Of a stretch of 64,000 nucleotides of DNA, positions 1 to 64,000 are shown piece by piece; position 1 is the first letter of the stretch; every line of letters starts with the position of its first letter. Source of the DNA: a virus. Made by a program: the position numbers and the translations under genes. Location of the stretch: positions 1 through 64,000 of the IMG/VR virus record IMGVR_UViG_3300009130_000011; one strand, 5' to 3'. A model generated the notes under the pieces. It saw only the letters and a program-made list of their open reading frames with translations, was not told where the DNA came from and did no database searches.

Positions 1-69
1 CGTCGGAGTTGGTGTCGCCGTCGGAGTTGGTGTCGGCGTCGGCGTCGGAGTTGGTGTCGGGGTAGACAT
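1..69 (-). CDS. Thr-Pro repeat protein, N-terminal fragment
   Basis: The frame starts with ATG at 69 and runs off the window edge, so only 23 codons are visible. After Met-Ser it is an almost pure alternation of Thr and Pro, with one Ala interruption. A GGAGGG ribosome-binding site lies inside the last codons of the upstream SAP-domain gene, two bases from whose stop codon it starts. Thr-Pro tracts are usually extended linkers or stalks in phage structural proteins. The function cannot be named from this fragment. Confidence 0.7.
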   Translation of the reverse strand, partial: MSTPTPTPTPTPTPTPTATPTPT

Positions 70-71
70 TC

Positions 72-455
72 TTACCCTCCAGTTATTCTTTTATACTCCT
101 CTGAGTTTCGATCTATTACAGGCCTTGACTCAGACGCGATAGTTCCTATTCTTGCGGCATGAAAAGCCTTCCTGAGCTTATTCCTGAGGATCGGACGTGT
201 ACCAGAAGGAAATACTCCAGCCCTAACAGCCAAGGCCTGCATATCCGTCAGATTCATTTCAGCTATTTTTTGATTAAACTCTTCTTCGTCTTCCGTCCTA
301 AAAGGATTTGAACGAGTGATGCCTATTGCTTTTTCTAACCTGCGAAGCTCCTCTATTTTATCTTCCTTAGTTTGCACTTTTCCATCTGCAAACTCCATAG
401 GCTTCTTGGTTTTACTTGCGCGTGGTTTCTTAGTAGTTTTTGATTTCTTTGGCAT
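72..455 (-). CDS. SAP-like domain protein in capsid operon
   Basis: 127 aa. The N-terminus is Lys-rich (about 12 lysines in the first 20 residues), as in a flexible nucleic-acid-binding tail. Residues about 68-102 (LTDMQALAVRAG, then PSGTRPILRNKL) match the SAP helix-turn-helix pattern for DNA binding. It lies downstream of the major capsid gene, separated by a terminator, and has its own late-type promoter and GGAGAAAGG ribosome-binding site. A role in head completion or packaged-DNA binding is an inference from position. Confidence 0.7.
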   Translation of the reverse strand: MPKKSKTTKKPRASKTKKPMEFADGKVQTKEDKIEELRRLEKAIGITRSNPFRTEDEEEFNQKIAEMNLTDMQALAVRAGVFPSGTRPILRNKLRKAFHAARIGTIASESRPVIDRNSEEYKRITGG

Positions 456-480
456 GGTGTAACCTTTCTCCTTTTCTTAT

Positions 481-500
481 TATACCCTATATACACAAAA
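481..500 (-). promoter_or_regulatory. Putative phage late promoter for SAP gene
   Basis: The minus strand reads TTTTGTGTATATAGGGTATA, about 25 nt before the ATG at 455. It shares the TTTTGTGTATA core with sites before the protease-scaffold, portal, membrane-protein and PhoH genes. No TTGACA box lies at the usual distance. Confidence 0.55.
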
Positions 501-528
501 AATCCACTCAAGAAGAGTGGATTTTTTG
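496..528. terminator. Bidirectional terminator after major capsid gene
   Basis: A 14-bp perfect stem (496-509 with 515-528) and 5-nt loop AAGAA; the stem base is A6/T6, so it gives a U-tract on either strand. It follows the capsid stop at 550 on the minus strand. Confidence 0.85.
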
Positions 529-549
529 AGAAAGAATGTCTTAACCGAA

Positions 550-1692
550 TTAAGCGGCGTCAACATGCATACCGTACAGTACGCGGTTGTCGAGGATCAT
601 ACGACCTTCTTCAACCGAACCGTAGTAACCAACTTTTTGCTGGCGGCTAACGAACTGATCATCTGGTACCAAGGAAAGCTCGGCTCCATTGTCAGCGTCG
701 CTGGCAACTGCGCGGACCATCATGTCTGCACGGCTACGATCAATACCAAGGATGAGGTCATCTTTGGTGGCATCAAAATCACCTTGAGCAACAGTCGTTA
801 ATCCACCTCCAGAACCATCAAGAAGACCATGATAGATCTTGGTGTACTTGGCTCCGGGACCAAACTCAAGAGATTCTTGAATGTTGATTCCGTAGAACTC
901 AGGAATTCCGCCGTTAGCATAGATGGACTCACGCATGGAATCTGTAGCAGCAATGCCATCTTCAGTATTAGCTGGAGCACCTCCATCAGCAGCTCTTGTA
1001 TTTACTGGATTGTATGCCATCTCGCGAAGGTTTTCAACAACCTCTGGAGAAACGATAAGGTCAGTAATTCCGCTTACTCCACCTACTGGTGTTCCGCCTG
1101 TCCAAGAAGTGTGAATTCTCTTGGAAACGGTAAGCATTTTATTAAAGTCGTGAAGAAGAACGCGGCCTTTTTGCGTGTTTGATAGTGTGTGACTAACGCT
1201 ATTTGTTTTAGCCTTAGAAAGCACCGACAAGATCATATTGGCAGAAGTCGACTCCATTTTAAGGAGAAGTTCTTGAGCCATACGAGTGAATGTCTTACTT
1301 AAAACATCCATCCGAGAGCGTGCGACATACTTCTTATCGAAGCTAAGTGCGCTGTCCAGACGATAAGTCGTGAACTTGAGCTCTTGAGTTGTTGGAGCAA
1401 CTTGATTGCTGGGAAGACCACCGGGGGCATTTTGGCTCCAGATTTCGATGTAATCTTCGTCAGTAATGTCGAAGTACAAATCCAGAGGAATGCTGGGGTT
1501 GTCGTCAGCAGTGAAGCTTAGCGTTTTAAACATGTTGCTCAAAGTAGGAGCTTGCTGGATTACCTCAGCGAGCACAGGCGCAATGAATTCTGCAAGGGCG
1601 GCTTGTGCTTCATAAGCAACGTCCCTGTCCTTGGAGGCCATTGCCTTTACGAGTTCGAGCTGTTCTTCTGTTCTTTTGAGTGTGATATTCAT
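550..1692 (-). CDS. Major capsid protein (HK97-fold type)
   Basis: 380 aa, the usual size for a phage major capsid protein. It follows the portal, the protease-scaffold fusion and a decoration-like gene, the canonical head-gene order, and is followed by a strong terminator as highly expressed capsid genes often are. The N-terminal about 60 residues are helical and charged, resembling a delta-type region removed by the prohead protease; the remainder is rich in beta/turn residues with a short C-terminal MHVDAA tail. Start chosen at the ATG with upstream AGGGA. Assignment rests on size, context and general character, not on a motif. Confidence 0.82.
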   Translation of the reverse strand: MNITLKRTEEQLELVKAMASKDRDVAYEAQAALAEFIAPVLAEVIQQAPTLSNMFKTLSFTADDNPSIPLDLYFDITDEDYIEIWSQNAPGGLPSNQVAPTTQELKFTTYRLDSALSFDKKYVARSRMDVLSKTFTRMAQELLLKMESTSANMILSVLSKAKTNSVSHTLSNTQKGRVLLHDFNKMLTVSKRIHTSWTGGTPVGGVSGITDLIVSPEVVENLREMAYNPVNTRAADGGAPANTEDGIAATDSMRESIYANGGIPEFYGINIQESLEFGPGAKYTKIYHGLLDGSGGGLTTVAQGDFDATKDDLILGIDRSRADMMVRAVASDADNGAELSLVPDDQFVSRQQKVGYYGSVEEGRMILDNRVLYGMHVDAA

Positions 1693-1723
1693 TGTTATAG
1701 TGTCCCTGAGTTAAAGTTTGAAA

Positions 1724-2398
1724 TTAAAGTTCGATCTTAACCAAGGCAAAAGTACCTTCGTGAATGTCAATATTGGATGGGCCTTGCTTGGTGCGAGAAC
1801 CAATAGCGAGTACTGTTCCGATTCTAACGCCGGTAGAAACTTTCGTTGACATGCATCCGTCGGCCAATGCGTAAATCGCTGCACCAGCTTTTAACGAATT
1901 GTCAGCTTTAGAATCGGCAATTGCCTTGCTATCAACCATGATTAGACCTTTAGTAAGAACTGGAACTACTTGGCCGGGAGATACTGCCATGTACTCATCT
2001 TTCTTTACGGGGTAACGAAGTAAGCTCTCTCCGTTTTCGTCGTACTTAGCAGTTTGGCGAAGGGTGACCCCAAATACAGATTCTCCAGCACTGCCTGCAG
2101 ATGCAGCCATTTCAAGAGAAGCAGATGGGTATCCATTTGATCCCAAGTGGGGGATCGTATGATTGCCCATCATGTAGTTATTGGTATCTGCGCCGTAGGT
2201 TACTGGAGCCTTATTAAGGTCCCAACCTTCGGGGGCGGCGTCCGCAGCATGAGCGGTTGACGTTAATTTTACAACTACTCCGGCGTCACCTTTACCTATT
2301 GTGGTAAGTTTATCGTTTACGTCGGCAGCAGCAAGCGCGAATAAATTAATGACGTCGTGTTCGTCATAATCTCTGAATGGTAGAAGTCGATTAGCCAT
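1724..2398 (-). CDS. Putative head decoration / structural protein
   Basis: 224 aa, acidic to neutral, rich in Ala, Gly, Thr and Val with no membrane segment. It sits between the protease-scaffold and the major capsid gene, where phages often encode a head decoration (cement) protein. The N-terminal motif ANRLLPFRDYDEHDVINLF is typical of virion proteins that begin with a short anchor. No family-specific motif is recognised, so the role is inferred from position. Confidence 0.6.
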   Translation of the reverse strand: MANRLLPFRDYDEHDVINLFALAAADVNDKLTTIGKGDAGVVVKLTSTAHAADAAPEGWDLNKAPVTYGADTNNYMMGNHTIPHLGSNGYPSASLEMAASAGSAGESVFGVTLRQTAKYDENGESLLRYPVKKDEYMAVSPGQVVPVLTKGLIMVDSKAIADSKADNSLKAGAAIYALADGCMSTKVSTGVRIGTVLAIGSRTKQGPSNIDIHEGTFALVKIEL

Positions 2399-2404
2399 TG
2401 TAGT

Positions 2405-4021
2405 TTAGTAGTTAACAGTTACGTGTTCTTTAGTGAAAGCTTGTTTGAATTTTTGCTTTAGTGTGAGTTCTTCTTCAGAAGCTTCTGCATTGTTATTAGC
2501 AACAACTTCGTCAGTTTCTTCTGCATTTTCCAATGCGGAGTCAACGACTTCTTCTGTTACTTCTTCTGTTGCAGGCTCTTCTGAAGCTGTCGAAAGTTCG
2601 GCGAGACGTTTTTCAACTTCTTCGTCGATTTTTTCTTTCAAAGATTCTTCTTGCTTAGCGATGTGCTCCTTATTCTTATGGGCCCAGACTACAGCAAGTT
2701 TTTCTTGGTATTCCGAAAATGATTCTTCGGACTCGTCAAGCGACTTGATTTCAGCAACAAGAATTTTGCTGTCATCTTCGCTTAGTTCATAAATTTCATT
2801 CACAGCAGCCATGCGGACTTGAAACCTTTCAGCAGCTTCGCGAACCTTGTTATCCTCTTCGAGCTGACTAAGGGACTCTTTCGTGTCCTTCAGTTGGCCT
2901 TCGAGATCAGAAACTTTGGTTTCGAAATCTGCTTGAGCTTTTAATAGATTTTCCTTTTCAGCCTTAGCTTGGTCAATTTCTTGGACGTACTGTTCGTTCT
3001 TTTCCTTAATGGCGTCACGAAAGATTTGTCCGAGATTGGCAACTGCTTCGTCCGAAAAGCTCTTTTCTGACTTTACGTCTTTAAGCGCTTTGGTGAATTC
3101 TTCGATGAGTTGAGAGTTTTCCATAACTTTTTTGGTGTTTGTTGTTTTTACATGCTCTTCGGAGCATTGGGAAATTATTTCTTTATTATTTTTAATTTTT
3201 TTTAAAAATTCTAAATTATTTATATAAAAACTTTTATATTCTGCATAGTCCTCTTCTTTTTCTTCTTGTTTTTCGGGACTGGATTTTTCTACATGAATTC
3301 CTTTTACATCTGCAGCGGGGTTAGTAGTAAAGCCGATACCTAAAGGATAAACGTCTCCACTAAGCAATCTATAAACTGGCGATCCGTCTTTTGTTTGACC
3401 CTCGCCCTGATTGCATTTTAAAAATTTTGAATATTCTTTTATTCCATTTGCTTCTGTAATGATTTCACATTCAGATAGATTCTTGCTTCCTACTGCAATT
3501 ACGTAATCATTGAAGCCTACTTCCCAGCTCGCTGAAATATATTCATTATAGCTACCCTCTGTATTAGCCATCATCTCGATCATTTGAGCGAAAGGCCCGC
3601 CAGCCATTTTATATAAAACAGCGGCCAAAGAAATATTAAAAGGTTGAAAAGTTCCAGAAGCTTCGGTCTTTGATAAAATCTTACTATCTCCATATGTAGA
3701 AAAAGAGCTAGATACAATATGTCCAACTATATTATCTCTTTCGTGTTCTACATTGGTTGGCTTATGATTAAAGTAGTCTACTACGGCAAGAGCTGTTTCA
3801 GTATCTATGCCGTCACCGTTTTTATTAAACATATTTACCACGGCAGCGTTGAATGCAACTGCCACTAAATCAACGTTCTGCTCGAAGTCGATATCATCAG
3901 GGATCAGCGGTCTAAGAGACTCAAGTGAAGCTTCGGTAATATTCATCTGCGGATCATCCACAGAAGAAGAAGCTGTTATTTCCCCAGTAAATTTTGTAAT
4001 ATATTTAAAAGGCCTTTTCAT
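2405..4021 (-). CDS. Prohead protease fused to scaffold domain
   Basis: 538 aa in two parts. Residues 1-240 resemble a prohead maturation protease: a VEHERDNIVGHIV segment (about 94-106) could carry the catalytic His, and YISASWEVGF (about 160-169) a candidate nucleophilic Ser. Residues about 290-520 are a highly charged Glu/Lys-rich coiled coil with an acidic Glu/Val/Ala tail, typical of a scaffold core. It lies between portal and capsid genes, as expected. A late-type promoter is just upstream. An alternative is separate products from an internal start: Met-Glu-Asn-Ser at codon 300 follows a coding break in character. Catalytic residues are proposals. Confidence 0.72.
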   Translation of the reverse strand: MKRPFKYITKFTGEITASSSVDDPQMNITEASLESLRPLIPDDIDFEQNVDLVAVAFNAAVVNMFNKNGDGIDTETALAVVDYFNHKPTNVEHERDNIVGHIVSSSFSTYGDSKILSKTEASGTFQPFNISLAAVLYKMAGGPFAQMIEMMANTEGSYNEYISASWEVGFNDYVIAVGSKNLSECEIITEANGIKEYSKFLKCNQGEGQTKDGSPVYRLLSGDVYPLGIGFTTNPAADVKGIHVEKSSPEKQEEKEEDYAEYKSFYINNLEFLKKIKNNKEIISQCSEEHVKTTNTKKVMENSQLIEEFTKALKDVKSEKSFSDEAVANLGQIFRDAIKEKNEQYVQEIDQAKAEKENLLKAQADFETKVSDLEGQLKDTKESLSQLEEDNKVREAAERFQVRMAAVNEIYELSEDDSKILVAEIKSLDESEESFSEYQEKLAVVWAHKNKEHIAKQEESLKEKIDEEVEKRLAELSTASEEPATEEVTEEVVDSALENAEETDEVVANNNAEASEEELTLKQKFKQAFTKEHVTVNY

Positions 4022-4030
4022 GCATTCTAG

Positions 4031-4046
4031 GTATTATACACAAAAA
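4031..4046 (-). promoter_or_regulatory. Putative phage late promoter for protease-scaffold
   Basis: The minus strand reads TTTTTGTGTATAATAC, ending 10 nt before the ATG at 4021. Same core as the sites at 481, 6115, 12506 and 14419. Confidence 0.6.
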
Positions 4047-4065
4047 GATTGTAATTTACAAAAGT

Positions 4066-6108
4066 TTATTCTTCAGAGTGATATAGAATTGCCGAAGGGT
4101 ACTGCTCTAACTCATGGGTAGCAGAAATATCAAGGACTCCTTGTATTGAGGATAGCTTTTCCAGTTCATCAATATTTTTTATGCACGCATCAACAGAAGA
4201 TTCCCATTCATCTTTTTCTTTTGCGCACACAACAGCTTCAACAAAGCTATCAAGCATTTCGCTCTGCTGCTTGTTAAGCCTCTTTACTGAAAATTTATCT
4301 TTAATACTCTTTGTAGCGTGAGATCTCAAAGACTCTATTTTATATACAGTTTCTTGAATATTCTTTCTGCTATAATTTGGCCTACCAGATTCAGACGCAG
4401 TTGCACCCGGCGGACGCCCGTTTTGATTGGGAGTTACCTGCTGATTAAGATTTTGAGGTGCAGCTGGAGCGGGTTTAGACTTTATTGCTTTCTCTTTAAT
4501 CTCTCTTTCTTCTTCAGCGCCAGCAGCTTCAACAGCGGGCACTCCGCCAACCAGAGGATTATAATAACCCTTCTCCCTTTCCTTTGTATATTGTTCTTGA
4601 GCAGGAGACAGCTCTTCTGGCTTCGGATAAATTCCGGTTTTTATTACGTCTACCCCTTGCTGAGGAGTAAGTATACCAATTTCCATAAGTCTCGTAGCCA
4701 CTCTTTGAAGCTGAACTTCGTCCTTTATATCTAGTTGCTCAAATCTTGCTGCAGGAAATTTTCTGAATCCCAGATTTCTACATATTAGTTTTATTTGTGG
4801 CTGAATAAAATCATGAATAAAAGCGTGTCTAGCTTCTTTTAATCTTTCTAAGAATATCTCTGCCTTAACCTGAGTGTTTGCAAATTTTTCATTACCAACT
4901 ACTACATTCTGTAGGCCTTCCCTAATATCATTGTTAACAATTTCATACTTGTCGGGGCCAATTATTTTTGATATATCAGGTATAATAAATTCTGCTTCTG
5001 TAGTATAGTCACTAACCAGCACCCTGCCCACGCTTTCGTTTTGGAAGAGCGCTTGCATCGCATGTAAGTTGTTTGCATTAATACCTCCTTTATCAGGCTC
5101 GGCGCCCATTGTTATAAGGAGTATTACATTTTCAATTGTTCTGCTTACTGCTTGATCAATCTTTTTAAGTTCTAGCTTCCAGTTAATATCATCTAATACA
5201 GGAAACCCAAAAGGCACGGCAAAAGGCTCGTAGTCTTGTTTTTTATAAAAACTATAAGAAAGTTTCTCAGGTTCTAAATCTATATAAATTCCTGTGTCTA
5301 GAAATTGACCCTTTTTAATTTCAGCTTTCTTTTCTTCTGGAAGCGCGTCAAATATTGCCTTATCTTCTTCTGTCGTTGGGTTTCTTAATCGCTCGAGATC
5401 ATACTTCGACAAAACCTTCCTAAAGTTAGACCCAGAAAATGAGGTCTTTGGCTTCATGGCAATATCAAAAGGATTCAAAAGAATATATTTTATTGGAATA
5501 TGATTTGCCTTAAGCTGTCCGGCTGCGCCGTACACTTTAGTCAATTTAGCAAAGTCTTCTGTGCTGAATTTTCCATCAATTCTATATAGAAAAATATTCC
5601 CCGTTTTATAGTATTCCCTAAAATACTGATCTTTTAAGCTCCAGATATTTATTTTCTCAAACCACTTCTCCACAAAAGCTCGAGCTTTTTCTGAGCCTCC
5701 TTCCAACTTTATTTCAGAGTTAGTCAACTCCGACATAATGTCAATAGCGTTCTTGAATATAGAGATATTTGCGTAAGCTTTTTGACATAAATCTATTGTA
5801 TCTTTTATGTTTATTCCATCTGCTCCATACTCATAAGGAAGCATTCCTTTTCTTATGTTAGCGAATCGCCGCTCCTTATCCCCAGATGTAATTGCATTGC
5901 GCCTGCCAAGTGTTCTAGTGCCTTCACTAGTTTTCCTGACATATGATGAGGCATCAGCTTCTATATAATAAGGTTGCCCTGCGGACTGAGGCTCAGTATC
6001 TTCCGCTTTTGTTTTAAAGAAGTCCTCTACAGACCCTACTCCTTCACCCTTGTCTTGATCGAACTTATCCCAATAAGAAGACTTTTTATTATACTTTCTT
6101 TTTGCCAT
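4066..6108 (-). CDS. Portal protein
   Basis: 680 aa, in the size range of large-phage portals. It follows the large terminase gene and precedes the protease-scaffold. Central residues (about 100-480) alternate helix and beta with the charged, aromatic-rich composition of portal clip and stem. Residues about 540-600 are a Pro/Gln/Asn-rich linker (PAPAAPQNLNQQ), followed by a helical C-terminus. The portal forms the DNA entry ring at one capsid vertex and docks the terminase. It has its own late-type promoter. Confidence 0.85.
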   Translation of the reverse strand: MAKRKYNKKSSYWDKFDQDKGEGVGSVEDFFKTKAEDTEPQSAGQPYYIEADASSYVRKTSEGTRTLGRRNAITSGDKERRFANIRKGMLPYEYGADGINIKDTIDLCQKAYANISIFKNAIDIMSELTNSEIKLEGGSEKARAFVEKWFEKINIWSLKDQYFREYYKTGNIFLYRIDGKFSTEDFAKLTKVYGAAGQLKANHIPIKYILLNPFDIAMKPKTSFSGSNFRKVLSKYDLERLRNPTTEEDKAIFDALPEEKKAEIKKGQFLDTGIYIDLEPEKLSYSFYKKQDYEPFAVPFGFPVLDDINWKLELKKIDQAVSRTIENVILLITMGAEPDKGGINANNLHAMQALFQNESVGRVLVSDYTTEAEFIIPDISKIIGPDKYEIVNNDIREGLQNVVVGNEKFANTQVKAEIFLERLKEARHAFIHDFIQPQIKLICRNLGFRKFPAARFEQLDIKDEVQLQRVATRLMEIGILTPQQGVDVIKTGIYPKPEELSPAQEQYTKEREKGYYNPLVGGVPAVEAAGAEEEREIKEKAIKSKPAPAAPQNLNQQVTPNQNGRPPGATASESGRPNYSRKNIQETVYKIESLRSHATKSIKDKFSVKRLNKQQSEMLDSFVEAVVCAKEKDEWESSVDACIKNIDELEKLSSIQGVLDISATHELEQYPSAILYHSEE

Positions 6109-6114
6109 AATGAA

Positions 6115-6129
6115 GTATTATACACGAAA
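6115..6129 (-). promoter_or_regulatory. Putative phage late promoter for portal
   Basis: The minus strand reads TTTCGTGTATAATAC, 6-7 nt before the portal ATG. It differs from the 4031 site by one base in the core. Confidence 0.55.
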
Positions 6130-6176
6130 GAACGGGCAAAGTCAAAGTTAAAGTTAAACAAAGTTAAAGTTGACTT

Positions 6177-8054
6177 TTAACTTACGAACATTGGCGTGAA
6201 TGTAACTTGCGTCTCATCCTTGGGCGCGTGCATCATATCATAGTATACTTTTATCATCCAGTTGCCTAGCACCAAAGCAGAGTAAGAGTCTTTTCTTAGC
6301 TTGTCTGGACCCGTCTGTCTTCTTAGCTCTAGGGGTAAATCAAAAGTTTGAGTTCCTTGAGGGGAAGTGGATATCTGAATTAACGCGCATTCAGATTTGG
6401 CAAGATCTATCATATCACTTTGATGTTCTACAAAGTCTATCATTTTTGCAGATTCAGCCTGTTTATCCACATCAGCATGAACGGAAAATTTTATTTTTTT
6501 AATTGGTATTTTCTTTTTTCTTTGTGCGTGGTAGGAATCGTCTACAGCCCGACCGGCAAACTTAATTCTTTTATGGTCGAAGTTTGCTTGCAGGAGTTCG
6601 TTAGCTCTTCTTATCCAAGGGCTAGATGGTTTTTGTAAATAGCAAATTCTTTTATCGGGTAAATTATATTGTTTTTTTGCTTCTTTTATTACGGAGGGAT
6701 AATCAACGACATTTGTAAAATCTACGTCTTTTATTTGGTCGATTTTAAGTTTATCTTTTTTAAATATAGAGCTTTCGTTTGCAGCGCTAAGAAATTGAAC
6801 GCCTCCATTATAGTCTCCAACAATAGATACTATATTAAAATTAGTAAGTAGATAATGAAAGTATTTTATGTGTTCTCTTAATGTTGTCCCCGGCAAAGCA
6901 TAGCCGTGAACCATTGTGCCTATTTTCTTTTCGTCATCGAGTTTAAATACTTGCATTGCAAAATTATCTGAGCTCTCAGATTCTGCCCAGCTCGGGTCAA
7001 AAGATAAAATGTACTTTGATTCTGGCTCGCCTTTTATTTCTACATGAGTTCCTTGCCCATCTGGTATTGTGCAGGCAGCCATTGTTGATGTTTTAAAATA
7101 TCCAGAGCTGTCATCGGTAAATATTGCGCCAAATTCTCTTTCAAACTGACTTTGACTCATGCTAGATTTTGCTTGGGTAATAAGATTTTGATCGTAAAGC
7201 TGTTTTGGCGCGCAATCATAGCTAAACTTCATTATTGCTCTTCTTGCTGAGGCTGGATCCTGAGTCCCGCTCGAAATTAATTCTTCAAATTGCTCATACA
7301 GCTTATACATATACTCAAATTTGTAACACGCAGAAGACAGCATAATTAATTTATTGTTCGGCCAAATATGCTTGTCTTTTCTTTCCATTTTTCCCTGCAA
7401 TATCAACTCTTCTTCGGCTTGGTCAAGATCTTCTCTCTCGGTAGGGTTTTCTACTACGGAAAGGAAGGGCACAATAACCTCATTATAAATTCTTTCTGGC
7501 ATCAATGCAAACTCATCAATGATAATGCGATGAAATCTAAACCCACGGAGCTTATCTCCATCACCAAGTGGAAGGGCTCTTATTCTCGATGACCCAATCT
7601 CCATCAGCCACTCGTCATTGCTTTTGCTTTTCTTTGTTATGCACTGCGCCAGAAATCCAGCTTCAGGCTTTGCGGCAATGTCCTCGATTTTTTTGAAGAT
7701 CATTTTTGCCTGCCTAAAAGACTTTGATAAAATACCTATCTCGACACCTTGGTTTAAAATAGCATCTAAAAAAGCATATATTCCCGTGGTAAAAGATTTA
7801 GACATGCCTCGAGACCAAACTCCCATAAAGTAATCTGATTCAAACATGCTTTTGATTGCAAGATGCTGAAAAGGAAATAGCTTTACCCCAGAAACCAAGT
7901 CAACCGTAAAAGTCATATTGCTCCTCAAGAATTTGTAAAGCGCTATCTTGGCCTCATTCTCATCTAAATACCCTTCGAGCTCCATAAGCTCTTTATTTAA
8001 CTGCTCCGAGCCTTTCGTTACTGGAGTAGGATTGCCTCCCTCTTCCCAAGTCAT
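6177..8054 (-). CDS. terL: Terminase large subunit
   Basis: 625 aa. The packaging ATPase has a Walker A-like segment VWSRGMSKSFTT (79-90), a variant P-loop as in many large terminases, and Walker B IIIDEF (177-182). The C-terminal RNase H-like nuclease shows Asp353 in ILSFDPSW, Asp414 in IVGDYNGG and a late acidic site near DSYSALVL (about residue 600). It pumps and cuts concatemeric DNA at the portal. The ATG overlaps the stop of the ERCC4 nuclease gene by 4 bp (ATGA), implying coupled translation. Confidence 0.93.
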   Translation of the reverse strand: MTWEEGGNPTPVTKGSEQLNKELMELEGYLDENEAKIALYKFLRSNMTFTVDLVSGVKLFPFQHLAIKSMFESDYFMGVWSRGMSKSFTTGIYAFLDAILNQGVEIGILSKSFRQAKMIFKKIEDIAAKPEAGFLAQCITKKSKSNDEWLMEIGSSRIRALPLGDGDKLRGFRFHRIIIDEFALMPERIYNEVIVPFLSVVENPTEREDLDQAEEELILQGKMERKDKHIWPNNKLIMLSSACYKFEYMYKLYEQFEELISSGTQDPASARRAIMKFSYDCAPKQLYDQNLITQAKSSMSQSQFEREFGAIFTDDSSGYFKTSTMAACTIPDGQGTHVEIKGEPESKYILSFDPSWAESESSDNFAMQVFKLDDEKKIGTMVHGYALPGTTLREHIKYFHYLLTNFNIVSIVGDYNGGVQFLSAANESSIFKKDKLKIDQIKDVDFTNVVDYPSVIKEAKKQYNLPDKRICYLQKPSSPWIRRANELLQANFDHKRIKFAGRAVDDSYHAQRKKKIPIKKIKFSVHADVDKQAESAKMIDFVEHQSDMIDLAKSECALIQISTSPQGTQTFDLPLELRRQTGPDKLRKDSYSALVLGNWMIKVYYDMMHAPKDETQVTFTPMFVS

Positions 8055-8989
8055 GACTTCCTTCCTTTCAGCCAGTCACCCATGTAATGCTGTAAATCAA
8101 CGTTCCATATCTTCTCTTGATGGTGCAGAATCCTAGGGATTAAGTCCTCTGAATTTTCTCTACTTCCAGAAAAAACAAATTGGCAGCGCCCCGCGAACTC
8201 GTGCCCGATATCTATAATGTTGTGCCAAAGATACTCGAGATTACTTTTATGTTGCCACCGTTGGTTATTGTTTTTGTAAATATTTTGAATACTACTTTCT
8301 ATCACAATGAACAAATATCCATTTAGATCTACTGCTCGATTGATTTCTTTTTTAAATCTATCTAAATTCTTTTTTACCGTAAAAGTGCTCTTGAAATCGC
8401 TTTCGCTTTTCCGGTCAACGAACGTCAGCGTGCTTTCGTCAGTTAGAGCGTAGTCTCCAATGTCGAGCTTCTTTTTAACAAAGCACGGGAAATTTAAAGG
8501 TTGCTTTTCTCTCGTGTCTACTATAATTTCCATCTCTCTTGAGATCTCTACATCGAAAAAGTCTGCAGGCAGCCTTTCGCTAAATAGAGGTTCGACATTT
8601 ACTAATTCACAAACACGAGTAAAGCTTCCGTAATGCTTTTGGTATTCCTCTATTTCTGGCAGCATTCTTAACTGTAATTCTAGATGGCTTGGCCCGTGAG
8701 ATAAATTCTTTTCTTCTACTCGTGCCCTCAAAAGTTTTAATATATAAGACTTTACAGTTTCATCGGGGTTTGTTTTGCACCATTTTTTAAGTTGAGTTCT
8801 AGTGGTAAAATCTCTGGAGAAATAGTCTTTTTTATTTTTATATGGTAGTCTTTCTCCAGTAAGTAAATTATATCTTGGATGAAAAGTTGTATAGTACTCG
8901 GCCAAGGTTACAGAATGCACCTTAATATGTTTTGTTAAAGCTTCTTCGGAATCGAACTCTTCCTTGCAAATTTTGCATTGAAATTTCAT
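8051..8989 (-). CDS. C2H2 zinc finger plus ERCC4-type nuclease
   Basis: 312 aa. Residues 5-25 form a C2H2 finger (Cys5, Cys8, His21, His25). Residues 155-260 match the ERCC4/XPF nuclease core: VDTREKQPL (Asp158, Arg160, Glu161), LDIGDYAL (176-182) and VDRKSESDF (191-199), the metal-binding VDxRE...GDY...DRK set of structure-selective endonucleases. It is coupled to terL (ATGA overlap) and to the upstream gene (TAATG), so it is made with the packaging motor. Possible roles are resolving branched replicative DNA before packaging or end-processing; this is inference. Confidence 0.8.
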   Translation of the reverse strand: MKFQCKICKEEFDSEEALTKHIKVHSVTLAEYYTTFHPRYNLLTGERLPYKNKKDYFSRDFTTRTQLKKWCKTNPDETVKSYILKLLRARVEEKNLSHGPSHLELQLRMLPEIEEYQKHYGSFTRVCELVNVEPLFSERLPADFFDVEISREMEIIVDTREKQPLNFPCFVKKKLDIGDYALTDESTLTFVDRKSESDFKSTFTVKKNLDRFKKEINRAVDLNGYLFIVIESSIQNIYKNNNQRWQHKSNLEYLWHNIIDIGHEFAGRCQFVFSGSRENSEDLIPRILHHQEKIWNVDLQHYMGDWLKGRKS

Positions 8990-10035
8990 TAAACCGCATC
9001 GTTCTTAGTTATCCCTAATACCCTAGCTTTCCATTCAGGCATTTTTTCAAGTTCCTCGACCTCTTCTTCGACAGCTTTGCGCTGCAGCTCTGCGATCTTT
9101 ATCATAATCTTTCTCTCCTCTTCGGATTGAAAAACTTGCACTAAATTAAGCAGACTTGCATTCTGTTTTTGCTTTGCTAAAATTCTTTTTGATCTATCTC
9201 CTTGCAATTTTTGAATCAATGACTCCATTCTTTTTTCGCATTGATTGTATTCTTCGCTTTTTGTTTTTAAAAGCTCCGCCAACCTTACGGTCATTTCTTG
9301 CTGAGTTTCTGCATTATCAAACATAGCGTTCAGCTTATCCATCGCCTTGGAAATATGCTTAATATTAATGTATTCCATGCATACATTTATATATAAATTA
9401 ATTTCGTCTGAGGTGAGGTCGGGCTTATCCCATGTTGCTCTAATAAATTCTGATTCAAATAGTTCTCTGTCTAAATCATTTGAGTATCCACTGACCACCT
9501 GAACAAATCTAGGAGATTGCAAATAATTCATCAATTGCTCTATACAGAGCCTTTGCTGCATATTAATCTCTTCTTTTTCTAGAGAAGTTCCTGCGCAGAT
9601 ATTAATTTTACTTAAAACTCCCTCAAAAGCTTTTTCGGGGATATATTTTTTACTTTTTTCTGCGTCGCTAAGACGGTCTTTATTAGATTCTTTTATGTAT
9701 TTCTGAACAACTAAAGTGGGCTTACTTAGAGGCGTTATCTCTCTGCTCGGGAAAACCATCGTCGCAATCTGATAAGAGTTTAGCCCCTCTTCTGAGTAAG
9801 TATCAATTATAGCTTTATCATCGTCGGATAGCTCAATATCTTCGACAAGGTCTACCTTACTTGTTTTATACTCAATGCCTTCCAGCCTCATGAATTCTCT
9901 AACAGCTCTTCCTTCTTTTGTTCTTCCGTCTAGATATGGATCCTCAAAAACATTTCTAGTCATGTCGGTAAGGTTCGGGTATTTTTTAACATTTTCCCGT
10001 ATAAACTTTTTTTGCTCTTCTGATAAATCGCTCAT
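8989..10035 (-). CDS. Terminase-operon protein, candidate small terminase
   Basis: 348 aa. Two related helix-turn-helix-like units begin LSEEQKKFIRENVKKYP (about 4-20) and LSDDDKAIIDTYSEEG (about 69-84); residues about 225-335 form a long charged coiled coil. DNA-binding HTH modules plus oligomerising coiled coil next to terL fit a small terminase, but the length is greater than usual and no family motif was recognised. It overlaps its upstream and downstream neighbours by 4 bp and 1 bp. Confidence 0.45.
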   Translation of the reverse strand: MSDLSEEQKKFIRENVKKYPNLTDMTRNVFEDPYLDGRTKEGRAVREFMRLEGIEYKTSKVDLVEDIELSDDDKAIIDTYSEEGLNSYQIATMVFPSREITPLSKPTLVVQKYIKESNKDRLSDAEKSKKYIPEKAFEGVLSKINICAGTSLEKEEINMQQRLCIEQLMNYLQSPRFVQVVSGYSNDLDRELFESEFIRATWDKPDLTSDEINLYINVCMEYINIKHISKAMDKLNAMFDNAETQQEMTVRLAELLKTKSEEYNQCEKRMESLIQKLQGDRSKRILAKQKQNASLLNLVQVFQSEEERKIMIKIAELQRKAVEEEVEELEKMPEWKARVLGITKNDAV

Positions 10036-10751
10036 AAGATTATATCTTGAGTTTGTAGTATATGCTCAGCTTTTTTAGCAAATAATTTTTTAAGGTTTTT
10101 TATTTGTTTGTAGCCTGCTTTTCTTCCTTTTTCAGTAGTTTTAAATCCTAGTATTTCTGCGACCTCTTCTTCGCTTCTGTTTTGGATGAAGAGAAGTTCG
10201 TAAACTAAATATTGCCGATCTGAAAGAACTTCTTTAATTGCTCTATTAAGTCTTCCTCTCGCGGTGTCCATATCGTAAAAGCTTTCTTCTATGTGGTGCG
10301 CTTCATGAACATGATGTTCCAAGGCGACGGGCATTTTTATGTCATATGCATGCTTTTTTGTTTTCTCCCACTTCGCAAATAAGGGGCATTCAGAGTCCTG
10401 AAGCCCGCTACTAGTAAAACCACATAAGCTATCAACTTGCTCTGATTTTGTCGGCCCTGCTTGATTAAAAGGGCAGCTTAAGCATGGGCGTACAAAATTA
10501 CTATAATAATTACGTAGGATGTTCTTCAGTTGATTTGTGATAATTTTATTTATCCACGGAAGAAGGGGCCTTTCTTGATCCCATTGATGCCATTTGTTAT
10601 AGATGTGGGTTCTTATGATTTGAGATACATCGTCATAATCCACCCAAGCCAAAGAGCTTAGAGACCACTTACCCCTCCTTTTTTTGATCTCTTGATCAAT
10701 GGCGGGGAACATTTCCTCGTAGGAAACTTTGCCTTTCTTTTTTTTAGCCAA
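10032..10751 (-). CDS. Phage sigma-70-like transcription factor
   Basis: 239 aa. Residues about 38-80 (YDDVSQIIRTHIYNKWHQW, then PWINKIITNQL) match sigma region 2, which binds core polymerase and melts the -10. Residues about 165-230 (SDRQYLVYELLF, EEEVAEILGF) match the region 4 helix-turn-helix. An insertion carries a Cys cluster (PCLSCPF, then CGF and ECPLF), possibly zinc-binding. Divergent late sigma factors of this kind sit in structural blocks of T4-like phages. It probably reads the TTTTGTGTATA motif here. The frame opens with TTG, overlapping the zinc-ribbon stop by 8 bp; a later Met15 is the alternative start. Confidence 0.78.
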   Translation of the reverse strand: MAKKKKGKVSYEEMFPAIDQEIKKRRGKWSLSSLAWVDYDDVSQIIRTHIYNKWHQWDQERPLLPWINKIITNQLKNILRNYYSNFVRPCLSCPFNQAGPTKSEQVDSLCGFTSSGLQDSECPLFAKWEKTKKHAYDIKMPVALEHHVHEAHHIEESFYDMDTARGRLNRAIKEVLSDRQYLVYELLFIQNRSEEEVAEILGFKTTEKGRKAGYKQIKNLKKLFAKKAEHILQTQDIIL

Positions 10752-11094
10752 CGTCGGTAGTTCCTCTAGCTGGCCTGCATTCTTTCATGGCTCTCTCTAG
10801 AGGGTCACCGTCCACCGTTTTTCTTGGGATATTCCCAAGCCCCAGCTTCTTTTCTTTCATTATCTCATTCATAGGCTTAGGTCCTTCGGCGTAAGAAACT
10901 TCGTAATCGATTTTAAAGTTTCTGGGTATCCTGACTGTTTTATTTTCTGTAATTTCCTCTTGCTCAACTTCTTCGGTATTTCTAGATGCTTTTGATGTTC
11001 CGTCAAGTGGGGAACCACAAGATGAGCAAAATTTTGGAGGTCTATTAGCGGAAAACTCAATTTTAGAGCCACAATCTGTGCAGAATTTATTCAT
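10744..11094 (-). CDS. Zinc-ribbon protein
   Basis: 116 aa. The N-terminus holds a double CxxC zinc ribbon (Cys5, Cys8, Cys23, Cys26: FCTDCG...FCSSCG). The rest is charged and probably disordered, apart from a short basic patch. Such small ribbons often bind nucleic acid or a polymerase subunit. It directly precedes the sigma-like gene and overlaps it by 8 bp, so a role in the same transcription complex is possible, but this is only inferred. Confidence 0.72.
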   Translation of the reverse strand: MNKFCTDCGSKIEFSANRPPKFCSSCGSPLDGTSKASRNTEEVEQEEITENKTVRIPRNFKIDYEVSYAEGPKPMNEIMKEKKLGLGNIPRKTVDGDPLERAMKECRPARGTTDVG

Positions 11095-11133
11095 TTATTT
11101 ATTTTAATTCTTTTTAATTAAATTTCAAATAAA

Positions 11134-11727
11134 TTATATTAGGTATCCACTTACTATTCTGGCCTGCCTTCTCATGAATTTATGGACGTCATCTTCCGGG
11201 CAATTCTCGCATCCTTTAAAATCATTTTTTACATAGTCTACCCCGAGTATCCCTATCACTTTTCCATTAAGAGTTGTAATCGGTACATTGTATATGTATT
11301 TTACTCCTTTGTCTCTAAGCAAAGACTTAAAGCCTTCGTCTGCAATATCATTCGCAGATTTTTCATAATAACCATCTTTAATAAGCTTATGAAGATATTT
11401 ACTATATCTTGATACTTTATAATCTTGAGAATTGTCGGACTCGGCGCTAACGCCGGGCTCAACAAGTTCATATGTAGAACTGAACTTTTGCTGACCTCTT
11501 CCCGAGAAGAAGTGTCCTCCATTGTGAAATTCAAAAACATAAGTTCGGTCAGACCCCATAACTGATTGGATGTACTCCAAGGCAGTGTATACATTCACTC
11601 CGATGCGAGCCTGATTGGCGACGCAAGTTTTTTTTCTATAAGATACTTTATTTCTTAACCAAATGCCCATGAGCGTGGTTACTGCGGATAATATAGCCGC
11701 GATTACTGTTGCTGTTGATGTTTCCAT
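11134..11727 (-). CDS. Membrane-anchored GAF-like sensor protein
   Basis: 197 aa. Residues 4-24 are a transmembrane helix, followed by a short basic stretch (positive-inside). Residues about 45-195 have a GAF-like pattern: YVFEFHNGGHFF near residue 64, a central variable loop, then VPITTLNGKVIGILGVDY, the typical GAF beta-hairpin. GAF domains bind small ligands such as cyclic nucleotides. It forms a small envelope cluster with the EF-hand lipoprotein (shared TAATG) and the following membrane protein. Role unknown. Confidence 0.65.
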   Translation of the reverse strand: METSTATVIAAILSAVTTLMGIWLRNKVSYRKKTCVANQARIGVNVYTALEYIQSVMGSDRTYVFEFHNGGHFFSGRGQQKFSSTYELVEPGVSAESDNSQDYKVSRYSKYLHKLIKDGYYEKSANDIADEGFKSLLRDKGVKYIYNVPITTLNGKVIGILGVDYVKNDFKGCENCPEDDVHKFMRRQARIVSGYLI

Positions 11728-12059
11728 TAATCTTTCTTTTTGCCCTCCTTTTTAACTTTAAATAATTCATAAACCATGCTACCTGCGCACAAAACAATAA
11801 CGGCAAACATTATATAAGAAAATGTAGTTGTTGGCTCGTTATATTTTAAATTAGATGTGCCTTCTATTTTATTATACTCTTCTATTTCTTTGCGAGTGAC
11901 GTTGCCGTCATTATTGGCATCTATCTCTGCGAAGGATATAGAAGGTCTTAAAGACGGTTGATCAACGCTAGGAGAGGTAATATGCCTATTCATAGATATA
12001 CAGCCTCCTAGAGCCGTCAGGATCGCGGCAAATAAAAAGGGGTTGATTGAGTATTTCAT
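11727..12059 (-). CDS. EF-hand lipoprotein with C-terminal membrane helix
   Basis: 110 aa. The first 20 residues are a signal peptide ending in a lipobox (LGGC, Cys20), so a lipid-anchored envelope protein is predicted. Residues about 46-57 form a canonical 12-residue EF-hand loop, DANNDGNVTRKE, with Asp/Asn ligands at 1, 3, 5 and Glu at 12. A hydrophobic helix (FSYIMFAVIVLCAGSMVYEL) lies near the C-terminus. A calcium-binding lipoprotein in the late block suggests lysis, superinfection exclusion or host-envelope modification; none is proven. Confidence 0.7.
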   Translation of the reverse strand: MKYSINPFLFAAILTALGGCISMNRHITSPSVDQPSLRPSISFAEIDANNDGNVTRKEIEEYNKIEGTSNLKYNEPTTTFSYIMFAVIVLCAGSMVYELFKVKKEGKKKD

Positions 12060-12063
12060 TTAT

Positions 12064-12498
12064 TTATCTTTTTTTGCTGGGGATAGCATAAAACCCTACA
12101 ACCATAAAACATAAATCCATAAAAGATGTAAGCAACAAACCGCCAGTTAATTTTACTATAACCCAGTCAGTTCCTCCGAACAGCCATCCGAAGAATCCCC
12201 ATTTTGCATTATCCCCTTTGGGAACAATGACATCATAGGATATATTTGGATTCATAGCATAGTACAACATTAAATAACAAAGCGTTAAAGTAATAGATAA
12301 AAATAGTATTCTTCTTGTTACCTTAACAAACGAATCTCCTGCTTGAGTTTTCTGATTATCTATAATGGCTAGCGTAAGCTCTCTGTCCCTTGCGGCAAGC
12401 ATCATTTGGTCCTGCCGTTTTTGCTCTAGCCAGTGATTTATGAGGTTGCAAAGAATCTTGATCCCTGCGCCCATCACTGTGTATAATATAGGTCCCAT
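12064..12498 (-). CDS. Multi-pass membrane protein
   Basis: 144 aa. It has two clear hydrophobic segments, about residues 65-83 (ILFLSITLTLCYLMLYYAM) and 118-138 (GGLLLTSFMDLCFMVVGFY), preceded by a charged amphipathic N-terminus (LEQKRQDQMMLAARDREL). Size, two or three membrane segments and late promoter control would suit a holin-like lysis protein, but no endolysin is adjacent and no family is recognised. Confidence 0.6.
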   Translation of the reverse strand: MGPILYTVMGAGIKILCNLINHWLEQKRQDQMMLAARDRELTLAIIDNQKTQAGDSFVKVTRRILFLSITLTLCYLMLYYAMNPNISYDVIVPKGDNAKWGFFGWLFGGTDWVIVKLTGGLLLTSFMDLCFMVVGFYAIPSKKR

Positions 12499-12505
12499 GG
12501 TAATT

Positions 12506-12519
12506 CTATATACACAAAA
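12506..12519 (-). promoter_or_regulatory. Putative phage late promoter for envelope cluster
   Basis: The minus strand reads ATTTTGTGTATATAG, 8 nt before the ATG at 12498. Same core as the sites at 481 and 4031. Confidence 0.55.
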
Positions 12520-12571
12520 TACAAAAAAAATGTAATTTAGAATTTGATAGCCCCAAAATTAATATATTTAT

Positions 12572-13678
12572 ATGAGCAACTCTATTCCCGAAATTCATGG
12601 ATCAGTAATATTGATCGGCAACGGACCATCTTCTGCGATGTTTGAGCTTGGAGATCAAATAGATCAATTTGACGAAGTTATTAGATTTAACAGATTTAAA
12701 ATAAATGGCTTTGAGAAAAATCTTGGAACAAAAGTTACATTCTGGGCGACCTTCGGAAGGGGAGAAAGACCTCAAGAAACAGATCCGCCAAAAAAGGTAA
12801 TATTAACTCATGAGGGCGCACGAATAAAAGATATCGAAAATCATGATGTTTTTAGGATTCCATATCATTACCATCAAGAAAAAAGAAAAATTATTCAAGA
12901 TATTGTAAAATCAAAAGGAAGAAATGAAGTGCCAATCTTACCTTCAAGTGGATTTCTTACCACATGTTGGTTGCTGGAAAAGGTTGGAGTTGAACAAGTT
13001 ACGCTGTTAGGTTTTGATCACTTTTCTAAAGAACAAAGCTCGCAACATCATTATTGGTTAAAACAATCATTTGGCAAACCTCAAGAGCACGACGGAGAAG
13101 TAGAGCATCTGCTTCTTTCTGAGTTTGGATCTAGAGTTATGTACTTATCAGGAGAAGACAAAAATGAAAAACAAAAATATGAAGGACTTTATTCTGATCC
13201 AAAAACAAAAAATAGATATGGCCGGACAAATCACGGCAAACATGCAATTCCTTACGTCCTCGAGTCTGGATGCAAATCTTTACTCGATGTAGGTTGCGGA
13301 CATAATAACTTTGTAAATAACTTAAAAATACAATCCCCCGAAATTAAAGGTGTTGGCGTCGACTTTGCTGGTGAATGGGCTGATATTACATGTTGCGCTA
13401 CAAAAATGCCTTTTGTGGACAAAGAATTTGATATGCTTACTGCTTTTGACATGATGGAGCACTTAACTCCAGTTCAAGTTGATTCTGTCTTGAAAGAAAT
13501 GAATAGGGTTTCTAAAAACTTTATATTCTCCATATCTTATGTTCCTAGCGTCTGGAAGTGGCAGGGCAAAACTCTACACCCCACTGTTCGATCCGAAGAG
13601 TGGTGGGTAGATAGAATCAAGAAGCATGGAGGCAAAAATATAATAAAAAAGAGAAACTATATAACAGGAAATTGGTGA
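12572..13678 (+). CDS. GT29-like glycosyltransferase fused to methyltransferase
   Basis: 368 aa, the only plus-strand gene in the late block. The N-terminal half resembles family GT29 (sialyltransferase-type): VILIGNGPSSAMFELG (11-26), then VIRFNRFKI and a later LGFDHF segment. The C-terminal half (from about residue 228) is a class I SAM-dependent methyltransferase: motif I LLDVGCGHNNF (about 237-247) and FDMLTAFDMMEHL (about 286-298), the Methyltransf_11 pattern. The fused enzyme could add and methylate a sugar on virion or host surface glycans. It starts 73 bp from the divergent membrane-protein gene, with AT-rich sequence and no clear SD. Opposite orientation and self-contained fusion suggest a cargo insertion. 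Confidence 0.75.
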   Translation: MSNSIPEIHGSVILIGNGPSSAMFELGDQIDQFDEVIRFNRFKINGFEKNLGTKVTFWATFGRGERPQETDPPKKVILTHEGARIKDIENHDVFRIPYHYHQEKRKIIQDIVKSKGRNEVPILPSSGFLTTCWLLEKVGVEQVTLLGFDHFSKEQSSQHHYWLKQSFGKPQEHDGEVEHLLLSEFGSRVMYLSGEDKNEKQKYEGLYSDPKTKNRYGRTNHGKHAIPYVLESGCKSLLDVGCGHNNFVNNLKIQSPEIKGVGVDFAGEWADITCCATKMPFVDKEFDMLTAFDMMEHLTPVQVDSVLKEMNRVSKNFIFSISYVPSVWKWQGKTLHPTVRSEEWWVDRIKKHGGKNIIKKRNYITGNW

Positions 13679-13692
13679 GCCCCAAAAATATG

Positions 13693-14409
13693 CTAACTTG
13701 CCTTTCCTTCTAGCTTTGATATAATAAATTTCAATATCTCGCTTCTTAAAATATCTTCTTTCCCGAATTTAAAGGCATGTATTCCTCTGTCTTTACTCTC
13801 TGGATCATTAAATAAATCAAACATTGGGCCAAATCCGCTTTTGCCATTAATGTCGCTCTGCATAAAATCGCCGCAGATAAAAAGCTTACAATTCTCTCCG
13901 ACTCTTGTGAGCAATGTAGTAAGTTCCTTATATGTAAAGTTTTGCGCCTCGTCGGCTACAACGACTTTATCAGTCCAGCTTGCTCCTCTTAAATAGTTTA
14001 TAGGCATAGCTGAAATTCTACCGCTCTCTAAAAGTTCTTTTTTGCAAGTATTTGTTTTGGGGAGCATTTCGGTTAGCTTATCTTCTAGAGGCGAAATATA
14101 AGGATTAAACTTATCATCTATATCGCCGGGCAATGCGCCGAGACCTTTATCTGCACTTTCAATTACAGTTCTTATATACAGCAAATCTAATTCTTCTTTA
14201 GCGCTCAATAATCTTAGCGCCGCGTATACTGCCATATAAGTTTTCGTCGACCCTGCCGGCCCAGCAATAAACATTATATTTGTATCTTCATTAAACGCAA
14301 GCGAAATGAATTTTTTTTGCTTCTCTGTTAACTTCAGAGAATTGACGTGAATAGTTTGGGGGAGCTGAGGAATATGTATCTCAGAATGGGTGTTAGACTT
14401 TTTAGCCAT
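13693..14409 (-). CDS. phoH: PhoH-like ATPase
   Basis: 238 aa. Residues 27-235 are a PhoH-type P-loop ATPase: LTEKQKKFISLA lead-in, Walker A GPAGSTKT (50-57), Walker B VVVADEAQNF (about 148-157) and a downstream ICGDFMQ sensor segment. PhoH-like genes are common in phages; RNA-helicase or phosphate-stress roles are proposed but not settled. It has a late-type promoter and ends 14 bp from the convergent glycosyltransferase gene. Confidence 0.88.
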   Translation of the reverse strand: MAKKSNTHSEIHIPQLPQTIHVNSLKLTEKQKKFISLAFNEDTNIMFIAGPAGSTKTYMAVYAALRLLSAKEELDLLYIRTVIESADKGLGALPGDIDDKFNPYISPLEDKLTEMLPKTNTCKKELLESGRISAMPINYLRGASWTDKVVVADEAQNFTYKELTTLLTRVGENCKLFICGDFMQSDINGKSGFGPMFDLFNDPESKDRGIHAFKFGKEDILRSEILKFIISKLEGKAS

Positions 14410-14418
14410 TACTACAAG

Positions 14419-14432
14419 TAATATACACTATA
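14419..14432 (-). promoter_or_regulatory. Putative phage late promoter for phoH
   Basis: The minus strand reads ATAGTGTATATTA, 10 nt before the ATG. The GTGTATA core matches the other late sites, but the leading T-run is weaker. Confidence 0.45.
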
Positions 14433-14469
14433 AATTGAAATAAATTAAAAATAACATAATATAAAATAG

Positions 14470-14661
14470 ATGACTAAAGCCAAGATCATGGAAACTCTAT
14501 CGCAAGTAGCGCCTCCGTACGAAGCGACAGTTTGGTTGAAAACTGAAAATAAAAAACTCAATAATGAGACTCCCGCTAAGCTTATCTTAGAGAATAGAGA
14601 TATAGACAAAGTGCAAGTTGCTATTGAATTTGACTTTCAGAAAAAACTAAATAAAAAGTAG
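14470..14661 (+). CDS. Small protein resembling antitoxin DUF2384 domain
   Basis: 63 aa. The C-terminal half, with TVWLKTENKKLNNETPAKLI followed by an acidic helix, follows the pattern of the MbcA/ParS/Xre (DUF2384) toxin-binding domain, in which a conserved W-L and a P-x-x-L-L motif are spaced this way. No toxin partner lies next to it. It is divergent from phoH, preceded by a very AT-rich stretch with TATAAAAT. If real, it could neutralise a host toxin or regulate transcription. The family match is by eye. Confidence 0.5.
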   Translation: MTKAKIMETLSQVAPPYEATVWLKTENKKLNNETPAKLILENRDIDKVQVAIEFDFQKKLNKK

Positions 14662-14928
14662 AACAAGCCGCCGAGCTGTTTATTCTGTAGAAAGTGGGTC
14701 GTCGATTTTTTTTGACCCCCATGATTCTATAATATCGTTTTGTGTTTTCATATTGAAGAAAACCACCCCCCGCCGGTTGTCAAGTGATTTGTCAAGCTTT
14801 TTTTTCAAAAAACCGGGGCGGGGGGGTAAGTAGTAGAGCTACTAATGAGTCCATTAGCTGAGCTACAAACGCATCTGATACCGGTTTTTGTTCTCGCTTT
14901 TTTGGGTTTTTCTTGCTATGTTATACTT
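14662..14928. other. Non-coding segment with three stem-loops
   Basis: No gene seen. It holds a GGGTC/GACCC hairpin around 14695-14717; a long GC-rich inverted repeat (C-run arm near 14765-14778, G-run arm near 14811-14826) whose loop contains two TGTCAAG copies; and a CTAATG/CATTAG hairpin at about 14839-14855. It separates the minus late block from the plus small-gene block and could insulate transcription or be a control site. Confidence 0.5.
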
Positions 14929-14979
14929 ATGAATCAATCAGTTAGCCTCACCTTAAAACAAGTTGGCAATGATAAATAA
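14929..14979 (+). CDS. 16-residue mini-ORF with leaderless layout
   Basis: ATG to TAA encodes 16 residues beginning MNQSVSL. The ATG follows TATGTT and a 6-nt ATACTT, the same geometry as the other leaderless starts, although no good TTGACA box lies 17 bp upstream. It may be a true microprotein, a leader peptide or chance. Confidence 0.35.
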   Translation: MNQSVSLTLKQVGNDK

Positions 14980-14993
14980 TTGCAAAAAATAAT

Positions 14994-15028
14994 TTGACTT
15001 TTAACCTCAACCGTGCTACTTTATACAT
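14994..15028 (+). promoter_or_regulatory. Leaderless promoter
   Basis: TTGACT, 17-bp spacer, TACTTT, then ATACAT and the ATG at 15029. The predicted +1 is the A of the start codon. Confidence 0.75.
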
Positions 15029-15214
15029 ATGAATAACAAAAACAAATTCCAAAAGGGCGATGTCCTTCTCTCACGGGACGGCAAAGTCTTCCAATTCATC
15101 CAAGCCACCAAGCATGATACGCTTGGCACTATCGCCATGGTTCGCCCATACCGCACCAATCGCAAGGTTGGCATCCGTTTTCAGGATGTAAAACTTCATC
15201 CCATTTTTAACTAA
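15029..15214 (+). CDS. Small basic protein, unknown
   Basis: 61 aa, basic, with beta-rich character (GDVLLSRDGKVFQFIQ) suggesting a small SH3-like barrel. The leaderless promoter fixes the ATG. The stop lies 4 bp before the next start, so the two genes form one unit. No family recognised. Confidence 0.75.
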   Translation: MNNKNKFQKGDVLLSRDGKVFQFIQATKHDTLGTIAMVRPYRTNRKVGIRFQDVKLHPIFN

Positions 15215-15218
15215 TACT

Positions 15219-15527
15219 ATGAGAAAAGTAACTGAACAAATCAAGCGTGCCTTTGAGCAAGGCACATCCTTAAAAGTCGGCAACACCGAGACAGACGGCA
15301 ACACCGTTTGGCTACATGGCAACGCCATTGTCAAGCGAGATCCTGACGGGCTTGTTCGTTGGAGCTTGGCGGGTTGGAATACGCCCACCACACGCGAACG
15401 CGTCAACGGCATAGTGAACGCGGGCGTTCACCAAGTCGCTTTTGAGCCTGTACTAAACGGGCAAGTCATTAACTCATCTGATTGGTTCGCAAGCAACACA
15501 AAGTTGCCCAATCCTCTTGTGTTCTAA
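15219..15527 (+). CDS. Small protein, unknown
   Basis: 102 aa, mixed alpha/beta with a central NGxx-turn and WxxxGW segment (RWSLAGWNTPTTRERVNG) reminiscent of small phage proteins that mark repeated codes in cyanophage-like genomes. Cotranscribed with 15029-15214. The first palindromic repeat copy lies 30 bp downstream. Function unknown. Confidence 0.75.
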   Translation: MRKVTEQIKRAFEQGTSLKVGNTETDGNTVWLHGNAIVKRDPDGLVRWSLAGWNTPTTRERVNGIVNAGVHQVAFEPVLNGQVINSSDWFASNTKLPNPLVF

Positions 15528-15556
15528 GTTGGCACGACATCTGAACGGCCCTTTCA

Positions 15557-15624
15557 TAAGTCGTTGACTATCAGCCGGTTAGCCGGCGCAGGGCGGCGTA
15601 AGTCCTTCATTGCCAATGACTTAC
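15557..15624. repeat. Tripartite palindromic repeat, copy 1
   Basis: Layout: hairpin AAGTCGTTGA...(imperfect partner), GC core ending GGGCGGCG, then AAGTCCTTCA...CAATGACTTA. It is preceded by a TTGGCACG...TGAACGGCC leader also found before copies 3 and 5. Confidence 0.8.
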
Positions 15625-15660
15625 AACATACAAAAAAACGAAAAAAAAATAACTTTTTTC

Positions 15661-15695
15661 TTGCAATTCCACGAAAAATTCTTTAAGTTTATAGT
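15661..15695 (+). promoter_or_regulatory. Leaderless promoter
   Basis: TTGCAA, 17-bp spacer, TAAGTT, 6-nt TATAGT, then ATG at 15696. Confidence 0.7.
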
Positions 15696-15893
15696 ATGTT
15701 AAACAAGAAAATACAAGTAAGAATCCAAGAGTGGTCAACTCATTGGGCAGTTAAAATCTTTGACACAGGAACGGACTACCCTCGTGTTCGGACTGCGTCA
15801 AGCCTTTCCCACCTTCGCACCATAAAGCAAGAGGAAAAGCTTAACTCTCCACGCTTTCAAGTTGTAATGCAACGCAGGCATTTTAATGCTTGA
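15696..15893 (+). CDS. Small basic protein, unknown
   Basis: 65 aa, strongly basic, with WSTHWAVKIFDTG and a C-terminal RFQVVMQRRHF beta strand. Start set by the promoter. The TTGACT box of the next gene overlaps its last codon. No family recognised. Confidence 0.72.
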   Translation: MLNKKIQVRIQEWSTHWAVKIFDTGTDYPRVRTASSLSHLRTIKQEEKLNSPRFQVVMQRRHFNA

Positions 15894-15924
15894 CTTTTAT
15901 AAAAAAATCCTTTAGTTTATACTT
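15890..15924 (+). promoter_or_regulatory. Leaderless promoter
   Basis: TTGACT, 17-bp spacer, TAGTTT, 6-nt ATACTT, then ATG at 15925. The -35 box overlaps the upstream stop codon. Confidence 0.75.
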
Positions 15925-16179
15925 ATGAATTACTCAAACAGAAATGTCCCAACTCGGAGAGTCGAGTTTCAGAATGTAACGATGGAGCTTACCAAAAGAT
16001 TCCAAGATGACCCTAGCGTGGTCAAGACCCAACGCTTGCGGTTTTCTGCTGACCTAGACCAAGAGCTAGACAATGCCTTCCTAAAGTCTCACGCAGAGAG
16101 TGTTTTCAAGTTTTGGGACATCCTAGATGTCGAGCTTGTCCACTCCTTCGTTGACTCAACCGATCAATACATATACTAA
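15925..16179 (+). CDS. Small acidic protein, unknown
   Basis: 84 aa. Basic N-terminus, then an acidic alpha-helical region (DLDQELDNAFLKSHAESVF). Its TAA ends 1 bp before the ATG of the next gene, so the pair are probably coupled. No family recognised. Confidence 0.72.
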   Translation: MNYSNRNVPTRRVEFQNVTMELTKRFQDDPSVVKTQRLRFSADLDQELDNAFLKSHAESVFKFWDILDVELVHSFVDSTDQYIY

Positions 16180-16180
16180 G

Positions 16181-16357
16181 ATGATAACAATAAAACAAAA
16201 CCCTAACTTCACCAAGTTCTTCCAAGTCTTTGCCTTTGGGCAGTACATCGACGAGGTCGAGCGTCGCAGTAAAGCCTTGCGTATAGCTACCAAGCTCGCC
16301 AAGCAACACAAGCAAGACTTTATAAATGTTGACGGCTTGATGCAAGAAGTGTCCTAA
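16181..16357 (+). CDS. FQVFAFG-family small protein, copy A
   Basis: 58 aa, starting MITIKQNPNF with FFQVFAFGQYIDEV and a basic helix (RSKALRIATKLAKQHK). It is a clear paralogue of 21163-21348 on the other strand (MITIKK...QVFAFGNLIDEV...KALRLAKTIAKQ). The shared start shows that the longer open frame is wrong. The TAA stop is the first three bases of palindromic repeat copy 2. Function unknown. Confidence 0.78.
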   Translation: MITIKQNPNFTKFFQVFAFGQYIDEVERRSKALRIATKLAKQHKQDFINVDGLMQEVS

Positions 16358-16422
16358 GTCGTTGATAATCAGGGCCTTAGGCCGCCCTGCGCCGGCTAAC
16401 CGGCTGATAATCAAGGACTTAC
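16355..16422. repeat. Tripartite palindromic repeat, copy 2
   Basis: AAGTCGTTGATAATCAGGG, core CCGCCCTGCGCCGG, then GATAATCAAGGACTTAC. It begins with the stop codon of the preceding gene. The shared leader (GTTGGCACG on the minus strand) lies on its right side, so this copy is inverted relative to copies 1, 3 and 5. Confidence 0.8.
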
Positions 16423-16531
16423 GAAACCGGCGTTCACATAGCGTGCCAACTTAATAGCTTGCGGCAAGTATAAGCCCGGGTGTAATAAGCTATAAGCTAA
16501 GCTAAAAAGAAGCTAATAGTAAAAAAAAATC

Positions 16532-16566
16532 TTGTAAATATGCGTTTTATGTGCTACCTTATAGGT
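16532..16566 (+). promoter_or_regulatory. Leaderless promoter
   Basis: TTGTAA, 17-bp spacer, TACCTT, 6-nt ATAGGT, then ATG at 16567. Confidence 0.7.
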
Positions 16567-16758
16567 ATGAATGATAAAGATAAGAAAGTAAACGGCTTCA
16601 TCGCCAAAGTTAACATCGTCGACCGCAAGTCGGGCGACATCATCGCACGGAATCAAATCCTCAAGTGTGAGCATCACACCACCATTGATGCCTTGAATCG
16701 TGACCTCGCCAAGTTTGGCTTGCCACGCAAGTTTGAGTTTGTCGATTGGATTGCATAA
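16567..16758 (+). CDS. Small basic protein, unknown
   Basis: 63 aa, starting MNDKDKKVNGF. The promoter fixes this ATG; an in-frame ATG 27 bp upstream lies inside the spacer and cannot be used by this transcript. Sequence suggests a small beta-rich fold followed by a helix. Function unknown. Confidence 0.75.
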   Translation: MNDKDKKVNGFIAKVNIVDRKSGDIIARNQILKCEHHTTIDALNRDLAKFGLPRKFEFVDWIA

Positions 16759-16765
16759 AAAAAGC

Positions 16766-16800
16766 TTGCAATAAAACTTTAAATCCTTAGTCTTATACAT
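16766..16800 (+). promoter_or_regulatory. Leaderless promoter
   Basis: TTGCAA, 17-bp spacer, AGTCTT, 6-nt ATACAT, then ATG at 16801. Confidence 0.65.
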
Positions 16801-17034
16801 ATGAATATAATTGAACAAACCCGCAAAGAATGCAACCGCGAGCTTGACCTCGGTCTTGCTCTTTCCAAAGCTGAGGGAAATCTGAATTTCCTCGCAGGAC
16901 AATCCCACGAGAATAAGCTCGGACTAAATGCCATAACTCAAGACATGGCAATCCTTGACGCCCTTAATGCGGTACAAATCGCCCGCAAAGCTTTTCAAGA
17001 AATACTTTCAGAAAAGCGAAAAAAAAGCTTGTAA
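16801..17034 (+). CDS. Small helical protein, unknown
   Basis: 77 aa, predicted all-helical with heptad-like Leu/Ala spacing (LALSKAEGNLNFLAGQ, MAILDALNAVQIARKAFQE). The stop overlaps the -35 box of the next promoter. Function unknown. Confidence 0.72.
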   Translation: MNIIEQTRKECNRELDLGLALSKAEGNLNFLAGQSHENKLGLNAITQDMAILDALNAVQIARKAFQEILSEKRKKSL

Positions 17035-17063
17035 TAAACTAAAAAATCCTTACTCTTATACTT
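17029..17063 (+). promoter_or_regulatory. Leaderless promoter
   Basis: TTGTAA, 17-bp spacer, ACTCTT, 6-nt ATACTT, then ATG at 17064. Confidence 0.65.
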
Positions 17064-17264
17064 ATGGAAAATACTGATTCACTCGACCGCACCGCCCACG
17101 CCTTCGGCATGACCGATCTCGAATTTGAGGAACGCTCTCAAGTCGAGGCTGAGATTGCCGCCCAACAAGTCATCCGTAGATGGCAAGAAGAGGAGCAGAT
17201 CCTCAGAGAGTCCTTTGAAGCTCTCAGCCTCTTTGACGAAGAGGAAAACCCCCATCTCTTCTGA
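17064..17264 (+). CDS. RTAHAFGMTD-family small protein, copy A
   Basis: 66 aa, acidic. Its N-terminus (DSLDRTAHAFGMTDLEFEE) is almost identical to that of 19849-20073, while the rest differs: here a Gln/Glu-rich helix. The conserved N-terminal module with variable tails suggests a targeting or partner-binding segment. Function unknown. Confidence 0.75.
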   Translation: MENTDSLDRTAHAFGMTDLEFEERSQVEAEIAAQQVIRRWQEEEQILRESFEALSLFDEEENPHLF

Positions 17265-17296
17265 CGGGTTGGCACGCTTCTTGAACGGCCCTTTTA

Positions 17297-17364
17297 TAAG
17301 TCGTTCATAATCAAGGGCTTAGGCCGCCCTGAGCGAGCTAAGTAGCTGATAGCCAAGGACTTAC
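17297..17364. repeat. Tripartite palindromic repeat, copy 3
   Basis: AAGTCGTTCATAATCAAGGGCTTA, core GGCCGCCCTGAGCGAGC, then AAGTAGCTGATAGCCAAGGACTTAC. Preceded by the shared GGCACGCTTCTTGAACGGCC leader. Confidence 0.8.
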
Positions 17365-17389
17365 GACGCAAAAAAAGTTAAAAAAGTTC

Positions 17390-17424
17390 TTGACTTTTCG
17401 GGGTTGCTGTGCTATGTTATAGGT
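17390..17424 (+). promoter_or_regulatory. Leaderless promoter for mini-ORF 1
   Basis: TTGACT, 17-bp spacer, TATGTT, 6-nt ATAGGT, then ATG at 17425. Confidence 0.75.
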
Positions 17425-17448
17425 ATGATTAAGAAAATCCCAAACTAA
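17425..17448 (+). CDS. 7-residue leader peptide 1
   Basis: ATG-to-TAA frame encoding MIKKIPN, directly under a full leaderless promoter. The TAA is followed at once by a structured RNA motif. Two further copies (MKMKIPN, MKMKTPN) lie at 17545 and 17605. Ending in Pro-Asn-stop suggests slow termination, as in attenuator peptides, but no downstream gene is obviously controlled. Confidence 0.5.
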   Translation: MIKKIPN

Positions 17449-17449
17449 G

Positions 17450-17483
17450 AGCCGTAGAATGGCGGGACGTGGCTCCCCGCAGA
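17450..17483 (+). ncRNA. Alternative-pairing RNA motif, copy 1
   Basis: Order of segments: GAGCC, GTAGAAT, GCGGG, ACGT, GGCTC, CCCGC. The first and third pair-partners (GAGCC/GGCTC) and second set (GCGGG/CCCGC) interlock, giving either a pseudoknot or two mutually exclusive hairpins. Copy 2 preserves both pairings with different bases. Confidence 0.55.
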
Positions 17484-17509
17484 TCACCAAAAAAAACTTA
17501 AAATAATCC

Positions 17510-17544
17510 TTGACTTTTAGCCCAAACTCCGTTAACTTATAAGT
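17510..17544 (+). promoter_or_regulatory. Leaderless promoter for mini-ORF 2
   Basis: TTGACT, 17-bp spacer, TAACTT, 6-nt ATAAGT, then ATG at 17545. Confidence 0.75.
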
Positions 17545-17568
17545 ATGAAAATGAAAATCCCCAACTAA
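17545..17568 (+). CDS. 7-residue leader peptide 2
   Basis: Encodes MKMKIPN under its own leaderless promoter. It is the first half of a 60-bp unit repeated in tandem at 17605, in the same frame. Confidence 0.5.
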   Translation: MKMKIPN

Positions 17569-17599
17569 GCGCCGTATAAGTCGGGACGTGGCGCCCCGA
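17569..17599 (+). ncRNA. Alternative-pairing RNA motif, copy 2
   Basis: Segments: GCGCC, GTATAAG, TCGGG, ACGT, GGCGC, CCCGA. Relative to copies 1 and 3, A-T became C-G in the first helix and G-C became T-A in the second: compensatory changes in both helices. Confidence 0.6.
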
Positions 17600-17604
17600 A
17601 GATT

Positions 17605-17628
17605 ATGAAAATGAAAACCCCCAACTAA
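17605..17628 (+). CDS. 7-residue leader peptide 3
   Basis: Encodes MKMKTPN, in frame with and 60 bp after peptide 2. It has no promoter of its own, so it is probably on the same transcript. Confidence 0.45.
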   Translation: MKMKTPN

Positions 17629-17663
17629 GAGCCGTAGAACGGCGGGACGTGGCTCCCCGCAGA
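17629..17663 (+). ncRNA. Alternative-pairing RNA motif, copy 3
   Basis: Segments: GAGCC, GTAGAAC, GCGGG, ACGT, GGCTC, CCCGC, nearly identical to copy 1. A truncated palindromic repeat follows. Confidence 0.55.
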
Positions 17664-17676
17664 GTTTGGTAACCCT

Positions 17677-17737
17677 CTTATAATCAAGGACTTACGCCGC
17701 CCCTGTCCGCGTAAGCGGTTGAATACCAAAGACTTAT
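17677..17737. repeat. Tripartite palindromic repeat, copy 4 (truncated)
   Basis: The left arm is shortened to TTATAATCAAGGACTTAC; the core CGCCGCCCCTGTCCGCG and the right arm ending AAAGACTTAT are kept. Confidence 0.7.
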
Positions 17738-17807
17738 GAAACATAAGTACAGAAATCATGCCAATTCATGCGATAGGATAGTGCAAAAAATTAGTTGAAA
17801 GTTTTTC

Positions 17808-17842
17808 TTGACTTTTGGCGTTTTTTGGGTTATGTTGTAGAC
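17808..17842 (+). promoter_or_regulatory. Leaderless promoter
   Basis: TTGACT, 17-bp spacer, TATGTT, 6-nt GTAGAC, then ATG at 17843. Confidence 0.75.
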
Positions 17843-17938
17843 ATGAAATTAACTGAAAGAGAAAAAATCCTCCTCGCAATCGTCCTTCCTAAAAAGGAAA
17901 AAAAAGCAAAAAAAAGTTTGCAATTCCGCCAAAACTAG
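17843..17938 (+). CDS. 31-residue basic peptide
   Basis: Encodes a Lys-rich peptide (MKLTEREKILLAIVLPKKEK start) with a short hydrophobic stretch ILLAIVL after an acidic turn. Strong promoter and matched start support it despite its size. The -35 box of the next promoter lies inside it. Function unknown. Confidence 0.6.
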   Translation: MKLTEREKILLAIVLPKKEKKAKKSLQFRQN

Positions 17939-17946
17939 TTTAGCTT
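17918..17946 (+). promoter_or_regulatory. Sigma-70-type promoter with 32-nt leader
   Basis: TTGCAA, 17-bp spacer, TAGCTT. Here the ATG (17985) is about 38 nt beyond the -10, so this unit is an exception to the leaderless rule. Confidence 0.65.
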
Positions 17947-17984
17947 ATATACATACAACAAAGATAACCTAACTCAAAAAAATT

Positions 17985-18173
17985 ATGACCAAGTCCGAAA
18001 TGCTCAAAGAAATCTCCATCCTCCACGAAACGCTGAAAGATTGCGTTCTCACCATCGCTGACCGCGTTGCGATCCGCAACGAGATCGGTGACCTGCAGGA
18101 CAGGGTCGCCCTCCTCGACTTCCAAAACGAAGGCGAGGACTTCGACTTCGGTCATCACTCCGAATGGGAGTAA
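17985..18173 (+). CDS. Small acidic helical protein, unknown
   Basis: 62 aa, helical with a coiled-coil-like pattern (MLKEISILHETLKDCV, RNEIGDLQDRVALLDF) and a very acidic C-terminus. No SD is evident in its A-rich leader. Function unknown. Confidence 0.72.
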   Translation: MTKSEMLKEISILHETLKDCVLTIADRVAIRNEIGDLQDRVALLDFQNEGEDFDFGHHSEWE

Positions 18174-18188
18174 AAAGCAAAAAAAAGT

Positions 18189-18223
18189 TTGCAATCACCT
18201 AAAAAATCGTTTAAATTATACTC
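18189..18223 (+). promoter_or_regulatory. Leaderless promoter
   Basis: TTGCAA, 17-bp spacer, TAAATT, 6-nt ATACTC, then ATG at 18224. Confidence 0.72.
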
Positions 18224-18445
18224 ATGAATAAAGCAGAATTAAATCAAAAATTCGAGCTTCTCAATCGAGAAGTAAATGCCCTTTGGGATTCTTCAAAGTC
18301 TTTGCAAGATCAATCTGCCGAGTACAGCCAAGCTTGGCAAGCTCGTTTCGAGGTTTCTCGTGAACTTCGCAACTTTCGGGAGCTTGGCGGTTCTCGCTCT
18401 CGTTGCCATGATATGGCTTTTAAGATCCGCGAGCAAAACGCTTAA
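18224..18445 (+). CDS. Small helical protein, unknown
   Basis: 73 aa, helical, with an N-terminal amphipathic segment (LNQKFELLNREVNALWDSS) and an Arg-rich middle (EVSRELRNFRELGGSRSR). Followed 26 bp later by a gene with a classical SD. Function unknown. Confidence 0.72.
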   Translation: MNKAELNQKFELLNREVNALWDSSKSLQDQSAEYSQAWQARFEVSRELRNFRELGGSRSRCHDMAFKIREQNA

Positions 18446-18471
18446 AGTCTAACCTCAACAGAAAGGAAAAT

Positions 18472-18624
18472 ATGTTCATCCTCAAATCTATTCTCAACCA
18501 AGCGGGCGCCGTTTGGAAAGTTGAAAGCATCGCAATGCGCGAGCGTGACGCAAGGCGTCTCCTCCGTAGGCGTCAAGCACAAAATGACGGCAGTCGCCGT
18601 TACGGGCTTTTCCCTGCCAAGTAA
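18472..18624 (+). CDS. 50-residue Arg-rich protein
   Basis: Encodes MFILKSILNQAGAVWKVES followed by an Arg-rich stretch (RERDARRLLRRRQAQNDGSRR). A GAAAGGAAAA ribosome-binding site sits 5-14 nt upstream, so it is translated from the mRNA of the preceding gene rather than leaderless. Function unknown; nucleic-acid binding is plausible. Confidence 0.6.
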   Translation: MFILKSILNQAGAVWKVESIAMRERDARRLLRRRQAQNDGSRRYGLFPAK

Positions 18625-18652
18625 TTGGCACGCTTCTTGAACGGCTGTTTCA

Positions 18653-18720
18653 TAAGTCGTTGACTGTCAGGCGGTTAGGCCGACAGGGGCGGCGTAAGTC
18701 ATTGATAGTGTGACACTTAC
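18653..18720. repeat. Tripartite palindromic repeat, copy 5
   Basis: AAGTCGTTGACTGTCAGGCGG, core CGACAGGGGCGGCG, then AAGTCATTGATAGTGTGACACTTAC. It has the shared GGCACGCTTCTTGAACGGC leader. Confidence 0.78.
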
Positions 18721-18763
18721 GACACGCAAGAGAATAGTGTAAGAAAATAGTTGAAAGTTTTTC

Positions 18764-18798
18764 TTGACTTTTCGCATTTTTTGGCTTATGTTATAGGC
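18764..18798 (+). promoter_or_regulatory. Leaderless promoter
   Basis: TTGACT, 17-bp spacer, TATGTT, 6-nt ATAGGC, then ATG at 18799. Confidence 0.75.
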
Positions 18799-18906
18799 AT
18801 GAAAGTTAAAGTGAGAAAGACAATCCTTATGCCCAAAAGCATTCCGCACAAGCGGAAAAACAAAGTCTTGCCACGCAAGGCAAAGCACAAGGGAATTGTG
18901 CAATAA
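18799..18906 (+). CDS. 35-residue highly basic peptide, copy A
   Basis: Starts MKVKVRKTILMPKSIPHKRK and has 15 or so Lys/Arg. It is similar to 25918-26037 on the minus strand (MKAREIKIRKPILFTKARPF...), also leaderless. The charge suggests RNA or DNA binding. Function unknown. Confidence 0.62.
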   Translation: MKVKVRKTILMPKSIPHKRKNKVLPRKAKHKGIVQ

Positions 18907-18924
18907 AATAGTTGAACATTTTTC

Positions 18925-18959
18925 TTGCAATTTTACAAAAAATCCTTTATATTCTTAAT
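18925..18959 (+). promoter_or_regulatory. Leaderless promoter
   Basis: TTGCAA, 17-bp spacer, TATATT, 6-nt CTTAAT, then ATG at 18960. Confidence 0.7.
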
Positions 18960-19103
18960 ATGAAAACAAAAGAACAACTTCTTAAAGACCTTGCCTTTTG
19001 GCAGGATAAGGTCAATCGTTCACGCAAGGAGTCTCTCCGCTCCATCAGAGTTCTGCACCTTCAGCATGTGCAGGATGAACTCAAGAAACTTCAAGAAAGT
19101 TAA
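18960..19103 (+). CDS. 47-residue helical protein
   Basis: Starts MKTKEQLLKDLAFWQDKVNR; fully helical and amphipathic. The longer in-frame opening at 18912 overlaps the promoter and is rejected. Function unknown. Confidence 0.65.
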   Translation: MKTKEQLLKDLAFWQDKVNRSRKESLRSIRVLHLQHVQDELKKLQES

Positions 19104-19112
19104 GTTTCGGGG

Positions 19113-19149
19113 TTGACTTTATCGCTACAAACTGACAAAATATAATCTT
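19113..19149 (+). promoter_or_regulatory. Promoter with near-leaderless start
   Basis: TTGACT, 17-bp spacer, CAAAAT, then 8 nt (ATAATCTT) before the ATG at 19150. Confidence 0.6.
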
Positions 19150-19341
19150 ATGAAAATCACTAACGGAAAACTATACTTCTCAAAATCTAACGCTTGTGTT
19201 GTCCGAGTCTTGCGGGCAGACCAAACCCAAAAGGTTGCAACGCTGAAGCATCACGCTTCTGATATGGTGGAATCCGAGGTCTTGTTTAAGGACTTGACTC
19301 CCGCCACTTCCGAGCAAGTAAAATCCTACTTGGGCAAATAA
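19150..19341 (+). CDS. Small basic protein, unknown
   Basis: 63 aa, beta-rich N-terminus (ITNGKLYFSKSNACVVRVLR) then a polar helix. It has the general look of the 15029-15214 protein, a compact barrel that starts with a turn and two strands, but no real alignment. The next mini-ORF starts 1 bp after its stop. Confidence 0.72.
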   Translation: MKITNGKLYFSKSNACVVRVLRADQTQKVATLKHHASDMVESEVLFKDLTPATSEQVKSYLGK

Positions 19342-19342
19342 G

Positions 19343-19414
19343 ATGATTGAAATGATTCTTATAATCGCCTTCGCTCTAGTAATCCCAACGCTTGCAAAAG
19401 CGAACGCACAATGA
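19343..19414 (+). CDS. 23-residue hydrophobic peptide
   Basis: Encodes MIEMILIIAFALVIPTLAKA plus NAQ: a single membrane helix or a bare signal-peptide-like sequence with an AKA motif. The stop overlaps the next ATG (ATGA), so all three genes are coupled. One of several one-helix micro-proteins in this window. Confidence 0.55.
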   Translation: MIEMILIIAFALVIPTLAKANAQ

Positions 19415-19671
19415 GCGAAGCAGAAGTTGCACGATACAACGAAACACTTGCAGATCTCTCTCAAAGCATTGATCTGGGTTGGAAAAAGTTTTGGCAAGAG
19501 CGAGGAATAAACGCGGCTCTTGCTTGTAAGGATATAAATACGGGCGGACCTTGGTACTCCCGAGGCTATGGCGAGCAGGACGCCACAGGCGTTTTCGCCC
19601 ACATGCTAGAACCCGCCGAGCTTATCACCCGAGCAGTCACCCGCAAGAAAACCTTAAAGCAGTTTCATTAA
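19411..19671 (+). CDS. Small protein, unknown
   Basis: 86 aa, mixed helix with SQSIDLGWKKFWQERGINAA and an aromatic-glycine middle (GGPWYSRGYGEQ). Its TAA stop coincides with the first bases of repeat copy 6. Function unknown. Confidence 0.72.
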   Translation: MSEAEVARYNETLADLSQSIDLGWKKFWQERGINAALACKDINTGGPWYSRGYGEQDATGVFAHMLEPAELITRAVTRKKTLKQFH

Positions 19672-19735
19672 TCCTTGATAATCAAGGGTTTACGCCGCCC
19701 TGAGCGACATAAGTCGTTGAACACCAAGACCTTAC
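19669..19735. repeat. Tripartite palindromic repeat, copy 6
   Basis: TAATCCTTGATAATCAAGGGTTTA, core CGCCGCCCTGAGCGACA, then AAGTCGTTGAACACCAAGACCTTAC. Begins with the preceding gene's stop codon. Confidence 0.8.
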
Positions 19736-19813
19736 GGAAACATAGTTAAAATCAAAATTCTGCCCGGGGTAGTTATTTGGTATTGTATTTGTTAAAATTT
19801 GTTTAAAAATCTC
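19736..19813. other. Intergenic spacer
   Basis: AT-rich with a CCCGGG patch; no gene seen. It joins repeat copy 6 to the next promoter. Confidence 0.5.
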
Positions 19814-19848
19814 TTGACTTTTCCCCGTTTCCCCCTTATGTTGTTCTT
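19814..19848 (+). promoter_or_regulatory. Leaderless promoter
   Basis: TTGACT, 17-bp spacer, TATGTT, 6-nt GTTCTT, then ATG at 19849. Confidence 0.75.
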
Positions 19849-20073
19849 ATGATTAACGAAAACGATTCCCTCGCCCGCACCGCCCACGCCTTCGGCATGA
19901 CTGATGTCGAATTTACCGCCCGCCACGGGTTCGCCCCCGTGGACGATCTCCCGCTCCCGCCTCCTCCTGCGGGCTTCACGGTCTCGCCCAGCGGAGCCAT
20001 CCGCGAGGCTAGCCCCGAGGAACTCAGCGACTGGGTCGCTGAGGATATCCTCAACGGAGAGTTTGACGACTAG
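19849..20073 (+). CDS. RTAHAFGMTD-family small protein, copy B
   Basis: 74 aa, acidic. N-terminus DSLARTAHAFGMTDVEF matches 17064-17264. The tail is Pro-rich (LPLPPPPAGFTVSP) and ends in an acidic helix. The codon use is much more GC-rich than its neighbours. Last gene of the plus-strand block. Function unknown. Confidence 0.75.
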   Translation: MINENDSLARTAHAFGMTDVEFTARHGFAPVDDLPLPPPPAGFTVSPSGAIREASPEELSDWVAEDILNGEFDD

Positions 20074-20077
20074 GCCC

Positions 20078-20145
20078 TAAGTCGTTGACAATCAAAGGGT
20101 TAGCCCGCCCTGAGCGGCGTAAGTAGCTAATGATCAACGACTTAC
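20078..20145. repeat. Tripartite palindromic repeat, copy 7
   Basis: AAGTCGTTGACAATCAAAGGGTTA, core GCCCGCCCTGAGCGGCG, then AAGTAGCTAATGATCAACGACTTAC. Confidence 0.8.
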
Positions 20146-20201
20146 AAAAAGTATTGTTCTGTCGCCCGCCCGCCCGCAAAATTGTTATTTAGCTATTTGC
20201 G

Positions 20202-20241
20202 AAAAACCCCCCATCCGCCTTTCCGAAGGGCGAATGAGGGG
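20202..20241 (-). terminator. Terminator of the minus small-gene block
   Basis: An imperfect GC-rich stem (CCCCCCATCCGCC with GGCGAATGAGGGG) with loop TTTCCGAAG, followed on the minus strand by TTTTT. It lies between convergent gene blocks and stops transcripts from 20.9 kb. Confidence 0.75.
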
Positions 20242-20355
20242 CTTCAATAACTAATAACCTAACCAATAATAACTAACCACTAAAAATTTTCATTGCAATG
20301 CCACATAAAAGCGAAAGCTAAAGCCCACGGCAAGAAAATAAAAAGATCTGCCCAC

Positions 20356-20607
20356 TCACCCATTGCCCAAGATTCCTTCAACAACGGGTTTTGCCACAAG
20401 GTTTCTGATGGCAACACCATCTCCGTACTGACTACCCCTAACGGCAGACTTGAACTTGCGAGTGCTATACTCATAAAAAGCATTGACCACTACGCCCGCC
20501 TTGTTGACATAAGAGAAACAAAGCTTGTCCCCTTGCTTGTTTACATTTTGCGGTTGGTACTTTGCCACCGCATTAGCTTTTTCTATGAATGAGAATTCTG
20601 ATTGCAT
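20356..20607 (-). CDS. Small phage protein, unknown
   Basis: 83 aa, beta-rich with QGDKLCFSYVNKAGVVVNAF followed by EYSTRKFKSA. A strong AAGGAGG sits 8 nt before the ATG, which decides strand and start over the overlapping frames. Last gene of its operon. Function unknown. Confidence 0.72.
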   Translation of the reverse strand: MQSEFSFIEKANAVAKYQPQNVNKQGDKLCFSYVNKAGVVVNAFYEYSTRKFKSAVRGSQYGDGVAIRNLVAKPVVEGILGNG

Positions 20608-20621
20608 AATATGTTTCCTCC

Positions 20622-20909
20622 TTAGTTGTTGTTGTTGTAAACTTCACGCATCTCGGAGCTTACTCCGAAAGATTCGTCTTCCTCGTCAATGTCTTCAGCA
20701 GAGTCGCTGAACAAAAACTGAGACTCGTCCTCCAAGTCTTCTTTTTGACTATCGAGCAAACCATGCTCGACAACCAATTCTTCGGTCTTCACATCCTCGA
20801 CAAACTCTTGGGCTTGATCGCTAAGTGCGACTCCCTTGGCTTGCTCGAAAGCTTGACGGATGATCTCGATGCGTTCTTCTTGAGTGAGTTGTTCTTGTGT
20901 TAATTCCAT
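20622..20909 (-). CDS. Acidic protein, unknown
   Basis: 95 aa, extremely acidic (over a third Asp/Glu) with helical N-terminus LTQEQLTQEERIEIIRQAFE and a C-terminal Asn run. Acidic phage proteins of this sort are sometimes DNA mimics, but nothing more supports that here. Starts 7 nt after a TATATT box. Confidence 0.72.
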   Translation of the reverse strand: MELTQEQLTQEERIEIIRQAFEQAKGVALSDQAQEFVEDVKTEELVVEHGLLDSQKEDLEDESQFLFSDSAEDIDEEDESFGVSSEMREVYNNNN

Positions 20910-20945
20910 AGTGTTTAATATAGTTTAGTTTGAGAATAAAGTCAA
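20910..20945 (-). promoter_or_regulatory. Near-leaderless promoter
   Basis: Minus strand: TTGACT, 17-bp spacer, TATATT, 7-nt AAACACT, then ATG at 20909. The 3' half of the spacer and the -10 are the same as in the next promoter at 21123. Confidence 0.72.
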
Positions 20946-21122
20946 GCTTTCGTTTTCTAATTGTATGCGAATATATGGCTCAGAATATTCGTCTGTGTCC
21001 ATGTCTGCATAATTACAATCAACAAAATCGGAAACTTCGTTTACTCCGTTGTTGTTTTCTGATTCATTAACTACGAATGAGCAAATGTCATTTCCAAAGT
21101 AATCTTCAATTTTTATCTTCAT
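20925..21122 (-). CDS. Small acidic protein, unknown
   Basis: 65 aa, acidic and Asn-rich (VNESENNNGVNEVSDFVD), beta-like ends. Its last codons overlap the promoter of the next gene. Function unknown. Confidence 0.68.
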   Translation of the reverse strand: MKIKIEDYFGNDICSFVVNESENNNGVNEVSDFVDCNYADMDTDEYSEPYIRIQLENESLTLFSN

Positions 21123-21157
21123 GTGTTTAATATAGTTTAGTTGTGATCAGTAGTCAA
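21123..21157 (-). promoter_or_regulatory. Leaderless promoter
   Basis: Minus strand: TTGACT, 17-bp spacer, TATATT, 6-nt AAACAC, then ATG at 21122. Confidence 0.75.
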
Positions 21158-21162
21158 GCCCA

Positions 21163-21348
21163 TTAGGCATTTTCTTGAACTTTTTTTACTTCGCCAAAAG
21201 CGTGAATGTGGGCGACTCCGTTTTGTTTTGCAATGGTCTTTGCTAGACGCAATGCCTTTGCGTTACTTTGCACCTCGTCAATTAAATTACCGAAGGCGAA
21301 GACTTGAATCCACTTGGGAAAGTTAGCGTTTTTCTTAATAGTTATCAT
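21163..21348 (-). CDS. FQVFAFG-family small protein, copy B
   Basis: 61 aa, paralogue of 16181-16357 on the other strand: MITIKKNANF, WIQVFAFGNLIDEV, KALRLAKTIAKQ. Both the paralogue and a leaderless promoter fix this ATG; the first 11 codons of the longer frame are promoter. Function unknown. Confidence 0.8.
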   Translation of the reverse strand: MITIKKNANFPKWIQVFAFGNLIDEVQSNAKALRLAKTIAKQNGVAHIHAFGEVKKVQENA

Positions 21349-21383
21349 ACATAAGATACTAAGGACTTTTGAGTAAACCACAA
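21349..21383 (-). promoter_or_regulatory. Leaderless promoter (weak -35)
   Basis: Minus strand: TTGTGG, 17-bp spacer, AGTATC, 6-nt TTATGT, then ATG at 21348. Confidence 0.55.
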
Positions 21384-21452
21384 CAAAAAAAAATGTAAAA
21401 TAATCACTTTATCCGCCCGCTTATATCCTTCATAAGTTTCTCTAATAATACG

Positions 21453-21519
21453 TAAGTCTTTGTCTTTCAATGACTTGCGCCGCCCAGAGCGCCCTAAGTG
21501 CCTGAGTATCAATGACTTA
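21453..21519. repeat. Tripartite palindromic repeat, copy 8
   Basis: AAGTCTTTGTCTTTCAATGACTTG, core GCCGCCCAGAGCGCC, then AAGTGCCTGAGTATCAATGACTTA. Its right end supplies the stop codon of 21517-21681. Confidence 0.8.
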
Positions 21520-21681
21520 GTAGCCTAACCAAACCAAAACCTCTTGTGCTTCATACTCTTCCCTGTCTCCCAAGTCATCAAAGAATTGCTCGATATCTTC
21601 GCAATGATGCCTTGCCAATTCAAGCAAAGCTCTTTCTCTCGTTATAGTTAAACCTTCGGCTGAATCGTAATAGTCCATCAT
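21517..21681 (-). CDS. 54-residue acidic protein
   Basis: Starts MMDYYDSAEGLTITRERALL and is helical and acidic. It overlaps the end of the upstream GP88-like gene by 4 bp (coupled) and ends inside repeat copy 8. Function unknown. Confidence 0.62.
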   Translation of the reverse strand: MMDYYDSAEGLTITRERALLELARHHCEDIEQFFDDLGDREEYEAQEVLVWLGY

Positions 21682-22394
21682 GAATTTATACCTTCTTTAA
21701 CGAATCCTGTCAAATCTTTTTTGGCAAGACCTTTTTCGATAAGCCCGACGACCACGCCTTGCTTGTCAAGAAATCGCAAGTCCGATTCGTCGCCATTGAT
21801 AACCTCGACACCATTCCAAGTTTCAGGTAATTGGTTACGAAAGACAACGGCAACATTACCGCCCATTTCCAAAACTAGCTTGGCGATCTTTTCATTCGTT
21901 TCGGAGCATGAAAAAGTCAAGTGGTAGTTGCTTGGCAACTCGCCATTGAGAAAGCGTTGCATCCTCTTAAATGACTTGGTATAATCATAAAATTGAGTCT
22001 TGCCGTGCTTTTCAAAGAGGGTTACCCCATCTTCGTTTATAATGTTTTCCCATGCAATATCGCTTGTAAGGTTAGGACGGAAAACCGCTTGCAAACCTTT
22101 CTTGCTTGCCGACTTAATAGTTGAAGTAATTTCCTTTGATAGCTTGGCAAGGAAATCGAACCTTTGCTCGAAAAAGAGCTTAGTCTTTGCAATTCGTGAA
22201 TCTTGAACAGAATTCATTTGCCCACGACCTGCCGTATTCAAACAAGCCATGGTGCAACCTTTGGAACGCCATTGGCAAACTTCATAACCCGACAAATTAG
22301 CGGGAGCTAAGTGGATGCCTTTAGTTAAATATCCGAACGCCTCGCCTTTTGTGATCTTGGCGTTCCCTGCGGTGAGTAGAGTTGTTTTAATCAT
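21678..22394 (-). CDS. GP88-like phage protein
   Basis: 238 aa. The N-terminal pattern LLTAGNAKITKGEAFGYLT, then IHLAPANLSGYEVCQW and GCTMACLNTAGRG with closely spaced Cys, matches a conserved phage family (gene product 88 / DUF7227-type, seen in mycobacteriophages and marine phages). The biochemical role is unknown; the Cys cluster suggests a metal or Fe-S site. A leaderless promoter fixes the start. Confidence 0.72.
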   Translation of the reverse strand: MIKTTLLTAGNAKITKGEAFGYLTKGIHLAPANLSGYEVCQWRSKGCTMACLNTAGRGQMNSVQDSRIAKTKLFFEQRFDFLAKLSKEITSTIKSASKKGLQAVFRPNLTSDIAWENIINEDGVTLFEKHGKTQFYDYTKSFKRMQRFLNGELPSNYHLTFSCSETNEKIAKLVLEMGGNVAVVFRNQLPETWNGVEVINGDESDLRFLDKQGVVVGLIEKGLAKKDLTGFVKEGINS

Positions 22395-22429
22395 AATAGA
22401 ATACTAATTGAATTAGTTTGACTATGCAA
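22395..22429 (-). promoter_or_regulatory. Leaderless promoter
   Basis: Minus strand: TTGCAT, 17-bp spacer, TAGTAT, 6-nt TCTATT, then ATG at 22394. Confidence 0.65.
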
Positions 22430-22622
22430 GCCTAAAAATAAAATCTTCAAAGTAATCGGGTTCAAGCCCGAACTCACTCATAAAGGTATGCTCCCATTCG
22501 GAAAGGTCGCCGCCGGCTTCCCAATCAGCTTTCATTTCGTTGAAGAATTGGATAACTTGCTTGACCGCCTCGGCTTGCGTTAAGCCGTCGCGGGACATTA
22601 GGACTTTTACTGTTTCTTTCAT
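22422..22622 (-). CDS. Small acidic helical protein
   Basis: 66 aa, start MKETVKVLMSRDGLTQAEAV, with helix-turn-helix-like pattern at residues 9-30 and acidic C-terminus. The 16 upstream codons of the longer frame are promoter sequence. Function unknown. Confidence 0.7.
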   Translation of the reverse strand: MKETVKVLMSRDGLTQAEAVKQVIQFFNEMKADWEAGGDLSEWEHTFMSEFGLEPDYFEDFIFRLA

Positions 22623-22656
22623 TCCTATATACTGACAGATTCTCAGTAAAACACAA
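22623..22656 (-). promoter_or_regulatory. Near-leaderless promoter, CTGTCAG class
   Basis: Minus strand: TTGTGT, 17-bp spacer ending CTGTC, AGTATA, 5-nt TAGGA, then ATG. The CTGTCA motif recurs at 26038, 29292, 30199, 31407, 32206 and 38206. Confidence 0.6.
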
Positions 22657-22687
22657 GAAAAAAATTGCAACTAAGTGAAAATAGTTG

Positions 22688-22754
22688 TAAGTCCTTGAAT
22701 ACCAACGCTTTCCGGCGCCCAGAGCGACGCAAGTCGCTGATTGTCAACGACTTA
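22688..22754. repeat. Tripartite palindromic repeat, copy 9
   Basis: AAGTCCTTGAATACCAACGCTTT, core CCGGCGCCCAGAGCGACGC, then AAGTCGCTGATTGTCAACGACTTA. Its right end supplies the stop codon of the 22752-22982 gene. Confidence 0.8.
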
Positions 22755-22982
22755 GTCGTCTTCTCTTAGCTCATCGAAATACTCTTCGAGCCTTGGGAGG
22801 TCAAGACTGCTGTCGTTGTAAGCTACCCTGTCGGGAGTCTCGGTATAGCCCACCTCTCGCATTTGCTCAACAAAGTTTGCGTAAGTTCCGCACTCTTTGG
22901 CGAAACTATACATTCCCTCGTCGTTGCCGATCCAAAGAGCGATATTCCAAGTTTCTCTGTTTTTCCATCCGTTGTAGCTCAT
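22752..22982 (-). CDS. Conserved phage protein (NRETWN family)
   Basis: 76 aa. The opening SYNGWKNRETWNIALWIGND is a widespread motif of small proteins in marine phages and plasmids (DUF7249-like), function unknown. The C-terminus is acidic. It overlaps the upstream gene's stop by 4 bp and ends inside repeat copy 9. Confidence 0.78.
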   Translation of the reverse strand: MSYNGWKNRETWNIALWIGNDEGMYSFAKECGTYANFVEQMREVGYTETPDRVAYNDSSLDLPRLEEYFDELREDD

Positions 22983-23128
22983 GAGTTTGCCTTTCCAATT
23001 GTGTAGGGTGAATGTTGGGTGAACTTGTCGATGTGAGATTCAAGCTGTCTTATGATCCAAACTGCACGCTCGATGGAGCAAGGATCAAAGCCTTCCATGG
23101 GTTGTCCGTTTTTTAATATAATATACAT
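22979..23128 (-). CDS. 49-residue protein, unknown
   Basis: Starts MYIILKNGQPMEGFDPCSIE, with a helical middle. A clean ATG-to-TGA frame coupled by ATGA to 22752-22982 and 3 bp after the previous stop. Function unknown. Confidence 0.6.
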   Translation of the reverse strand: MYIILKNGQPMEGFDPCSIERAVWIIRQLESHIDKFTQHSPYTIGKANS

Positions 23129-23131
23129 ATC

Positions 23132-23260
23132 TTATAGGTTCTCCGTGTTATGTCCTGCTCTCCTCATTGAGTGCAAGGCTTCTTGCTTTGTCATGTTGAA
23201 TCGGGACATGAGATACATGAGCAAGTCATGCCCTGTGAGTTGTTGGTTTCGATCTGTCAT
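23132..23260 (-). CDS. 42-residue helical protein
   Basis: Starts MTDRNQQLTGHDLLMYLMSR, with MTKQEALHSMRRAG helix. It lies directly under a leaderless promoter and begins a three-gene set with 22979 and 22752. Function unknown. Confidence 0.62.
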   Translation of the reverse strand: MTDRNQQLTGHDLLMYLMSRFNMTKQEALHSMRRAGHNTENL

Positions 23261-23295
23261 GGTAGTATTCTCTCAGTATTGGTCTAAGTTGTCAA
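23261..23295 (-). promoter_or_regulatory. Leaderless promoter, CTGAGAGAATA class
   Basis: Minus strand: TTGACA, 17-bp spacer ending ACTGA, GAGAAT, 6-nt ACTACC, then ATG. The same ACTGAGAGAATA block occurs at 25645 and 26540. Confidence 0.75.
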
Positions 23296-23710
23296 GACCT
23301 AATTCTTTGTTATGTTGTTGTCTTGCGTCAGTAAGAAGGCAGACCCAAGCGAAGTCGTTAAGATGTGCTTGATGCATTAGCTTAGTGATCTGCGTGGGAG
23401 TTTGCCACGCAAGAACATCATCACCAATAGACAAGGGAAGCATGGTGTCTCTACCATCATACCACATTGCGACCTCGTAAGTGTTGTCTGAATGGTCGCC
23501 ATACAATCCAGTACCATCTGCAATGTTTTGCACGGCTGAGATGGTGAATTGATTCCTTGAACCAAAATCAAGCATGGCTTGAATAGCTTTGCCATCGGCA
23601 AATCCCGCGTGAGACTTGAAAACTAAATCATCAAACCCCTTGAGGTTGCTCCTTGGGGCAGAGGCTTGATAATCTGAAATGTAGTTTGGTATATCGTAGT
23701 TAATAATCAT
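23273..23710 (-). CDS. Conserved phage-like protein, unknown
   Basis: 145 aa, mixed alpha/beta (MIINYDIPNYISDY start, a GDDVLAWQTPTQITKLM segment near the C-terminus). Its last 20 bp include the -35 region of the next promoter. No family recognised. Confidence 0.72.
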   Translation of the reverse strand: MIINYDIPNYISDYQASAPRSNLKGFDDLVFKSHAGFADGKAIQAMLDFGSRNQFTISAVQNIADGTGLYGDHSDNTYEVAMWYDGRDTMLPLSIGDDVLAWQTPTQITKLMHQAHLNDFAWVCLLTDARQQHNKELGLDNLDQY

Positions 23711-23745
23711 AAATAGATACTAAGCCCGTTTTGTCTTAATTGCAA
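23711..23745 (-). promoter_or_regulatory. Leaderless promoter
   Basis: Minus strand: TTGCAA, 17-bp spacer, TAGTAT, 6-nt CTATTT, then ATG at 23710. Confidence 0.72.
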
Positions 23746-23787
23746 GAAAAAAGATGCTAAATCGCAAAAAAGGTTTGCTTAATGCTG

Positions 23788-23855
23788 TAAGTCATTGTCT
23801 GGCAAGGACTTGTGCCGCTCAGGGCGGCATAAACCCTTGAGTCGCAAAGGCTTAT
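23788..23855. repeat. Tripartite palindromic repeat, copy 10
   Basis: AAGTCATTGTCTGGCAAGGACTTG, core TGCCGCTCAGGGCGGCA, then AAACCCTTGAGTCGCAAAGGCTTA. The core is a perfect GCCGC/GCGGC-type hairpin. Confidence 0.8.
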
Positions 23856-23859
23856 GAAA

Positions 23860-24066
23860 TTAGAACTTCAATGCCTTTAGGCTCGTGTTGTTCTTTAGCC
23901 ACCTGCGAAGCGGGTGAAATGCTTTGGCAGACATATGAGCCAAGTATTGCTCTCCGTTCTTTGCCATGATCATATACCCATTTGCAGTTGCCCGAATCTC
24001 CTGAATATCGGGGCATTTCTTTATTTGCTTTAGAACTTTGCGATTACCGCTCTCTGAATGTTTCAT
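23860..24066 (-). CDS. Small basic protein, unknown
   Basis: 68 aa, strongly basic (KHSESGNRKVLKQIKKCPDI start and RRWLKNNTS near the end), alpha/beta pattern with a central ATANGYMIMAKNGEQYL hairpin, like a small RNA-binding fold. A leaderless promoter fixes the ATG. Confidence 0.72.
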   Translation of the reverse strand: MKHSESGNRKVLKQIKKCPDIQEIRATANGYMIMAKNGEQYLAHMSAKAFHPLRRWLKNNTSLKALKF

Positions 24067-24101
24067 GATATAAATCTAAACAATTTTTTATTGATTGTCA
24101 A
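24067..24101 (-). promoter_or_regulatory. Leaderless promoter
   Basis: Minus strand: TTGACA, 17-bp spacer, TAGATT, 6-nt TATATC, then ATG at 24066. The -35 overlaps the upstream mini-ORF stop. Confidence 0.78.
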
Positions 24102-24184
24102 CCACTAAGCCCAAGAAAATGAACTATTGCGATGGCAATCATGATGATTAAGAATGCTAGTGAGAATGTTTGTTGTTGCGTCAT
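24098..24184 (-). CDS. 28-residue single-helix membrane peptide
   Basis: Encodes MTQQQTFSLAFLIIMIAIAI then VHFLGLSG: polar head plus one membrane helix. Clean ATG-to-TGA frame whose stop overlaps the next promoter. Micro-membrane proteins recur at 29453, 43341, 44534, 52928 and 56786. Confidence 0.5.
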   Translation of the reverse strand: MTQQQTFSLAFLIIMIAIAIVHFLGLSG

Positions 24185-24195
24185 AATAAAGTGAA

Positions 24196-24288
24196 TTGAG
24201 AGCCACGGAGCCGCCCGTGGTAAATGCTACCCCGTCTTACCGAGGATGTGACACTAGGTGCCTATAAGGCTTGGTACTGCACTCTCAA
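24196..24288. ncRNA. Structured element closed by 7-bp stem
   Basis: TTGAGAG (196-202) pairs with CTCTCAA (282-288). Inside are a perfect CCACGG/CCGTGG hairpin (203-220), GGTA/TACC, and GCCT/AGGC with an ATA loop. The 93-nt size and closing stem are tRNA-like, but there is no T-loop. Strand is unclear. Confidence 0.45.
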
Positions 24289-24295
24289 AATTGTG

Positions 24296-24366
24296 AACCT
24301 TTTTCTCTCTCCCGAAGGTTGTAGGCGTGTGCTGACGCCTCGTTGTTCAATGCTTTCGCATCTACA
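24296..24366. ncRNA. Three-way-junction element
   Basis: TGTAG (320-324) pairs with CTACA (362-366), enclosing a GGCGT/ACGCC hairpin and an ATGC/GCAT hairpin with TTTC loop; an AACC/GGTT stem lies just before. No coding frame fits. Strand is unclear. Confidence 0.42.
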
Positions 24367-24375
24367 GAAAAAGCA

Positions 24376-24491
24376 GCCCTCTGTGAGATTCGAACTCACC
24401 TCTTTGACTCTAAAACGATGATCGGTCGCTCGCAGGCTTAACTAGTATACTGCCGAGAGCCATTGTTTTCACCAATGTAAACTAAGAGGGC
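24376..24491 (-). tRNA. tRNA-like element with enlarged centre (possible pseudo-tRNA)
   Basis: The acceptor arms GCCCTCT and AGAGGGC are perfectly paired. A D-arm (GTTT...AAAC with GG in the loop) and a canonical T-arm (GTGAG, TTCGAAT, CTCAC) are present. The middle is about 64 nt instead of 22-35 nt. A possible anticodon stem GGCTC/GAGTC encloses a 46-nt loop containing its own GCAG/CTGC hairpin. No 3' CCA is encoded (TGC follows), unlike the other two tRNAs here. No anticodon can be assigned. It could be a decayed tRNA, an insertion-bearing tRNA or a mimic. Confidence 0.55.
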
Positions 24492-24574
24492 ACAAATGAA
24501 ATTGATTATCAAAAGAACTAAATACAATTGTGACAGAATACCGAGCGAAGTCAATACTTTTTTTCTTTTTGTCA

Positions 24575-24642
24575 TAAGTGTCTGTTAATCAATGGTTTGC
24601 GCCGCTCAGAGCGCCATAAGCCCTTGACCATCAATGACTTAC
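24575..24642. repeat. Tripartite palindromic repeat, copy 11
   Basis: AAGTGTCTGTTAATCAATGGTTTG, core GCCGCTCAGAGCGCC, then AAGCCCTTGACCATCAATGACTTAC. Confidence 0.8.
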
Positions 24643-24660
24643 AGAAAGTAAATGCCCAAT

Positions 24661-24689
24661 AAAAAAGCCCCCTCGGGGTGAGGGGGCTT
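24661..24689 (-). terminator. Terminator of the DUF932 gene
   Basis: A perfect 10-bp stem AAGCCCCCTC/GAGGGGGCTT with loop GGGGT, followed on the minus strand by a T-run. Confidence 0.9.
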
Positions 24690-24714
24690 ATTTGCCTATT
24701 TGGCGACTGACCCT

Positions 24715-25644
24715 TTAGAAGGGGTAGTCATCCTCTGCATCATATAGATCGGCAGGAACTTCGCCATCTATGTTTCCTGCTACCTCAAGAACTTGAGGGG
24801 CAGGGGCATGAGCAACTTCGACAAGTTCAGCTTCCTCGACTTGAGAATCGAAAGCTGAAAGATCGAAACCGACCTCAGAGTCAAGAACAGAGTGCAATGC
24901 CTCAGAGCGTTGAGGCAAGGCAACAAGATTGCCCTTGTATACCTCGGTAAAGGCATTATAAAGGGAGTTCATGTTTCTGTCCCAAAACTCGGTGTGGTCA
25001 GACTTTTCCCATTGGTCAACCACATCAGCAATCTTAGTCTTGCTGACTGCACCTGCTTTGTAGGCACGAATCACAAGATCGTTGACTTGAGCGTTGGTCA
25101 AATCAAAATCCTTGTAGGATACGATGCGTTGATCTTGACCCATCCAAAAATTGAACAACTTGCCCAAAGTGCGAGAGATCACATGATCTAGCTCGGAAAG
25201 GATGTTCTTAGTGTGCCTGCGAGCCAACTTGACCGAATTGGTAAAGATGAGGTTGTCGCAAACAAATGGAGCGTCACCTGCACACAATCCTGCAGGGAAG
25301 CACTTGTCGTGAGCATTACGCAATCCAACGATTGTGCCTCTCTCGGTGTTTTCCCTGTTTGGGTGAGTGACCTCAAACAATCCAAAGTAGCGTTTGCCAC
25401 CTCTTGCGAGGTTGTGGCACTCGTCTACAACTTCAAACCCACCTTGCTCAAGATGGTTACGAGTCTTGTCAATCAAGAGATTGTGCGAAATAGGCTGATA
25501 AGAAACGGAGTGCGTTCCGTCCTTGTTCGCCTCTTTGCGATACTCGATATCGGGAGTCACTACATCAGCGACTTCCCCTAGCGTTACTACCTTATGCTCG
25601 CCTCCGCAGATGGCGAGATTAATTTTGTTTTTCGTGTTAGACAT
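24715..25644 (-). CDS. DUF932-like phage/plasmid protein
   Basis: 309 aa. The central block HNLARGGKRYFGLFEVTHPN, then GTIVGLRNAHDKCFPAGLCAG and FVCDNLIF, is the DUF932 (phage/plasmid-like protein) signature: charged R-N-S/A-H-D then a cys-asn strand. An acidic C-terminal tail follows (DLYDAEDDYPF). It is the largest gene between 14.5 and 34 kb, with its own leaderless promoter and terminator. DUF932 proteins often travel with replication or recombination genes; their biochemical role is unsettled. Confidence 0.78.
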   Translation of the reverse strand: MSNTKNKINLAICGGEHKVVTLGEVADVVTPDIEYRKEANKDGTHSVSYQPISHNLLIDKTRNHLEQGGFEVVDECHNLARGGKRYFGLFEVTHPNRENTERGTIVGLRNAHDKCFPAGLCAGDAPFVCDNLIFTNSVKLARRHTKNILSELDHVISRTLGKLFNFWMGQDQRIVSYKDFDLTNAQVNDLVIRAYKAGAVSKTKIADVVDQWEKSDHTEFWDRNMNSLYNAFTEVYKGNLVALPQRSEALHSVLDSEVGFDLSAFDSQVEEAELVEVAHAPAPQVLEVAGNIDGEVPADLYDAEDDYPF

Positions 25645-25679
25645 GATTATATTCTCTCAGTTTTTTTGTTAATTGTCAA
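25645..25679 (-). promoter_or_regulatory. Leaderless promoter, CTGAGAGAATA class
   Basis: Minus strand: TTGACA, 17-bp spacer ending ACTGA, GAGAAT, 6-nt ATAATC, then ATG at 25644. Confidence 0.78.
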
Positions 25680-25682
25680 GGG

Positions 25683-25928
25683 TTAATTTCTGTAAAAGTC
25701 TTGTGTGGTATCTTCTGACATCAACTTTTCGTAAAGTGATGCTTGTTCCGAAACGATCTTGAAGCTTATGCCGATAAGGCTAATCATTGCTAAGTCTTCC
25801 TCGTTGAGCTTGCCCATTTCATTCATGGGGTTGATGAGCTTCTCGAATATGAAATCCATACCCGAAGACATTACCTCTTCTGCTTGGGGGCATTCAAATT
25901 CGTTTGTGAAATCTTCATTAATATTCAT
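25683..25928 (-). CDS. Small acidic helical protein
   Basis: 81 aa, acidic, helical (FIFEKLINPMNEMGKLNEED). Its ATG lies within the last codons of the upstream basic peptide, in another frame. Function unknown. Confidence 0.7.
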   Translation of the reverse strand: MNINEDFTNEFECPQAEEVMSSGMDFIFEKLINPMNEMGKLNEEDLAMISLIGISFKIVSEQASLYEKLMSEDTTQDFYRN

Positions 25929-26037
25929 AGCGTTTTTTATGTTTGAGTTTTCTGTCTAAGGTTTTGTTCTTCATCTTGAAGGGGCGAGCCTTAGTGAAAA
26001 GGATCGGCTTTCTAATCTTAATTTCCCTTGCTTTCAT
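25918..26037 (-). CDS. 39-residue highly basic peptide, copy B
   Basis: Starts MKAREIKIRKPILFTKARPF and has about 16 Lys/Arg. Similar to 18799-18906. Leaderless promoter fixes the start; it overlaps the next gene by 11 bp. Possibly RNA- or ribosome-binding, by charge only. Confidence 0.6.
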   Translation of the reverse strand: MKAREIKIRKPILFTKARPFKMKNKTLDRKLKHKKRYEY

Positions 26038-26072
26038 AATATATATTCTGACAGATTTTGAGTAAACCGCAA
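26038..26072 (-). promoter_or_regulatory. Leaderless promoter, CTGTCAG class
   Basis: Minus strand: TTGCGG, 17-bp spacer ending CTGTC, AGAATA, 6-nt TATATT, then ATG at 26037. Confidence 0.65.
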
Positions 26073-26142
26073 GAAAAAAAAAGTTTTTAAGTGAAGTTTT
26101 TTTTGTCGCTTATAGCTAGAATAAGCTGAGCTTATGATTCCG

Positions 26143-26210
26143 TAAGTCGTTGGGTCGCAAGGACTTACGCCGCCCAGAGCGCCCTAACTCGTTGGTATGG
26201 AGCGACTTAT
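26143..26210. repeat. Tripartite palindromic repeat, copy 12
   Basis: AAGTCGTTGGGTCGCAAGGACTTA, core CGCCGCCCAGAGCGCC, then TAACTCGTTGGTATGGAGCGACTTAT. It ends with the stop codon of the next gene. Confidence 0.8.
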
Positions 26211-26539
26211 GCCATCGCGTTGTGCATAGATTCGTAGAAACCTTTGTCTGCCGTCCCATCGTCTTTGCGAACTTGAAGCTCCTCCGTTTCAGCAGGGAAG
26301 ACATGGCAAGGTTCGTCAGCACCATTTTGCTTAATGTACCAAGCGGGTGGATCGAAAGGTTGAACAAGCATTCCAATGAAGCCATACTCCACAAAATACT
26401 TCAAAACTTTTGATCGACCAATGCCATTGATCTTTACATTAACTTCTGATCCTACAGCAGGTATGGGTTGATCTGATCCCCATGCTAGTTTCTCAAACTC
26501 GGTGTAGGAGTTTACGGGTTGTTCGATTTTTTCGTGCAT
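26207..26539 (-). CDS. Small protein, unknown
   Basis: 110 aa with a beta-rich centre: IPAVGSEVNVKINGIGRSKV then YFVEYGFIGMLVQP. This resembles a small OB or SH3-like barrel, as in phage modulators that bind a partner. Leaderless start. Its stop codon lies in repeat copy 12. Function unknown. Confidence 0.75.
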   Translation of the reverse strand: MHEKIEQPVNSYTEFEKLAWGSDQPIPAVGSEVNVKINGIGRSKVLKYFVEYGFIGMLVQPFDPPAWYIKQNGADEPCHVFPAETEELQVRKDDGTADKGFYESMHNAMA

Positions 26540-26574
26540 AATAGTATTCTCTCAGTTTTTGTTGTGATTGTCAA
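26540..26574 (-). promoter_or_regulatory. Leaderless promoter, CTGAGAGAATA class
   Basis: Minus strand: TTGACA, 17-bp spacer ending ACTGA, GAGAAT, 6-nt ACTATT, then ATG at 26539. Confidence 0.78.
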
Positions 26575-26792
26575 TTACAAAATGGATCGGGTTTCCCAAG
26601 AGTATAATCCCATGAGATAGTTGGGTCGCAGTCTAGCATCTCTAATACTTTCTGCCAAGTTTCAGCTACCTGCGTAGTAAATTCACTCTCTCCCATTTCG
26701 GGGTAGACATGACTTATGTCGTTTGGATCGTAGACATTAAGGACATCAAAGATTACCTCAAGGTCGGCTCGGTTTAGGCTAACTTTATCCAT
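26571..26792 (-). CDS. Small acidic protein, unknown
   Basis: 73 aa, acidic, starting MDKVSLNRADLEVIFDVLNV. The ATG overlaps the stop of the upstream gene by 8 bp, the usual coupling here. The longer frame from 26915 runs through the upstream gene and is rejected. Function unknown. Confidence 0.65.
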   Translation of the reverse strand: MDKVSLNRADLEVIFDVLNVYDPNDISHVYPEMGESEFTTQVAETWQKVLEMLDCDPTISWDYTLGKPDPFCN

Positions 26793-26967
26793 TTTGCTTT
26801 GCTTCTTCATTTTTAACTTTGCTAAGTTGGTCAATAGTCTTCGCAAGAAATATAAGTTCTTCCCTTGCAGTCCTCTTCCCCTCAAATGAGGCGTTTTCGT
26901 TTTCGAGAACCGCAATGTAAATCTTTACTGCGGATTCCCAAGTCGGAGTCATATCAATCGTTTTCAT
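26785..26967 (-). CDS. Small helical protein, unknown
   Basis: 60 aa, helical: WESAVKIYIAVLENENASFE, then REELIFLAKTIDQLSKVK. The promoter fixes the start. Function unknown. Confidence 0.7.
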   Translation of the reverse strand: MKTIDMTPTWESAVKIYIAVLENENASFEGKRTAREELIFLAKTIDQLSKVKNEEAKQNG

Positions 26968-27003
26968 AGTATAAATCTTAAAAAATTTTCGTTAAGTTGT
27001 CAA
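26968..27003 (-). promoter_or_regulatory. Near-leaderless promoter
   Basis: Minus strand: TTGACA, 17-bp spacer, TAAGAT, 7-nt TTATACT, then ATG at 26967. Confidence 0.72.
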
Positions 27004-27007
27004 GCGT

Positions 27008-27427
27008 TTACCACCAAGAAGAGTAAAATACTTTCTTGCCTTGTGCTATGGCTTTGTACGCATCAGATATAAACTGCAAGTCAGTTTCCTTGTAATAGTA
27101 ATCACCATCTTCGTAGGGCGTTCCATCCTCCTTCTCCCAAGAGTAAGAATCACTACCAAAGAAGAAACCGCCTGTTTCGGGCATATGCTTTTGATTGATA
27201 ACTGCCTCAAGTTGCTCAAGGTCAGTAAGCGTTAGCTCGACAGGAACACAATTAAATTCTCCCATGCCCCCGCTATCTAAATCATCTAAATTACCTTCGT
27301 ATGGTCTGCCCTTGTCCTCCCAAAGTTGCTCCATGTATCCTTGGAGGCGGTTGTGCTTTCTCCAATCAACGAGATGCTCGGTTTCTCCGTTCTTGTCTTT
27401 TGCGTATGCGTATTGATCTAGTCCCAT
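27008..27427 (-). CDS. Conserved phage protein (MGLDxY family)
   Basis: 139 aa. The start MGLDQYAYAKDKNG, then WRKHNRLQGYMEQLW, and TGGFFFGSDSY followed by a C-terminal SDAYKAIAQGKKVFYSSWW, match a phage protein family of unknown function that is common in cyanophages and other marine myoviruses. An AAGGAG motif precedes the ATG. Its promoter is a few tens of bases further upstream (TTGCGT, 17 bp, ATACTC), so this is an SD-led gene. Confidence 0.8.
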   Translation of the reverse strand: MGLDQYAYAKDKNGETEHLVDWRKHNRLQGYMEQLWEDKGRPYEGNLDDLDSGGMGEFNCVPVELTLTDLEQLEAVINQKHMPETGGFFFGSDSYSWEKEDGTPYEDGDYYYKETDLQFISDAYKAIAQGKKVFYSSWW

Positions 27428-27523
27428 GATTTTCTCCTTATGTTTAAGTTAATTTGTATATATGAGTATGACAGGTCATAAGTAAAACGCAAGAAAAAAA
27501 ATCAAATAAAGTTAAAATAGTCA

Positions 27524-27591
27524 TAACCCGTTAGCTATCAAGCACTTACGCCGCTCAGGGCGACGCAAGCCGCTGATAGTCAACGACTTGC
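27524..27591. repeat. Tripartite palindromic repeat, copy 13
   Basis: TAACCCGTTAGCTATCAAGCACTTAC, core GCCGCTCAGGGCGACGC, then AAGCCGCTGATAGTCAACGACTTGC. Confidence 0.78.
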
Positions 27592-27641
27592 GAAGTTTCT
27601 CATTAACCCTACAACACGAACATACTCAAAGGCTTATTTGG

Positions 27642-27875
27642 TTAGGCTCTATTTAGTGATACGATTCTATCATATCGAAAAGAGCGAATGCCATTCTTGT
27701 TATGGCAGTATGCCCTGAAGCCCGCAGTAACAAGCTTCTCACTTACATTGCCAAACTCATTGACATGCAAAGGCTTCTCAATGGTGTACATTTCGGTGCG
27801 TCCATCCTTAGTGGTATAGACCAAGCTATACAATGGGTTGAACATTCTTTTAATTTTATTAATTATCTTCTTCAT
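27642..27875 (-). CDS. Small basic protein with WYL-like tail
   Basis: 77 aa, basic N-terminus. The C-terminal FRAYCHNKNGIRSFRYDRI has the F-x-x-YC...R-x-F-R-x-D-R-I pattern of WYL domains, which bind nucleic acids or ligands in phage and CRISPR regulators. Only the C-terminal third of such a domain is present, so either a mini-WYL or chance. It overlaps the preceding gene's stop by 17 bp. Confidence 0.62.
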   Translation of the reverse strand: MKKIINKIKRMFNPLYSLVYTTKDGRTEMYTIEKPLHVNEFGNVSEKLVTAGFRAYCHNKNGIRSFRYDRIVSLNRA

Positions 27876-28098
27876 TTGTATTATCCTCCGTTATTGGGTT
27901 TGCGTTATAAAAATTGTAAACATCACACGCTTCTTGAGAGTTATCACATGTCACGCCTATGACATCCCTTGGCTCTTCAATGGGACTCCAAGGTGTCTCC
28001 GACTCTTCAAAATATACTGCCCACAATTCTGCGTCTTCATCATATTCGGGAAGACCAAGAGGTTTGCCGACACATACTGCTTCTACATGTTTATTCAT
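27859..28098 (-). CDS. Small acidic protein, unknown
   Basis: 79 aa, acidic, starting MNKHVEAVCVGKPLGLPEYD. The ATG overlaps the upstream stop (ATGA); a GTG three codons earlier is less likely. The C-terminus ends in an Asn/Glu/Asp tail. Function unknown. Confidence 0.68.
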   Translation of the reverse strand: MNKHVEAVCVGKPLGLPEYDEDAELWAVYFEESETPWSPIEEPRDVIGVTCDNSQEACDVYNFYNANPITEDNTNEEDN

Positions 28099-28277
28099 AA
28101 ATCCCACTCTCCCGCTTTTACATTGTCAATATCTTGCATCGCCTTATCATAGGCGGTGCTTTCGCTAGTGTCTTGAATCTCGTCATCGTATAGTTCAAGT
28201 ATATCATTTGCATACTGAATGTTAAAATTTTCTTCTTTAACTAATCGTTCTAGTTCTGTTTTTAATTGTTTTCTCAT
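28095..28277 (-). CDS. Small acidic helical protein
   Basis: 60 aa, helical, acidic (LERLVKEENFNIQYANDILE). Coupled at both ends by ATGA overlaps. Function unknown. Confidence 0.65.
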   Translation of the reverse strand: MRKQLKTELERLVKEENFNIQYANDILELYDDEIQDTSESTAYDKAMQDIDNVKAGEWDL

Positions 28278-28501
28278 AGTGCTAGTCTCGTAAGTTTTGG
28301 TTCGTAGTTATGAAGGGTTACTCCGAAGTGAGATGCAAGCTCGGCAATCAAATCGTTGTAGTGCCAAGTGTCGTAGGCATGATTAAGCAAGGCTTCTTGT
28401 TCGTCTGCGGTGTGACCATCTCTAAGTTCGTCATAAATCTCGAATATGTTCATGTTGCCATCCCACATATTCACTTGCCATTCGATGTCTGCTTTATCCA
28501 T
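28274..28501 (-). CDS. Small acidic helical protein
   Basis: 75 aa, helical (EIYDELRDGHTADEQEALLN). Overlaps the upstream stop by 8 bp. Function unknown. Confidence 0.68.
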   Translation of the reverse strand: MDKADIEWQVNMWDGNMNIFEIYDELRDGHTADEQEALLNHAYDTWHYNDLIAELASHFGVTLHNYEPKLTRLAL

Positions 28502-28697
28502 TTTTAACCTCCTTGATAATTTTTTCCATTTGTTCTAAGACGGACTTCTTGTTACCTTTTAATCCGTACTCGGCTTTTACGATTGAATATGCTGATTGAC
28601 CTCTTCTGCTCATTCCAAGGCACTCCAACTTGAGAGCGGATCTGAGACTGAGGAATCGAAACATATCGATTTGTTCGGGTGTGTCTAATGTAATCAT
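28494..28697 (-). CDS. Conserved cyanophage-type small protein
   Basis: 67 aa. The segment LRSALKLECLGMSRRGQSAY then SIVKAEYGLKG is a short conserved phage family pattern in large marine phages (function unknown); basic and helical, plausibly nucleic-acid binding. A near-leaderless promoter fixes the start and opens a five-gene set. Confidence 0.75.
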   Translation of the reverse strand: MITLDTPEQIDMFRFLSLRSALKLECLGMSRRGQSAYSIVKAEYGLKGNKKSVLEQMEKIIKEVKNG

Positions 28698-28733
28698 GGT
28701 TAAAATACTATTGAATTAATGCGTCTGTGTCAA
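28698..28733 (-). promoter_or_regulatory. Near-leaderless promoter
   Basis: Minus strand: TTGACA, 17-bp spacer, TAGTAT, 7-nt TTTAACC, then ATG at 28697. The -35 overlaps the end of the previous gene. Confidence 0.72.
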
Positions 28734-28956
28734 CACTTTTCTCATTGTTTTTCTTTAATTCCCAACTAATATCATAGAGGTACTGACTGATGAAGTCGAG
28801 CGATCCCGCTATGTTTTTTAATTGAAACAAAGTTTCATCGTTGTTCTTTCTCATCTCGTAGAGTTCGTCTGCAATTCCATTGATTGCTACGACATCTTCG
28901 GATAGTTCGTGTCCTCTTTTAAGGATCTGCTTTGCTTTTTCCATAGTCTTATTCAT
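28708..28956 (-). CDS. Small helical protein, unknown
   Basis: 82 aa, helical with coiled-coil heptads (QLKNIAGSLDFISQYLYDIS). Overlaps the upstream gene by 8 bp. Function unknown. Confidence 0.68.
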   Translation of the reverse strand: MNKTMEKAKQILKRGHELSEDVVAINGIADELYEMRKNNDETLFQLKNIAGSLDFISQYLYDISWELKKNNEKSVDTDALIQ

Positions 28957-29128
28957 TTGACATTTCCTCCTCGTCTAGTACTTTTTGTTTTAGCTCCTCT
29001 AGCAATTCAAAGGTTGAGTACCAAGGATCTGTCTTGTCTACCTCACCCTCCATTTCACTATATAAAATATAATCTTTAACTTCCTCAATACATTGGGAAA
29101 CAGGAATCTTAATCCTAAGCATTCTCAT
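28949..29128 (-). CDS. 59-residue acidic protein
   Basis: Starts MRMLRIKIPVSQCIEEVKDY; later WYSTFELLEELKQKVLDEEE. It overlaps both neighbours (14 and 8 bp) as part of the packed operon. Function unknown. Confidence 0.62.
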   Translation of the reverse strand: MRMLRIKIPVSQCIEEVKDYILYSEMEGEVDKTDPWYSTFELLEELKQKVLDEEEMSNE

Positions 29129-29291
29129 TTTGCTCCTCCTCTTCTCTGACTTTCATTAATAGCACGGCAAGCGTGGCAAATGTTTCTCCCCAAGGACTAT
29201 CGTCATTAGTCGCTCCAAGGCGTTGTAGTTTCATCATCACTTGTTCAACGGCAAGTGAGAGATGGTATTCGTTGTCTTGTTCAATCTTCAT
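29115..29291 (-). CDS. Small acidic helical protein
   Basis: 58 aa, starting MKIEQDNEYHLSLAVEQVMM. A leaderless promoter fixes this ATG; the first 16 codons of the longer frame are promoter. It opens a set that runs through 28708. Function unknown. Confidence 0.7.
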   Translation of the reverse strand: MKIEQDNEYHLSLAVEQVMMKLQRLGATNDDSPWGETFATLAVLLMKVREEEEQNENA

Positions 29292-29326
29292 ACCTATTAG
29301 TTTGACAGATTCTTGGGTTAAGTCAA
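29292..29326 (-). promoter_or_regulatory. Leaderless promoter, CTGTCA class
   Basis: Minus strand: TTGACT, 17-bp spacer ending CTGTC, AAACTA, 6-nt ATAGGT, then ATG at 29291. Confidence 0.75.
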
Positions 29327-29346
29327 CACCTTTTTTCAAATAAACG

Positions 29347-29414
29347 TAACTTACTGAATACCAACAACTTGCGCCGCCCAGAGCGCCGTAACCCCTTGAC
29401 CTTCAGTGACTTAG
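29347..29414. repeat. Tripartite palindromic repeat, copy 14
   Basis: TAACTTACTGAATACCAACAACTTG, core GCCGCCCAGAGCGCCG, then TAACCCCTTGACCTTCAGTGACTTA. Last copy; none is seen between here and 64 kb. Confidence 0.78.
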
Positions 29415-29452
29415 GCCAAAAAGCTACGCGCTTGATTATAGTATTGCAAATT

Positions 29453-29524
29453 TTAATTCATAAGATTATTTGTTCTAATATACATTGCTATTCCAATTGC
29501 TATAGATATTAAGATTATTTCCAT
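29453..29524 (-). CDS. 23-residue single-helix membrane peptide
   Basis: Encodes MEIILISIAIGIAMYIRTNN then LMN: one membrane helix followed by a basic residue. It follows 29549-29947 by 24 bp. No SD seen; low certainty. Confidence 0.45.
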   Translation of the reverse strand: MEIILISIAIGIAMYIRTNNLMN

Positions 29525-29548
29525 ATATTTGGTTTGTTGTTTAGATTG

Positions 29549-29947
29549 TTATCGCTCGGGCCCATAGTCTACCAAGACTTTGTTGTGCGATAGTTTGACT
29601 GAGTGGGAGGCGTAGATTGGGTTCTCTGAGCTCTTGTATACGAAAGTCTCATACTTGTAGGGGTTGTATGTTACTTCAATGCCATTATCGTACGATGCGA
29701 TAGGGTCTTCATCGATGTAACCCTTGATTCCTGCGTGAACATTCTTACGCTTCTCCTCTAGAACTTTTTTCCTGCCGCGTGAGTTTACCTGAAACGCGCA
29801 ATCCCAAAGCTCCACTTCTGCGGTATGAGCTTTTACTAAACCGGCTTGTTTTATAGACCAACAGTCTCTATGTAAATTCTTATAAACAAAGACCTTTTTA
29901 TTATAATCAATTTTGTATCTAATATCGTTTTGATTTCTTAATTCCAT
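29549..29947 (-). CDS. Conserved phage protein (KNVHAGI family)
   Basis: 132 aa, basic. A KKVFVYKNLHRDCWSIKQAG opening and the LEEKRKNVHAGIKG segment match a phage family widespread in cyanophages and other marine myoviruses, function unknown; tandem beta strands follow (NPYKYETFVYKSS). It overlaps the upstream stop by 1 bp (TAATG). Confidence 0.75.
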   Translation of the reverse strand: MELRNQNDIRYKIDYNKKVFVYKNLHRDCWSIKQAGLVKAHTAEVELWDCAFQVNSRGRKKVLEEKRKNVHAGIKGYIDEDPIASYDNGIEVTYNPYKYETFVYKSSENPIYASHSVKLSHNKVLVDYGPER

Positions 29948-30198
29948 TACTCTACTCCTAATACTGATTTTAATTGGCGGAAGTTGTCCACTTGAATGAA
30001 GACTTCACGAACATAGTCGTCTGACTCGGATTCTACCTTCTCGATACGATCAGCAACATCGCAAGCTTGGCAGATCTCTCTCTGACGCATTCCCCACTTG
30101 ATAACCAATGGAGTGTTTGGAAAATACTTAACCAACTCTTTAAGTTGAATAGAATTAACAAACCCCCAACAATCTATAATTTCTTTTAATGTATTCAT
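29947..30198 (-). CDS. Small protein, unknown
   Basis: 83 aa; a helical N-terminus (ELVKYFPNTPLVIKWG), a single CxxC-like pair (EICQACDVADRIEKV) and an acidic C-terminal half. Leaderless promoter. First gene downstream of the non-coding RNA locus. Function unknown. Confidence 0.7.
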   Translation of the reverse strand: MNTLKEIIDCWGFVNSIQLKELVKYFPNTPLVIKWGMRQREICQACDVADRIEKVESESDDYVREVFIQVDNFRQLKSVLGVE

Positions 30199-30233
30199 GC
30201 TTTATATACTGACAGAATAACCCGCAAAGTCAA
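30199..30233 (-). promoter_or_regulatory. Leaderless promoter, CTGTCAG class
   Basis: Minus strand: TTGACT, 17-bp spacer ending CTGTC, AGTATA, 6-nt TAAAGC, then ATG at 30198. Confidence 0.72.
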
Positions 30234-30237
30234 CAAC

Positions 30238-30276
30238 AAAAAAACCCCCACCTGCGATAAATTAAACAGGTGAGGG
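30238..30276 (-). terminator. Terminator of the large non-coding RNA
   Basis: Stem CACCTG/CAGGTG extended by CCC/GGG across one mismatch, with a 12-nt loop, followed on the minus strand by a run of seven T. It ends transcription that comes from 30.66 kb. Confidence 0.85.
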
Positions 30277-30665
30277 TCGGAGGAGTGGGAAAGTGTTCCA
30301 CGCTTTTATGTAGTTACGGGAAAGGCGATGAAATAACCAGACTACGAAATCCGCTACAATACCTTTTACATACCCCATCAACGAAAGGAGGTCGATTTGG
30401 TCGTTTCAGTCCAAATGCAACCTATACTATGAGAATAAATAGATGTGGGGGAGGACTACTGAATACCTCCAACTTTTCGGCGTGAACATCAGTTCAATGG
30501 TGTACCTACTTCGAACTACAGACTAGACTTGGTATTTGTCTTTTGGCTCATCCGATTGGACTCTGCCATCCCCACCACAGGGGTCTGCATACCTTAACCC
30601 GCTCACGACAGGTTTATTCGAGTCACCCACAGGAAGGATTATAAGCCCTTCCAAAGTGTTTAAAA
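30277..30665 (-). ncRNA. Large structured non-coding RNA candidate
   Basis: About 390 nt with no credible coding frame, GC content above the flanks and a strong terminator at its minus-strand end. Stems on the minus strand, 5' to 3': GGAAGG/CCTTCC, AACC/GGTT, a closing GACTC/GAGTC pair, CCCC/GGGG, TGAAC/GTTCA with TGAT loop, GGAGG/CCTCC, ATTTGG/CCAAAT, GTGG/CCAC. Elements of RNase P RNA, tmRNA, SRP RNA or group I introns were not found. Large ornate phage RNAs such as GOLLD and ROOL occupy similar places, but identity is unproven. A promoter was not clearly located; the AT-rich stretch at 30661-30767 is the likely place. Confidence 0.6.
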
Positions 30666-30767
30666 TGTTAAAGATCAATTTATTTTATTTATTTGAGTTT
30701 GGTTCTCAATTTTGATTATTTATATATCATACTACATTATTTGATATTTGTCAAGTATTATTTTTTA

Positions 30768-30950
30768 TTATTTGCTTCCTCCGTTGATTGCGTCAAGTGC
30801 ATTATTTTTTTCTTGTAGTTTCCTTGCTTCCTGCTTTTGTATTTGAACCATCTTGTCGATGTGGCTCAAGTCCTCAACTTCTGTTTCAAGATACTCATCT
30901 ATTAATTGAGCAATTTTTTCTATTAAATCATTTTCTTGTGAATTATTCAT
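30768..30950 (-). CDS. Small acidic helical protein
   Basis: 60 aa, helical with a coiled-coil pattern (IEKIAQLIDEYLETEVEDLS). Ends about 100 bp before the RNA locus. Function unknown. Confidence 0.65.
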   Translation of the reverse strand: MNNSQENDLIEKIAQLIDEYLETEVEDLSHIDKMVQIQKQEARKLQEKNNALDAINGGSK

Positions 30951-30956
30951 ATTTAG

Positions 30957-31187
30957 TTATTTATTTGTTTGTTTTTCTGCAACTAGATCGCAGGTTGGCT
31001 TGAATCCATAATAATACATTTCATCAAAAATTCTCTGCATTCTCCTGTCAATCTCTTCTTTAGCCCACACAACTGATCGTGCGATACTAATGTCATCATA
31101 GTCACCTGCTAGATCATTCATGTTTACTTGCAACAAATTTTCTGCAAATTCTCTATAATATTTGTAGCCCATGTCTATTCGATTCAT
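30957..31187 (-). CDS. Small helical protein, unknown
   Basis: 76 aa, helical (GYKYYREFAENLLQVNMNDL), overlapping the upstream stop by 4 bp. Function unknown. Confidence 0.68.
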   Translation of the reverse strand: MNRIDMGYKYYREFAENLLQVNMNDLAGDYDDISIARSVVWAKEEIDRRMQRIFDEMYYYGFKPTCDLVAEKQTNK

Positions 31188-31384
31188 GCTACCCCCTTTG
31201 CCATTCTAACTGCTCTCTCAGCTTGGATTTGTTTAAGGCGAAGATCGGCTTGCCTCTGTTGGGCAAGAATACCTTCCGTTGCCTCGTTGTATCCCATGAA
31301 CCTGCGATTAAAGGCGTGAGGGTCTTTGCCCTTTACCTTGTTCATTACCGCAGTTGCTCTTGCGCATTTTGCTATGTTTGCCAT
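31184..31384 (-). CDS. Small basic helical protein
   Basis: 66 aa, basic: CARATAVMNKVKGKDPHAFN, FMGYNEATEGILAQQRQADL. Preceded by AGGAGG 8 nt before the ATG; an upstream sigma-70 promoter of the CTGTCAG class gives a roughly 30-nt leader, so it is SD-led. Function unknown. Confidence 0.72.
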   Translation of the reverse strand: MANIAKCARATAVMNKVKGKDPHAFNRRFMGYNEATEGILAQQRQADLRLKQIQAERAVRMAKGVA

Positions 31385-31406
31385 ATACTTTTTCCTCCTG
31401 TTTTAA

Positions 31407-31441
31407 TTGTTATTCTATAAGTCTGACAGATTATTCAACAA
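31407..31441 (-). promoter_or_regulatory. Promoter, CTGTCAG class, SD-led
   Basis: Minus strand: TTGACT, 17-bp spacer ending CTGTC, AGACTT, then ATAGAA; the gene's AGGAGG and ATG follow about 20 nt later. Its -35 overlaps the end of the upstream lipoprotein gene. Confidence 0.7.
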
Positions 31442-31688
31442 AGTCAACACCTTTTTTATTATTTTTTAACCACATAGAATTATTTATATAATAAGGTATT
31501 CCTATTGGTGGAAGTGGAATAAAGTCGGGCGGTGAAGGTGGAATGAAATCGGGGGCATTATTTGGTGGAGTTATATTTGGGGGTCTAGATGGCGCTTCCG
31601 CATAGTGCGGATGTTGCCCTAAATAATCAAACTGATCGGTCGAGCGACAACTACATAAAAAAAATAGTATTATTAAAACATATTTCAT
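31431..31688 (-). CDS. Proline-rich lipoprotein
   Basis: 85 aa. The first 14 residues are a short signal sequence ending in a lipobox-like FLCSC (Cys14 probable acylation site). The rest is Pro-rich (PPNNAPDFIPPSPPDFIPLP), so an extended surface or periplasmic spacer. It overlaps the upstream stop by 4 bp. Such small phage lipoproteins can block superinfection, by analogy only. Confidence 0.65.
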   Translation of the reverse strand: MKYVLIILFFLCSCRSTDQFDYLGQHPHYAEAPSRPPNITPPNNAPDFIPPSPPDFIPLPPIGIPYYINNSMWLKNNKKGVDFVE

Positions 31689-32191
31689 TCTTCTTCTCCC
31701 CTTTCTTTACGCTCATAGTATTCTCTCAATTTTTTCATGAATTCTTCTTGTGAAAGTCCCTCATATTTATTACTATCTAATTTATTTTTTAAGTCATTTA
31801 ACTTATCCGCCTGTGGTCGGGGGATTGACCTGCGGGAAGGTCTTATTTCCGAGATATTAATTTCGGGTTTTATTTTATTTGATTTTGTTTGTTTTTTACT
31901 CTTTACCCCATTGGGTCGTTCCTTATCTTGTAATAGATCATTAATATAGAAAGGATTATTAAAAATATTTCTAACATTCTGTCCTTGGTTTGTAAGTTTA
32001 TTTAGGTCGTCAGTAATGCGCTCGATAACACCTTCTGCTACCTTTATCGCATCATCACGAGACATAGTATCACCTGTTTCGGTATTTGTCAAGGACGCAT
32101 CAGAAGAAACTTCTTCCCTCAACTTATTTATTTCATCCTTAATTGACAATATTTCATCTAATTTTTTATTAATTTCTCTTGCTAAACTCAT
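31685..32191 (-). CDS. Coiled-coil protein, unknown
   Basis: 168 aa, starting MSLAREINKKLDEILSIKDE. N-terminal coiled coil, a basic middle (KSKKQTKSNKIKPE) and charged C-terminus with an EEFMKKLREYYERKERGEEE end. The TTG-initiated longer frame starts inside the -35 box of its own promoter and is rejected. Function unknown. Confidence 0.7.
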   Translation of the reverse strand: MSLAREINKKLDEILSIKDEINKLREEVSSDASLTNTETGDTMSRDDAIKVAEGVIERITDDLNKLTNQGQNVRNIFNNPFYINDLLQDKERPNGVKSKKQTKSNKIKPEINISEIRPSRRSIPRPQADKLNDLKNKLDSNKYEGLSQEEFMKKLREYYERKERGEEE

Positions 32192-32205
32192 ATTGATATT
32201 TGGGT

Positions 32206-32251
32206 TCTCATTGTTTATCCTAAAGTCTGACAGAATTATCCATAATGTCAA
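32206..32251 (-). promoter_or_regulatory. Promoter, CTGTCAG class
   Basis: Minus strand: TTGACA, 17-bp spacer ending CTGTC, AGACTT, then TAGGAT; about 28 nt further is the ATG at 32191. Confidence 0.68.
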
Positions 32252-32330
32252 ACAAAAAAATCACTATACAAAAAACACAAAAAAAATTATAAAATTAACT
32301 TGGGGCGCAGGTTCTTTATTTGATAAAATA

Positions 32331-32558
32331 TTATTTGGATTCTTTTGGTTTGAACGGAGGAAACAAACATACTATATTTGATTCAGTTAAACCATACTCC
32401 TCACACATTTCACCCATAGTTGCCATTGCTCTTATTTCGCCCTCAAACTCCCATTCTATCCAATCCACATCTAAAACTAATAATTCAGACATTATTTGAT
32501 TAAATTCAGTATCCATCATCAACTGAAGAAATTCTGCTGATTCAGTCTCGATGTCCAT
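32331..32558 (-). CDS. Small acidic protein, unknown
   Basis: 75 aa, acidic, starting MDIETESAEFLQLMMDTEFN, ending in a basic FPPFKPKESK. A TTG nine codons earlier is a less likely start; GGAAATAAG precedes the ATG. Function unknown. Confidence 0.62.
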   Translation of the reverse strand: MDIETESAEFLQLMMDTEFNQIMSELLVLDVDWIEWEFEGEIRAMATMGEMCEEYGLTESNIVCLFPPFKPKESK

Positions 32559-32786
32559 CTTATTTCCGCACAAAATCTTTTGCAATTAAATTATTTGTAC
32601 TTTATATATTTCTTTATTTAATTATTTCCGCGTTTGCATCTCATTCGGGCGATTATTTCGCAGATGCTTATTTGTGTTTATTTTAAATTATTTTAAATTT
32701 AATTAAATGCGCTCTAATCTTATGAAAATTATTATAAATCTTTATTAAGTTCTATTATTTAGCGAAAATTTGATTAGTAATTTTAT
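32559..32786. other. AT-rich intergenic segment
   Basis: Very AT-rich (long T and A runs, TTTAAATT blocks), with one nested hairpin near 32635-32670 (GCATCT/AGATGC enclosing GCGA/TCGC). No gene is seen. The composition would suit a melting region, but there are no repeated motifs to call an origin. Confidence 0.45.
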
Positions 32787-32936
32787 CTATTTAAAAATAG
32801 GAAATCCATAATCATTTCTTTGCAGTCTCTTCGGGCGCTGAGTATTTGTTTTATTTTGATTTATTTTGTTTTGCTTTCTCCTCGCTCTCAGCTTGCCCCA
32901 CAAAACCATCGAACATAACATCGGTAAAGTTTTCAT
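32787..32936 (-). CDS. 49-residue basic protein
   Basis: Starts MKTLPMLCSMVLWGKLRARR and continues with a Lys/Asn/Gln/Arg-rich stretch. A weak AAGGA precedes the ATG. Real size evidence is thin: it lies in an AT-rich gap and may be a non-coding frame. Confidence 0.35.
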   Translation of the reverse strand: MKTLPMLCSMVLWGKLRARRKQNKINQNKTNTQRPKRLQRNDYGFPIFK

Positions 32937-33009
32937 TAATTTAAAATTCCTTATTTTATCTTATTTTTTATATATTTAAAAACTCCACATCGCAAACCCA
33001 TATATTTTA

Positions 33010-33255
33010 TTACTTCTTATTTTCCTTATTATATACGCTATTAGCATTATTGTTATATTTCTTATGGGAGAAGTTGTGGATGACTCGCAAAGTCTCTGAT
33101 TCAGAGGACTTTAGCAAAATTAACCCATGAATATGCTTGGCGGTCATCTTAGCCCAATTAAGGGCATCGGCTTGACTCCAATTACGACAATCAATGTCGT
33201 ATCCTGCGTGAAAATTGCCTTTGGCATCATATACTTGGTAAGCGTTGTGACTCAT
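33010..33255 (-). CDS. Small basic protein, unknown
   Basis: 81 aa. The N-terminal AYQVYDAKGNFHAGYDIDCR followed by a helix ADALNWAKMTAKHIHG gives a small alpha/beta fold, then an Asn/Lys-rich tail. Function unknown. Confidence 0.7.
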   Translation of the reverse strand: MSHNAYQVYDAKGNFHAGYDIDCRNWSQADALNWAKMTAKHIHGLILLKSSESETLRVIHNFSHKKYNNNANSVYNKENKK

Positions 33256-33321
33256 TATAAAATTTAGTTTGAGTTATTTTAAATTATAATTAAATTATAT
33301 TAATAAATAAGAATCTTTTGT

Positions 33322-33495
33322 CTATTTGTTTTTTCTTTCTTCGGTGGATTGTCTAATCATTCCAATTTTAATTATCTTGTTTTCTTCGGCTAATTTGCTT
33401 ATTGGTTTATTGTCTTCTTTGTCTAATGATTTGGGTACTTCTGCCCTCAAGTTTTTCAAATCGTCTATTGCTTTGAATCTAACATTACTTATCAT
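33322..33495 (-). CDS. 57-residue basic protein
   Basis: Starts MISNVRFKAIDDLKNLRAEV, later SKLAEENKIIKIGMIRQSTE, which has the look of a short HTH. Clean ATG-to-TAG frame filling the gap. Function unknown. Confidence 0.6.
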   Translation of the reverse strand: MISNVRFKAIDDLKNLRAEVPKSLDKEDNKPISKLAEENKIIKIGMIRQSTEERKNK

Positions 33496-33637
33496 ATTTT
33501 TGTATTTAATTAACTAGCGCCCCGAATTTGGCTCTTCCGTTCGTCTTTCTTGTTTTCGCTCTACCACAAATGACAATTTTTTATTATGTAAAATAAATTA
33601 TATTAAATTTAAATTAATTGTCTATGTTGGTTAAAGT

Positions 33638-33880
33638 TTATTCAAAATTTGTTATAGTAAACTCTACCTTATCTGAACTCTCTTCATTGACTTTATTTGG
33701 AGTAACAGAACTTTCTTTGTACCCAAGTGCGTTAAGCCACTTTCTACTGACAGGAATTGTAACTCCATCCTTAACTAGATTCTTGAGCGTAGAGAGTTTG
33801 ATTTCAACGAAAGAAGTAGAACCTTTTGTCTTTCCACTCCCCTTCTTGCGAGGAGTACCATCTTTATTTAAAGTAACCAT
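33638..33880 (-). CDS. Small phage protein with GKTKGSTSF motif
   Basis: 80 aa. The basic start (NKDGTPRKKGSGKTKGSTSF) resembles the AT-hook-like K/R-G-x-P-K-G-S motif of a small phage family, followed by a helical VEIKLSTLKNLVKDG and strands. Minor-groove DNA binding is plausible. Function unknown. Confidence 0.68.
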   Translation of the reverse strand: MVTLNKDGTPRKKGSGKTKGSTSFVEIKLSTLKNLVKDGVTIPVSRKWLNALGYKESSVTPNKVNEESSDKVEFTITNFE

Positions 33881-33930
33881 TTTAACAAAATTAATTTATG
33901 CCCCAATCTTACGAAATAACTAGAGCAGAG

Positions 33931-34170
33931 TCAAGAATATTTTTTCAAACTCGCATCAATCATATTGCGAGTATGCTGATCGTAAATTCTACCTTCATTA
34001 CTAGATGGACATTCTTTTAGAAAAGCGTCATAATCCATGTCTAGCACAAAACTAATGCAACGAACTTTTCTTAGAATACCCATGTCCTTATATTTCAAGA
34101 TCGCCCAACAAGCGTCAATTTGAGTAACTGACGCTTGCTTGAGCGAACTTTCTAATAGAGAAATTGACAT
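33931..34170 (-). CDS. Small helical protein, unknown
   Basis: 79 aa, helical (LLESSLKQASVTQIDACWAI). It follows the rIIB-like gene by 1 bp, so cotranscribed. Function unknown. Confidence 0.7.
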   Translation of the reverse strand: MSISLLESSLKQASVTQIDACWAILKYKDMGILRKVRCISFVLDMDYDAFLKECPSSNEGRIYDQHTRNMIDASLKKYS

Positions 34171-34171
34171 A

Positions 34172-35302
34172 TCAGTTTCTTACAACTAACTTATCGGTAA
34201 GAGAACCATTTCCCTCTAAATTAAACCCTAATTGATCTAAAATGTCTCCAACTTGTGAAGTCCCCAATCCTGCATCACGAACAACTTGTAGAGAACGAAC
34301 TTGCTTGACAGAGGGATTGATCCCTTGTTCATGCTTATTATCTACATAATTTCGTATAGCTAAGTGAGTCAAGCTGAAATCGTTTTCTGACTCCGTTTGA
34401 TCCATGTCGTAATCGTCATCCATTCCATCATCATCATAAAGATAATCACGACCTTCATCGTCATCGTCATCATAGTCATCGGAATCGTAATCATTATCTG
34501 ACCCATAGATAGGCTTATTAGCCTCGTAGACAGGTTTATTCATCTCTTTTCTATGTTCAGTAATGTCTTCGACTACCTTGTACTTGGAAACCCTCAATTT
34601 CTGAAAATCACAATCGGTAGGAACGCTAACTGCATCAGCAGGGTCAAACTCGACTACAAGCAATCTTCCACCTTCCCCTGCCCAAGAATCTGCATAGTCG
34701 TAAGAACCGACATGAAGTCCAAAAGAACAATGATTGTCTTTGTTGTCATCCACGCATCTGCGCTGAACTTCAATGGTTGCGCCAACTTCATTCAAAATTT
34801 GATGCCTTTCGTTTGTCTCTCCTTGAAGAACGATGGTATCTGCATTACCTGTGGTTGACCAATAATCAGATTGAACTCCCTTGTATCCCAAAACCTTGCC
34901 TTCGGGGGTATTCGGAAGCATCTTATAATTCATAAAAGAATAAAGTTCAGTTACTGAATTAGCGCTTGGATTGGCTTGCAAGCGAGAAATAAAATTAGTA
35001 AGAGGAGCAGAGTCTCTCATTCCTGCACGAAGCATTTCAAGCAACTTATTGACCACAACTCCATGCAAACGATGTCCCTTGTAGTAAACTACTTCGTCAC
35101 GAACTTCGATGTCGCCTTCAACAAAGTTTTCTACTGCCTTAACGATGTCAAGATATTGTGGAATATCCTCATATCTAGCGTCAAAGATCGCTTGCTTCAA
35201 ATTTTCAAAGTTTACATTGTCTTTGCGAATGGTGTAAGGCTTGCCTTCCCAAAAGACGCAGATTGAACTTTCGCTTAATGTATATGGTACTCTTTCACTC
35301 AT
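34172..35302 (-). CDS. rIIB: rIIB-like protein
   Basis: 376 aa. It lies directly downstream of the rIIA-like gene, as in T4-like phages, and has the size and layout of rIIB-like proteins of marine phages: an N-terminal beta domain (SSICVFWEGKPYTIRKDNVN), a central vRNA-binding-like region (LEMLRAGMRDSAPLTNFISR; SFMNYKMLPNTPEGKVLGYK), a very acidic Asp/Tyr linker (about 268-315) and a helical end. rIIA and rIIB counter host exclusion systems in T4; the mechanism is not known. A strong TTGACA / TATAGT promoter precedes it. Confidence 0.78.
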   Translation of the reverse strand: MSERVPYTLSESSICVFWEGKPYTIRKDNVNFENLKQAIFDARYEDIPQYLDIVKAVENFVEGDIEVRDEVVYYKGHRLHGVVVNKLLEMLRAGMRDSAPLTNFISRLQANPSANSVTELYSFMNYKMLPNTPEGKVLGYKGVQSDYWSTTGNADTIVLQGETNERHQILNEVGATIEVQRRCVDDNKDNHCSFGLHVGSYDYADSWAGEGGRLLVVEFDPADAVSVPTDCDFQKLRVSKYKVVEDITEHRKEMNKPVYEANKPIYGSDNDYDSDDYDDDDDEGRDYLYDDDGMDDDYDMDQTESENDFSLTHLAIRNYVDNKHEQGINPSVKQVRSLQVVRDAGLGTSQVGDILDQLGFNLEGNGSLTDKLVVRN

Positions 35303-35337
35303 AATTTTTTATCTCTATTTCTTAATGTTATTGCTAT

Positions 35338-35366
35338 ACTATACTAAAAATTTTTGATTCTGTCAA
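35338..35366 (-). promoter_or_regulatory. Sigma-70 promoter of rIIB-like gene
   Basis: Minus strand: TTGACA, 17-bp spacer, TATAGT, with about 35 nt of leader before the ATG. Not leaderless. Confidence 0.75.
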
Positions 35367-35475
35367 GTTTATTTTTGGTGATTTTAAATTTTAAAAAAGT
35401 TGTTTTCTCTAAGTATTCCTATAATTATGTGGATGTATATGAACTTGTCAACAAAAAATGTGAGGGAAGGGAAAA

Positions 35476-37818
35476 TTAATTCCCAACCCCCACTTTATCG
35501 CACAAATTTATGTAGTTAATCATGTTGTCTCCAAGGTTTCCCTCTTCCATACTTCTCCATCCGTAAACCCCTTCAGAGATATTGACGAGCAATGGGTATT
35601 GCTTTGAAATTTCTAAGCATTTATTATCGAATTCATTCACATCATAATCTGACTGAATATTTTCCTTAACCCATTCTTCGTCCTGTTGCTTCAAGAAGTT
35701 TACTAAACGATAAATAGTTGTAAGTTTCTGCTCTTCTGCGCCTTCCACGATCATCAACTCAACATCTTCCATGAGTTCAGACCAAATGTGATCGGAAGGC
35801 AAATTAGCTTGGACGCATTTTCTCCAATTAGGATTATCCAATAAAGAATGAAGTAAGCGATAATTTTCCATGTTGTACTGATTATCCTTGAATGCCATTG
35901 CTTTCTCAGATTTTGCAATTACATCCTTATGGTCTACTAGATAAGACTTTGCAAAAGATTTCTTGTAATCATCCCATGATTGCCAATGCGCTTTATTAAG
36001 TTTACTGCAATCTTTTTTGCGTACACCTAGTATCAAGGGTTGACTGAATGAATCGTCTGCTTCTTTCTGCATATTGAAAACTGCTCTGACATCTCTCTCG
36101 AAAGAATCCAATCCCATGATTGCCTCTTGACCTGCTTCTTTTTCATTGACAATCTTGTAATTAGAGATAGGAACATAAATTAGCGTATCCCCACCTTCTG
36201 ATGCAATGGATTCTAATTCATCAATTTTTTCTATGCAATTAAGCCAATAGTCTGCGTTCTTGTGTTTCCACTTGTTTTTGCCATCTGCATCAAATTCAAA
36301 AAGAGGAACATCTGCTCGACTCTCTCCCGAAAAACCTCTGCCTCTCGATTGCAACTTTGCCTTATCAATAGTAGAAAGGTCGATAATCCTACTCTTCTTG
36401 ATTTTGTTAAACTGCATACCATCAATATCATAGAGATGCTCTTCTCCTACTTCAGTAGCGTAAACGCAAGTAACTTTATCAAGATTTTCGTTCTGTTGGA
36501 ACAAGGTTCTAACTCTTTGAGCGTTCCCATGAGGATGCTTGTTGAAGCAACGACAAAGTTGAGTATTCTCATGCGGAAGAATTCTGTGGACTTTTGAAGA
36601 ACGAACTCTGTAACCATCAGTCGCATCTGCATCCGAATCCTTGTAGTAATCAGTAATAGTAATTTCGTCTTGAAACTTGTAATTCCTACTGATTTCTATT
36701 CCTTTGATCTTGATACCATCCCATTCAAAAGAATTTTGAAATAAGTTTTTAAGACCATAAGGAAGAGCATTAATTACTTGGGCATACTTGGCTTTTGCGT
36801 CCCACAAATCTTCTGCATCACCAAGTTTTTTCTTTGCAATCTTCTCAATATCCTTTTGGACATCCATCAAAACAGATAGAATTTCTTTTTGAGTTTGCTT
36901 ATTGTACTCCAAGGATTCTCTGCTATGATGCAATTTGAGTTGACCAATATCAAAACGAATGTAAAGATTTTCGTGTGAAGCTAACTCTTTCAAGTTTTTA
37001 GCTAGAGATTCATCTCCATCTGTAATTGATGAGAAATTAATTGCATTTGTGTTAAGCGGATAGTGAACTCTACCCATAACTGCATGAGATTCACTATGAC
37101 TTCTTCTCCAATACTCTCTTTCATCCTCAAGAATCCACCAAGATTTATCATCTGCTTCCATTACAACCTTGTATGAGTCAAAGAACTTTTCATCTTCTCC
37201 AACACCAATAAACTTAGGCATTTCTTCTTCAGAGAAAAAGCGAAAAAATTGCTTGCAAACATCTCTAAAAGTGTCTACATCTTCATCTGCAACTGCAACT
37301 TCTATCACTAAGCCACTTGGTTCATCAGATGGTTGAGGCTTTTGCAACTCAACAATCTTGGTATCATCATCGTCATTAACAAAAATATTGTATGTAGCTT
37401 TCGTACCATTGTGATAAGATACGCAAGTGAAGTTGTCACCATAAGAAAGAGGCGCAAACTTGCCAATGCCAAAAGCACCGATATAATTATTGCTATCCCT
37501 TTTCGTTGATTTTCCATACTTGGAGTAAAGACCGAAAATATCTTCCTTACTAAGTCCACCCCCGAAATCACGAACAACAAAATGGGGGTTGAGAGTTGAT
37601 GGAATAGTAACTTCAATCCTGCGACTTGAATTTGCTTCAAGGTTTGCGTCAAGCGCATTTGCAGTAATCTCACGAACTACTGCGAGAGGTGGATTGGAGT
37701 AATTGTTTCTCAAAAGAGATGCGACATAGCGCATATCCTCTGCATCAATCGTGCAATTTACTTGCTCGAAATCATGGGATTGAATTACTTGTTTAGATTT
37801 GTCTTGTGTTATAATCAT
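35476..37818 (-). CDS. rIIA: rIIA-like protein (GHKL ATPase)
   Basis: 780 aa. N-terminal GHKL ATPase fold: VREITANALDAN (48-59: Glu50, Asn54, Asp57 in the N box), VRDFGGGLSKEDIF (G1 box) and GAFGIGKFAPLSY (G2-type). The start MIITQDKSKQVI resembles T4 rIIA, and the order rIIA then rIIB is conserved. The rIIA/rIIB pair prevents abortive infection such as by the lambda Rex system in T4; the target here is unknown. Intergenic distance 173 bp to rIIB-like, with separate promoters. Confidence 0.88.
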   Translation of the reverse strand: MIITQDKSKQVIQSHDFEQVNCTIDAEDMRYVASLLRNNYSNPPLAVVREITANALDANLEANSSRRIEVTIPSTLNPHFVVRDFGGGLSKEDIFGLYSKYGKSTKRDSNNYIGAFGIGKFAPLSYGDNFTCVSYHNGTKATYNIFVNDDDDTKIVELQKPQPSDEPSGLVIEVAVADEDVDTFRDVCKQFFRFFSEEEMPKFIGVGEDEKFFDSYKVVMEADDKSWWILEDEREYWRRSHSESHAVMGRVHYPLNTNAINFSSITDGDESLAKNLKELASHENLYIRFDIGQLKLHHSRESLEYNKQTQKEILSVLMDVQKDIEKIAKKKLGDAEDLWDAKAKYAQVINALPYGLKNLFQNSFEWDGIKIKGIEISRNYKFQDEITITDYYKDSDADATDGYRVRSSKVHRILPHENTQLCRCFNKHPHGNAQRVRTLFQQNENLDKVTCVYATEVGEEHLYDIDGMQFNKIKKSRIIDLSTIDKAKLQSRGRGFSGESRADVPLFEFDADGKNKWKHKNADYWLNCIEKIDELESIASEGGDTLIYVPISNYKIVNEKEAGQEAIMGLDSFERDVRAVFNMQKEADDSFSQPLILGVRKKDCSKLNKAHWQSWDDYKKSFAKSYLVDHKDVIAKSEKAMAFKDNQYNMENYRLLHSLLDNPNWRKCVQANLPSDHIWSELMEDVELMIVEGAEEQKLTTIYRLVNFLKQQDEEWVKENIQSDYDVNEFDNKCLEISKQYPLLVNISEGVYGWRSMEEGNLGDNMINYINLCDKVGVGN

Positions 37819-37868
37819 TTTGTGCGAATTTCTATTTTTCTTTGTGTGATAAATTTGATTGAGCCTCT

Positions 37869-37897
37869 ACTATTACATAAAGGATAATGCCTGTCAA
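37869..37897 (-). promoter_or_regulatory. Sigma-70 promoter of rIIA-like gene
   Basis: Minus strand: TTGACA, 17-bp spacer, AATAGT, followed by a roughly 50-nt leader. The -35 lies in the end of the upstream gene. Confidence 0.68.
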
Positions 37898-38205
37898 GAC
37901 TTTTTTTCCATTTTAGGAAGAAAAGTTAAAATTGTGTTTGTGGTAGGATCAAAAACAACCCTAAATCTCTTTTTCTTGTGTGGAAGAGAGACGACTTTTC
38001 TACCGCCCTTAGCTTTCCTTTTGATTGGAGCGTTGAGAGCCTTCAGACAGAGTTCTCTATAAACCTTAATATCTATCTCAATTCCATGCCTCTCTAACGC
38101 TCTTTTCTGTGCATGGCGAAAAGCTGAATAGTCTCCCCATCCACCTGTTTCTGTGCCTCTTAAAATTTTCTTTAATGTTTTCTTGTCTAAATCTTCCTTC
38201 ATCAT
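37894..38205 (-). CDS. Small basic protein, unknown
   Basis: 103 aa, basic, starting MMKEDLDKKTLKKILRGTET; then GDYSAFRHAQKRALERHGIE and a Lys/Arg C-terminus. A leaderless promoter fixes the start 13 codons into the GTG-initiated longer frame. Its centre shows a short helix-turn-helix; nucleic-acid binding is plausible. Confidence 0.7.
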   Translation of the reverse strand: MMKEDLDKKTLKKILRGTETGGWGDYSAFRHAQKRALERHGIEIDIKVYRELCLKALNAPIKRKAKGGRKVVSLPHKKKRFRVVFDPTTNTILTFLPKMEKKS

Positions 38206-38240
38206 GCTAATAAGTTTGACAAGATTTTTGGAAATGTCAA
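38206..38240 (-). promoter_or_regulatory. Leaderless promoter, inverted-repeat type
   Basis: Minus strand: TTGACA, 17-bp spacer ending TTGTC, AAACTT, 6-nt ATTAGC, then ATG. GTTTGACA and TGTCAAAC form an 8-bp inverted repeat, so an operator may cover the promoter. Confidence 0.75.
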
Positions 38241-38248
38241 ACACTTTT

Positions 38249-38407
38249 TTAACCTACCAAAAGATTTTTATCTCCCTCTAGCAAAAACTTAGTCTGAATT
38301 AGGCAATTTATCTCATGGATATATCTCTCCTCGTTCTCTTGAGTGTCTATTGCATAATTTTCAATCTCTTCAATTTTTTTGTCAATTAACTCTATTAGTT
38401 TATTCAT
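38249..38407 (-). CDS. 52-residue acidic helical protein
   Basis: Starts MNKLIELIDKKIEEIENYAI, helical and acidic. It overlaps the upstream gene by 4 bp. Function unknown. Confidence 0.6.
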   Translation of the reverse strand: MNKLIELIDKKIEEIENYAIDTQENEERYIHEINCLIQTKFLLEGDKNLLVG

Positions 38408-38583
38408 TTTCTTTTATTTGTCTCTTGCGCTTTTCTAACTTTTTGAGTAACCATGACATTATCATCATAAAGAGATTGAGTCAAGCGTAAAGCGCCTGTG
38501 TGCGACATTTTCTTTGAAACCATGTTTAGTTTTGCGCTCTGCTCTTTTGCAGTCATACCTTTTTTTGTAGCTTTCTTTCCCAT
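38404..38583 (-). CDS. 59-residue basic protein
   Basis: Starts MGKKATKKGMTAKEQSAKLN, with helical TGALRLTQSLYDDN and a Lys/Arg tail. Nucleic-acid binding is plausible by charge. Function unknown. Confidence 0.62.
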   Translation of the reverse strand: MGKKATKKGMTAKEQSAKLNMVSKKMSHTGALRLTQSLYDDNVMVTQKVRKAQETNKRK

Positions 38584-38596
38584 AATTTAATTTAAT

Positions 38597-39088
38597 TTAA
38601 TTTAATTTATTATTATTTTTAAATTTACTACCCCACTCTTCTACATCATCATCATTTAAATCGCAAGCAATTTCTATGTTAGTAATATTATGCCATGCTT
38701 CATCTGCAAAGGTGCTACCATCGGGATTGAGACTTGGTTTTTTGAAAATATAGTCTTTGTCATATCGACAAATATGGTTTTCAATAATTTCAAGATCAGC
38801 AGAAATGCAAGACAAGCGATGTTTAAGCTCAAAGTTTTCTTTAATTAATCTTTCTAAATTATCTTTAGTTATCTGTTGTTCTGCTTCTGTCATATAAGCG
38901 TAGGTTGAATCTTTCTTATTGCAAACATTATGGTTGCCATCTAAAACATTTGCTTCTGTGCAACCACATTCCATTCTCCATGTATTTGTCTCGTCCAAGT
39001 ACATTCCTTCCTTTTCTCTTTCTGCAAGCGTTTGCTTGACTGAATCTTCGTAAGTTGGGTAATCGTCTCCTATAATTTCTTTATTCAT
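38597..39088 (-). CDS. Protein with Cys cluster, unknown
   Basis: 163 aa, acidic. A short CxCx-type cluster (MECGCTEANVLDGNHNVCNK) could bind a metal; a helical RLIKENFELKHRLSCISADL follows. Starts at the ATG overlapping the upstream stop by 8 bp; the TTG six codons upstream is rejected. Function unknown. Confidence 0.68.
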   Translation of the reverse strand: MNKEIIGDDYPTYEDSVKQTLAEREKEGMYLDETNTWRMECGCTEANVLDGNHNVCNKKDSTYAYMTEAEQQITKDNLERLIKENFELKHRLSCISADLEIIENHICRYDKDYIFKKPSLNPDGSTFADEAWHNITNIEIACDLNDDDVEEWGSKFKNNNKLN

Positions 39089-39266
39089 AAACTTTTTCGT
39101 GTTCAATTATCCCTTCGATATGATCTCTAAGTATTTCGTGCATAAGTTCAACATCATAAACTCTTTTACCTTCATCTGTCAAGGAAAAAAGAACAGGAAT
39201 TAAAATCTTATCGTGATGGGGATAATCGTTATCCTTATGTATTTGAATTGTGTGTGAATTTCTCAT
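39081..39266 (-). CDS. Small acidic protein, unknown
   Basis: 61 aa (MRNSHTIQIHKDNDYPHHDK start), acidic C-terminus. It overlaps the upstream frame by 32 bp. Function unknown. Confidence 0.6.
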   Translation of the reverse strand: MRNSHTIQIHKDNDYPHHDKILIPVLFSLTDEGKRVYDVELMHEILRDHIEGIIEHEKVYE

Positions 39267-39390
39267 CGTTAATTAATTCTATTAAAATTTCTTGATTATT
39301 AAATATTTCCTCTGCTAAAGTATTTATTTGGTCATCACTTAAAATAGAGTCTATTTCATAAAGAAAGTTTTGTATTTGTACTATTGTCAT
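39235..39390 (-). CDS. 51-residue acidic helical protein
   Basis: Starts MTIVQIQNFLYEIDSILSDD. The frame is clean and fills the interval before 39387. It overlaps the upstream gene by 4 bp. Function unknown. Confidence 0.58.
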   Translation of the reverse strand: MTIVQIQNFLYEIDSILSDDQINTLAEEIFNNQEILIELINDEKFTHNSNT

Positions 39391-39572
39391 TCGCCATGCC
39401 CCTCTGTATTTATAATAATATTTATGTGATCTAGCGCCCTCTCGATAGCTAAGTCTTCGCCATGCTCTTCTGACTCTTTATCGTAATCATCAAGCATTTG
39501 TTGCGCTCTTTTGCTAGGAACGAGTTTATTTGAAACTAAATCTTTAAGTTTTGCTATGAGGTAATCTCTCAT
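39387..39572 (-). CDS. Small acidic protein, unknown
   Basis: 61 aa, starting MRDYLIAKLKDLVSNKLVPS. The ATG shares TAATG with the upstream stop; an earlier TTG is less likely. Function unknown. Confidence 0.65.
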   Translation of the reverse strand: MRDYLIAKLKDLVSNKLVPSKRAQQMLDDYDKESEEHGEDLAIERALDHINIIINTEGHGE

Positions 39573-39754
39573 TAGAATATGCTTTGATTTTGACAAAATT
39601 CATTGAGATAAATTCCTTCTTGAATTAATTCGTCTTCGGTAAACTCCATAGGTTCTTCCCATTCTTCATCATGGAGAAAGTAAGTGCCTGTGTAGGTATC
39701 GTAATAAAATTTTTCTTCAACTGAATCGTCTTCGTATATATAATTAATGTTCAT
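39572..39754 (-). CDS. Small acidic protein, unknown
   Basis: 60 aa, very acidic (Asp/Glu/Tyr-rich: IYEDDSVEEKFYYDTYTGTY). A leaderless promoter fixes the start. Function unknown. Confidence 0.68.
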   Translation of the reverse strand: MNINYIYEDDSVEEKFYYDTYTGTYFLHDEEWEEPMEFTEDELIQEGIYLNEFCQNQSIF

Positions 39755-39789
39755 ATTCGTACTCTAGTATATTAAAATGATTCTGTCAA
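39755..39789 (-). promoter_or_regulatory. Leaderless promoter
   Basis: Minus strand: TTGACA, 17-bp spacer, TAGAGT, 6-nt ACGAAT, then ATG at 39754. The box overlaps the end of the upstream gene. Confidence 0.75.
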
Positions 39790-39972
39790 CACTAAATCTC
39801 CTGCTTCCCACATATCCCAATGAGATTCATAAGCATGATGCCAATCCTCATACTCTCCATTTTCTACGGAAATGGTTGCTTCTCGTTTAATTAACTCGTC
39901 ATCAATTTCTTCCCAATTAAAATCGAGAGACATTTGATCTTTGTGGTAAACTATTTCTTCTGTATCATTCAT
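39772..39972 (-). CDS. Small acidic protein, unknown
   Basis: 66 aa, acidic (MNDTEEIVYHKDQMSLDFNW), with EDWHHAYESHWDMWEAGDL near the end. Leaderless promoter fixes the start. Function unknown. Confidence 0.68.
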   Translation of the reverse strand: MNDTEEIVYHKDQMSLDFNWEEIDDELIKREATISVENGEYEDWHHAYESHWDMWEAGDLVLTESF

Positions 39973-40007
39973 GCGTAAACTCTATTCTAATTCTGATTCT
40001 TTGTCAA
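39973..40007 (-). promoter_or_regulatory. Leaderless promoter
   Basis: Minus strand: TTGACA, 17-bp spacer, TAGAGT, 6-nt TTACGC, then ATG at 39972. Confidence 0.75.
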
Positions 40008-40161
40008 GCCCCAATTTTTTTACTTGTTCTTCAAATTCTTCACTATCTTGGTCAAATCGAAAGAAGTAATCCTCGCATACATACGCTTGCAAGTCTGCTA
40101 AAGACATATTTAAAACAACTTTTTCTGCAACTAATTGCATATTGTCATCTGTATATTCCAT
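39982..40161 (-). CDS. 59-residue acidic protein
   Basis: Starts MEYTDDNMQLVAEKVVLNMS; central ADLQAYVCEDYFFRFDQDSE. It looks like a short phage family in which L-x-x-Y-V-x-E-D recurs, function unknown. The next promoter is inside its end. Confidence 0.62.
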   Translation of the reverse strand: MEYTDDNMQLVAEKVVLNMSLADLQAYVCEDYFFRFDQDSEEFEEQVKKLGLDKESELE

Positions 40162-40388
40162 TATGCTATCTCCAATCTATAATATCCATTCTCTATTTGC
40201 TCTACTTCTGTGAGAGTTTCAAGACCATTGTAATCTTCATAAACTTCACGAATGTAATCTAAATCCTTACCAATGTAAAAAGTGGGTTGATATTCCTCTG
40301 ACGCTCTTCCATTTGCTTTGTCTGCCTCAAGAATATAATCTAACATTTTTTGTGGCTCAATATTCCAAACTTTTCTTACATATTTCAT
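40161..40388 (-). CDS. Small acidic protein, unknown
   Basis: 75 aa, helical start KYVRKVWNIEPQKMLDYILE, then acidic. TAATG coupling with its downstream neighbour (40161) and ATGA with the upstream one. Function unknown. Confidence 0.68.
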   Translation of the reverse strand: MKYVRKVWNIEPQKMLDYILEADKANGRASEEYQPTFYIGKDLDYIREVYEDYNGLETLTEVEQIENGYYRLEIA

Positions 40389-40663
40389 TGTATATATTCT
40401 CTTTCTCTTAGGTTTTCTTCAAATTCTTTGTTAAATTCATTTAGCCAATTAGGATTAGTTGCAACTTGTGCGACAATCTCCCAAGGATCGACCATCCATC
40501 CATCGGGAAAAAACTCTTCAAGGTCTACATCGTAATGAAATTTTATTTGATCTGTCAATGACATATCTTTCGTCCATTCTTTAAATGTTGGTAAGTCCAT
40601 GATTACATTATCATAATATTCGCACTCATCTTCGTTTGTGCCATCGTATATAGGTTGTTTCAT
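40385..40663 (-). CDS. Small acidic protein, unknown
   Basis: 92 aa, acidic, with IKFHYDVDLEEFFPDGWMVD then PNWLNEFNKEFEENL. First gene of a six-gene cluster (40663 to 39982). Function unknown. Confidence 0.7.
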   Translation of the reverse strand: MKQPIYDGTNEDECEYYDNVIMDLPTFKEWTKDMSLTDQIKFHYDVDLEEFFPDGWMVDPWEIVAQVATNPNWLNEFNKEFEENLREREYIQ

Positions 40664-40699
40664 ATTTTCTAAACTAGGTTAATTTGCATGGTATGTCAA
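40664..40699 (-). promoter_or_regulatory. Near-leaderless promoter
   Basis: Minus strand: TTGACA, 17-bp spacer, TAGTTT, 7-nt AGAAAAT, then ATG at 40663. Confidence 0.72.
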
Positions 40700-40839
40700 G
40701 CATTTTGTTGTGTTTTCGATAAAAAAATAGTATTTATATAGTTAAACAATTATTTTGCATCTTTTATCATGCGTTGTGAGTCATTTTTGCAACTTTTGAT
40801 TAACAATTTGATTTATTCATCATCCATGATGCACAAAAT
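40700..40839. other. Short AT-rich intergenic spacer
   Basis: 140 bp without a credible gene; low complexity with scattered GCATC/GATGC-like words. Nothing functional was recognised. Confidence 0.4.
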
Positions 40840-41073
40840 TCATTGCAATCTACCCCCTGCATCTAATACATTGCGAAGGCAACTTGATTGACCTGCTCTT
40901 GCGGTAACTTTCTTAGCATACTCAAATGAGCTTGGATCACTAAAGGTTTGCATAACCATAGTTGATTTGTCAAGATAGACATTAAGACCCTTCTTGGGAA
41001 TGGAATTTGCTATCTTCTCTGCGCTTTTGATTGATTGTTCTATATCTGCTAAAAATGCTTGTGCGGTATTCAT
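40840..41073 (-). CDS. Small basic protein, unknown
   Basis: 77 aa; helical (QAFLADIEQSIKSAEKIANS) then ARAGQSSCLRNVLDAGGR near the C-terminus. Function unknown. Confidence 0.7.
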   Translation of the reverse strand: MNTAQAFLADIEQSIKSAEKIANSIPKKGLNVYLDKSTMVMQTFSDPSSFEYAKKVTARAGQSSCLRNVLDAGGRLQ

Positions 41074-41082
41074 ATAAAGGGA

Positions 41083-41111
41083 AGACTAATTTCTTTTTCC
41101 GTATTTGTCAA
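41083..41111 (-). promoter_or_regulatory. Sigma-70 promoter
   Basis: Minus strand: TTGACA, 17-bp spacer, TAGTCT, then 9 nt before the ATG at 41073. Confidence 0.68.
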
Positions 41112-41114
41112 GAA

Positions 41115-42335
41115 TTATTTGAAAGGAGTATTGATTTTTCTCGCAATATATTTCGTGTACTCACGCTCAACAGGGTCTTCTCCGTTTTCGCCCAACACTT
41201 TAGGGTAATAATATTTCTTACCCTTCTCCATGTTCACATACCTGTCATTTTTATAGATGCGGAAATAAGGTAACTTGCCTAAAAATTTTCGTTTTTCTTT
41301 TGAAGTGTTATTTGAAGATGCGCTATTCTCATATTGGACTTTAGGTACATAAATAATTTTATTCACTTCGCCTTTTGGTCTGCCCTTTATCTTTGCTTTG
41401 CCATCTTTTAAAGTGGATTGGGGTACATCATGTCGAATATGCGTAGGATCGCAATGAGCATAAACCATAGATTTCAAACAAGTAACGACTCCACTAACTA
41501 AATGAGGAATTTCCTCTTTCGTAAGTTCTGCGCCATCTTTTGAGTTAAGCGTTAATTTGGAAGTTGTGTCGGAATTTACAACTGAAAGTAATTCATCATA
41601 ATTTCTTGAGAATAAGAATGGTAAAGTCTCATTGTCAACGCTGAATAGAACTGAGCCTAGAGTAGGAGTTTCTGCAAAAAAATGAATTCCTTCTTCTCGC
41701 TCACCAAGAAATTTATATGGGATGTTGAACTCATTTACTAATCCATCAAAAGAACCTCTGTAAACTAAAAAAGTAGGCAAATCCGAATCTTCAAAGAAAA
41801 ATTCAATAACTTTATGATGAAACCAAGGTATATCTGAAACGCTAGTTATTTGAGAACTATCACAAAACAAAGCATCTCTTGAGACTTCTTTCTGAATTTG
41901 AAATTGACAAGAGTTTCGCAAGTGCATTATTTTTGATAAAATAAAATAGAAATCAATCTCCCCCATAAACTTATTTAAATCTAAAGCAAAATTTATGAAA
42001 TCTTTTCTTGTATGCTTCTTTGAAAGATTGTCAGCAAAATTTGCAAAATAAAAATCTAAATGCTTTACTAGAGGCTCAATCCCATCGTAAGTGGAATGAG
42101 AAACATAGGTTCTGTTGTCTATTGGATAATAGTTTCCGTTTTTTTGAATGCCATAATTCTTGAAGGGCTTTTGTATTTTCCCGCACTCTTCAAAAAATTT
42201 TATGCTAATTGGATTATCTGTCATAATTTTTGTATCTCTCATCCATTGTGTTCTAGTTTTACCTTGGTATAGCGTCTTGTCTTCGTAAACAGACCTATCA
42301 AACCCAAACTCTTTGTAGAAATCTTCGTAACTCAT
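41115..42335 (-). CDS. Large protein of unknown function
   Basis: 406 aa, mixed alpha/beta, no membrane segment. The N-terminal half is aromatic and polar (FKNYGIQKNGNYYPIDNRTY; DFYFANFADNLSKKHTRKDF). The C-terminal about 90 residues are basic (GRPKGEVNKIIYVPKVQ, then KRKFLGKLPYFRIYKNDR) and look like an RNA- or DNA-binding tail. No family recognised. One of the few large unknowns of the middle region, with its own leaderless promoter. Confidence 0.75.
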   Translation of the reverse strand: MSYEDFYKEFGFDRSVYEDKTLYQGKTRTQWMRDTKIMTDNPISIKFFEECGKIQKPFKNYGIQKNGNYYPIDNRTYVSHSTYDGIEPLVKHLDFYFANFADNLSKKHTRKDFINFALDLNKFMGEIDFYFILSKIMHLRNSCQFQIQKEVSRDALFCDSSQITSVSDIPWFHHKVIEFFFEDSDLPTFLVYRGSFDGLVNEFNIPYKFLGEREEGIHFFAETPTLGSVLFSVDNETLPFLFSRNYDELLSVVNSDTTSKLTLNSKDGAELTKEEIPHLVSGVVTCLKSMVYAHCDPTHIRHDVPQSTLKDGKAKIKGRPKGEVNKIIYVPKVQYENSASSNNTSKEKRKFLGKLPYFRIYKNDRYVNMEKGKKYYYPKVLGENGEDPVEREYTKYIARKINTPFK

Positions 42336-42370
42336 AACCTTTACAATAACATTGTTTATCTAGTTGTCAA
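42336..42370 (-). promoter_or_regulatory. Leaderless promoter
   Basis: Minus strand: TTGACA, 17-bp spacer, ATTGTA, 6-nt AAGGTT, then ATG at 42335. The same AAGGTT could act as a weak SD. Confidence 0.6.
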
Positions 42371-42884
42371 GCCCAAAAAGTTCTTCCATTAAATAATCAG
42401 CAGTAACCTTTGCTGATAGCCATTCCTTTTTTCTTTTGGAATTAAAAAGAGGTTCTCTGCATTTTGGGCAACGATATTTTACCCCTTTTCTTATTCTATG
42501 CCTTTTGTAGGTAATCTTGCACCCACAAGTATCTACATATTTGTGATGATTGTCGGGGTATTCTACTATTCCCTTATGCAATCTTTCGGGAGTTGCGCCA
42601 ATCTCTATGCAAACTTGTTTCCATAGCTTGCCATGACCCTTGGCTTTTTTGCCATATCTTGTCCACGATAAAGCGTGAGCAATTTCGTGTAGGATGGTAT
42701 CCTCTACATCTTTTTCATTGTTTAACTCTACATACCACTCGGACAAAGAAATCTTTCTTTTTGTATAATGACATCGACCAAGAGAGCGTTTGCAATCTTC
42801 AAAACCAAAATGCCAAAGTTCATCAAAAAGCCCATGTTCGTCCATGTGAAGTAGGGCAAGTGCTTTTGCGTCATTTGTGTCCAT
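42360..42884 (-). CDS. SprT-like zinc metalloprotease
   Basis: 174 aa. The HEIAH motif (in TILHEIAHALSW, about 64-75) with a downstream GHGKLWKQVC is the SprT/Spartan pattern; a C-terminal zinc ribbon follows (CGCKITYKRH, then CPKC near residue 142). Spartan proteases remove DNA-protein crosslinks, and SprT-like proteins occur in several phages. A DNA-repair role here is inferred from the nearby ligase, UV endonuclease and RuvB-like genes. Confidence 0.88.
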   Translation of the reverse strand: MDTNDAKALALLHMDEHGLFDELWHFGFEDCKRSLGRCHYTKRKISLSEWYVELNNEKDVEDTILHEIAHALSWTRYGKKAKGHGKLWKQVCIEIGATPERLHKGIVEYPDNHHKYVDTCGCKITYKRHRIRKGVKYRCPKCREPLFNSKRKKEWLSAKVTADYLMEELFGLDN

Positions 42885-42920
42885 GCTTAAAACACTAGAC
42901 TAAATCTTGAATTATGTCAA
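42885..42920 (-). promoter_or_regulatory. Near-leaderless promoter
   Basis: Minus strand: TTGACA, 17-bp spacer, TAGTGT, 7-nt TTTAAGC, then ATG at 42884. Confidence 0.7.
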
Positions 42921-42926
42921 GAACTT

Positions 42927-43139
42927 TTAACCATAGCTATTGGAAATTTCTTCAAGTATAAAATCTATATGACCATTCTTCATTGGAAACCCATGCCTGT
43001 TTTTGACGACATGATATTTGTCGCCTTCAACAACAATGACTTTTTGCATAGACCAAGTTAATTTCTCAACCAAATCTTTTGGTAGATTATTGTCTTTTTC
43101 TAAGATTAATGTTGACACTCTTCTTCTAGTCTTCTTCAT
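42927..43139 (-). CDS. Small basic protein, unknown
   Basis: 70 aa, basic start (MKKTRRRVSTLILEKDNNLP), alpha/beta. Overlaps the upstream stop by 14 bp. Function unknown. Confidence 0.68.
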   Translation of the reverse strand: MKKTRRRVSTLILEKDNNLPKDLVEKLTWSMQKVIVVEGDKYHVVKNRHGFPMKNGHIDFILEEISNSYG

Positions 43140-43341
43140 GCACTTCTTCTTCCATTATTTTGTTAATTGCTCCATATATTTCATAGAGAAAATCTTTTTT
43201 AATATTATATAAATTAGATTTGCCTACTTTATATATATCTTCACCTTCGCAATCTGATAGTTGCCTATCAATATCTCTTAATGCAAGTTTTGCCATGCAG
43301 AATCCATGCCTTGCCCCACTATTAAATTCATCGTGCGCCAT
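43126..43341 (-). CDS. Small acidic protein, unknown
   Basis: 71 aa, with MAHDEFNSGARHGFCMAKLA start and acidic IMEEEVHEED end. TAATG with the upstream gene. Function unknown. Confidence 0.68.
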   Translation of the reverse strand: MAHDEFNSGARHGFCMAKLALRDIDRQLSDCEGEDIYKVGKSNLYNIKKDFLYEIYGAINKIMEEEVHEED

Positions 43342-43457
43342 TACTTCTTAAATTTATTATCTATCCAAACCTTGTAAGTATAAAGCGCCATCAACATAAA
43401 TGTCAACAATAAACCATCAGTCCAAGATAAATCCCATAACTCTTTTATTTCACTCAT
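43341..43457 (-). CDS. 38-residue membrane peptide
   Basis: Encodes MSEIKELWDLSWTDGLLLTF then MLMALYTYKVWIDNKFKK: one membrane helix with basic inside end. Overlaps both neighbours. Function unknown. Confidence 0.58.
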   Translation of the reverse strand: MSEIKELWDLSWTDGLLLTFMLMALYTYKVWIDNKFKK

Positions 43458-43623
43458 TGTTATTTGACTCTATTTTTTCTGCAATTAATTCCATTGCTTC
43501 TTTAAGGATTTCTTGTTCGCAGTCCATGTTGTTATATGCCCTCTGTAAATGCCTAATAAGGACGATAGACTTAGTGTATCCATCAAGCAAGCCTTTCTTG
43601 TAACCTGCATCATAATCATCCAT
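43450..43623 (-). CDS. Small helical protein, unknown
   Basis: 57 aa from MDDYDAGYKKGLLDGYTKSI; the Y-x-x-G-Y/L-x-x-G pattern occurs also in 56321-56551 and 58048-58251. ATGGATGA overlaps the upstream stop, so this second Met is preferred to the one three codons earlier. Function unknown. Confidence 0.62.
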   Translation of the reverse strand: MDDYDAGYKKGLLDGYTKSIVLIRHLQRAYNNMDCEQEILKEAMELIAEKIESNNNE

Positions 43624-43879
43624 TATCGGCATATTTAATTATTTCTCCATTTAAATTTAATTCTCTTTCAATTTCCTTGGCAACATTTTCACCAACAGAT
43701 ATTTCATGGTCTTTCGATAGGGTATCTAATAATTCAATTAAATTTTTTCCTGTTTTATCTCTACCTTCTTCTCCTACTAGGAATAAATTCTCAGCAGTTA
43801 TTAACATAAGATCATCTATCTTGATGATGATATGATTGATTGCATCTGTGTTTCCTCGTATTCCTAATTTTATTTTCAT
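43616..43879 (-). CDS. Small acidic protein, unknown
   Basis: 87 aa; alpha/beta with INHIIIKIDDLMLITAENLF, then acidic helix. It lies within the end of the upstream frame by 68 bp, the largest overlap here. Function unknown. Confidence 0.62.
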   Translation of the reverse strand: MKIKLGIRGNTDAINHIIIKIDDLMLITAENLFLVGEEGRDKTGKNLIELLDTLSKDHEISVGENVAKEIERELNLNGEIIKYADNG

Positions 43880-44084
43880 TTTTTACTTTTAAAATTAAAT
43901 CTGTTCTTAAACTTTCTTTAGTTTCTACATTCTCCCATACAATGTAATCTTTGTCAAGACTAATACTAACTAGCATTAACCATCTATATATCGGATAAAA
44001 AATTACCCCTGTTAAATTATACCGCAAAAGATGAGAAATTAAGTCTCCTAAAAAATAGAAAACTTTACTCAAATATGTTTTCAT
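43812..44084 (-). CDS. Small membrane-associated protein
   Basis: 90 aa. The N-terminal half is hydrophobic (YFLGDLISHLLRYNLTGVIF, YPIYRWLMLVSISLD) and resembles a small family in large phages with W/R-L-M-x-x-S-x-x-L-D; the tail is basic with several His. It overlaps the upstream and downstream genes. Function unknown. Confidence 0.58.
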   Translation of the reverse strand: MKTYLSKVFYFLGDLISHLLRYNLTGVIFYPIYRWLMLVSISLDKDYIVWENVETKESLRTDLILKVKNENKIRNTRKHRCNQSYHHQDR

Positions 44085-44167
44085 TGATTTCTTCTATCTG
44101 TCTGTTGCTTAATTAACTTAGATATATTTTTAATAAAATTAATTTGTTGTTGCATTGGTTGGCTCAT
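44081..44167 (-). CDS. 28-residue basic peptide
   Basis: Starts MSQPMQQQINFIKNISKLIK and is Gln/Lys-rich. ATGA overlap with the downstream gene supports it. Function unknown. Confidence 0.42.
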   Translation of the reverse strand: MSQPMQQQINFIKNISKLIKQQTDRRNQ

Positions 44168-44188
44168 GTCAATATTTGATTCCGATAC

Positions 44189-44359
44189 TTATACACCATG
44201 TTTACCACTAATCCTAGCAATATCTCGCAAGACTTTTTCGTGATCTTTGATGTATTGCAACATCGGAAGCAACACATTATTTATTAGATTAATAGTTTCT
44301 TCGCTATGGTCACTACTTAATCTTTCAATTTCTTTTTTAATTTTATTTTCTAAAGTCAT
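44189..44359 (-). CDS. 56-residue helical protein
   Basis: Starts MTLENKIKKEIERLSSDHSE, helical with heptads. Clean frame; ATGA overlap with the upstream gene. Function unknown. Confidence 0.58.
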   Translation of the reverse strand: MTLENKIKKEIERLSSDHSEETINLINNVLLPMLQYIKDHEKVLRDIARISGKHGV

Positions 44360-44541
44360 TCTTTCTTTTTAATTGGCGGGAATCTGCCCCAATCTCCCAT
44401 ACCATCATAATCTGCTTCGTCACCCAACTGAACCAATACATCTTTATTTATTTCAATTAACTCATCTATTTGCGCAACTGACAATTTAGATTGTTTTTCC
44501 CTGCGAAATAAACGCACTAATCTTTTTACAAAATTAATCAT
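44356..44541 (-). CDS. Small protein, unknown
   Basis: 61 aa, N-terminal basic amphipathic helix (NFVKRLVRLFRREKQSKLSV), then acidic. It could attach to membrane or nucleic acid. Function unknown. Confidence 0.65.
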   Translation of the reverse strand: MINFVKRLVRLFRREKQSKLSVAQIDELIEINKDVLVQLGDEADYDGMGDWGRFPPIKKKE

Positions 44542-44626
44542 GCGAAGAGATCATCAATAAAAAAACAACAACTAATGCAATGGTTATTGCGGTAAAATTC
44601 ATCTGCAATATGTCAAAGACATCCAT
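44534..44626 (-). CDS. 30-residue membrane peptide
   Basis: Encodes MDVFDILQMNFTAITIALVV then VFLLMISSHD: one membrane helix. Overlaps downstream gene by 8 bp and touches the upstream gene by TAATG-like spacing. Function unknown. Confidence 0.5.
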   Translation of the reverse strand: MDVFDILQMNFTAITIALVVVFLLMISSHD

Positions 44627-45246
44627 TATGCAACTAGCGCTAAATCTTGTGATAGAATACCTCTTTTGAGTGGCAAGACTCTATCTACAAGAAATTTTCT
44701 GACTGATTCAGTAATATCAGCAATCTCAATCAATTCTCTATGGGTTAGATAATTATTATCTCCTTGACCCCCATAGGCAATTCTATAACCTTCATCATCA
44801 GCAAGAGAGACTTTATTTGTCTTTTTCATGCTATAATTACCGCTTGAGTCCTTTACCCACTCATGCCTATCATGGAAAGAACCAATGTAAACTAAAGCGT
44901 CAAGAGATGCAAGGTGATTACCTTGGCTATCTTTTTTTTCTAGGTAATTAATGAAATCTAAATTCGCAGTAACATATTCTTTCTTAACATTCGTAAGTTG
45001 AACAAAAACTCCTTTGTAGCTATTTCTAGGGTAGTAAGTATAAACTTGCCCATTCCACCTCTGAGTATGGTGAGGAGTTGCGCCTGTTTTCTTTGCGATT
45101 GCCTCATGCCTACTCGTTTTGGTCGTCCAAGACAAAACATTGTCTTCGGGCAATAGCTTTTTGGTTATAGCATTGCTTTTGAAAAAGATGTCTTTAGGAC
45201 TAAATTGATTCCAATGAATTGGTTGATTTGCGAAATAATTATTCAT
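44626..45246 (-). CDS. Conserved phage-type protein, unknown
   Basis: 206 aa, mixed alpha/beta, basic mid-region. Motif-like WTTKTSRHEAIAKKTGATPH and NSYKGVFVQLTNVKKEYVTA; a C-terminal VRKFLVDRVLPLKRGILSQD. No family recognised. Its ATG overlaps the upstream stop (ATGA). Confidence 0.72.
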   Translation of the reverse strand: MNNYFANQPIHWNQFSPKDIFFKSNAITKKLLPEDNVLSWTTKTSRHEAIAKKTGATPHHTQRWNGQVYTYYPRNSYKGVFVQLTNVKKEYVTANLDFINYLEKKDSQGNHLASLDALVYIGSFHDRHEWVKDSSGNYSMKKTNKVSLADDEGYRIAYGGQGDNNYLTHRELIEIADITESVRKFLVDRVLPLKRGILSQDLALVA

Positions 45247-45419
45247 TTTTTTTCCTTTAATGTTTGATTGATATTTTCTGTAATAAGTTTCTCTATTTCA
45301 AGATCACTATACCCATCTAATACTAAATCGTAAGCATAGTCAAGAAAAATTTGCGCTTCAGAGTAAGAAAGTTTATTTTCTTCTAGTAAATCTGATATAT
45401 ATACGCTTGCTTCATTCAT
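45243..45419 (-). CDS. 58-residue acidic helical protein
   Basis: Starts MNEASVYISDLLEENKLSYS, helical, acidic. Overlaps the upstream gene by 8 bp. Function unknown. Confidence 0.6.
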   Translation of the reverse strand: MNEASVYISDLLEENKLSYSEAQIFLDYAYDLVLDGYSDLEIEKLITENINQTLKEKK

Positions 45420-45630
45420 TAGTTTCCCAATTTTTTAATTGACCAAAAGTTTGCTCCCATTCATCTTTTACTTGAAGGTCGGGACATTCATCAAGTGGCT
45501 CAACTCCATAGATTAGCATTTCAATAATATTTGAGACACTCATGTTCATCGCTTCATATTCTGCGAGGTCATATCGCATTTCATCAATGGTAGGATTGCC
45601 TTCTCTTATTTCTCTTTGTGTAGTTCTCAT
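45412..45630 (-). CDS. Small acidic protein, unknown
   Basis: 72 aa, acidic, basic start then ADYEAMNMSVSNIIEMLIYG-like helix; C-terminal WEQTFGQLKNWE. Function unknown. Confidence 0.66.
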   Translation of the reverse strand: MRTTQREIREGNPTIDEMRYDLAEYEAMNMSVSNIIEMLIYGVEPLDECPDLQVKDEWEQTFGQLKNWETNE

Positions 45631-45633
45631 ATT

Positions 45634-45939
45634 TTAAGTTCCATTGTTATGGGGATGCTTTAAAGCGAAATCCCTAACTTCTTTAAGAGCTTGACAGAAC
45701 TCATCTACTTTGTCAAGAGGAATATCAAAATTTTTCCAATAAGACTCTCCATCCCTTGAGTGAGCGGTGCATTGAACTGAGCCTTCAACTAAAGAATCAT
45801 TGTATTGCCCTAGATTTGTAATGGTAAACCCGCCAAGACGACAAGAATCCTTGCTACTACTCCAATAAGTAAAATGGGGGGCATCTGCTTTCTTGCGCCC
45901 CTTTGCCCAAGACACTTCTCTGCGAATTATTTTTGACAT
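45634..45939 (-). CDS. Small beta-rich protein, unknown
   Basis: 101 aa, SSKDSCRLGGFTITNLGQYN start then HSRDGESYWKNFDIPLDKVD; a helical tail. A small all-beta domain is likely. Function unknown. Confidence 0.68.
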   Translation of the reverse strand: MSKIIRREVSWAKGRKKADAPHFTYWSSSKDSCRLGGFTITNLGQYNDSLVEGSVQCTAHSRDGESYWKNFDIPLDKVDEFCQALKEVRDFALKHPHNNGT

Positions 45940-45941
45940 AA

Positions 45942-46265
45942 TTAATCTTCCCCTCTTTCTTTTTGTTTGCTTCTTGTCGCATTATATTCTAGTTCTGTAA
46001 GGTAAGAATAACCCGAAAGAAATTCTTCTTTACTTAAAGTATTAAAATCTTTCATTTTTTCTTCGTCATCGCAAAAGTCACCATATTCAACAGGAGCATA
46101 TCTTTTAGGAGTTTCGTCTTTAGTAAAACCTTCGGGTAAATATTTTACAAATTGATTAACTATCTCACACGCTTTTAAGATTCGCAAATGTTCGTCTGTG
46201 CGCTCACCGATAGCAGAAACTTCTGCTTCGTTTACGACTATATTCAATGCTTCTTTAAAATTCAT
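45942..46265 (-). CDS. Small acidic protein, unknown
   Basis: 107 aa, starting MNFKEALNIVVNEAEVSAIG. The ATG overlaps the upstream stop (8-11 bp); the TTG nine codons upstream is rejected. C-terminal LSGYSYLTELEYNATRSKQK. Function unknown. Confidence 0.7.
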   Translation of the reverse strand: MNFKEALNIVVNEAEVSAIGERTDEHLRILKACEIVNQFVKYLPEGFTKDETPKRYAPVEYGDFCDDEEKMKDFNTLSKEEFLSGYSYLTELEYNATRSKQKERGED

Positions 46266-46473
46266 CTTTATTATCTTCTGCGGTAGCAACAACCAATAGC
46301 TTTACATCTTTCCCATTGCCTGTCAACCCTAAAGTTTTTACAACTTCTCCAAAAATTGATCCATCTTCGGGGCGAATACTTACCCAAGCACAATTTTGCT
46401 TACCATCATCGGTAGTATAAACATCCCATTCATGTTCAAGCAATCTAGCTTTTTGATATTTAGTTAATCTCAT
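46255..46473 (-). CDS. Small protein, unknown
   Basis: 72 aa, with DVYTTDDGKQNCAWVSIRPE and a GNGKDVKLLVVATAED end: alpha/beta. TAATG with the upstream gene. Function unknown. Confidence 0.68.
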   Translation of the reverse strand: MRLTKYQKARLLEHEWDVYTTDDGKQNCAWVSIRPEDGSIFGEVVKTLGLTGNGKDVKLLVVATAEDNKDEF

Positions 46474-46700
46474 TATTCAATTTCTTTAATCGCAAGAAAT
46501 TCAACATCTAGTTTTGTAACTCTTGCATATTGTTCATCTAAAACTTTTTGTAGCCTAGCAATGTATTCTACTTCATCGGGTTCTCTTGAGTGCATCCATT
46601 CCAATTCTGCTTCCAAGTCTTTAATGTGAGAACAGGCATCTCTTATTTCGCTCTTTAAATCTTCTTCTTTCTTTAAACCTTCCATAGCTTTTTTATTCAT
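46473..46700 (-). CDS. Small coiled-coil protein
   Basis: 75 aa, acidic coiled coil (SEIRDACSHIKDLEAELEWM). TAATG at both ends. Function unknown. Confidence 0.68.
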   Translation of the reverse strand: MNKKAMEGLKKEEDLKSEIRDACSHIKDLEAELEWMHSREPDEVEYIARLQKVLDEQYARVTKLDVEFLAIKEIE

Positions 46701-46957
46701 TATGTTTCGTAAGTAGGATCATCACCATAAAGATCATCTATGCGTTTGTCAAGCCAATTACATTCATCGGCTTTTATTTTCCATGCAATCTCTCCATTTG
46801 TAGGATCAGCATATTCAATATTAAAATCACAATCGTCAAGAGTTTTGTATGGGTCATACTCTCGCACTATTTGTTCTGCCTCGTCTCGACTTTCTGCCTC
46901 GACATAAAAGCAATTAATTATTTTAATTCCAACACAATATTCTCTTTTTTTACTCAT
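46700..46957 (-). CDS. AESxDEA-family small protein, copy A
   Basis: 85 aa. The strand-helix start VGIKIINCFYVEAESRDEAE with helix EQIVREYD is shared in pattern with 47237-47443 and 53135-53359 (Y-F-x-x-D-A-E/D-S-x-D-E-A). This is a DpnD/PcfM-like small alpha/beta module. Function unknown. Confidence 0.7.
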   Translation of the reverse strand: MSKKREYCVGIKIINCFYVEAESRDEAEQIVREYDPYKTLDDCDFNIEYADPTNGEIAWKIKADECNWLDKRIDDLYGDDPTYET

Positions 46958-47240
46958 TATTAAATTGTTCTATTCTTTCTTTTAATGCTTGCTCTACAAA
47001 TTGATTAAAACTTAAATTTTGTTCGTGTGCGCACATCATGTATAATAACAACTCTTCTTCGCTAAAGTCAAGCTCAATCGTTTCATATTTAACTTTTGTT
47101 AAGAGAAATCCACCATCTTTTTCTATAAATTTAATTTCATCGCCCTCTTCCCAACCTAAGCGATTTAAAACATCATCGGGGATAGTAAAATATAAATCGC
47201 CATCCTTATTTTCTTTTATTTCTAATTGTGATAATTTCAT
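46950..47240 (-). CDS. AbrB/SpoVT-like DNA-binding protein
   Basis: 96 aa. Residues about 10-45 match the swapped-hairpin AbrB/MazE domain: DLYFTIPDDVLNRLGWEEGD then EIKFIEKDGGFLLTK. The C-terminal half is a helical, Glu-rich part (ELLLYMMCAHEQNLSFNQFV). Such proteins are antitoxins or transcription regulators; no toxin partner is visible here. It overlaps its neighbours by 4 and 8 bp. Confidence 0.75.
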   Translation of the reverse strand: MKLSQLEIKENKDGDLYFTIPDDVLNRLGWEEGDEIKFIEKDGGFLLTKVKYETIELDFSEEELLLYMMCAHEQNLSFNQFVEQALKERIEQFNNE

Positions 47241-47443
47241 TTTAATTCCATTGAATCTTCTTTAGATTCTTTTTCTTGTTCTTCTATAAAGCTAACTTCA
47301 GCATTTTGTTTCCACGCTTTACTTATTTCCCAATCGGCATCTAATTCTTCAAATGCTCTTTTCTCTGCCTCGTCTTGCGATTCTGCATCAATAAAATAAG
47401 TGCGATAAGTTGTGCTTGCTATTTCTATTTCAAATGTTTTCAT
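47237..47443 (-). CDS. AESxDEA-family small protein, copy B
   Basis: 68 aa: IEIASTTYRTYFIDAESQDE then AEKRAFEELDADW. Same fold pattern as 46700-46957 and 53135-53359. Function unknown. Confidence 0.7.
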   Translation of the reverse strand: MKTFEIEIASTTYRTYFIDAESQDEAEKRAFEELDADWEISKAWKQNAEVSFIEEQEKESKEDSMELK

Positions 47444-47446
47444 TAT

Positions 47447-47740
47447 TTATTCCTCGTACATATAAATTGGAGTGTATTCGCCAAGATAAGCGCACTCCAT
47501 ATTAAAATTAAAATAATCTATTGCTTCATCGGGAGTCATACCATCTCTATTAACAAGAGTTCCTACGATCATATCAACGGAATAAACGACTTTCCCATCA
47601 CTAGAATACCCCATAATCGACTCATCAAAACCATCAGCGAATAATGCTTCGGGATTATGCTCAGAAATAGTCTGCCTTAATCGTTCCGCACGATCAGCAC
47701 GAATTTTTCTAATTTTATCTATTGTATCTTTTTCACTCAT
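47447..47740 (-). CDS. Conserved phage protein (ADGFDxSIxGY family)
   Basis: 97 aa. The pattern EALFADGFDESIMGYSSDG, VVYSVDMIVGTLVNRDGMTP, then ECAYLGEYTPIYMYEE matches a family in many phage genomes, function unknown. The near-leaderless promoter selects the ATG two codons inside the TTG-initiated frame. Confidence 0.8.
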   Translation of the reverse strand: MSEKDTIDKIRKIRADRAERLRQTISEHNPEALFADGFDESIMGYSSDGKVVYSVDMIVGTLVNRDGMTPDEAIDYFNFNMECAYLGEYTPIYMYEE

Positions 47741-47776
47741 ATTCAAAAGACTAAAGTAAATTAATTAAAGAGTCAA
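47741..47776 (-). promoter_or_regulatory. Near-leaderless promoter
   Basis: Minus strand: TTGACT, 17-bp spacer, TAGTCT, 7-nt TTTGAAT, then ATG at 47740. Confidence 0.72.
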
Positions 47777-47783
47777 GACTTTT

Positions 47784-48782
47784 TTAGGCGAAAGCTAAGT
47801 TTTTTCTCATTAAGCGAATAGCTTTGTCTTTTTGCTTTACTTCGCACTCCCACTTGGCTTCCTTATTTGGCTCGATAGCAATAACAGGTGGAATATTACC
47901 TAGAGCAAAATACTCTGCATGAGAACGAGGTTTTTCGGGAGTGCCTTCAGACCAATGAAAGACAGGAGCAATAAAGTTATGATCTCCTTCTCCTTGGTTG
48001 ACCCATGTATAAGCGCAACGCTCTGCTTGAAATACGACATTGTGATCTTCTGATGGATTGCAAAAATCATGTAAGTTGTCGTAGCAAACAGGAATACCTA
48101 CCCCGAATGCATTAAATAAATGGTCGCTAAATTTAATACAATTATCTACATTAAAGAAACCTTTGTCTTCGTTCTCGATAGTCAAGCGTTTGTAAACACC
48201 TTTATCGCACATAGAAAGATTGCGAAAGAATCTAGTAGCAACTAACTCTAGCGTTTCATCTGCTTTTGGAGTATAGTTTATGTGAATGTTCATTGGTGCA
48301 GTATGATCTTGTGGAAGACCTAGCATATCAAGAACACTTGCTTGAAAATTTAACTCATTAATTGTGCGAGCGACCTTATCTCTATCGGGAGACGCAAGAA
48401 CATTGAACTGATCGGGGTGAGAGCCGATAGATATATTAAAATCTTTAGCGATTTTACCTGCAAATTCTAACTCTTCTTGTATAAGAGTTTTATCGGGTAA
48501 ATCATCGAAAGTAACTTCTGTCTTTTCGTCAGTAACAAGAGGAAAGAGAGCAGAACTAAGACGATAATGTAGGATGTTATTACTAATGCAATGGCGAATA
48601 ATGTAGCGAGTAGTGCGAGCATTATGCAGAATCCTTTCTGATAGTTCTTTAATAGCTTCATCTTTGCCATCTCTTACACAAAGGTCGTTAAACCTTTTGC
48701 GAGTCATAGTTTTAAAAGAATACTTTTTCTTATCCTTCTGTTTTAATTCTTCGCTAATACAAGTTAAGCCTAATATTGTCAT
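47784..48782 (-). CDS. uvsE: UV damage endonuclease
   Basis: 332 aa, full length for the UvsE/UVDE TIM-barrel family. Family pattern: RTTRYIIRHCISNNILHYRL, then FNISIGSHPDQFNVL, NIHINYTPKADE, LTIENEDKGFFN and PVCYDNLHDFCNP, with the metal-binding His/Glu/Asp residues in place. The enzyme nicks DNA 5' to UV photoproducts without glycosylase action and opens an excision-repair path. Together with the ligase, RuvB-like and SprT-like genes it forms a DNA-repair set suited to a sunlit habitat. Confidence 0.93.
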   Translation of the reverse strand: MTILGLTCISEELKQKDKKKYSFKTMTRKRFNDLCVRDGKDEAIKELSERILHNARTTRYIIRHCISNNILHYRLSSALFPLVTDEKTEVTFDDLPDKTLIQEELEFAGKIAKDFNISIGSHPDQFNVLASPDRDKVARTINELNFQASVLDMLGLPQDHTAPMNIHINYTPKADETLELVATRFFRNLSMCDKGVYKRLTIENEDKGFFNVDNCIKFSDHLFNAFGVGIPVCYDNLHDFCNPSEDHNVVFQAERCAYTWVNQGEGDHNFIAPVFHWSEGTPEKPRSHAEYFALGNIPPVIAIEPNKEAKWECEVKQKDKAIRLMRKNLAFA

Positions 48783-48790
48783 AGAGTATA

Positions 48791-48819
48791 ATTATCTTAC
48801 AAAACAAAATAAATGTCAA
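48791..48819 (-). promoter_or_regulatory. Sigma-70 promoter of uvsE
   Basis: Minus strand: TTGACA, 17-bp spacer, GATAAT, then 8 nt before the ATG at 48782. Confidence 0.75.
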
Positions 48820-48821
48820 GG

Positions 48822-49079
48822 CTAATCCCAAGATTGCCTTTCTTTTTCTGCAATAAAGTCGCATAACCAATTTGCAAAATCTTTTAAGTCGTAATAAAAT
48901 CTTTCTCGATTATCCTTGCTCATCCAAAACAAAGCATTATTTAAAAAACTTTTCATTCTTCTTTGGACTATAATTAAATCCTTCGGCTCTAATTTCTTTA
49001 GACAATTATCAACCAAATGCGAAACATTGTTTACCAACTTATTTATCTCTTCGTCATCGCTATGCCATTTTTTAAACAT
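48822..49079 (-). CDS. Small basic helical protein
   Basis: 85 aa from MFKKWHSDDEEINKLVNNVS; the ATG overlaps the upstream stop by 8 bp. Helical with FWMSKDNRERFYYDLKDFAN. Function unknown. Confidence 0.66.
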   Translation of the reverse strand: MFKKWHSDDEEINKLVNNVSHLVDNCLKKLEPKDLIIVQRRMKSFLNNALFWMSKDNRERFYYDLKDFANWLCDFIAEKERQSWD

Positions 49080-49269
49080 CTTTAGGATAAGCGTATGGCT
49101 TTTGTGGGGTGACAATCGCTTCAATTAAATCAAGAAAGTATGGTTGGAGTTTTTCTTCTACTTTATCTGCAACCATTTGCCTACCCGCTTCAGCGCCAAG
49201 ATTGATCTGCACCTCTGATAGAGACTCAAGAGACTCTAAGATTGCCTTATTTAAATCGCTCTTTTCCAT
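49072..49269 (-). CDS. Small helical protein, unknown
   Basis: 65 aa, coiled-coil character (KAILESLESLSEVQINLGAE). TAATG with the upstream gene. Function unknown. Confidence 0.66.
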   Translation of the reverse strand: MEKSDLNKAILESLESLSEVQINLGAEAGRQMVADKVEEKLQPYFLDLIEAIVTPQKPYAYPKDV

Positions 49270-49439
49270 TAATCAAAAATCCTCTCGTATTCTTCATTAA
49301 ATTCTTCGTCTGATAAACTCATCAACCATGCCTCAACCTTATCTAAGGCATATTCCATTAGAGTTTCCATGTCCCATGAGTTTACTATTTCGTTAGATAG
49401 TTTTTCTAACTTTTCTGTACTAATATTTTCGGTAATCAT
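49269..49439 (-). CDS. 56-residue acidic protein
   Basis: Starts MITENISTEKLEKLSNEIVN; acidic, helical. Clean frame, shares TAATG with 49072-49269. Function unknown. Confidence 0.6.
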   Translation of the reverse strand: MITENISTEKLEKLSNEIVNSWDMETLMEYALDKVEAWLMSLSDEEFNEEYERIFD

Positions 49440-49478
49440 TTCTATTTATATTACTATTTGTTTTTTATATAGTCAAGC

Positions 49479-50024
49479 TCAAAATGGAACTTGATGCGCA
49501 GGGTCGTCCTGCTCAGATTCTTCTGCTTTATAAGCAACACCTTGACCGCCATTAGGAAAAATTACTTTTGCTTTCTTTGTTTGAAATGGGTTTTGAGATA
49601 TGATTGTTTCATTTGTTCCGTATAAATCATCTAGCGCAAGAGTCATTGTCTCTAAAGCGTAGCGAGAATGTGTCATACTGCCATAAACACCCTTATTATC
49701 ACAAAGAGTATATATTTTCATTAGATATTCTTTTGCGTCAATATGATTGCCTATTTTTGACGCACACAAAAATTCTTTCCAAAAACGATAAGTTTCTCTT
49801 TTTCGGTAGCGTTTTTTTATTTGCTCTTCAATATTTTCTGATGGTGGATTAAAGTCTAATTCAGTTTGAACGGATTCAAAAACTTTTTTAGGAATTTTAT
49901 AATTGCCATCTTTTGTTTGCAAACAATTCATGTAAACTAATTGTAAGACATTCTCAAACCTTCTTAAAATTTTATCTTTATCTATATTGCCTTGGAGTCT
50001 TGCTCCGCTCATTGTCATACTCAT
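49479..50024 (-). CDS. Protein of unknown function
   Basis: 181 aa; basic helical middle (EEQIKKRYRKRETYRFWKEF), an Asp/Cys/Gly region (IYTLCDNKGVYGSMTHSRYA) and an acidic C-terminus. No family recognised. ATGA overlap with the upstream gene. Confidence 0.7.
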   Translation of the reverse strand: MSMTMSGARLQGNIDKDKILRRFENVLQLVYMNCLQTKDGNYKIPKKVFESVQTELDFNPPSENIEEQIKKRYRKRETYRFWKEFLCASKIGNHIDAKEYLMKIYTLCDNKGVYGSMTHSRYALETMTLALDDLYGTNETIISQNPFQTKKAKVIFPNGGQGVAYKAEESEQDDPAHQVPF

Positions 50025-50215
50025 ATTAAATTAAATATTTTTAAAAGAATAATAATTTGCAAAAACATTGTCATTGCAATCATTATAGTTTTTGCTTGCT
50101 CTGTGTCAAACTTTTTTTTGGATTCCACTACAACTTCTTTCGGCTTTGGGTTATCTAAATGCTTTCCGTTTATATCTTTCCAATTTGCTATTGCTTGATT
50201 TTTTTTGCTTGGCAT
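50021..50215 (-). CDS. Small tail-anchored membrane protein
   Basis: 64 aa from MPSKKNQAIANWKDINGKHL, basic, with a C-terminal membrane helix (IMIAMTMFLQIIILLKIFNL). The upstream gene stops 4 bp before this ATG, so the longer frame is rejected. Function unknown. Confidence 0.66.
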   Translation of the reverse strand: MPSKKNQAIANWKDINGKHLDNPKPKEVVVESKKKFDTEQAKTIMIAMTMFLQIIILLKIFNLI

Positions 50216-50219
50216 AGCA

Positions 50220-50498
50220 TTAGTTCCAATCAAAATCTGCGGATATTGCAAAAGCTAATCTATCTTTCCAAGGATTGCCGTATTTATCGAACTGAGTTGG
50301 ATCACTAATTTTTACTATAATATTTGCGCCCCAAGCGTTTAGTTCTTCTCCATCGGTGCAATAATCGCAATCAATATTTAATGAGGGAGTGTCTTCTACA
50401 TGAGTATCTTCTTGGTAATCAAGAAACCAAACAGGTACAGACAAACCTTCTTCTACTAAATCTTCTCTAATTGTTAAATGACTATCTTTTACGCTCAT
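50220..50498 (-). CDS. Small acidic protein, unknown
   Basis: 92 aa, acidic, with a Cys pair in NIDCDYCTDGEELNAWGANI that could bind metal. Function unknown. Confidence 0.68.
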   Translation of the reverse strand: MSVKDSHLTIREDLVEEGLSVPVWFLDYQEDTHVEDTPSLNIDCDYCTDGEELNAWGANIIVKISDPTQFDKYGNPWKDRLAFAISADFDWN

Positions 50499-50499
50499 A

Positions 50500-50664
50500 T
50501 TACTTTTTGTTTAAATTATTTAAGGTTAATCCAAATTCTTCTCTTACATACCTTTTACTTTCGCCATTCAAAACCAACTGCTTATTTAAATTAAATGCTT
50601 CAAATTTTGTAAGAAGAATTGGTCTTTTGGGTAGAATTGGATTTGGTTTATCCCAATTAACCAT
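50500..50664 (-). CDS. 54-residue basic protein
   Basis: Starts MVNWDKPNPILPKRPILLTK, with a helical RYVREEFGLTLNNLNKK tail. A TTG nine codons upstream (50691) would overlap the previous stop; the ATG is preferred. Function unknown. Confidence 0.55.
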   Translation of the reverse strand: MVNWDKPNPILPKRPILLTKFEAFNLNKQLVLNGESKRYVREEFGLTLNNLNKK

Positions 50665-50681
50665 GATGTAAGGTTTTAAGC

Positions 50682-50858
50682 TCAATTCCAATCTTTCTCC
50701 AACACATATTTTTTTCTTACTCCATTTAATCCGAAAGCATAGTTTTTTGTTTTAGCTTCATATTCTGTTAGCTTTGCTCTCTTGAGAAAAGCGTAGCATG
50801 ACTTTAAGTTTAAGTCGATTAAAACATAAGTGTGTAATGATGAATTATCTAAGTGCAT
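50682..50858 (-). CDS. 58-residue basic protein
   Basis: Starts MHLDNSSLHTYVLIDLNLKS, basic, alpha/beta. Clean frame between the ligase and the next gene. Function unknown. Confidence 0.58.
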   Translation of the reverse strand: MHLDNSSLHTYVLIDLNLKSCYAFLKRAKLTEYEAKTKNYAFGLNGVRKKYVLEKDWN

Positions 50859-50869
50859 AATATAAAAAA

Positions 50870-52063
50870 TTATTCATAGTTTCTAAATCCGATTGCATAC
50901 GGAAATCTAGGTATCCCATCGGGAGTAAGCTGAAAAAATTTGATAGTCGCTAACTGACCAATATAATTCTTGCGATTATCATAAATTTCTTTAAGGTAAT
51001 CGAATGAACCTTTAATATTTGAATTGAAAGTTTTTTGAGTATTCTCGCAAAAGCATACTAGGTGCTTTGCAGTCCCACTACGATTACCATTACCTACATC
51101 AATGTCGATAACTCGATATTCTGCATCAATAAATTCTTTGCGTTTAAGAAGAGTTTTACTGCGCTTGTTCTCATAGCCTTCGTCCTTGCGAACCATTTGA
51201 CCTTCGTAGCCTAAGTCGATATACTGACCATATAAATCGTCAAGCTCATCTTCACTATCAACTTTAGATGTTTCTACAAGCAACACATTATGTTGAATAA
51301 TGTTTGCACTTTTGTTGAAAGCGTTTTTAAGTTGATTAAAGCGCATATCGAATGTAGTATTCTCTGTGCAGTAATGATTAAGATAAGGTGCATCATACAC
51401 ATGGTACTCAATAGTCTCTTCTGCCTCTGCAAGCCTCTCTTCATAATCAACGACTTTTTTTGCAAAAACATTGTCGCTCATCTTATCTGATTGAGTTGGT
51501 TTTTGTTTGCGAACAAGCGAAGTAATCTTATTGAAATTATCCCTCAAATCGTGATTATACAACTCTCCATCAAGAATGGCATTTGGGTAGTCAAGAAAGA
51601 AGCTATTGAGGCTTTTGAGAATATGAGGAATACACTCTATCTCCTTGCCGTTACGAGTGCGTCCTACGAGCGCATCATCTTCCATACGAACAACGCAACG
51701 AATACCATCAAGCTTTGGTTGGGAGTATATTGGATACTCAAGTTCACCCTTGCGATCTTTATAATTATGCGCAAGCATTGGTTCATAAAACTTCTTCTCT
51801 TGCGCATCTATTTCATTGAACGCATAGCCCGAATCTAATTTCTTCTGAAACTTTGCTTGAGCCTCAAGCTCCGCTTGCTCTTCGGGGGTTGTTTCATTTG
51901 ACCTACCGACATTTTTAGCGATTGTAGTCGTAGCCTTGTCTTGAGTCTTTTTGCCTTCGACAAGACCTTTGACTGCATAGAATGAATTGCCATCAATGTG
52001 CATAGTCCACTCACGCAACTTGCCTGTTGAATCTACTTTATATAGTGTGTCTAGTTTTTTCAT
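50870..52063 (-). CDS. ATP-dependent DNA ligase
   Basis: 397 aa. Motif I KLDGIR (117-122, catalytic Lys117), then GRTRNGKEI (motif Ia region), LDGELYNHDL (motif III) and YEGQMVRKDEGY (IV) with LLKRKEFIDAEY (V). It seals nicks during replication and repair. Residues 1-60 (LYKVDSTGKLREWTMHIDGN) are a WGR-like module also found in other phage ligases. Confidence 0.92.
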   Translation of the reverse strand: MKKLDTLYKVDSTGKLREWTMHIDGNSFYAVKGLVEGKKTQDKATTTIAKNVGRSNETTPEEQAELEAQAKFQKKLDSGYAFNEIDAQEKKFYEPMLAHNYKDRKGELEYPIYSQPKLDGIRCVVRMEDDALVGRTRNGKEIECIPHILKSLNSFFLDYPNAILDGELYNHDLRDNFNKITSLVRKQKPTQSDKMSDNVFAKKVVDYEERLAEAEETIEYHVYDAPYLNHYCTENTTFDMRFNQLKNAFNKSANIIQHNVLLVETSKVDSEDELDDLYGQYIDLGYEGQMVRKDEGYENKRSKTLLKRKEFIDAEYRVIDIDVGNGNRSGTAKHLVCFCENTQKTFNSNIKGSFDYLKEIYDNRKNYIGQLATIKFFQLTPDGIPRFPYAIGFRNYE

Positions 52064-52072
52064 TACTCAATA

Positions 52073-52101
52073 ATATTGACATAGATTTAAGGTGATGTCA
52101 A
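52073..52101 (-). promoter_or_regulatory. Sigma-70 promoter of the ligase
   Basis: Minus strand: TTGACA, 17-bp spacer, CAATAT, then 9 nt (TATTGAGTA) before the ATG. Confidence 0.68.
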
Positions 52102-52105
52102 GATA

Positions 52106-52354
52106 TTATTTAAAATAATCAAACCTCTCAAGCTCATCTTCAGCCTCTTTCCCAAGATGAAAGAGCGCAACTGAAATTCTGTTATCATGGTTACTAATCA
52201 TTAAAGAATATCCATCTATTCTAAGCCAAGCGTTGTGACCTGTCAAGACAAAATCTTCTCCACCAAAAGAACCATCATCGTTCCCTACCGAATCATGTTT
52301 AATGTCGGGTTGGATGTTCATTTCAAAATTTACTGATTCAGATACAACACTCAT
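52106..52354 (-). CDS. Small beta-rich protein, unknown
   Basis: 82 aa. Beta-rich (GEDFVLTGHNAWLRIDGYSL, then DNRISVALFHLGKEAEDE). Overlaps the upstream stop by 17 bp. Function unknown. Confidence 0.68.
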   Translation of the reverse strand: MSVVSESVNFEMNIQPDIKHDSVGNDDGSFGGEDFVLTGHNAWLRIDGYSLMISNHDNRISVALFHLGKEAEDELERFDYFK

Positions 52355-52931
52355 TTTTATGCTCCATTATTTTTTTAATTTCATCTCTAGCTTGCTCCCA
52401 ATAGAAGCGTTTCATTTCATCGGTTTGACCAAATTGCTCGGCTCTAACCATGCACATTCCATAATGATGCCATATTTTGCATATCTTGTCAATGTTTTTA
52501 TCATCGGGTTTGACATTAAAATGATTCCAACAATTTTCTCCATCAATAGTTTCTGTTTCTATCCATTCAGCAGGAAAACCTTTAGCAAAATACATAAGAC
52601 CATTGTGGTCTGCAAACTTTCTAGCAAGAGAAACAAAACTATCTTCTACTTCATGTGACTCGTACAAGTTTGCATCCTCATACCAAGACTCGTAGACACT
52701 AATTTCAAATTGAAAAGTATCTTTAATTGCAACATATTCTTGTTGAAATTTTGGTCGATTGTCGTCACCATGCTCTAGTATGTCAACACTATGAAGTTTG
52801 CCATACCATTTCATGTGCTTCATTACTCGACTACTATAAATAATCTTTTGGAACTCTTCAAGGAGTTCGCTATTAGACTTCGTAGTCGCTTGCGTTCTTC
52901 TAAAACTTACTGATAAACCTTCTCCACTCAT
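52338..52931 (-). CDS. Protein of unknown function
   Basis: 197 aa, mixed, aromatic-rich (FEISVYESWYEDANLYESHE; MYFAKGFPAEWIETETIDGE). Repeated WxxxG-type turns suggest a beta/alpha domain; Cys/His residues near the C-terminus (HNECCI) could bind metal. No family recognised. Confidence 0.7.
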   Translation of the reverse strand: MSGEGLSVSFRRTQATTKSNSELLEEFQKIIYSSRVMKHMKWYGKLHSVDILEHGDDNRPKFQQEYVAIKDTFQFEISVYESWYEDANLYESHEVEDSFVSLARKFADHNGLMYFAKGFPAEWIETETIDGENCWNHFNVKPDDKNIDKICKIWHHYGMCMVRAEQFGQTDEMKRFYWEQARDEIKKIMEHKNECCI

Positions 52932-53047
52932 AATATAATATATAATAAAAAACTAAGGGTGAGTATATTGATAACAATAGCGTATGTCAACAAAAAAATA
53001 TCTTTTTTGCTCCAAGAGTTATCTTTTGGATCGTGAAATTGATTCAT
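52928..53047 (-). CDS. 39-residue membrane peptide
   Basis: Encodes MNQFHDPKDNSWSKKDIFLL then TYAIVINILTLSFLLYIIL: polar head plus one long membrane helix. ATGA overlap with the downstream gene. Function unknown. Confidence 0.6.
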   Translation of the reverse strand: MNQFHDPKDNSWSKKDIFLLTYAIVINILTLSFLLYIIL

Positions 53048-53115
53048 CAAAATGCTGAACACCACAAGGTAATGGTGATTGTTGCAATGATGAGTAATTC
53101 AATAAAAAAATTCAC
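53047..53115 (-). CDS. 22-residue membrane peptide (GTG start)
   Basis: GTG-initiated frame with sequence NFFIELLIIATITITLWCSA: a single membrane helix, ending in the TGATG overlap of the next peptide. Unusual start codon; may be spurious. Confidence 0.32.
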   Translation of the reverse strand: MNFFIELLIIATITITLWCSAF

Positions 53116-53134
53116 ATCATTATGTACACTATAT

Positions 53135-53359
53135 TTATTCACTTGTCCAAGTTTCTTCAAGGGTAGCGTTCATATAATCTTTATGAGTGATTTCTCCAAG
53201 AGTACCCATAATGTCCATACCGCCCTCTTCTTCCAATAGCTTCCTTGCTTCATCTTCGGAATCTGCATCTATTTCATAAAAATAAGTTGCAGGGACGCTG
53301 AATACATAAGTATTTTTTTTGGTTAAATCCATTCTATCGTAATAATTGCCATGACTCAT
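53135..53359 (-). CDS. AESxDEA-family small protein, copy C
   Basis: 74 aa. FSVPATYFYEIDADSEDEAR then KLLEEEGG matches the pattern of 46700-46957 and 47237-47443. The ATG overlaps the upstream stop (ATGA). Function unknown. Confidence 0.7.
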   Translation of the reverse strand: MSHGNYYDRMDLTKKNTYVFSVPATYFYEIDADSEDEARKLLEEEGGMDIMGTLGEITHKDYMNATLEETWTSE

Positions 53360-53745
53360 TTTTCAAATTCTACCTCTTTATTTCCTTTTTTATTATAACT
53401 AAATAAATATTGTTCTCTATCTGTATCAATCTGATGATAGGGATTATCTTTAGTTGGTGGATCAACTGCATAAGCACAAACATCCCAAGACCATGTACTA
53501 GGGTCAGTATATTCATACTCTCCCGAACCATCTTGCTTAACTACGCACCACTCGTCTCCACAATGAATATTATAATCTATATAATTACCATCTCCTAAAT
53601 CATAGCTATTCCAATAGTCAAAGTTATCTCCTTCGGTTTCAATTTCGGGATTAAGCTCAACTTTTTTAATGTGAGTTAATGCTAAATCAATAATCGCTAG
53701 AGCGACTTCTTGAGGCGCTTTCCAAGTTTCTATTGTATTAATCAT
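53356..53745 (-). CDS. Small acidic protein, unknown
   Basis: 129 aa, helical start (TWKAPQEVALAIIDLALTHI) and aromatic/Asp-rich middle (GDEWCVVKQDGSGEYEYTDP). It is coupled to the RuvB-like gene by ATGA. Function unknown. Confidence 0.7.
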   Translation of the reverse strand: MINTIETWKAPQEVALAIIDLALTHIKKVELNPEIETEGDNFDYWNSYDLGDGNYIDYNIHCGDEWCVVKQDGSGEYEYTDPSTWSWDVCAYAVDPPTKDNPYHQIDTDREQYLFSYNKKGNKEVEFEK

Positions 53746-54695
53746 TTTGTTTCTCCTTCTAATATTCTTGCTATTAATTTTCTGCCATTTGGGGTTAGCT
53801 TTCTTTTGCCATCAATCTCAATAAAAGACTTTCTCAATAAGTACATTTCGTGATCTTGCATTAGCGCAGTCTTGCTTAAACCTGTTTTTGCTGATAAAGA
53901 TGTTAATGTGCAACACCCATCTTTGTGTAATATTTCTAAGATTTCCTTTTCTGTTCTTGATATTCCAAATGGAAGAATATCTAAAGTATCTCTTAAATCT
54001 TCTAAATCGTCAAGAGAAAAATTATCTTTTCCTTTAGCTTCGCAATAAAGATGGACTTCTTTAGCTCTCTTTACCGCATTTCTCGCGTTGCCCCTAGTCG
54101 TCTTACTAAGTTTTTCTAAAACCTCGTCATCAATATTAATGTCATCACTAATATTCAAAGCCATAATATTTGAAAGCTCATTGTAAGAATAAGGCTCAAA
54201 GTCTATTGGGGTCAACCTGTCTTTTAAAGGTGGAAACAACTTATCTGTTTCAGTCGTTGCAAACATATAGGTTTGTCTTGTAAAATCAAAATGACAAACA
54301 GACTCTTGCCAAATAAATTCTTTATTAGCGCTACTTTCAGTATTAAAAATAGTCAAAAAAGCATTGGTTAAATCTTTAGGTAATTCATGCGCCTCGTCAA
54401 ACAAAATTGAAACTTCATTATTATTAATAACAGGCAAGAAGACTTGCTCAAAGAATGTGTCCACATTAGACAATGTAGAACAATTCAATTCTAGTAATGG
54501 TCTTTTGCTCCCACTTTGATTGTGAAGCTCATTAGCAAACGCTTTAGCAAACTCTGTCTTGCCCAAGCCTTTCGCACCTGCAAAAAGCAAAAATGGGCAT
54601 AAGCTAGTTTGATTGAAAGCCGATTTGTAAAAAGCTAATTTTCTTTTGACGCTTGATTGTCCTACCAAGCCACGAAACATTGTATCTGATTCCAT
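53742..54695 (-). CDS. RuvB-like Holliday junction ATPase
   Basis: 317 aa, near RuvB length. AAA+ domain: Walker A GAKGLGKT (40-47), Walker B SILFDEAHEL (96-105), then a sensor/lid region (DRLTPIDFEPYS, NARNAVKRA). The C-terminal winged-helix domain (GISRTEKEILEILHKDGCCT, then GLSKTALMQDHEMYLLRK) matches RuvB C-terminal domain order. It would drive branch migration of recombination intermediates; no ruvA or ruvC is seen here. Confidence 0.88.
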   Translation of the reverse strand: MESDTMFRGLVGQSSVKRKLAFYKSAFNQTSLCPFLLFAGAKGLGKTEFAKAFANELHNQSGSKRPLLELNCSTLSNVDTFFEQVFLPVINNNEVSILFDEAHELPKDLTNAFLTIFNTESSANKEFIWQESVCHFDFTRQTYMFATTETDKLFPPLKDRLTPIDFEPYSYNELSNIMALNISDDINIDDEVLEKLSKTTRGNARNAVKRAKEVHLYCEAKGKDNFSLDDLEDLRDTLDILPFGISRTEKEILEILHKDGCCTLTSLSAKTGLSKTALMQDHEMYLLRKSFIEIDGKRKLTPNGRKLIARILEGETK

Positions 54696-54705
54696 AATAC
54701 CTTTC

Positions 54706-54734
54706 TATATTGAGCGAAAAAAAATAATTGTCAA
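54706..54734 (-). promoter_or_regulatory. Sigma-70 promoter of RuvB-like gene
   Basis: Minus strand: TTGACA, 17-bp spacer, AATATA, then 10 nt before the ATG at 54695. The -35 lies over the end of the upstream gene. Confidence 0.7.
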
Positions 54735-55000
54735 GAACTTTCGTCTCCAAATAAATCGTCCATGACATTTATGCTAAAATCTTCTACGGAGTGACCTTTG
54801 GGCATGAGGGATTGTATGTACGCTACAACTTTCTTGCCTACTTCGTCATGTATAGTAGAAAAAGTATAAGTAGTCATATCTTTATCACTACCATAACCAA
54901 ACTCTATTACGATATGACAATCATCAAGCACATCTTTATTTGTTATTGGGCAAGTCAAATTTAAATCCTCATCGTAGAATGGATCATTTTTTTTACTCAT
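54731..55000 (-). CDS. Small acidic protein, unknown
   Basis: 89 aa; a possible Cys site in DLNLTCPITNKDVLDDCHIV, then beta-rich, acidic C-terminus. ATGA overlap with the upstream gene. Function unknown. Confidence 0.68.
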   Translation of the reverse strand: MSKKNDPFYDEDLNLTCPITNKDVLDDCHIVIEFGYGSDKDMTTYTFSTIHDEVGKKVVAYIQSLMPKGHSVEDFSINVMDDLFGDESS

Positions 55001-55242
55001 TTTATAATTTTATTTTTAATTAAATCTTCAAAAACATGAAAAAGTTTTTCTTGCCTAGATTTATGCAACTCTTTCGCCCCAATTAACATATTTAGTATTT
55101 TGTCTTCAGAGGGATGCCCCACAAAAGCCGTAGGCGAGTCGGAAAAAGAATACATTATTGTATCTATATCATCCTCTACCATAGCCATTTTCTGAATTGC
55201 TTCCTCTAAATCAAACCTGTCATATAATCCATTTTCTTTCAT
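54997..55242 (-). CDS. Conserved helical phage protein
   Basis: 81 aa from MKENGLYDRFDLEEAIQKMA, the ATGA start. The VEDDIDTIMYSFSDSPTAFV then LIGAKELHKSRQEKLFHVFE pattern is a short family found in several large phages, function unknown. Confidence 0.72.
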   Translation of the reverse strand: MKENGLYDRFDLEEAIQKMAMVEDDIDTIMYSFSDSPTAFVGHPSEDKILNMLIGAKELHKSRQEKLFHVFEDLIKNKIIK

Positions 55243-55622
55243 TTTAAATAAGACTCCCATCTATTTTTCATTAAGTTAATTGTTTCTTGTGGTACTCCAT
55301 GTATATTTTGAAAAGAGTTTTGACACTCAATAACAAAAGGGGAATAATTAAATTCTTTAGCTAAAATAAAATATGGCTCTGCTTCCCACGCTTGAGAAAA
55401 AGTATTTGCTACTGCAATCACATTAGCTTTTTGGGTCATAGCATATTTAACATTTCTTTGGCAATTCTCATGTGCTATCTTTAATTTGCTTGCATCAAAG
55501 TTGTAGTTACCTGCTTGATCTGTAAACCAATCATCCGCAGAGTAAACCACAGGAGATAGCTTGTGGGCAAGGGTAGTTTTACCACTCCCCGAAAGACCTC
55601 TGATTATGTATAAAATGTTCAT
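55239..55622 (-). CDS. P-loop kinase (AAA_33 / polynucleotide-kinase-like)
   Basis: 127 aa from MNILYIIRGLSGSGKTTLAH. Walker A GLSGSGKTT (9-17) plus lid region ANTFSQAWEAEPYF fits the AAA_33 kinase family, as in N4BP2-like 5' polynucleotide kinases and small phage kinases. The first 13 codons of the longer frame overlap the promoter. Location next to tRNA-Leu makes RNA-end repair a reasonable, unproven idea. Confidence 0.82.
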   Translation of the reverse strand: MNILYIIRGLSGSGKTTLAHKLSPVVYSADDWFTDQAGNYNFDASKLKIAHENCQRNVKYAMTQKANVIAVANTFSQAWEAEPYFILAKEFNYSPFVIECQNSFQNIHGVPQETINLMKNRWESYLK

Positions 55623-55632
55623 TACGCTATAT

Positions 55633-55661
55633 AAACTAAGAAAAAAAAATTTAAATGTCAA
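55633..55661 (-). promoter_or_regulatory. Sigma-70 promoter of P-loop kinase
   Basis: Minus strand: TTGACA, 17-bp spacer, TAGTTT, then 10 nt before the ATG at 55622. It lies between the tRNA-Leu gene and the kinase. Confidence 0.7.
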
Positions 55662-55668
55662 GCAAAAA

Positions 55669-55753
55669 TGGTGCGGATGGTGGGAATCGAACCCACACTC
55701 CCAAGGGAAACGGATTTTAAGTCCGTAGCGTCTACCAATTCCGCCACATCCGC
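55669..55753 (-). tRNA. tRNA-Leu (UAA)
   Basis: 85 nt with encoded CCA. Acceptor GCGGATG/CATCCGC, T-arm GTGGG TTCGATT CCCAC, long class II variable arm, anticodon loop CTTAAAA with anticodon TAA. It reads UUA and could support the AT-rich codon use. Confidence 0.93.
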
Positions 55754-56275
55754 CTACGCTAAATCAAACTTAACTATATAGCATTGTATCGGAGAGTCAA
55801 GAAAAATATCTTCAATCATTGCTTTTATAATGCCCCAATTTCCCCCCGCTAAACCGCAAGAAATTCCGTATGGCAATCCAAGAACAGGGGGTGGACTTCC
55901 ATCGTATTCATGTTTATTTACATTCATCTCAAAAAGGTCTTGCTCTACTTTTTTTAATGCTTGCCAAAACTTTTCGTAATGAACTTGTCTTGAGCCATCT
56001 CCAATACTTGCTTGGTTATACATATTGTATATATATTTGTCGCCATTTATTTTGGCTTTTGAGAATTTTCCGAGCCAATGAACATATTGTCCATTGTGGT
56101 CGTACTCTTGGTTAAATGCCTTCCAATCTGCTTCGTATGCTTCGGGATAGCGATCTTTAATCTGTTTAGCTATACCTGCTCCCATGATGTGCATAGTATT
56201 GCAGGAATGGGCGATAGTATTAATATCGTTTGGAAAATCGAGGAGATTGCCTTCTATCTGTGTTACTTCTGCCAT
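55754..56275 (-). CDS. Macro-domain protein
   Basis: 173 aa from MAEVTQIEGNLLDF. Macro-domain layout: INTIAHSCNTMHIMGAGIAK (adenine-ribose loop), PEAYEADW, then PPVLGLPYGISCGLAGGNWG and IEDIF. Such domains bind or hydrolyse ADP-ribose derivatives; one subclass removes the 1''-phosphate of ADP-ribose made in tRNA splicing. In a phage this may counter NAD+/ADPR-based defence. The promoter overlaps the first six codons of the longer frame, so this ATG is chosen. Confidence 0.85.
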   Translation of the reverse strand: MAEVTQIEGNLLDFPNDINTIAHSCNTMHIMGAGIAKQIKDRYPEAYEADWKAFNQEYDHNGQYVHWLGKFSKAKINGDKYIYNMYNQASIGDGSRQVHYEKFWQALKKVEQDLFEMNVNKHEYDGSPPPVLGLPYGISCGLAGGNWGIIKAMIEDIFLDSPIQCYIVKFDLA

Positions 56276-56284
56276 AATTGCTCG

Positions 56285-56313
56285 ACTATACATGAAGAAG
56301 CAAAGGATGTCAA
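56285..56313 (-). promoter_or_regulatory. Sigma-70 promoter of macro-domain gene
   Basis: Minus strand: TTGACA, 17-bp spacer, TATAGT, then 9 nt before the ATG at 56275. Confidence 0.75.
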
Positions 56314-56320
56314 GAACTAT

Positions 56321-56551
56321 TTACCAACTATTTATTGAGATGTTTTCTCTGTTGTCCTTATCTCTCTCCATTTTATTCAAGAGTCTTTTGAGAGTTCCTT
56401 CCCCCGACTTTAAGTAGTCTTTGCTATTAAGCATATCTCTAATCATCTGTCGGTAATATCTCCCTTTATAAGACCAACCTAAATCAAAGCCTCTATGCAA
56501 GCCTTTCTGATGAGCTTCTTCAAACTCATTACTTATACCGCTATCAAACAT
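56321..56551 (-). CDS. Small basic helical protein
   Basis: 76 aa (MFDSGISNEFEEAHQKGLHR start, with G-x-x-x-G/YKGRYYRQMI) helical, basic. Function unknown. Confidence 0.66.
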   Translation of the reverse strand: MFDSGISNEFEEAHQKGLHRGFDLGWSYKGRYYRQMIRDMLNSKDYLKSGEGTLKRLLNKMERDKDNRENISINSW

Positions 56552-56583
56552 AATAAATTTATTTAAATTAATTTTTCTACATA

Positions 56584-56793
56584 TTAATCTTTTTCAAATT
56601 GTTTTAAAACTTCTAATCTCCCCTGCGCATCATCGAGCAAACATAGGGCTTCTTTGGCATTGTTGTAAAAATCTTCTGTCGAATGATCTCCTATGCCAAC
56701 TGCTTTTTCTCCGAGTAAATGGAGACTTAACTTCGCTTTATCTACATCTGCTTGCGCAGAGTTTTTTAACATATTGTATAATAATTTATTCAT
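56584..56793 (-). CDS. Small helical protein, unknown
   Basis: 69 aa from MNKLLYNMLKNSAQADVDKA, helical. The hydrophobic N-terminal extension of the longer frame is really the shifted frame of the membrane peptide at 56786. Function unknown. Confidence 0.64.
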   Translation of the reverse strand: MNKLLYNMLKNSAQADVDKAKLSLHLLGEKAVGIGDHSTEDFYNNAKEALCLLDDAQGRLEVLKQFEKD

Positions 56794-56887
56794 CGTTTGT
56801 AAATAATAATATAAAACTAGCAAAAATGCAATAACAAAATACCCCAATCACACAAATAGTATCCCATGCCCATTCTAAAAATTTCAT
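56786..56887 (-). CDS. 33-residue membrane peptide
   Basis: Encodes MKFLEWAWDTICVIGVFCYC then IFASFILLFTNDE: one membrane helix. ATG overlaps the stop of the nucleotidyltransferase gene (ATGA). Function unknown. Confidence 0.55.
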   Translation of the reverse strand: MKFLEWAWDTICVIGVFCYCIFASFILLFTNDE

Positions 56888-57303
56888 AAGTTGCTTTGTG
56901 CCTCAGCGATTCTTTGCCTTAATTCTGTGCTTGAGAACTCATGTGATCTTTCGTTGTAATAAATCTCAATGCCTTTTGATTGACAAATGTCAAGCCCCGA
57001 AAAATTATCACCTTTATAGTCAGCGCCAATAATTCTCACATCAATAGGGTAAGCCCATAAAATATCATGCAAATCTTTTTCAAGATTATATGGTATAACT
57101 TCATCAACATATTCTACTGAAGATAATTGAATATAGCGCTCAACCACACTTTGAATAGGTTTATTTTTCTGAGGGCGCTCGATCTGAGGGTCAATGTGAA
57201 GACCACAAATAAGATAATCGCAAACAGATTTTGCTTCTTTTAGCATTAAGATATGACCTGCATGAAGAAGATCAAAGGTTGAAAATGTAATTCCTGTTTT
57301 CAT
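56884..57303 (-). CDS. Cytidylyltransferase-like nucleotidyltransferase
   Basis: 139 aa. HxGH motif LLHAGHIL (12-19; His14, His17) and C-terminal RSHEFSSTELR (the RTxGISTT-like signature) define the TagD/RfaE type nucleotidyltransferase family. Enzymes of this type activate glycerol-3-phosphate or sugar phosphates (CDP- or ADP- derivatives) for surface polymers. It is the same length as TagD. It may supply activated donors for the glycosyltransferases at 60-63 kb. Confidence 0.88.
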   Translation of the reverse strand: MKTGITFSTFDLLHAGHILMLKEAKSVCDYLICGLHIDPQIERPQKNKPIQSVVERYIQLSSVEYVDEVIPYNLEKDLHDILWAYPIDVRIIGADYKGDNFSGLDICQSKGIEIYYNERSHEFSSTELRQRIAEAQSNL

Positions 57304-57581
57304 CGCTTAATTTTTTTTATGCACTCTATATTTGATTTGTACATTTCTTTTTGTCTTCTTAGTTCGTTCCCTGCTCCTTGCAAGGTGCTAATGGCTTTAT
57401 TTTCGGTCATTCTACCATCAAGCACCATGCCGACACAAATTGTCACCTCTCTTGCATTAACTCGATAAGGGAAATTCCTGCAAAGAAATTTATAAAAGCG
57501 ACCGCTTATTTTCCCATGCTTTAATTTTTTATGCAAAAATCTTCTGTAATTGCAATTTTTAGTATTATGTAATGTTTTCAT
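57300..57581 (-). CDS. Small basic protein, unknown
   Basis: 93 aa, Lys/Arg-rich (NCNYRRFLHKKLKHGKISGR; FYKFLCRNFPYRVNAREVTI) with helical C-terminus. Possibly RNA-binding. It overlaps the upstream gene by 17 bp. Confidence 0.66.
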   Translation of the reverse strand: MKTLHNTKNCNYRRFLHKKLKHGKISGRFYKFLCRNFPYRVNAREVTICVGMVLDGRMTENKAISTLQGAGNELRRQKEMYKSNIECIKKIKR

Positions 57582-57876
57582 AACTTATAGGCTTTTTTAA
57601 TTTATTTATTTGAAGTTTAGTTTCTTCAAAAAATTCTCTATCTGCGTCAACTCTCCACTCTGCACCTTCACCTTCGGGGTAATCAATATAGCAATAATGA
57701 GTGACATCTCCTGTTAAGAACCCTGCATCGCTACCAAATACATGGTTATTTGAATCGTGATAATCTTCGTCTCTACCATAGTAAAAACCTGTCCACACTC
57801 CTGTTCCCTCAAAGAAGTAAAGCAATCTTACACCTTCTTCGGGAATCTCGTCTTCAATTTTAATCCAATTTATCAT
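57565..57876 (-). CDS. DUF551-like protein
   Basis: 103 aa. NWIKIEDEIPEEGVRLLYFF then GFYYGRDEDYHD, with VTHYCYIDYPEG, match the DUF551 pattern (W-I-x-x-x-D-x-x-P-x-x-G ... T-H-W), a family common in phages with no known function. Confidence 0.7.
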   Translation of the reverse strand: MINWIKIEDEIPEEGVRLLYFFEGTGVWTGFYYGRDEDYHDSNNHVFGSDAGFLTGDVTHYCYIDYPEGEGAEWRVDADREFFEETKLQINKLKKPISYENIT

Positions 57877-58051
57877 TTTCTTCTTCTGAGAACCATTCGT
57901 ATTCTGTGTTAAATAATTCGTCTACATTTTTAGGATGAAAGCCCATGCTTACCATTAAGCCCTTAAACATATCTGCCAAGCCTTCTGCATCTACATCTTC
58001 ATTGGATTCAACGCTATAAGTTTTATTATAATTAGTAATTGATATTTTCAT
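57860..58051 (-). CDS. Conserved small phage protein (NYNKTYSVE)
   Basis: 63 aa from MKISITNYNKTYSVESNEDV, with LADMFKGLMVSMGFHPKNVD. A frequent phage ORF family; function unknown. ATGA start fixes it against the longer frame. Confidence 0.72.
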   Translation of the reverse strand: MKISITNYNKTYSVESNEDVDAEGLADMFKGLMVSMGFHPKNVDELFNTEYEWFSEEENDKLD

Positions 58052-58251
58052 TTTTTCTGCCCCCAAAATCCGCAAAGACAGGGTTGGTTATCTTTCTGAT
58101 TTGCGCCTTCTTTGTAGCCCTTATCGTACGCCTCTGTTTGATTTTTTAGCATACTTTTTTCAAAATTTTTAGCAAGATATTCTTGTGCATCTGCCCACCC
58201 TTTATCGTAGCCTTTTTGATAGTTTATTTCTTCGCTTATTTGTTCAATCAT
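58048..58251 (-). CDS. Small protein with repeated YxxGY pattern
   Basis: 67 aa from MIEQISEEINYQKGYDKGWA; later DKGYKEGANQ and a CLCGF Cys pair near the C-terminus. The same YxxGY helix motif occurs in 43450-43623. Function unknown. Confidence 0.66.
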   Translation of the reverse strand: MIEQISEEINYQKGYDKGWADAQEYLAKNFEKSMLKNQTEAYDKGYKEGANQKDNQPCLCGFWGQKK

Positions 58252-58261
58252 TTTTTTCAAA

Positions 58262-58453
58262 TTATTTTTTTATAGAGCGTATAATTTGCTCTATTCCATG
58301 TGAATTTTTTGTAACAATAGATTCCCCATTTGATAAAGCTATTCTGTAGAAAATAGAGTCTCCATGCGCTTTTTCTTTTACATACATAACCTGCTTTGGA
58401 TTTATATGGTACTTTTCATTATTTGAATCTTCAACTTGAATAATATTTTTCAT
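58262..58453 (-). CDS. Small beta-rich protein, unknown
   Basis: 63 aa, beta-rich (INPKQVMYVKEKAHGDSIFY; RIALSNGESIVTKNSHGIEQ) like a short LytTR-type fold. Function unknown. Confidence 0.64.
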   Translation of the reverse strand: MKNIIQVEDSNNEKYHINPKQVMYVKEKAHGDSIFYRIALSNGESIVTKNSHGIEQIIRSIKK

Positions 58454-58470
58454 AATATTTTTTATTTAAA

Positions 58471-58659
58471 TTAATTTTTAAGTTCTTTAAATTTTAAAAT
58501 CCATTTCTCAACATCTTTAATTTCTGAAAATATTTCATTTAAATTTTCTTTCTTTGGCTTATTTACGCAATGTAAAACTTCTACCGATAGCTCGTTCAAT
58601 TCTTCCGCAAGTTTAAGTAGGATATGCCTTTCTCTGCGCCTGTTTTCAATTTCTCTCAT
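58471..58659 (-). CDS. Small helical protein, unknown
   Basis: 62 aa, basic start then helical (LAEELNELSVEVLHCVNKPK). Overlaps the upstream gene by 14 bp. Function unknown. Confidence 0.64.
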   Translation of the reverse strand: MREIENRRRERHILLKLAEELNELSVEVLHCVNKPKKENLNEIFSEIKDVEKWILKFKELKN

Positions 58660-59029
58660 TTAAATCGTTAATTAGTTGTTTGATTTCTTCGCCTGTAACC
58701 CTGTGGTTTTCTAATAAATCGATAGTAGCAACCCTCAAAGCGTAAAGTGTATTAATGTCAATTTCTCTTTCTGGTGGAATGTCTATATTTTCTTCATGCA
58801 AGGGGATTATGTCATCCAAGCAAACTAATTGCTTGCCGTAGAATAAATCTAAATCTTTGTTTATTTGCAAAAATGCCGTTAGTAATTTATGTGGATTGTT
58901 TACTTCCTTTTTTAATTGTTTAATGTTCTCGTAAAGTATTTCGTTTTCTTGCTCAAGAGGATATATTTTCTCTAGTAAAAAATCATGGGTCATCCATAGC
59001 AGTTCTATCTGTTCCTTTCTGCTCACCAT
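58646..59029 (-). CDS. Coiled-coil protein, unknown
   Basis: 127 aa, coiled coil (IYPLEQENEILYENIKQLKK) then LDDIIPLHEENIDIPPEREI and helices. TAATG with the upstream gene. Function unknown. Confidence 0.68.
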   Translation of the reverse strand: MVSRKEQIELLWMTHDFLLEKIYPLEQENEILYENIKQLKKEVNNPHKLLTAFLQINKDLDLFYGKQLVCLDDIIPLHEENIDIPPEREIDINTLYALRVATIDLLENHRVTGEEIKQLINDLNERN

Positions 59030-59280
59030 TAAAAAGCTCCGTACACCTCTTGTCGATCTTCTTCTGTAAAGCCAAAATCATTTTCATGCAAATTATTGTG
59101 GGCTTGATATGCCTTTTGAAGCTTTACGCGGAAATCGTCTAATGTTTCATTATTTATGTAATGCTTATTTGTAAATTCAGCAATCGCTTCCGCAACCAAC
59201 TTCATTTCAAATGGGCTGGATATGAAATTGGCTTCCATGGTTTGGTGCGCAGAATTTATATAAATAACTTCGGTTTTCAT
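59029..59280 (-). CDS. Small helical protein, unknown
   Basis: 83 aa, helical (VAEAIAEFTNKHYINNETLD), TAATG start. It shares an end with its upstream neighbour at 59280. Function unknown. Confidence 0.68.
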   Translation of the reverse strand: MKTEVIYINSAHQTMEANFISSPFEMKLVAEAIAEFTNKHYINNETLDDFRVKLQKAYQAHNNLHENDFGFTEEDRQEVYGAF

Positions 59281-59456
59281 TATAAAAATTTATATAGTAT
59301 ATTTAGCTGAGAAGTACCAAGATACCTTGTAACATAAGCGCAAAATTCTGCGACCCTAGAAGCGCTCCACTTCTCTTCGTTAATAATATTTCCGACTTCA
59401 GAAAAGCCGCCGTCTTGCCATAGTTCTGTAAGTTGTACAAACGATGTATTATCCAT
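59280..59456 (-). CDS. 58-residue protein, unknown
   Basis: Starts MDNTSFVQLTELWQDGGFSE, helical. Upstream, TTGACT near 59550 with 17 bp to ATTATT gives a possible promoter. Clean frame; overlaps the next gene by 1 bp. Function unknown. Confidence 0.62.
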   Translation of the reverse strand: MDNTSFVQLTELWQDGGFSEVGNIINEEKWSASRVAEFCAYVTRYLGTSQLNILYKFL

Positions 59457-59608
59457 TTTTTTATATATTTGAGTTTTTATTGTTTTGCTTTTGAGACTTT
59501 TATCTCATTGACTAAGAACAATAATGCATATTCGGCAGGCAAAGTCAAGCTTTTTGTGTATTTTTTTATATGAGGAACAGGATAATCGATTATTTGACTG
59601 TGGAAATT

Positions 59609-59746
59609 ATGGCTGACAAAAGCTTTAAAGTCCATTACGCGGTAAGGGTTAGAGCTGCTTGGGCGCTTGCTGAAAAAAAATATGAGACGCTGACTGAAGA
59701 AGAAAAGGAGGAAATTATAAAAAAAATAAAACAACAGGGCGGTTAA
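59609..59746 (+). CDS. 45-residue plus-strand protein
   Basis: Starts MADKSFKVHYAVRVRAAWAL and ends with a Lys/Glu helix. Sensible amphipathic composition on the plus strand, unlike the overlapping hydrophobic minus frame. A TTTTTGTGTAT sequence like the late motif lies about 50 bp upstream, and no SD is clear. It ends 1 bp before the tRNA-Thr gene. Confidence 0.55.
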   Translation: MADKSFKVHYAVRVRAAWALAEKKYETLTEEEKEEIIKKIKQQGG

Positions 59747-59747
59747 A

Positions 59748-59823
59748 TGGAGCCACCTGTCAGGATCGAACTGACGACATCCTCATTACAAGTGAGGTGC
59801 TCTACCATCTGAGCTAAGGTGGC
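59748..59823 (-). tRNA. tRNA-Thr (UGU)
   Basis: 76 nt with encoded CCA. Acceptor GCCACCT/AGGTGGC, D-arm AGCTCAGATGGTAGAGC, anticodon loop CTTGTAA with anticodon TGT, T-arm GTCAG TTCGATC CTGAC. Confidence 0.94.
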
Positions 59824-59829
59824 AATATA

Positions 59830-60075
59830 TTAATCCAAAACTTGCTGGACATCTTCTAGAACCCATTTATCTGCATAGGGATCTTTTCTTTCCACGCTAA
59901 TGGTTTGGCTAATGAAATTCTTTCTTTCCATCATTGCAAAATGAAATTCTAAGGCTTGCTCGGCATTTATTGCTTGAAAATAATGAAACGAATCATTCGC
60001 TTCATGACCTGCACCTGCGTTATATTTGACGCGAAAGGTGTAGAGCTTTGGTTGTTCATATTTCTTTTTTTTCAC
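59830..60075 (-). CDS. Small protein, unknown (GTG start)
   Basis: 81 aa starting at GTG 60075 (no ATG is available in frame nearby). Lys-rich start, then strands LYTFRVKYNAGAGHEANDSF and a helix AEQALEFHFAMM: alpha/beta fold. Function unknown. Confidence 0.66.
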   Translation of the reverse strand: MKKKKYEQPKLYTFRVKYNAGAGHEANDSFHYFQAINAEQALEFHFAMMERKNFISQTISVERKDPYADKWVLEDVQQVLD

Positions 60076-60106
60076 ACTATATTATAAAATTTTTAAGAGA
60101 AAATTT

Positions 60107-60292
60107 CTAAGTAAATGACTCGTCTTTATGCCCTTTATTAGGGCAAGTTGCATCATGAAACCAAACTGAAGCCACACTAGCTTTTGTGGAATTAAACGGA
60201 AGAATCACCCAATAAAGCATTTCTGAGACAGGATGCCCGATGACATTATGAATAAACCAATTTCTGAATATCTTGTTTGTTATAGTTTTCAT
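60107..60292 (-). CDS. Conserved small phage protein (HNVIGHP family)
   Basis: 61 aa. The FRNWFIHNVIGHPVSEMLYW segment is a recurrent motif of large-phage ORFs with unknown function; the tail has His and Cys (FHDATCPNKGH). It overlaps the upstream gene by 47 bp. Confidence 0.72.
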   Translation of the reverse strand: MKTITNKIFRNWFIHNVIGHPVSEMLYWVILPFNSTKASVASVWFHDATCPNKGHKDESFT

Positions 60293-60911
60293 GTTTGTTT
60301 AATAATTTAATTATATTTACTAAAGCTTTGTCTGCAATTTCGTCTTTTTGTTGGCGATTGCAATTTGGAAAAGCGCAATTATATATTAAAATATTTTTTG
60401 AATTGTAAGTTTTACTAAGCTTAAAGCAGAGAGAGCATAGCAAAATTAATACGATCTTAAATTTTAATTTAGGGTGTTTTATTTTCAGGTAAGCACTTAA
60501 CTCTTCGCATTCATGTATATCATTTTTTATCGACCAATCATGTTTTGTCGCATATTCTGCATTATGATGAGATTCTAGATGACCCCGTTTAAGGAAAATT
60601 AATTGATCATCTTTCAGTTCAAGCAATTCCATAAAACGGACAATTCTTCTTTTCATGGCTTGTTCGTCCTTAGGAAACGTATTATGAGGAAAAATTAATT
60701 TAGACTCTAAATTCATCGGATGCTCATCTCCGTGTGAATTTATAAATTTATCTTGAGGTAAAAAATTTTTAAAATTATTTTTAATTATGTTTGAAACTCC
60801 TCCGTGTGGTATTACCCAGTCGAAGGGCAAAGAAAAATTCCTTAAGTTTAAATCTCGAAGTTTTTCAGCTATTTGACATCCATAGCCCAAAGAAATGTAG
60901 ATATTTTGCAT
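60246..60911 (-). CDS. DUF1796-like putative cysteine peptidase
   Basis: 221 aa. The start NIYISLGYGCQIAEKLRDLN then LRNFSLPFDWVIP is the DUF1796 pattern (S-L-G-x-x-C-x-x-A ... P-F-D-W); Cys12 would be the nucleophile. A later CAFPNC segment may hold Zn. Genes like this travel in surface-polysaccharide clusters, here with FkbM and GT32 neighbours. Confidence 0.75.
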   Translation of the reverse strand: MQNIYISLGYGCQIAEKLRDLNLRNFSLPFDWVIPHGGVSNIIKNNFKNFLPQDKFINSHGDEHPMNLESKLIFPHNTFPKDEQAMKRRIVRFMELLELKDDQLIFLKRGHLESHHNAEYATKHDWSIKNDIHECEELSAYLKIKHPKLKFKIVLILLCSLCFKLSKTYNSKNILIYNCAFPNCNRQQKDEIADKALVNIIKLLNKHENYNKQDIQKLVYS

Positions 60912-60913
60912 AC

Positions 60914-61705
60914 TTATATTGAGTAGGGAAACCCCTGATAGTTAATAACTCTCCTATTTGGGTCGTTAGGTTTATCTAATTTTGTTGGAAATGTTGATTT
61001 ATTAAGATTCGGCTCGCCTTTTATGTCTGCCTTCCTTATGTATGTCATTTCAAAACACTCGGCAACTCTTGTGGAAACTTCATCATTAACATGATAGCAA
61101 ACAGAACCACAATTATTGGGGTTAAAATGAATTGCCCAATGGCTTGAAGATAATCTTTCTAAGCACCTCCATTTGTATCGCTCATATGGCTCATGGAACT
61201 CAATGGCGATTTGCTTGAATTTAGATAGCTGGTCATCATCAAGGCTATTTAGCCAAATATATTCGTCTCCTTCTATGTCCATCTTTAAAAAAATGTCATC
61301 ATAGTCTTTCAACAAGTTAGATAAATTATCTTCTTTTTTAGAGTTTTTATCTGAGATATTCTTGCTGTAGAATTTTATTCTTCTATCTTTTGTAGGCATC
61401 TTCTCTATAGAGCCATCAAAAGCGTAAGCTGGAACATCATTGAGAGATAGAAAATCTTGCTCAAAAGAGTCATCGTCATTGACTCCTGCACTAATTAAGC
61501 AATCGTAAGTCAAACCCTCTGCAATTACATAGCCTCCATCTCCATCTCTGCCAACACGAATTTTATTGAAAGGTGATTCATGTATTAAAATAGAAGCTAA
61601 TGGAAAATCTTTATTAATGAACTTAAACTTGTCTAGCCTAACAATATCTGCCACATCTATACCCATTTGTTGAGCAAAAGATAGATAATAACTTGGTAGA
61701 TTCAT
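60914..61705 (-). CDS. FkbM-type methyltransferase
   Basis: 263 aa. The GRDGDGGYVIAEGLTYDCLI region, ISAGVNDDDSFEQDF and FLKMDIEGDEYIWL (Asp-Glu SAM site) match FkbM (Methyltransf_21), O-methyltransferases common in polysaccharide and glycan modification. It sits between the DUF1796 and nuclease-fold genes in one packed operon. Confidence 0.8.
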   Translation of the reverse strand: MNLPSYYLSFAQQMGIDVADIVRLDKFKFINKDFPLASILIHESPFNKIRVGRDGDGGYVIAEGLTYDCLISAGVNDDDSFEQDFLSLNDVPAYAFDGSIEKMPTKDRRIKFYSKNISDKNSKKEDNLSNLLKDYDDIFLKMDIEGDEYIWLNSLDDDQLSKFKQIAIEFHEPYERYKWRCLERLSSSHWAIHFNPNNCGSVCYHVNDEVSTRVAECFEMTYIRKADIKGEPNLNKSTFPTKLDKPNDPNRRVINYQGFPYSI

Positions 61706-61707
61706 AT

Positions 61708-62268
61708 TTATTTAAATATATTAAAAAATTCTTTTGGATGAATTAATTCTGAATAAGGAAGGTTATACATGTCAACTTTTGTGGTAAAGTCATTGCTATT
61801 GTCCACATCTCCTTTCTTCCATAGTTTAGCTTTTTTAAAATACTCGTCTCTTTCCATGAAGCCACAAAACCATACGCTTAATGGGTTGTAATACTGCCTA
61901 GGATGTTCTTTTGTTGAGCGTTGAAAGGTTATACTTAAAAATAAGTAATAATTAGGTTGTTGGTGCTTGCTTGTGTCTGCTATAGAAGCATCGTAATAAG
62001 ACTTAGGATTGGCAGTCCTGCGCTTAGTCTTTACTTCAAGATCAATCTCTGTAGAGCCTTTGTATTTTATTAAATCTCTGTCATATTTGGATCTACCAAG
62101 TTCGCAACTAACATTATTTGCCTTAATATGTTTTGCAATTGAAAACTCCCCTAAATATCCAGCCCTATTACCCCCACCTTTAGTTATTGAATTATTTATT
62201 TCTCCAAGTTCTTCAGCCTTTTTTTTGGCTTCTGCGATCATTGCGTGAGTAAATGGTATTTCAATCAT
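61708..62268 (-). CDS. PD-(D/E)XK nuclease-fold protein
   Basis: 186 aa. GYLGEFSIAKHI supplies the first Glu, YDRDLI the Asp, and TEIDLEVKTKRR the E-x-K pair, spaced as in restriction-endonuclease-fold nucleases. A small helical N-terminus precedes. Why it lies in a glycan operon is unclear; it may be a DNA- or RNA-degrading weapon or a repair nuclease. ATGA overlap with the GT gene. Confidence 0.68.
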   Translation of the reverse strand: MIEIPFTHAMIAEAKKKAEELGEINNSITKGGGNRAGYLGEFSIAKHIKANNVSCELGRSKYDRDLIKYKGSTEIDLEVKTKRRTANPKSYYDASIADTSKHQQPNYYLFLSITFQRSTKEHPRQYYNPLSVWFCGFMERDEYFKKAKLWKKGDVDNSNDFTTKVDMYNLPYSELIHPKEFFNIFK

Positions 62269-63125
62269 AAATCTTTATGCCATGTCTGTAGGCTTTGGTG
62301 AATGAAGAAAGTATTCGGATGGTCTTCTGCTTTAACAGTAAAGGGTAGAAATCTTGACCAAGCTGCAGAAGCTGGGTTGTCATTATCAACTTTACTTAGA
62401 TTTTTTGGATGAAAACTATCATAAACCACCCAAGGGTTTTCTTTGTCAATACTTGGAACTCTAGGCAGATTAACGCAGAACCAAGGAAATACATTAACTC
62501 CGTTTCCTGTTGCTAAATTTTCTGTTGCGTTTTTATACTTTATGTACGCTTCTCTTAGAAATCTTGGGCCAGTACTCCTTAATACGTTTTGGGTTTTAGG
62601 GTTCACATGAGGATTTGCTTTTAATTTTTTTTCTTGCTGAAATTGATAAGCTTGCAAACAAAAATGAACGAAAGGCCAAAACGGATCGCCTTTTGAAGAA
62701 ACCATAATCCCGTTAAAAATTGTTTTTTGCAGGAAGAAAGCATTAGGGTATTCTTCAAAAAGAAATACTGATTTAGCACCTGCCCCAGATCTGTCGAGCG
62801 GCTGAATGACCCCTTTGTCTAGAAAATTAATCATTCTAGCAATGGGCTGAACTGCCTCCATGTCTAAGTCTAAATAAATGCCTCCATAGCGGTGCAAATA
62901 AAAATATCTGCAAGCATCAGCTTTTTGCACTGGCCATTTATAAGAATCATATGTGGGGAGAAACCAATTATAATGATCTTTAATTAAATTGTAATTATCT
63001 TCGTCGGACCAAAACTTATATTCAAAATTAGGATTAATTTTTAACAAGCGTTCGCGGTAAAGGCTTTCTTCTTTAGTTATTGAGTCTTCATCCTTCTGAC
63101 TCTGGTGAATAATTTTTGGAATCAT
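62265..63125 (-). CDS. GT32-like glycosyltransferase
   Basis: 286 aa from MIPKIIHQSQKDEDSITKEE. IPKIIHQ is the usual start of capsular/mannosyl GT32-type enzymes; KADACRYFYLHRYGGIYLDL holds the D-A-x-R-Y...G-G-x-Y-x-D-x-D motif for metal and sugar-nucleotide binding. The seven extra codons of the longer frame overlap the infA stop region and lack an SD. Probably decorates virion or host surface. Confidence 0.85.
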   Translation of the reverse strand: MIPKIIHQSQKDEDSITKEESLYRERLLKINPNFEYKFWSDEDNYNLIKDHYNWFLPTYDSYKWPVQKADACRYFYLHRYGGIYLDLDMEAVQPIARMINFLDKGVIQPLDRSGAGAKSVFLFEEYPNAFFLQKTIFNGIMVSSKGDPFWPFVHFCLQAYQFQQEKKLKANPHVNPKTQNVLRSTGPRFLREAYIKYKNATENLATGNGVNVFPWFCVNLPRVPSIDKENPWVVYDSFHPKNLSKVDNDNPASAAWSRFLPFTVKAEDHPNTFFIHQSLQTWHKDL

Positions 63126-63126
63126 C

Positions 63127-63411
63127 TTATCTTTTTCTCGGGCCAAAACTTCTTTTTGGAGATTGTTTGTTTGAGACGGGGTTTCTGAGTCGATATATGA
63201 TTCTGGCTTTGTCCAGATCTAAGGGGCTCATCTCCATCTTAACAAGATCGCCAACAGTAATCTTAATAAAATGTTTTCTAAGTTTTCCAGATATGTGAGC
63301 TAAGACCTCATGACCATTTGAAAGCTCTGCGCGGAACATGGTGCTCGGTAGAACTGCAGTTATTTTTCCCTCAACCTCCACCATCCCTTGACTTTTTTTA
63401 TTCGGACTCAT
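63127..63411 (-). CDS. infA: Translation initiation factor IF-1
   Basis: 94 aa. Residues 11-76 are the IF-1 OB fold: [60 protein letters not shown]. Only the Lys/Arg tail ([10 protein letters not shown]) is longer than usual. IF-1 binds the ribosomal A site with IF-2 and IF-3. A phage-encoded infA is rare. It is coupled to the sigma-factor gene (14-bp overlap), so both are made together. Confidence 0.93.
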
Positions 63412-63928
63412 TGTATTTATTTAAAATTTTTTTAGCTTTATGAATGGTTCTTCGTCGATAGCTGTATATATTGCGCATTGAATACCCTGTTTCGTGAGAC
63501 ATTTGTTTTGGACTCTTGCCTTCCAGCATTTTATCAAACATAATTAAAGACTTTGAAGAAAGATTTGACCTAATTACTTCTATCAAGCGCATTCTCTCCA
63601 TTTTTATTTCATGCAAAATTTTCTCTTCAAGTTTTTCATCCGCCAAGAATTCATATAGAGGCTCTGCTCCATACGAAACTCTTTTCAATTCTCTAGCCCT
63701 CTTTTTTTTAAAAGCCATGAGAGTGAAACGAGCTACAGAAAAAGCCCAAGGCAAAAAGTCTCTAGAATCGTCAAAGTTATCCCGTTTTTTGATGAGAGTC
63801 AAATTAGTCTCTTGTAAGATGTCATTAACTTCGTCAGCATAATAATGCATTGAAGATAGAAAGCTTTTTAGCTTAGTCTGGCTGTCAGACATATTTTTGA
63901 AATAAGCGTCTTTAACTAACTTGGACAT
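63398..63928 (-). CDS. ECF-type sigma factor
   Basis: 176 aa. Region 2 ([20 protein letters not shown], then [20 protein letters not shown]) matches the sigma-70 ECF subfamily of Verrucomicrobia/Planctomycetes (D-D-I-L-Q-E-x-N-L ... F-R-x-W-A-F-x-I-A-R-F). Region 4 ([38 protein letters not shown]) is the HTH. It could redirect host RNA polymerase, and marks the likely host phylum. It is the second sigma-like gene after 10032-10751. Confidence 0.88.
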
Positions 63929-63931
63929 AAA

Positions 63932-64000
63932 TTAATGGATGCAAGCTCCTCCTTTTTTTAGAAAAGCCATAAAATCCGATAAAAAAGTTTTGTTACCGCT
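63932..64000 (-). CDS. Unidentified protein, C-terminal fragment
   Basis: Open from the window edge, 22 residues ending FMAFLKKGGACIH and TAA, 4 bp before the sigma ATG. Too short to identify; GGAGGA inside it may be the SD for the sigma gene. Confidence 0.5.
   Translation of the reverse strand, partial: SGNKTFLSDFMAFLKKGGACIH

Follow-up and report, generated by a model that had tools for sequence, protein, structure and literature searches.

An RNA element in which a conserved fold is anchored at the stop codon of a very small gene, with real covariation in its helices, appears to be an undescribed structured RNA. Three copies lie in the window (the 64,000-nucleotide stretch of DNA that we analyzed), which is part of a 102,754-base virus record carrying TerL, PhoH, rIIA and DNA-ligase genes. 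Nucleotide comparison establishes a promoter with ATG at the predicted +1, a conserved mini-ORF, selected helices of which the first runs from the first base after UAA, tandem copies and, in some relatives, use as a leader. We tentatively read the whole as a phage early RNA module, in which a minigene, mostly of 7 codons and often leaderless, has its stop codon abutting a pseudoknot-like fold and would control ribosome flow; we regard this as a real possibility, though short of probable.

Organization of the three units

Each window unit (n = 3; 59-60 nt) comprises a 7-codon ORF, a UAA stop codon and two interlocking helices. Helix 1 is named S1 (strands S1a and S1b) and helix 2 is named S2 (S2a and S2b), L1, L2 and L3 being the loops; the strand order is S1a-L1-S2a-L2-S1b-S2b.

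17390..17418, + strand: unit 1 promoter (TTGACT, 17 nt, TATGTT), followed by exactly 6 nt and then ATG
17425..17448, + strand: unit 1 mini-ORF, MIKKIPN*, predicted leaderless
17449..17480, + strand: unit 1 double-helix element (S1a 17449-17454, L1 17455-17461, S2a 17462-17466, L2 17467-17469, S1b 17470-17475, S2b 17476-17480)
17510..17538, + strand: promoter common to units 2 and 3 (TTGACT, 17 nt, TAACTT), followed by 6 nt and then ATG
17545..17568, + strand: unit 2 mini-ORF, MKMKIPN*, predicted leaderless
17569..17599, + strand: unit 2 double-helix element (S1a 17569-17574, L1 17575-17580, S2a 17581-17585, L2 17586-17588, S1b 17589-17594, S2b 17595-17599)
17605..17628, + strand: unit 3 mini-ORF, MKMKTPN*, without its own promoter, 36 nt past the unit 2 stop codon
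17629..17660, + strand: unit 3 double-helix element (S1a 17629-17634, L1 17635-17641, S2a 17642-17646, L2 17647-17649, S1b 17650-17655, S2b 17656-17660)

An earlier note on this DNA had described three mini-ORFs (M..PN stop), each with a two-helix element, and we recovered all three at 17425-17663. The compensatory changes that it had seen in copy 2 are likewise there, GAGCC/GGCTC becoming GCGCC/GGCGC and GCGGG/CCCGC becoming TCGGG/CCCGA. The six segments into which it had divided the element are present, but its 5-bp GAGCC helix can be read as 6 pairs: the G that opens the linker and the T that closes "ACGT" form a terminal G-U pair, found in 14 of the 16 units that we compared, and the middle loop shrinks to 3 nt. 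Units 2 and 3 are, as it had said, in tandem, 60 nt apart and in frame in the window; the frame is not conserved, the tandem spacing in the relative L111 being 59 nt compared to these 60 nt.

The core GGGACGTGGCNCCCCG has exactly three exact matches in the whole record, which are the three units; in shuffled sequence, 0.08 matches would be expected with up to three mismatches. A third alternative hairpin, GCCGTAGAACGGC, can be drawn in units 1 and 3 and in a shorter form in L111; it is absent from the other units and so is not conserved in the family. The slippery heptamer CCCAAAC occurs, among the window units, in unit 1 only. Frameshifting or stop readthrough was considered and rejected, there being no conserved extension frame, a second in-frame stop inside L1 in units 1 and 3 and in the relative L016, and a tandem spacing of either 59 or 60 nt. 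A CRISPR repeat or anti-CRISPR RNA was rejected by eye, since the whole unit is repeated, without spacers.

Early promoters and surroundings

A + strand array of small early-type genes occupies about 14.4-20.1 kb of the window. Eleven promoters in this array (window 14994-19848) have a TTG-type -35, 17 nt, a TANNTT-like -10 and exactly 6 nt to ATG; when -10-to-ATG distances from 0 to 12 were scanned in the array, none besides 6 was seen more than once. Because ATG stands exactly 6 nt past the -10, transcription should start at the A of ATG, and we predict leaderless mRNAs. Two of these promoter cassettes, those of unit 1 (17425) and unit 2 (17545), encode just 7 codons, and both units are predicted to begin exactly at the expected transcription start and hence to be leaderless. 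A Shine-Dalgarno-like stretch was found in just 4 of 26 long genes. Window 14994-19848 would as a whole be an early region of predicted leaderless mRNAs. On the + strand, neither an intrinsic terminator nor a U-tract follows either helix of any window unit.

Repeated elements of about 80-100 nt lie between the cassettes (window 16327-16425, 17269-17367, 17665-17745, 18625-18723, 19640-19738, 20050-20148 and 21440-21520). They look like two tandem hairpins (e.g. TAAGTCGTTGATAATCAAGGGCTTAGGCCGCCCTGAGCG...), flank the unit cassette on both sides and are also present in L004, L016, L054 and others, and are reminiscent of the promoter-early-stem-loop cassettes of T-even phages. The sequence TTGGCACG(N)CTTGAACGGC, repeated ahead of hairpin elements (window 17269-17290, 18625-18646 and 15530-15548), resembles a sigma-54 promoter core with its -12 part off consensus. 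Elsewhere, a manA RNA (RF01745) was found at window 30440-30652 (- strand) and at L111 24-234, and window 12572-13678 (+ strand) holds a lone + strand gene amid - strand genes, whose putative product was judged by eye to be glycosyltransferase-like in its N-terminal half and methyltransferase-like in its C-terminal half.

Distribution in related viruses

Scans of viral contigs yielded 13 further units in six other virus records (two each in L111, L113 and L114, three each in L016/L112 and L115, and one in L119), which makes 16 units in seven virus records with the window, and in addition a distant relative, L200. Units b of L113 and L114 (CGCCCG-ACTGAC-GAGG-AGA-TGGGCG-CCTC) retain S1, S2, an L2 of 3 and an L3 of 0 in the same layout, with almost no element letters in common with the window. 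In L200, a distant freshwater contig represented by one sequence, the fold stands behind a 3-codon ORF, MIF* (AUG-AUU-UUC), which has a purine-rich, Shine-Dalgarno-like stretch, AGAGGAAG, upstream of it.

The module is wholly missing from L004, a near relative whose PhoH is 95% identical, and it is therefore dispensable. L004 (reverse strand, joint near locus position 7309) shows a clean deletion relative to window 17203-17850, which removes all three units and joins two small early genes, the window 17064 gene and the 17841 gene.

By inspection, units take a leader position in L016 (twice), L115 and L119, preceding a small ORF without a visible promoter of its own; these small ORFs are of two unrelated kinds and belong to no confident family. 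A new promoter comes after the last unit in the window, L111, L113 and L114, and no ORF stands directly behind these terminal units.

Wider searches added no members. A core-pattern scan of viral contigs gave 27 further matches, none with the fold, which we take as chance; a mini-ORF pattern scan of bacterial genomes gave 43 matches, none of them followed by the fold. BLAST against named phages and plasmids returned no homologous unit, 50 virus records scanned with a covariance model yielded no members beyond the known ones (weak matches with E of 0.003-0.5 being taken as chance), and no family among the Rfam covariance models matches the element.

Sequence covariation and constant features

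Pairs were counted on a hand alignment of the 16 units, which leans towards structure; MAFFT misplaces L113b, L114b and helix 2 of L016/L115, so that an automatic count understates the pairing. On the hand alignment, the S1 pairs other than the terminal G-U are intact in all 16 units, and compensatory changes are present at 4 of the 6 S1 pairs (GC/CG; AT/CG/GC; GC/CG/AT; CG/TA). The absence of such changes in homologues is what the earlier note had named as evidence against its proposal. S2 co-varies as well (GCGGG/CCCGC, TCGGG/CCCGA, GAGG/CCTC and TGGG/CCCA), with mismatches at the outer pair only, in two degenerate units. When the 38 nt after the stop were shuffled, such a fold arose in 0.04-0.24% of trials for each of six distinct versions. 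We conclude from the letters that both helices are under selection.

The position of the fold is nearly constant: in 14 of the 16 units, the base that directly follows the stop is the first base of S1. In the two exceptions, the third unit of L115 and the second unit of L016, UAA has become CAA and the reading frame meets another stop, TAG in one unit and TGA in the other, three codons later, where S1a ends. L2 measures 3 nt and L3 measures 0 or 1 nt; L1 has 6-7 nt when L3 is 0 and 3-4 nt when L3 is 1. The loop letters are not constant in folds that are otherwise intact, L1 reading GTAGAATG, GACTGAC or GAAA and L2 reading ACG, AGA or CAG. As for the ORF, most have 7 codons, with 8 in MRMRKALN and 10 in MKTKxPNQGL; K-I/T-P-N is conserved among the peptides, one unit ends in His (L016 5333) and two read on to QGL*. 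Some of the codon differences between the ORFs are synonymous (ATC/ATT, CCA/CCC and AAC/AAT).

Feasibility of a simultaneous pseudoknot

The geometry was modelled with ideal A-form coordinates from fibre values; for a crossing of the deep groove, the model returns the known minimum of 10 A at 6-7 bp. A classical H-type pseudoknot is sterically excluded, because 0-1 nt would need to span about 26-30 A. The earlier note had called a simple pseudoknot strained and two mutually exclusive hairpins likely; the strain is borne out for the classical type, but another stacking makes a simultaneous pseudoknot feasible. With S1b and S2b continuous, L2 crosses the deep groove of S1 at 10.4 A in the A-form model, which is the best value for a helix of 6 bp; the 6-7 nt of L1 then bridge about 31 A. 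Such a stack is feasible in the model for units of the window type, and L016-type units would be tight in it unless S2 is 3 bp.

Discussion

In the mechanism that we propose, a ribosome loaded on the mini-ORF would have to open helix 1 to put UAA in its A site, which would leave helix 2 at about its leading edge. The usual ribosome footprint reaches about +15 from the P-site, so a ribosome whose A site holds UAA would cover S1a and part of L1, with S2 lying at about the edge. The fold would open partly for termination and could close behind it, and after release of the peptide its re-formation would block movement of the ribosome in the 3' direction. Held on a stretch about one footprint long, the ribosome might re-read the same tiny ORF (reiterative translation) or be let through at a set rate, to reach the next unit or the gene downstream; in this way the module would meter early-gene translation or, early in infection, hold host ribosomes. 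With its position fixed at the stop, the fold would favour staying over moving on, which would explain the fixed distance from stop to helix, the free loop letters, the short ORFs with varied peptides, the tandem copies and the leader use. A ribosome can translate an ORF of 2-8 codons several times over without releasing the mRNA, and mccA, with 7 codons, goes through ~71 rounds of translation in vitro without mRNA dissociation (PMC6495379).

That L200 has the fold behind a different, 3-codon peptide is easier to reconcile with ribosome handling than with a specific peptide product. The terminal units of the window, L111, L113 and L114 have no ORF right behind them, and gating of a downstream gene can therefore be part of the explanation at most. 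Conservation of K-I/T-P-N in the peptides exceeds what a pure ribosome trap would need and counts against the ribosome-control reading. It is also conceivable, though we consider it doubtful, that the element represents a new class of RNA structure, an unusual pseudoknot with a 6-bp helix 1 crossed by a 3-nt loop and with no third loop, at the stop of a leaderless minigene, which would form a one-ribosome cage to hold or meter host ribosomes.

Among the alternatives, the fold might be a 3'-side stability element that, in early cassettes lacking terminators, shields a short transcript or a processed 3' end from exonucleases and has no special role for the ribosome. Its compactness, the free loop sequences, the lack of an intrinsic terminator after the window units and its retention in units with no gene behind would suit this. 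We find it unlikely, however, as the start of the fold coincides with the stop codon instead of varying in distance from it, and as the fold of the L016, L115 and L119 units sits within a leader and not at a 3' end. A decoy or binding site, with the fold bound in trans by the ribosome or by an RNA-binding protein of phage or host and the mini-ORF being incidental, could account for the constant G-U pair and geometry, the several copies per genome and the strong early promoters; the T4 gene 32 pseudoknot is the comparison case. This is unlikely given that the mini-ORF and the stop position are conserved, with synonymous changes, and that the loop letters, often what proteins read in RNA, are not. 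The heptapeptide could instead be the product, a microcin-C-like precursor or other tiny early effector whose synthesis the fold boosts, since most units, including all three in the window, have 7 codons and a terminal Asn. Natural McC precursors have 7, rarely 8, residues with a universal N-terminal Met and C-terminal Asn, and a hairpin terminator follows mccA (PMC6495379). No ThiF/MccB-type protein (PF00899) was found, however, in the window's record or in seven relatives, some of them fragments, and the His end, the two QGL* extensions and MIF* of L200 depart from the pattern, which leaves such a product quite improbable.

A role as toxic minigenes of the lambda bar type, in which drop-off of short peptidyl-tRNA starves the host of particular tRNAs, is very unlikely. 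The very short ORFs, above all the AUG-AUU-UUC of L200, agree with it, but most units have 7-8 codons and no obvious rare-codon pattern, and a conserved fold after the stop is not known to be part of the bar design. Lambda bar minigenes reportedly inhibit protein synthesis via peptidyl-tRNA accumulation (EMBO J 17:3758, listed in PMC8012679). Leader-peptide attenuation of transcription, raised in the earlier note, would have the position of the ribosome on the mini-ORF choose the helices that set termination before early genes. A ribosome that terminates on the mini-ORF would sit on S1a with S2 left free, and the leader position in L016, L115 and L119 supports some tie to leader-ORF translation. 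The attenuation itself is highly improbable in its classical form, since the window units have no U-tract terminator after either helix; moreover, the mini-ORF has no run of a regulatory codon and a new promoter often comes after the module. Small pseudoknot aptamers exist, and the same note had thought of a ligand-sensing motif. This suggestion is not sustained: L1 and L2 letters change freely in otherwise intact folds, which makes a ligand aptamer unlikely, and with no Rfam match besides, we give a ligand-binding riboswitch hardly any weight.

If the proposed control of ribosomes is true, these units would offer a small, testable case in which a phage controls how ribosomes terminate, re-initiate or are retained, and a pseudoknot with a geometry unlike the classical type. 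Seven-codon phage genes, which gene finders normally do not call, can be under selection.

Relation to known systems

In the control of RepZ/RepA in plasmids, translation of a short ORF reportedly governs formation of a pseudoknot, which sets translation of the next gene. The phage units would resemble this coupling of short-ORF translation to a pseudoknot, the plasmids concerned being of the IncI and IncL/M groups (J Biol Chem 273:11815, listed in PMC10724649). These plasmids reportedly use a long-range pseudoknot and an antisense RNA, whereas the phage units have a local 31-32-nt fold, often with no gene behind. Microcin C mccA (PMC6495379) shares with most of the units a 7-codon ORF, an Asn-stop end and an RNA structure just behind. 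Unlike mccA, the phage records have no MccB/ThiF protein, the phage fold is not a terminator, the units come in tandem, the leaderless ones lack a Shine-Dalgarno sequence and one relative has a 3-codon ORF. Like the phage units, the cis-regulating minigenes of axe-txe mg2 (PMC8708949) and the lambda bar minigenes are very short ORFs carried by a leader or by phage RNA; they work through translation, as the phage units may, but they are two-codon ORFs and no conserved pseudoknot is described at their stop. The timP mRNA (PMC11228461), an enterobacterial toxin mRNA with an sRNA partner, differs in having its pseudoknot upstream of the start codon, and has mutually exclusive folds, one of them a pseudoknot that controls translation, as the phage units may also have.
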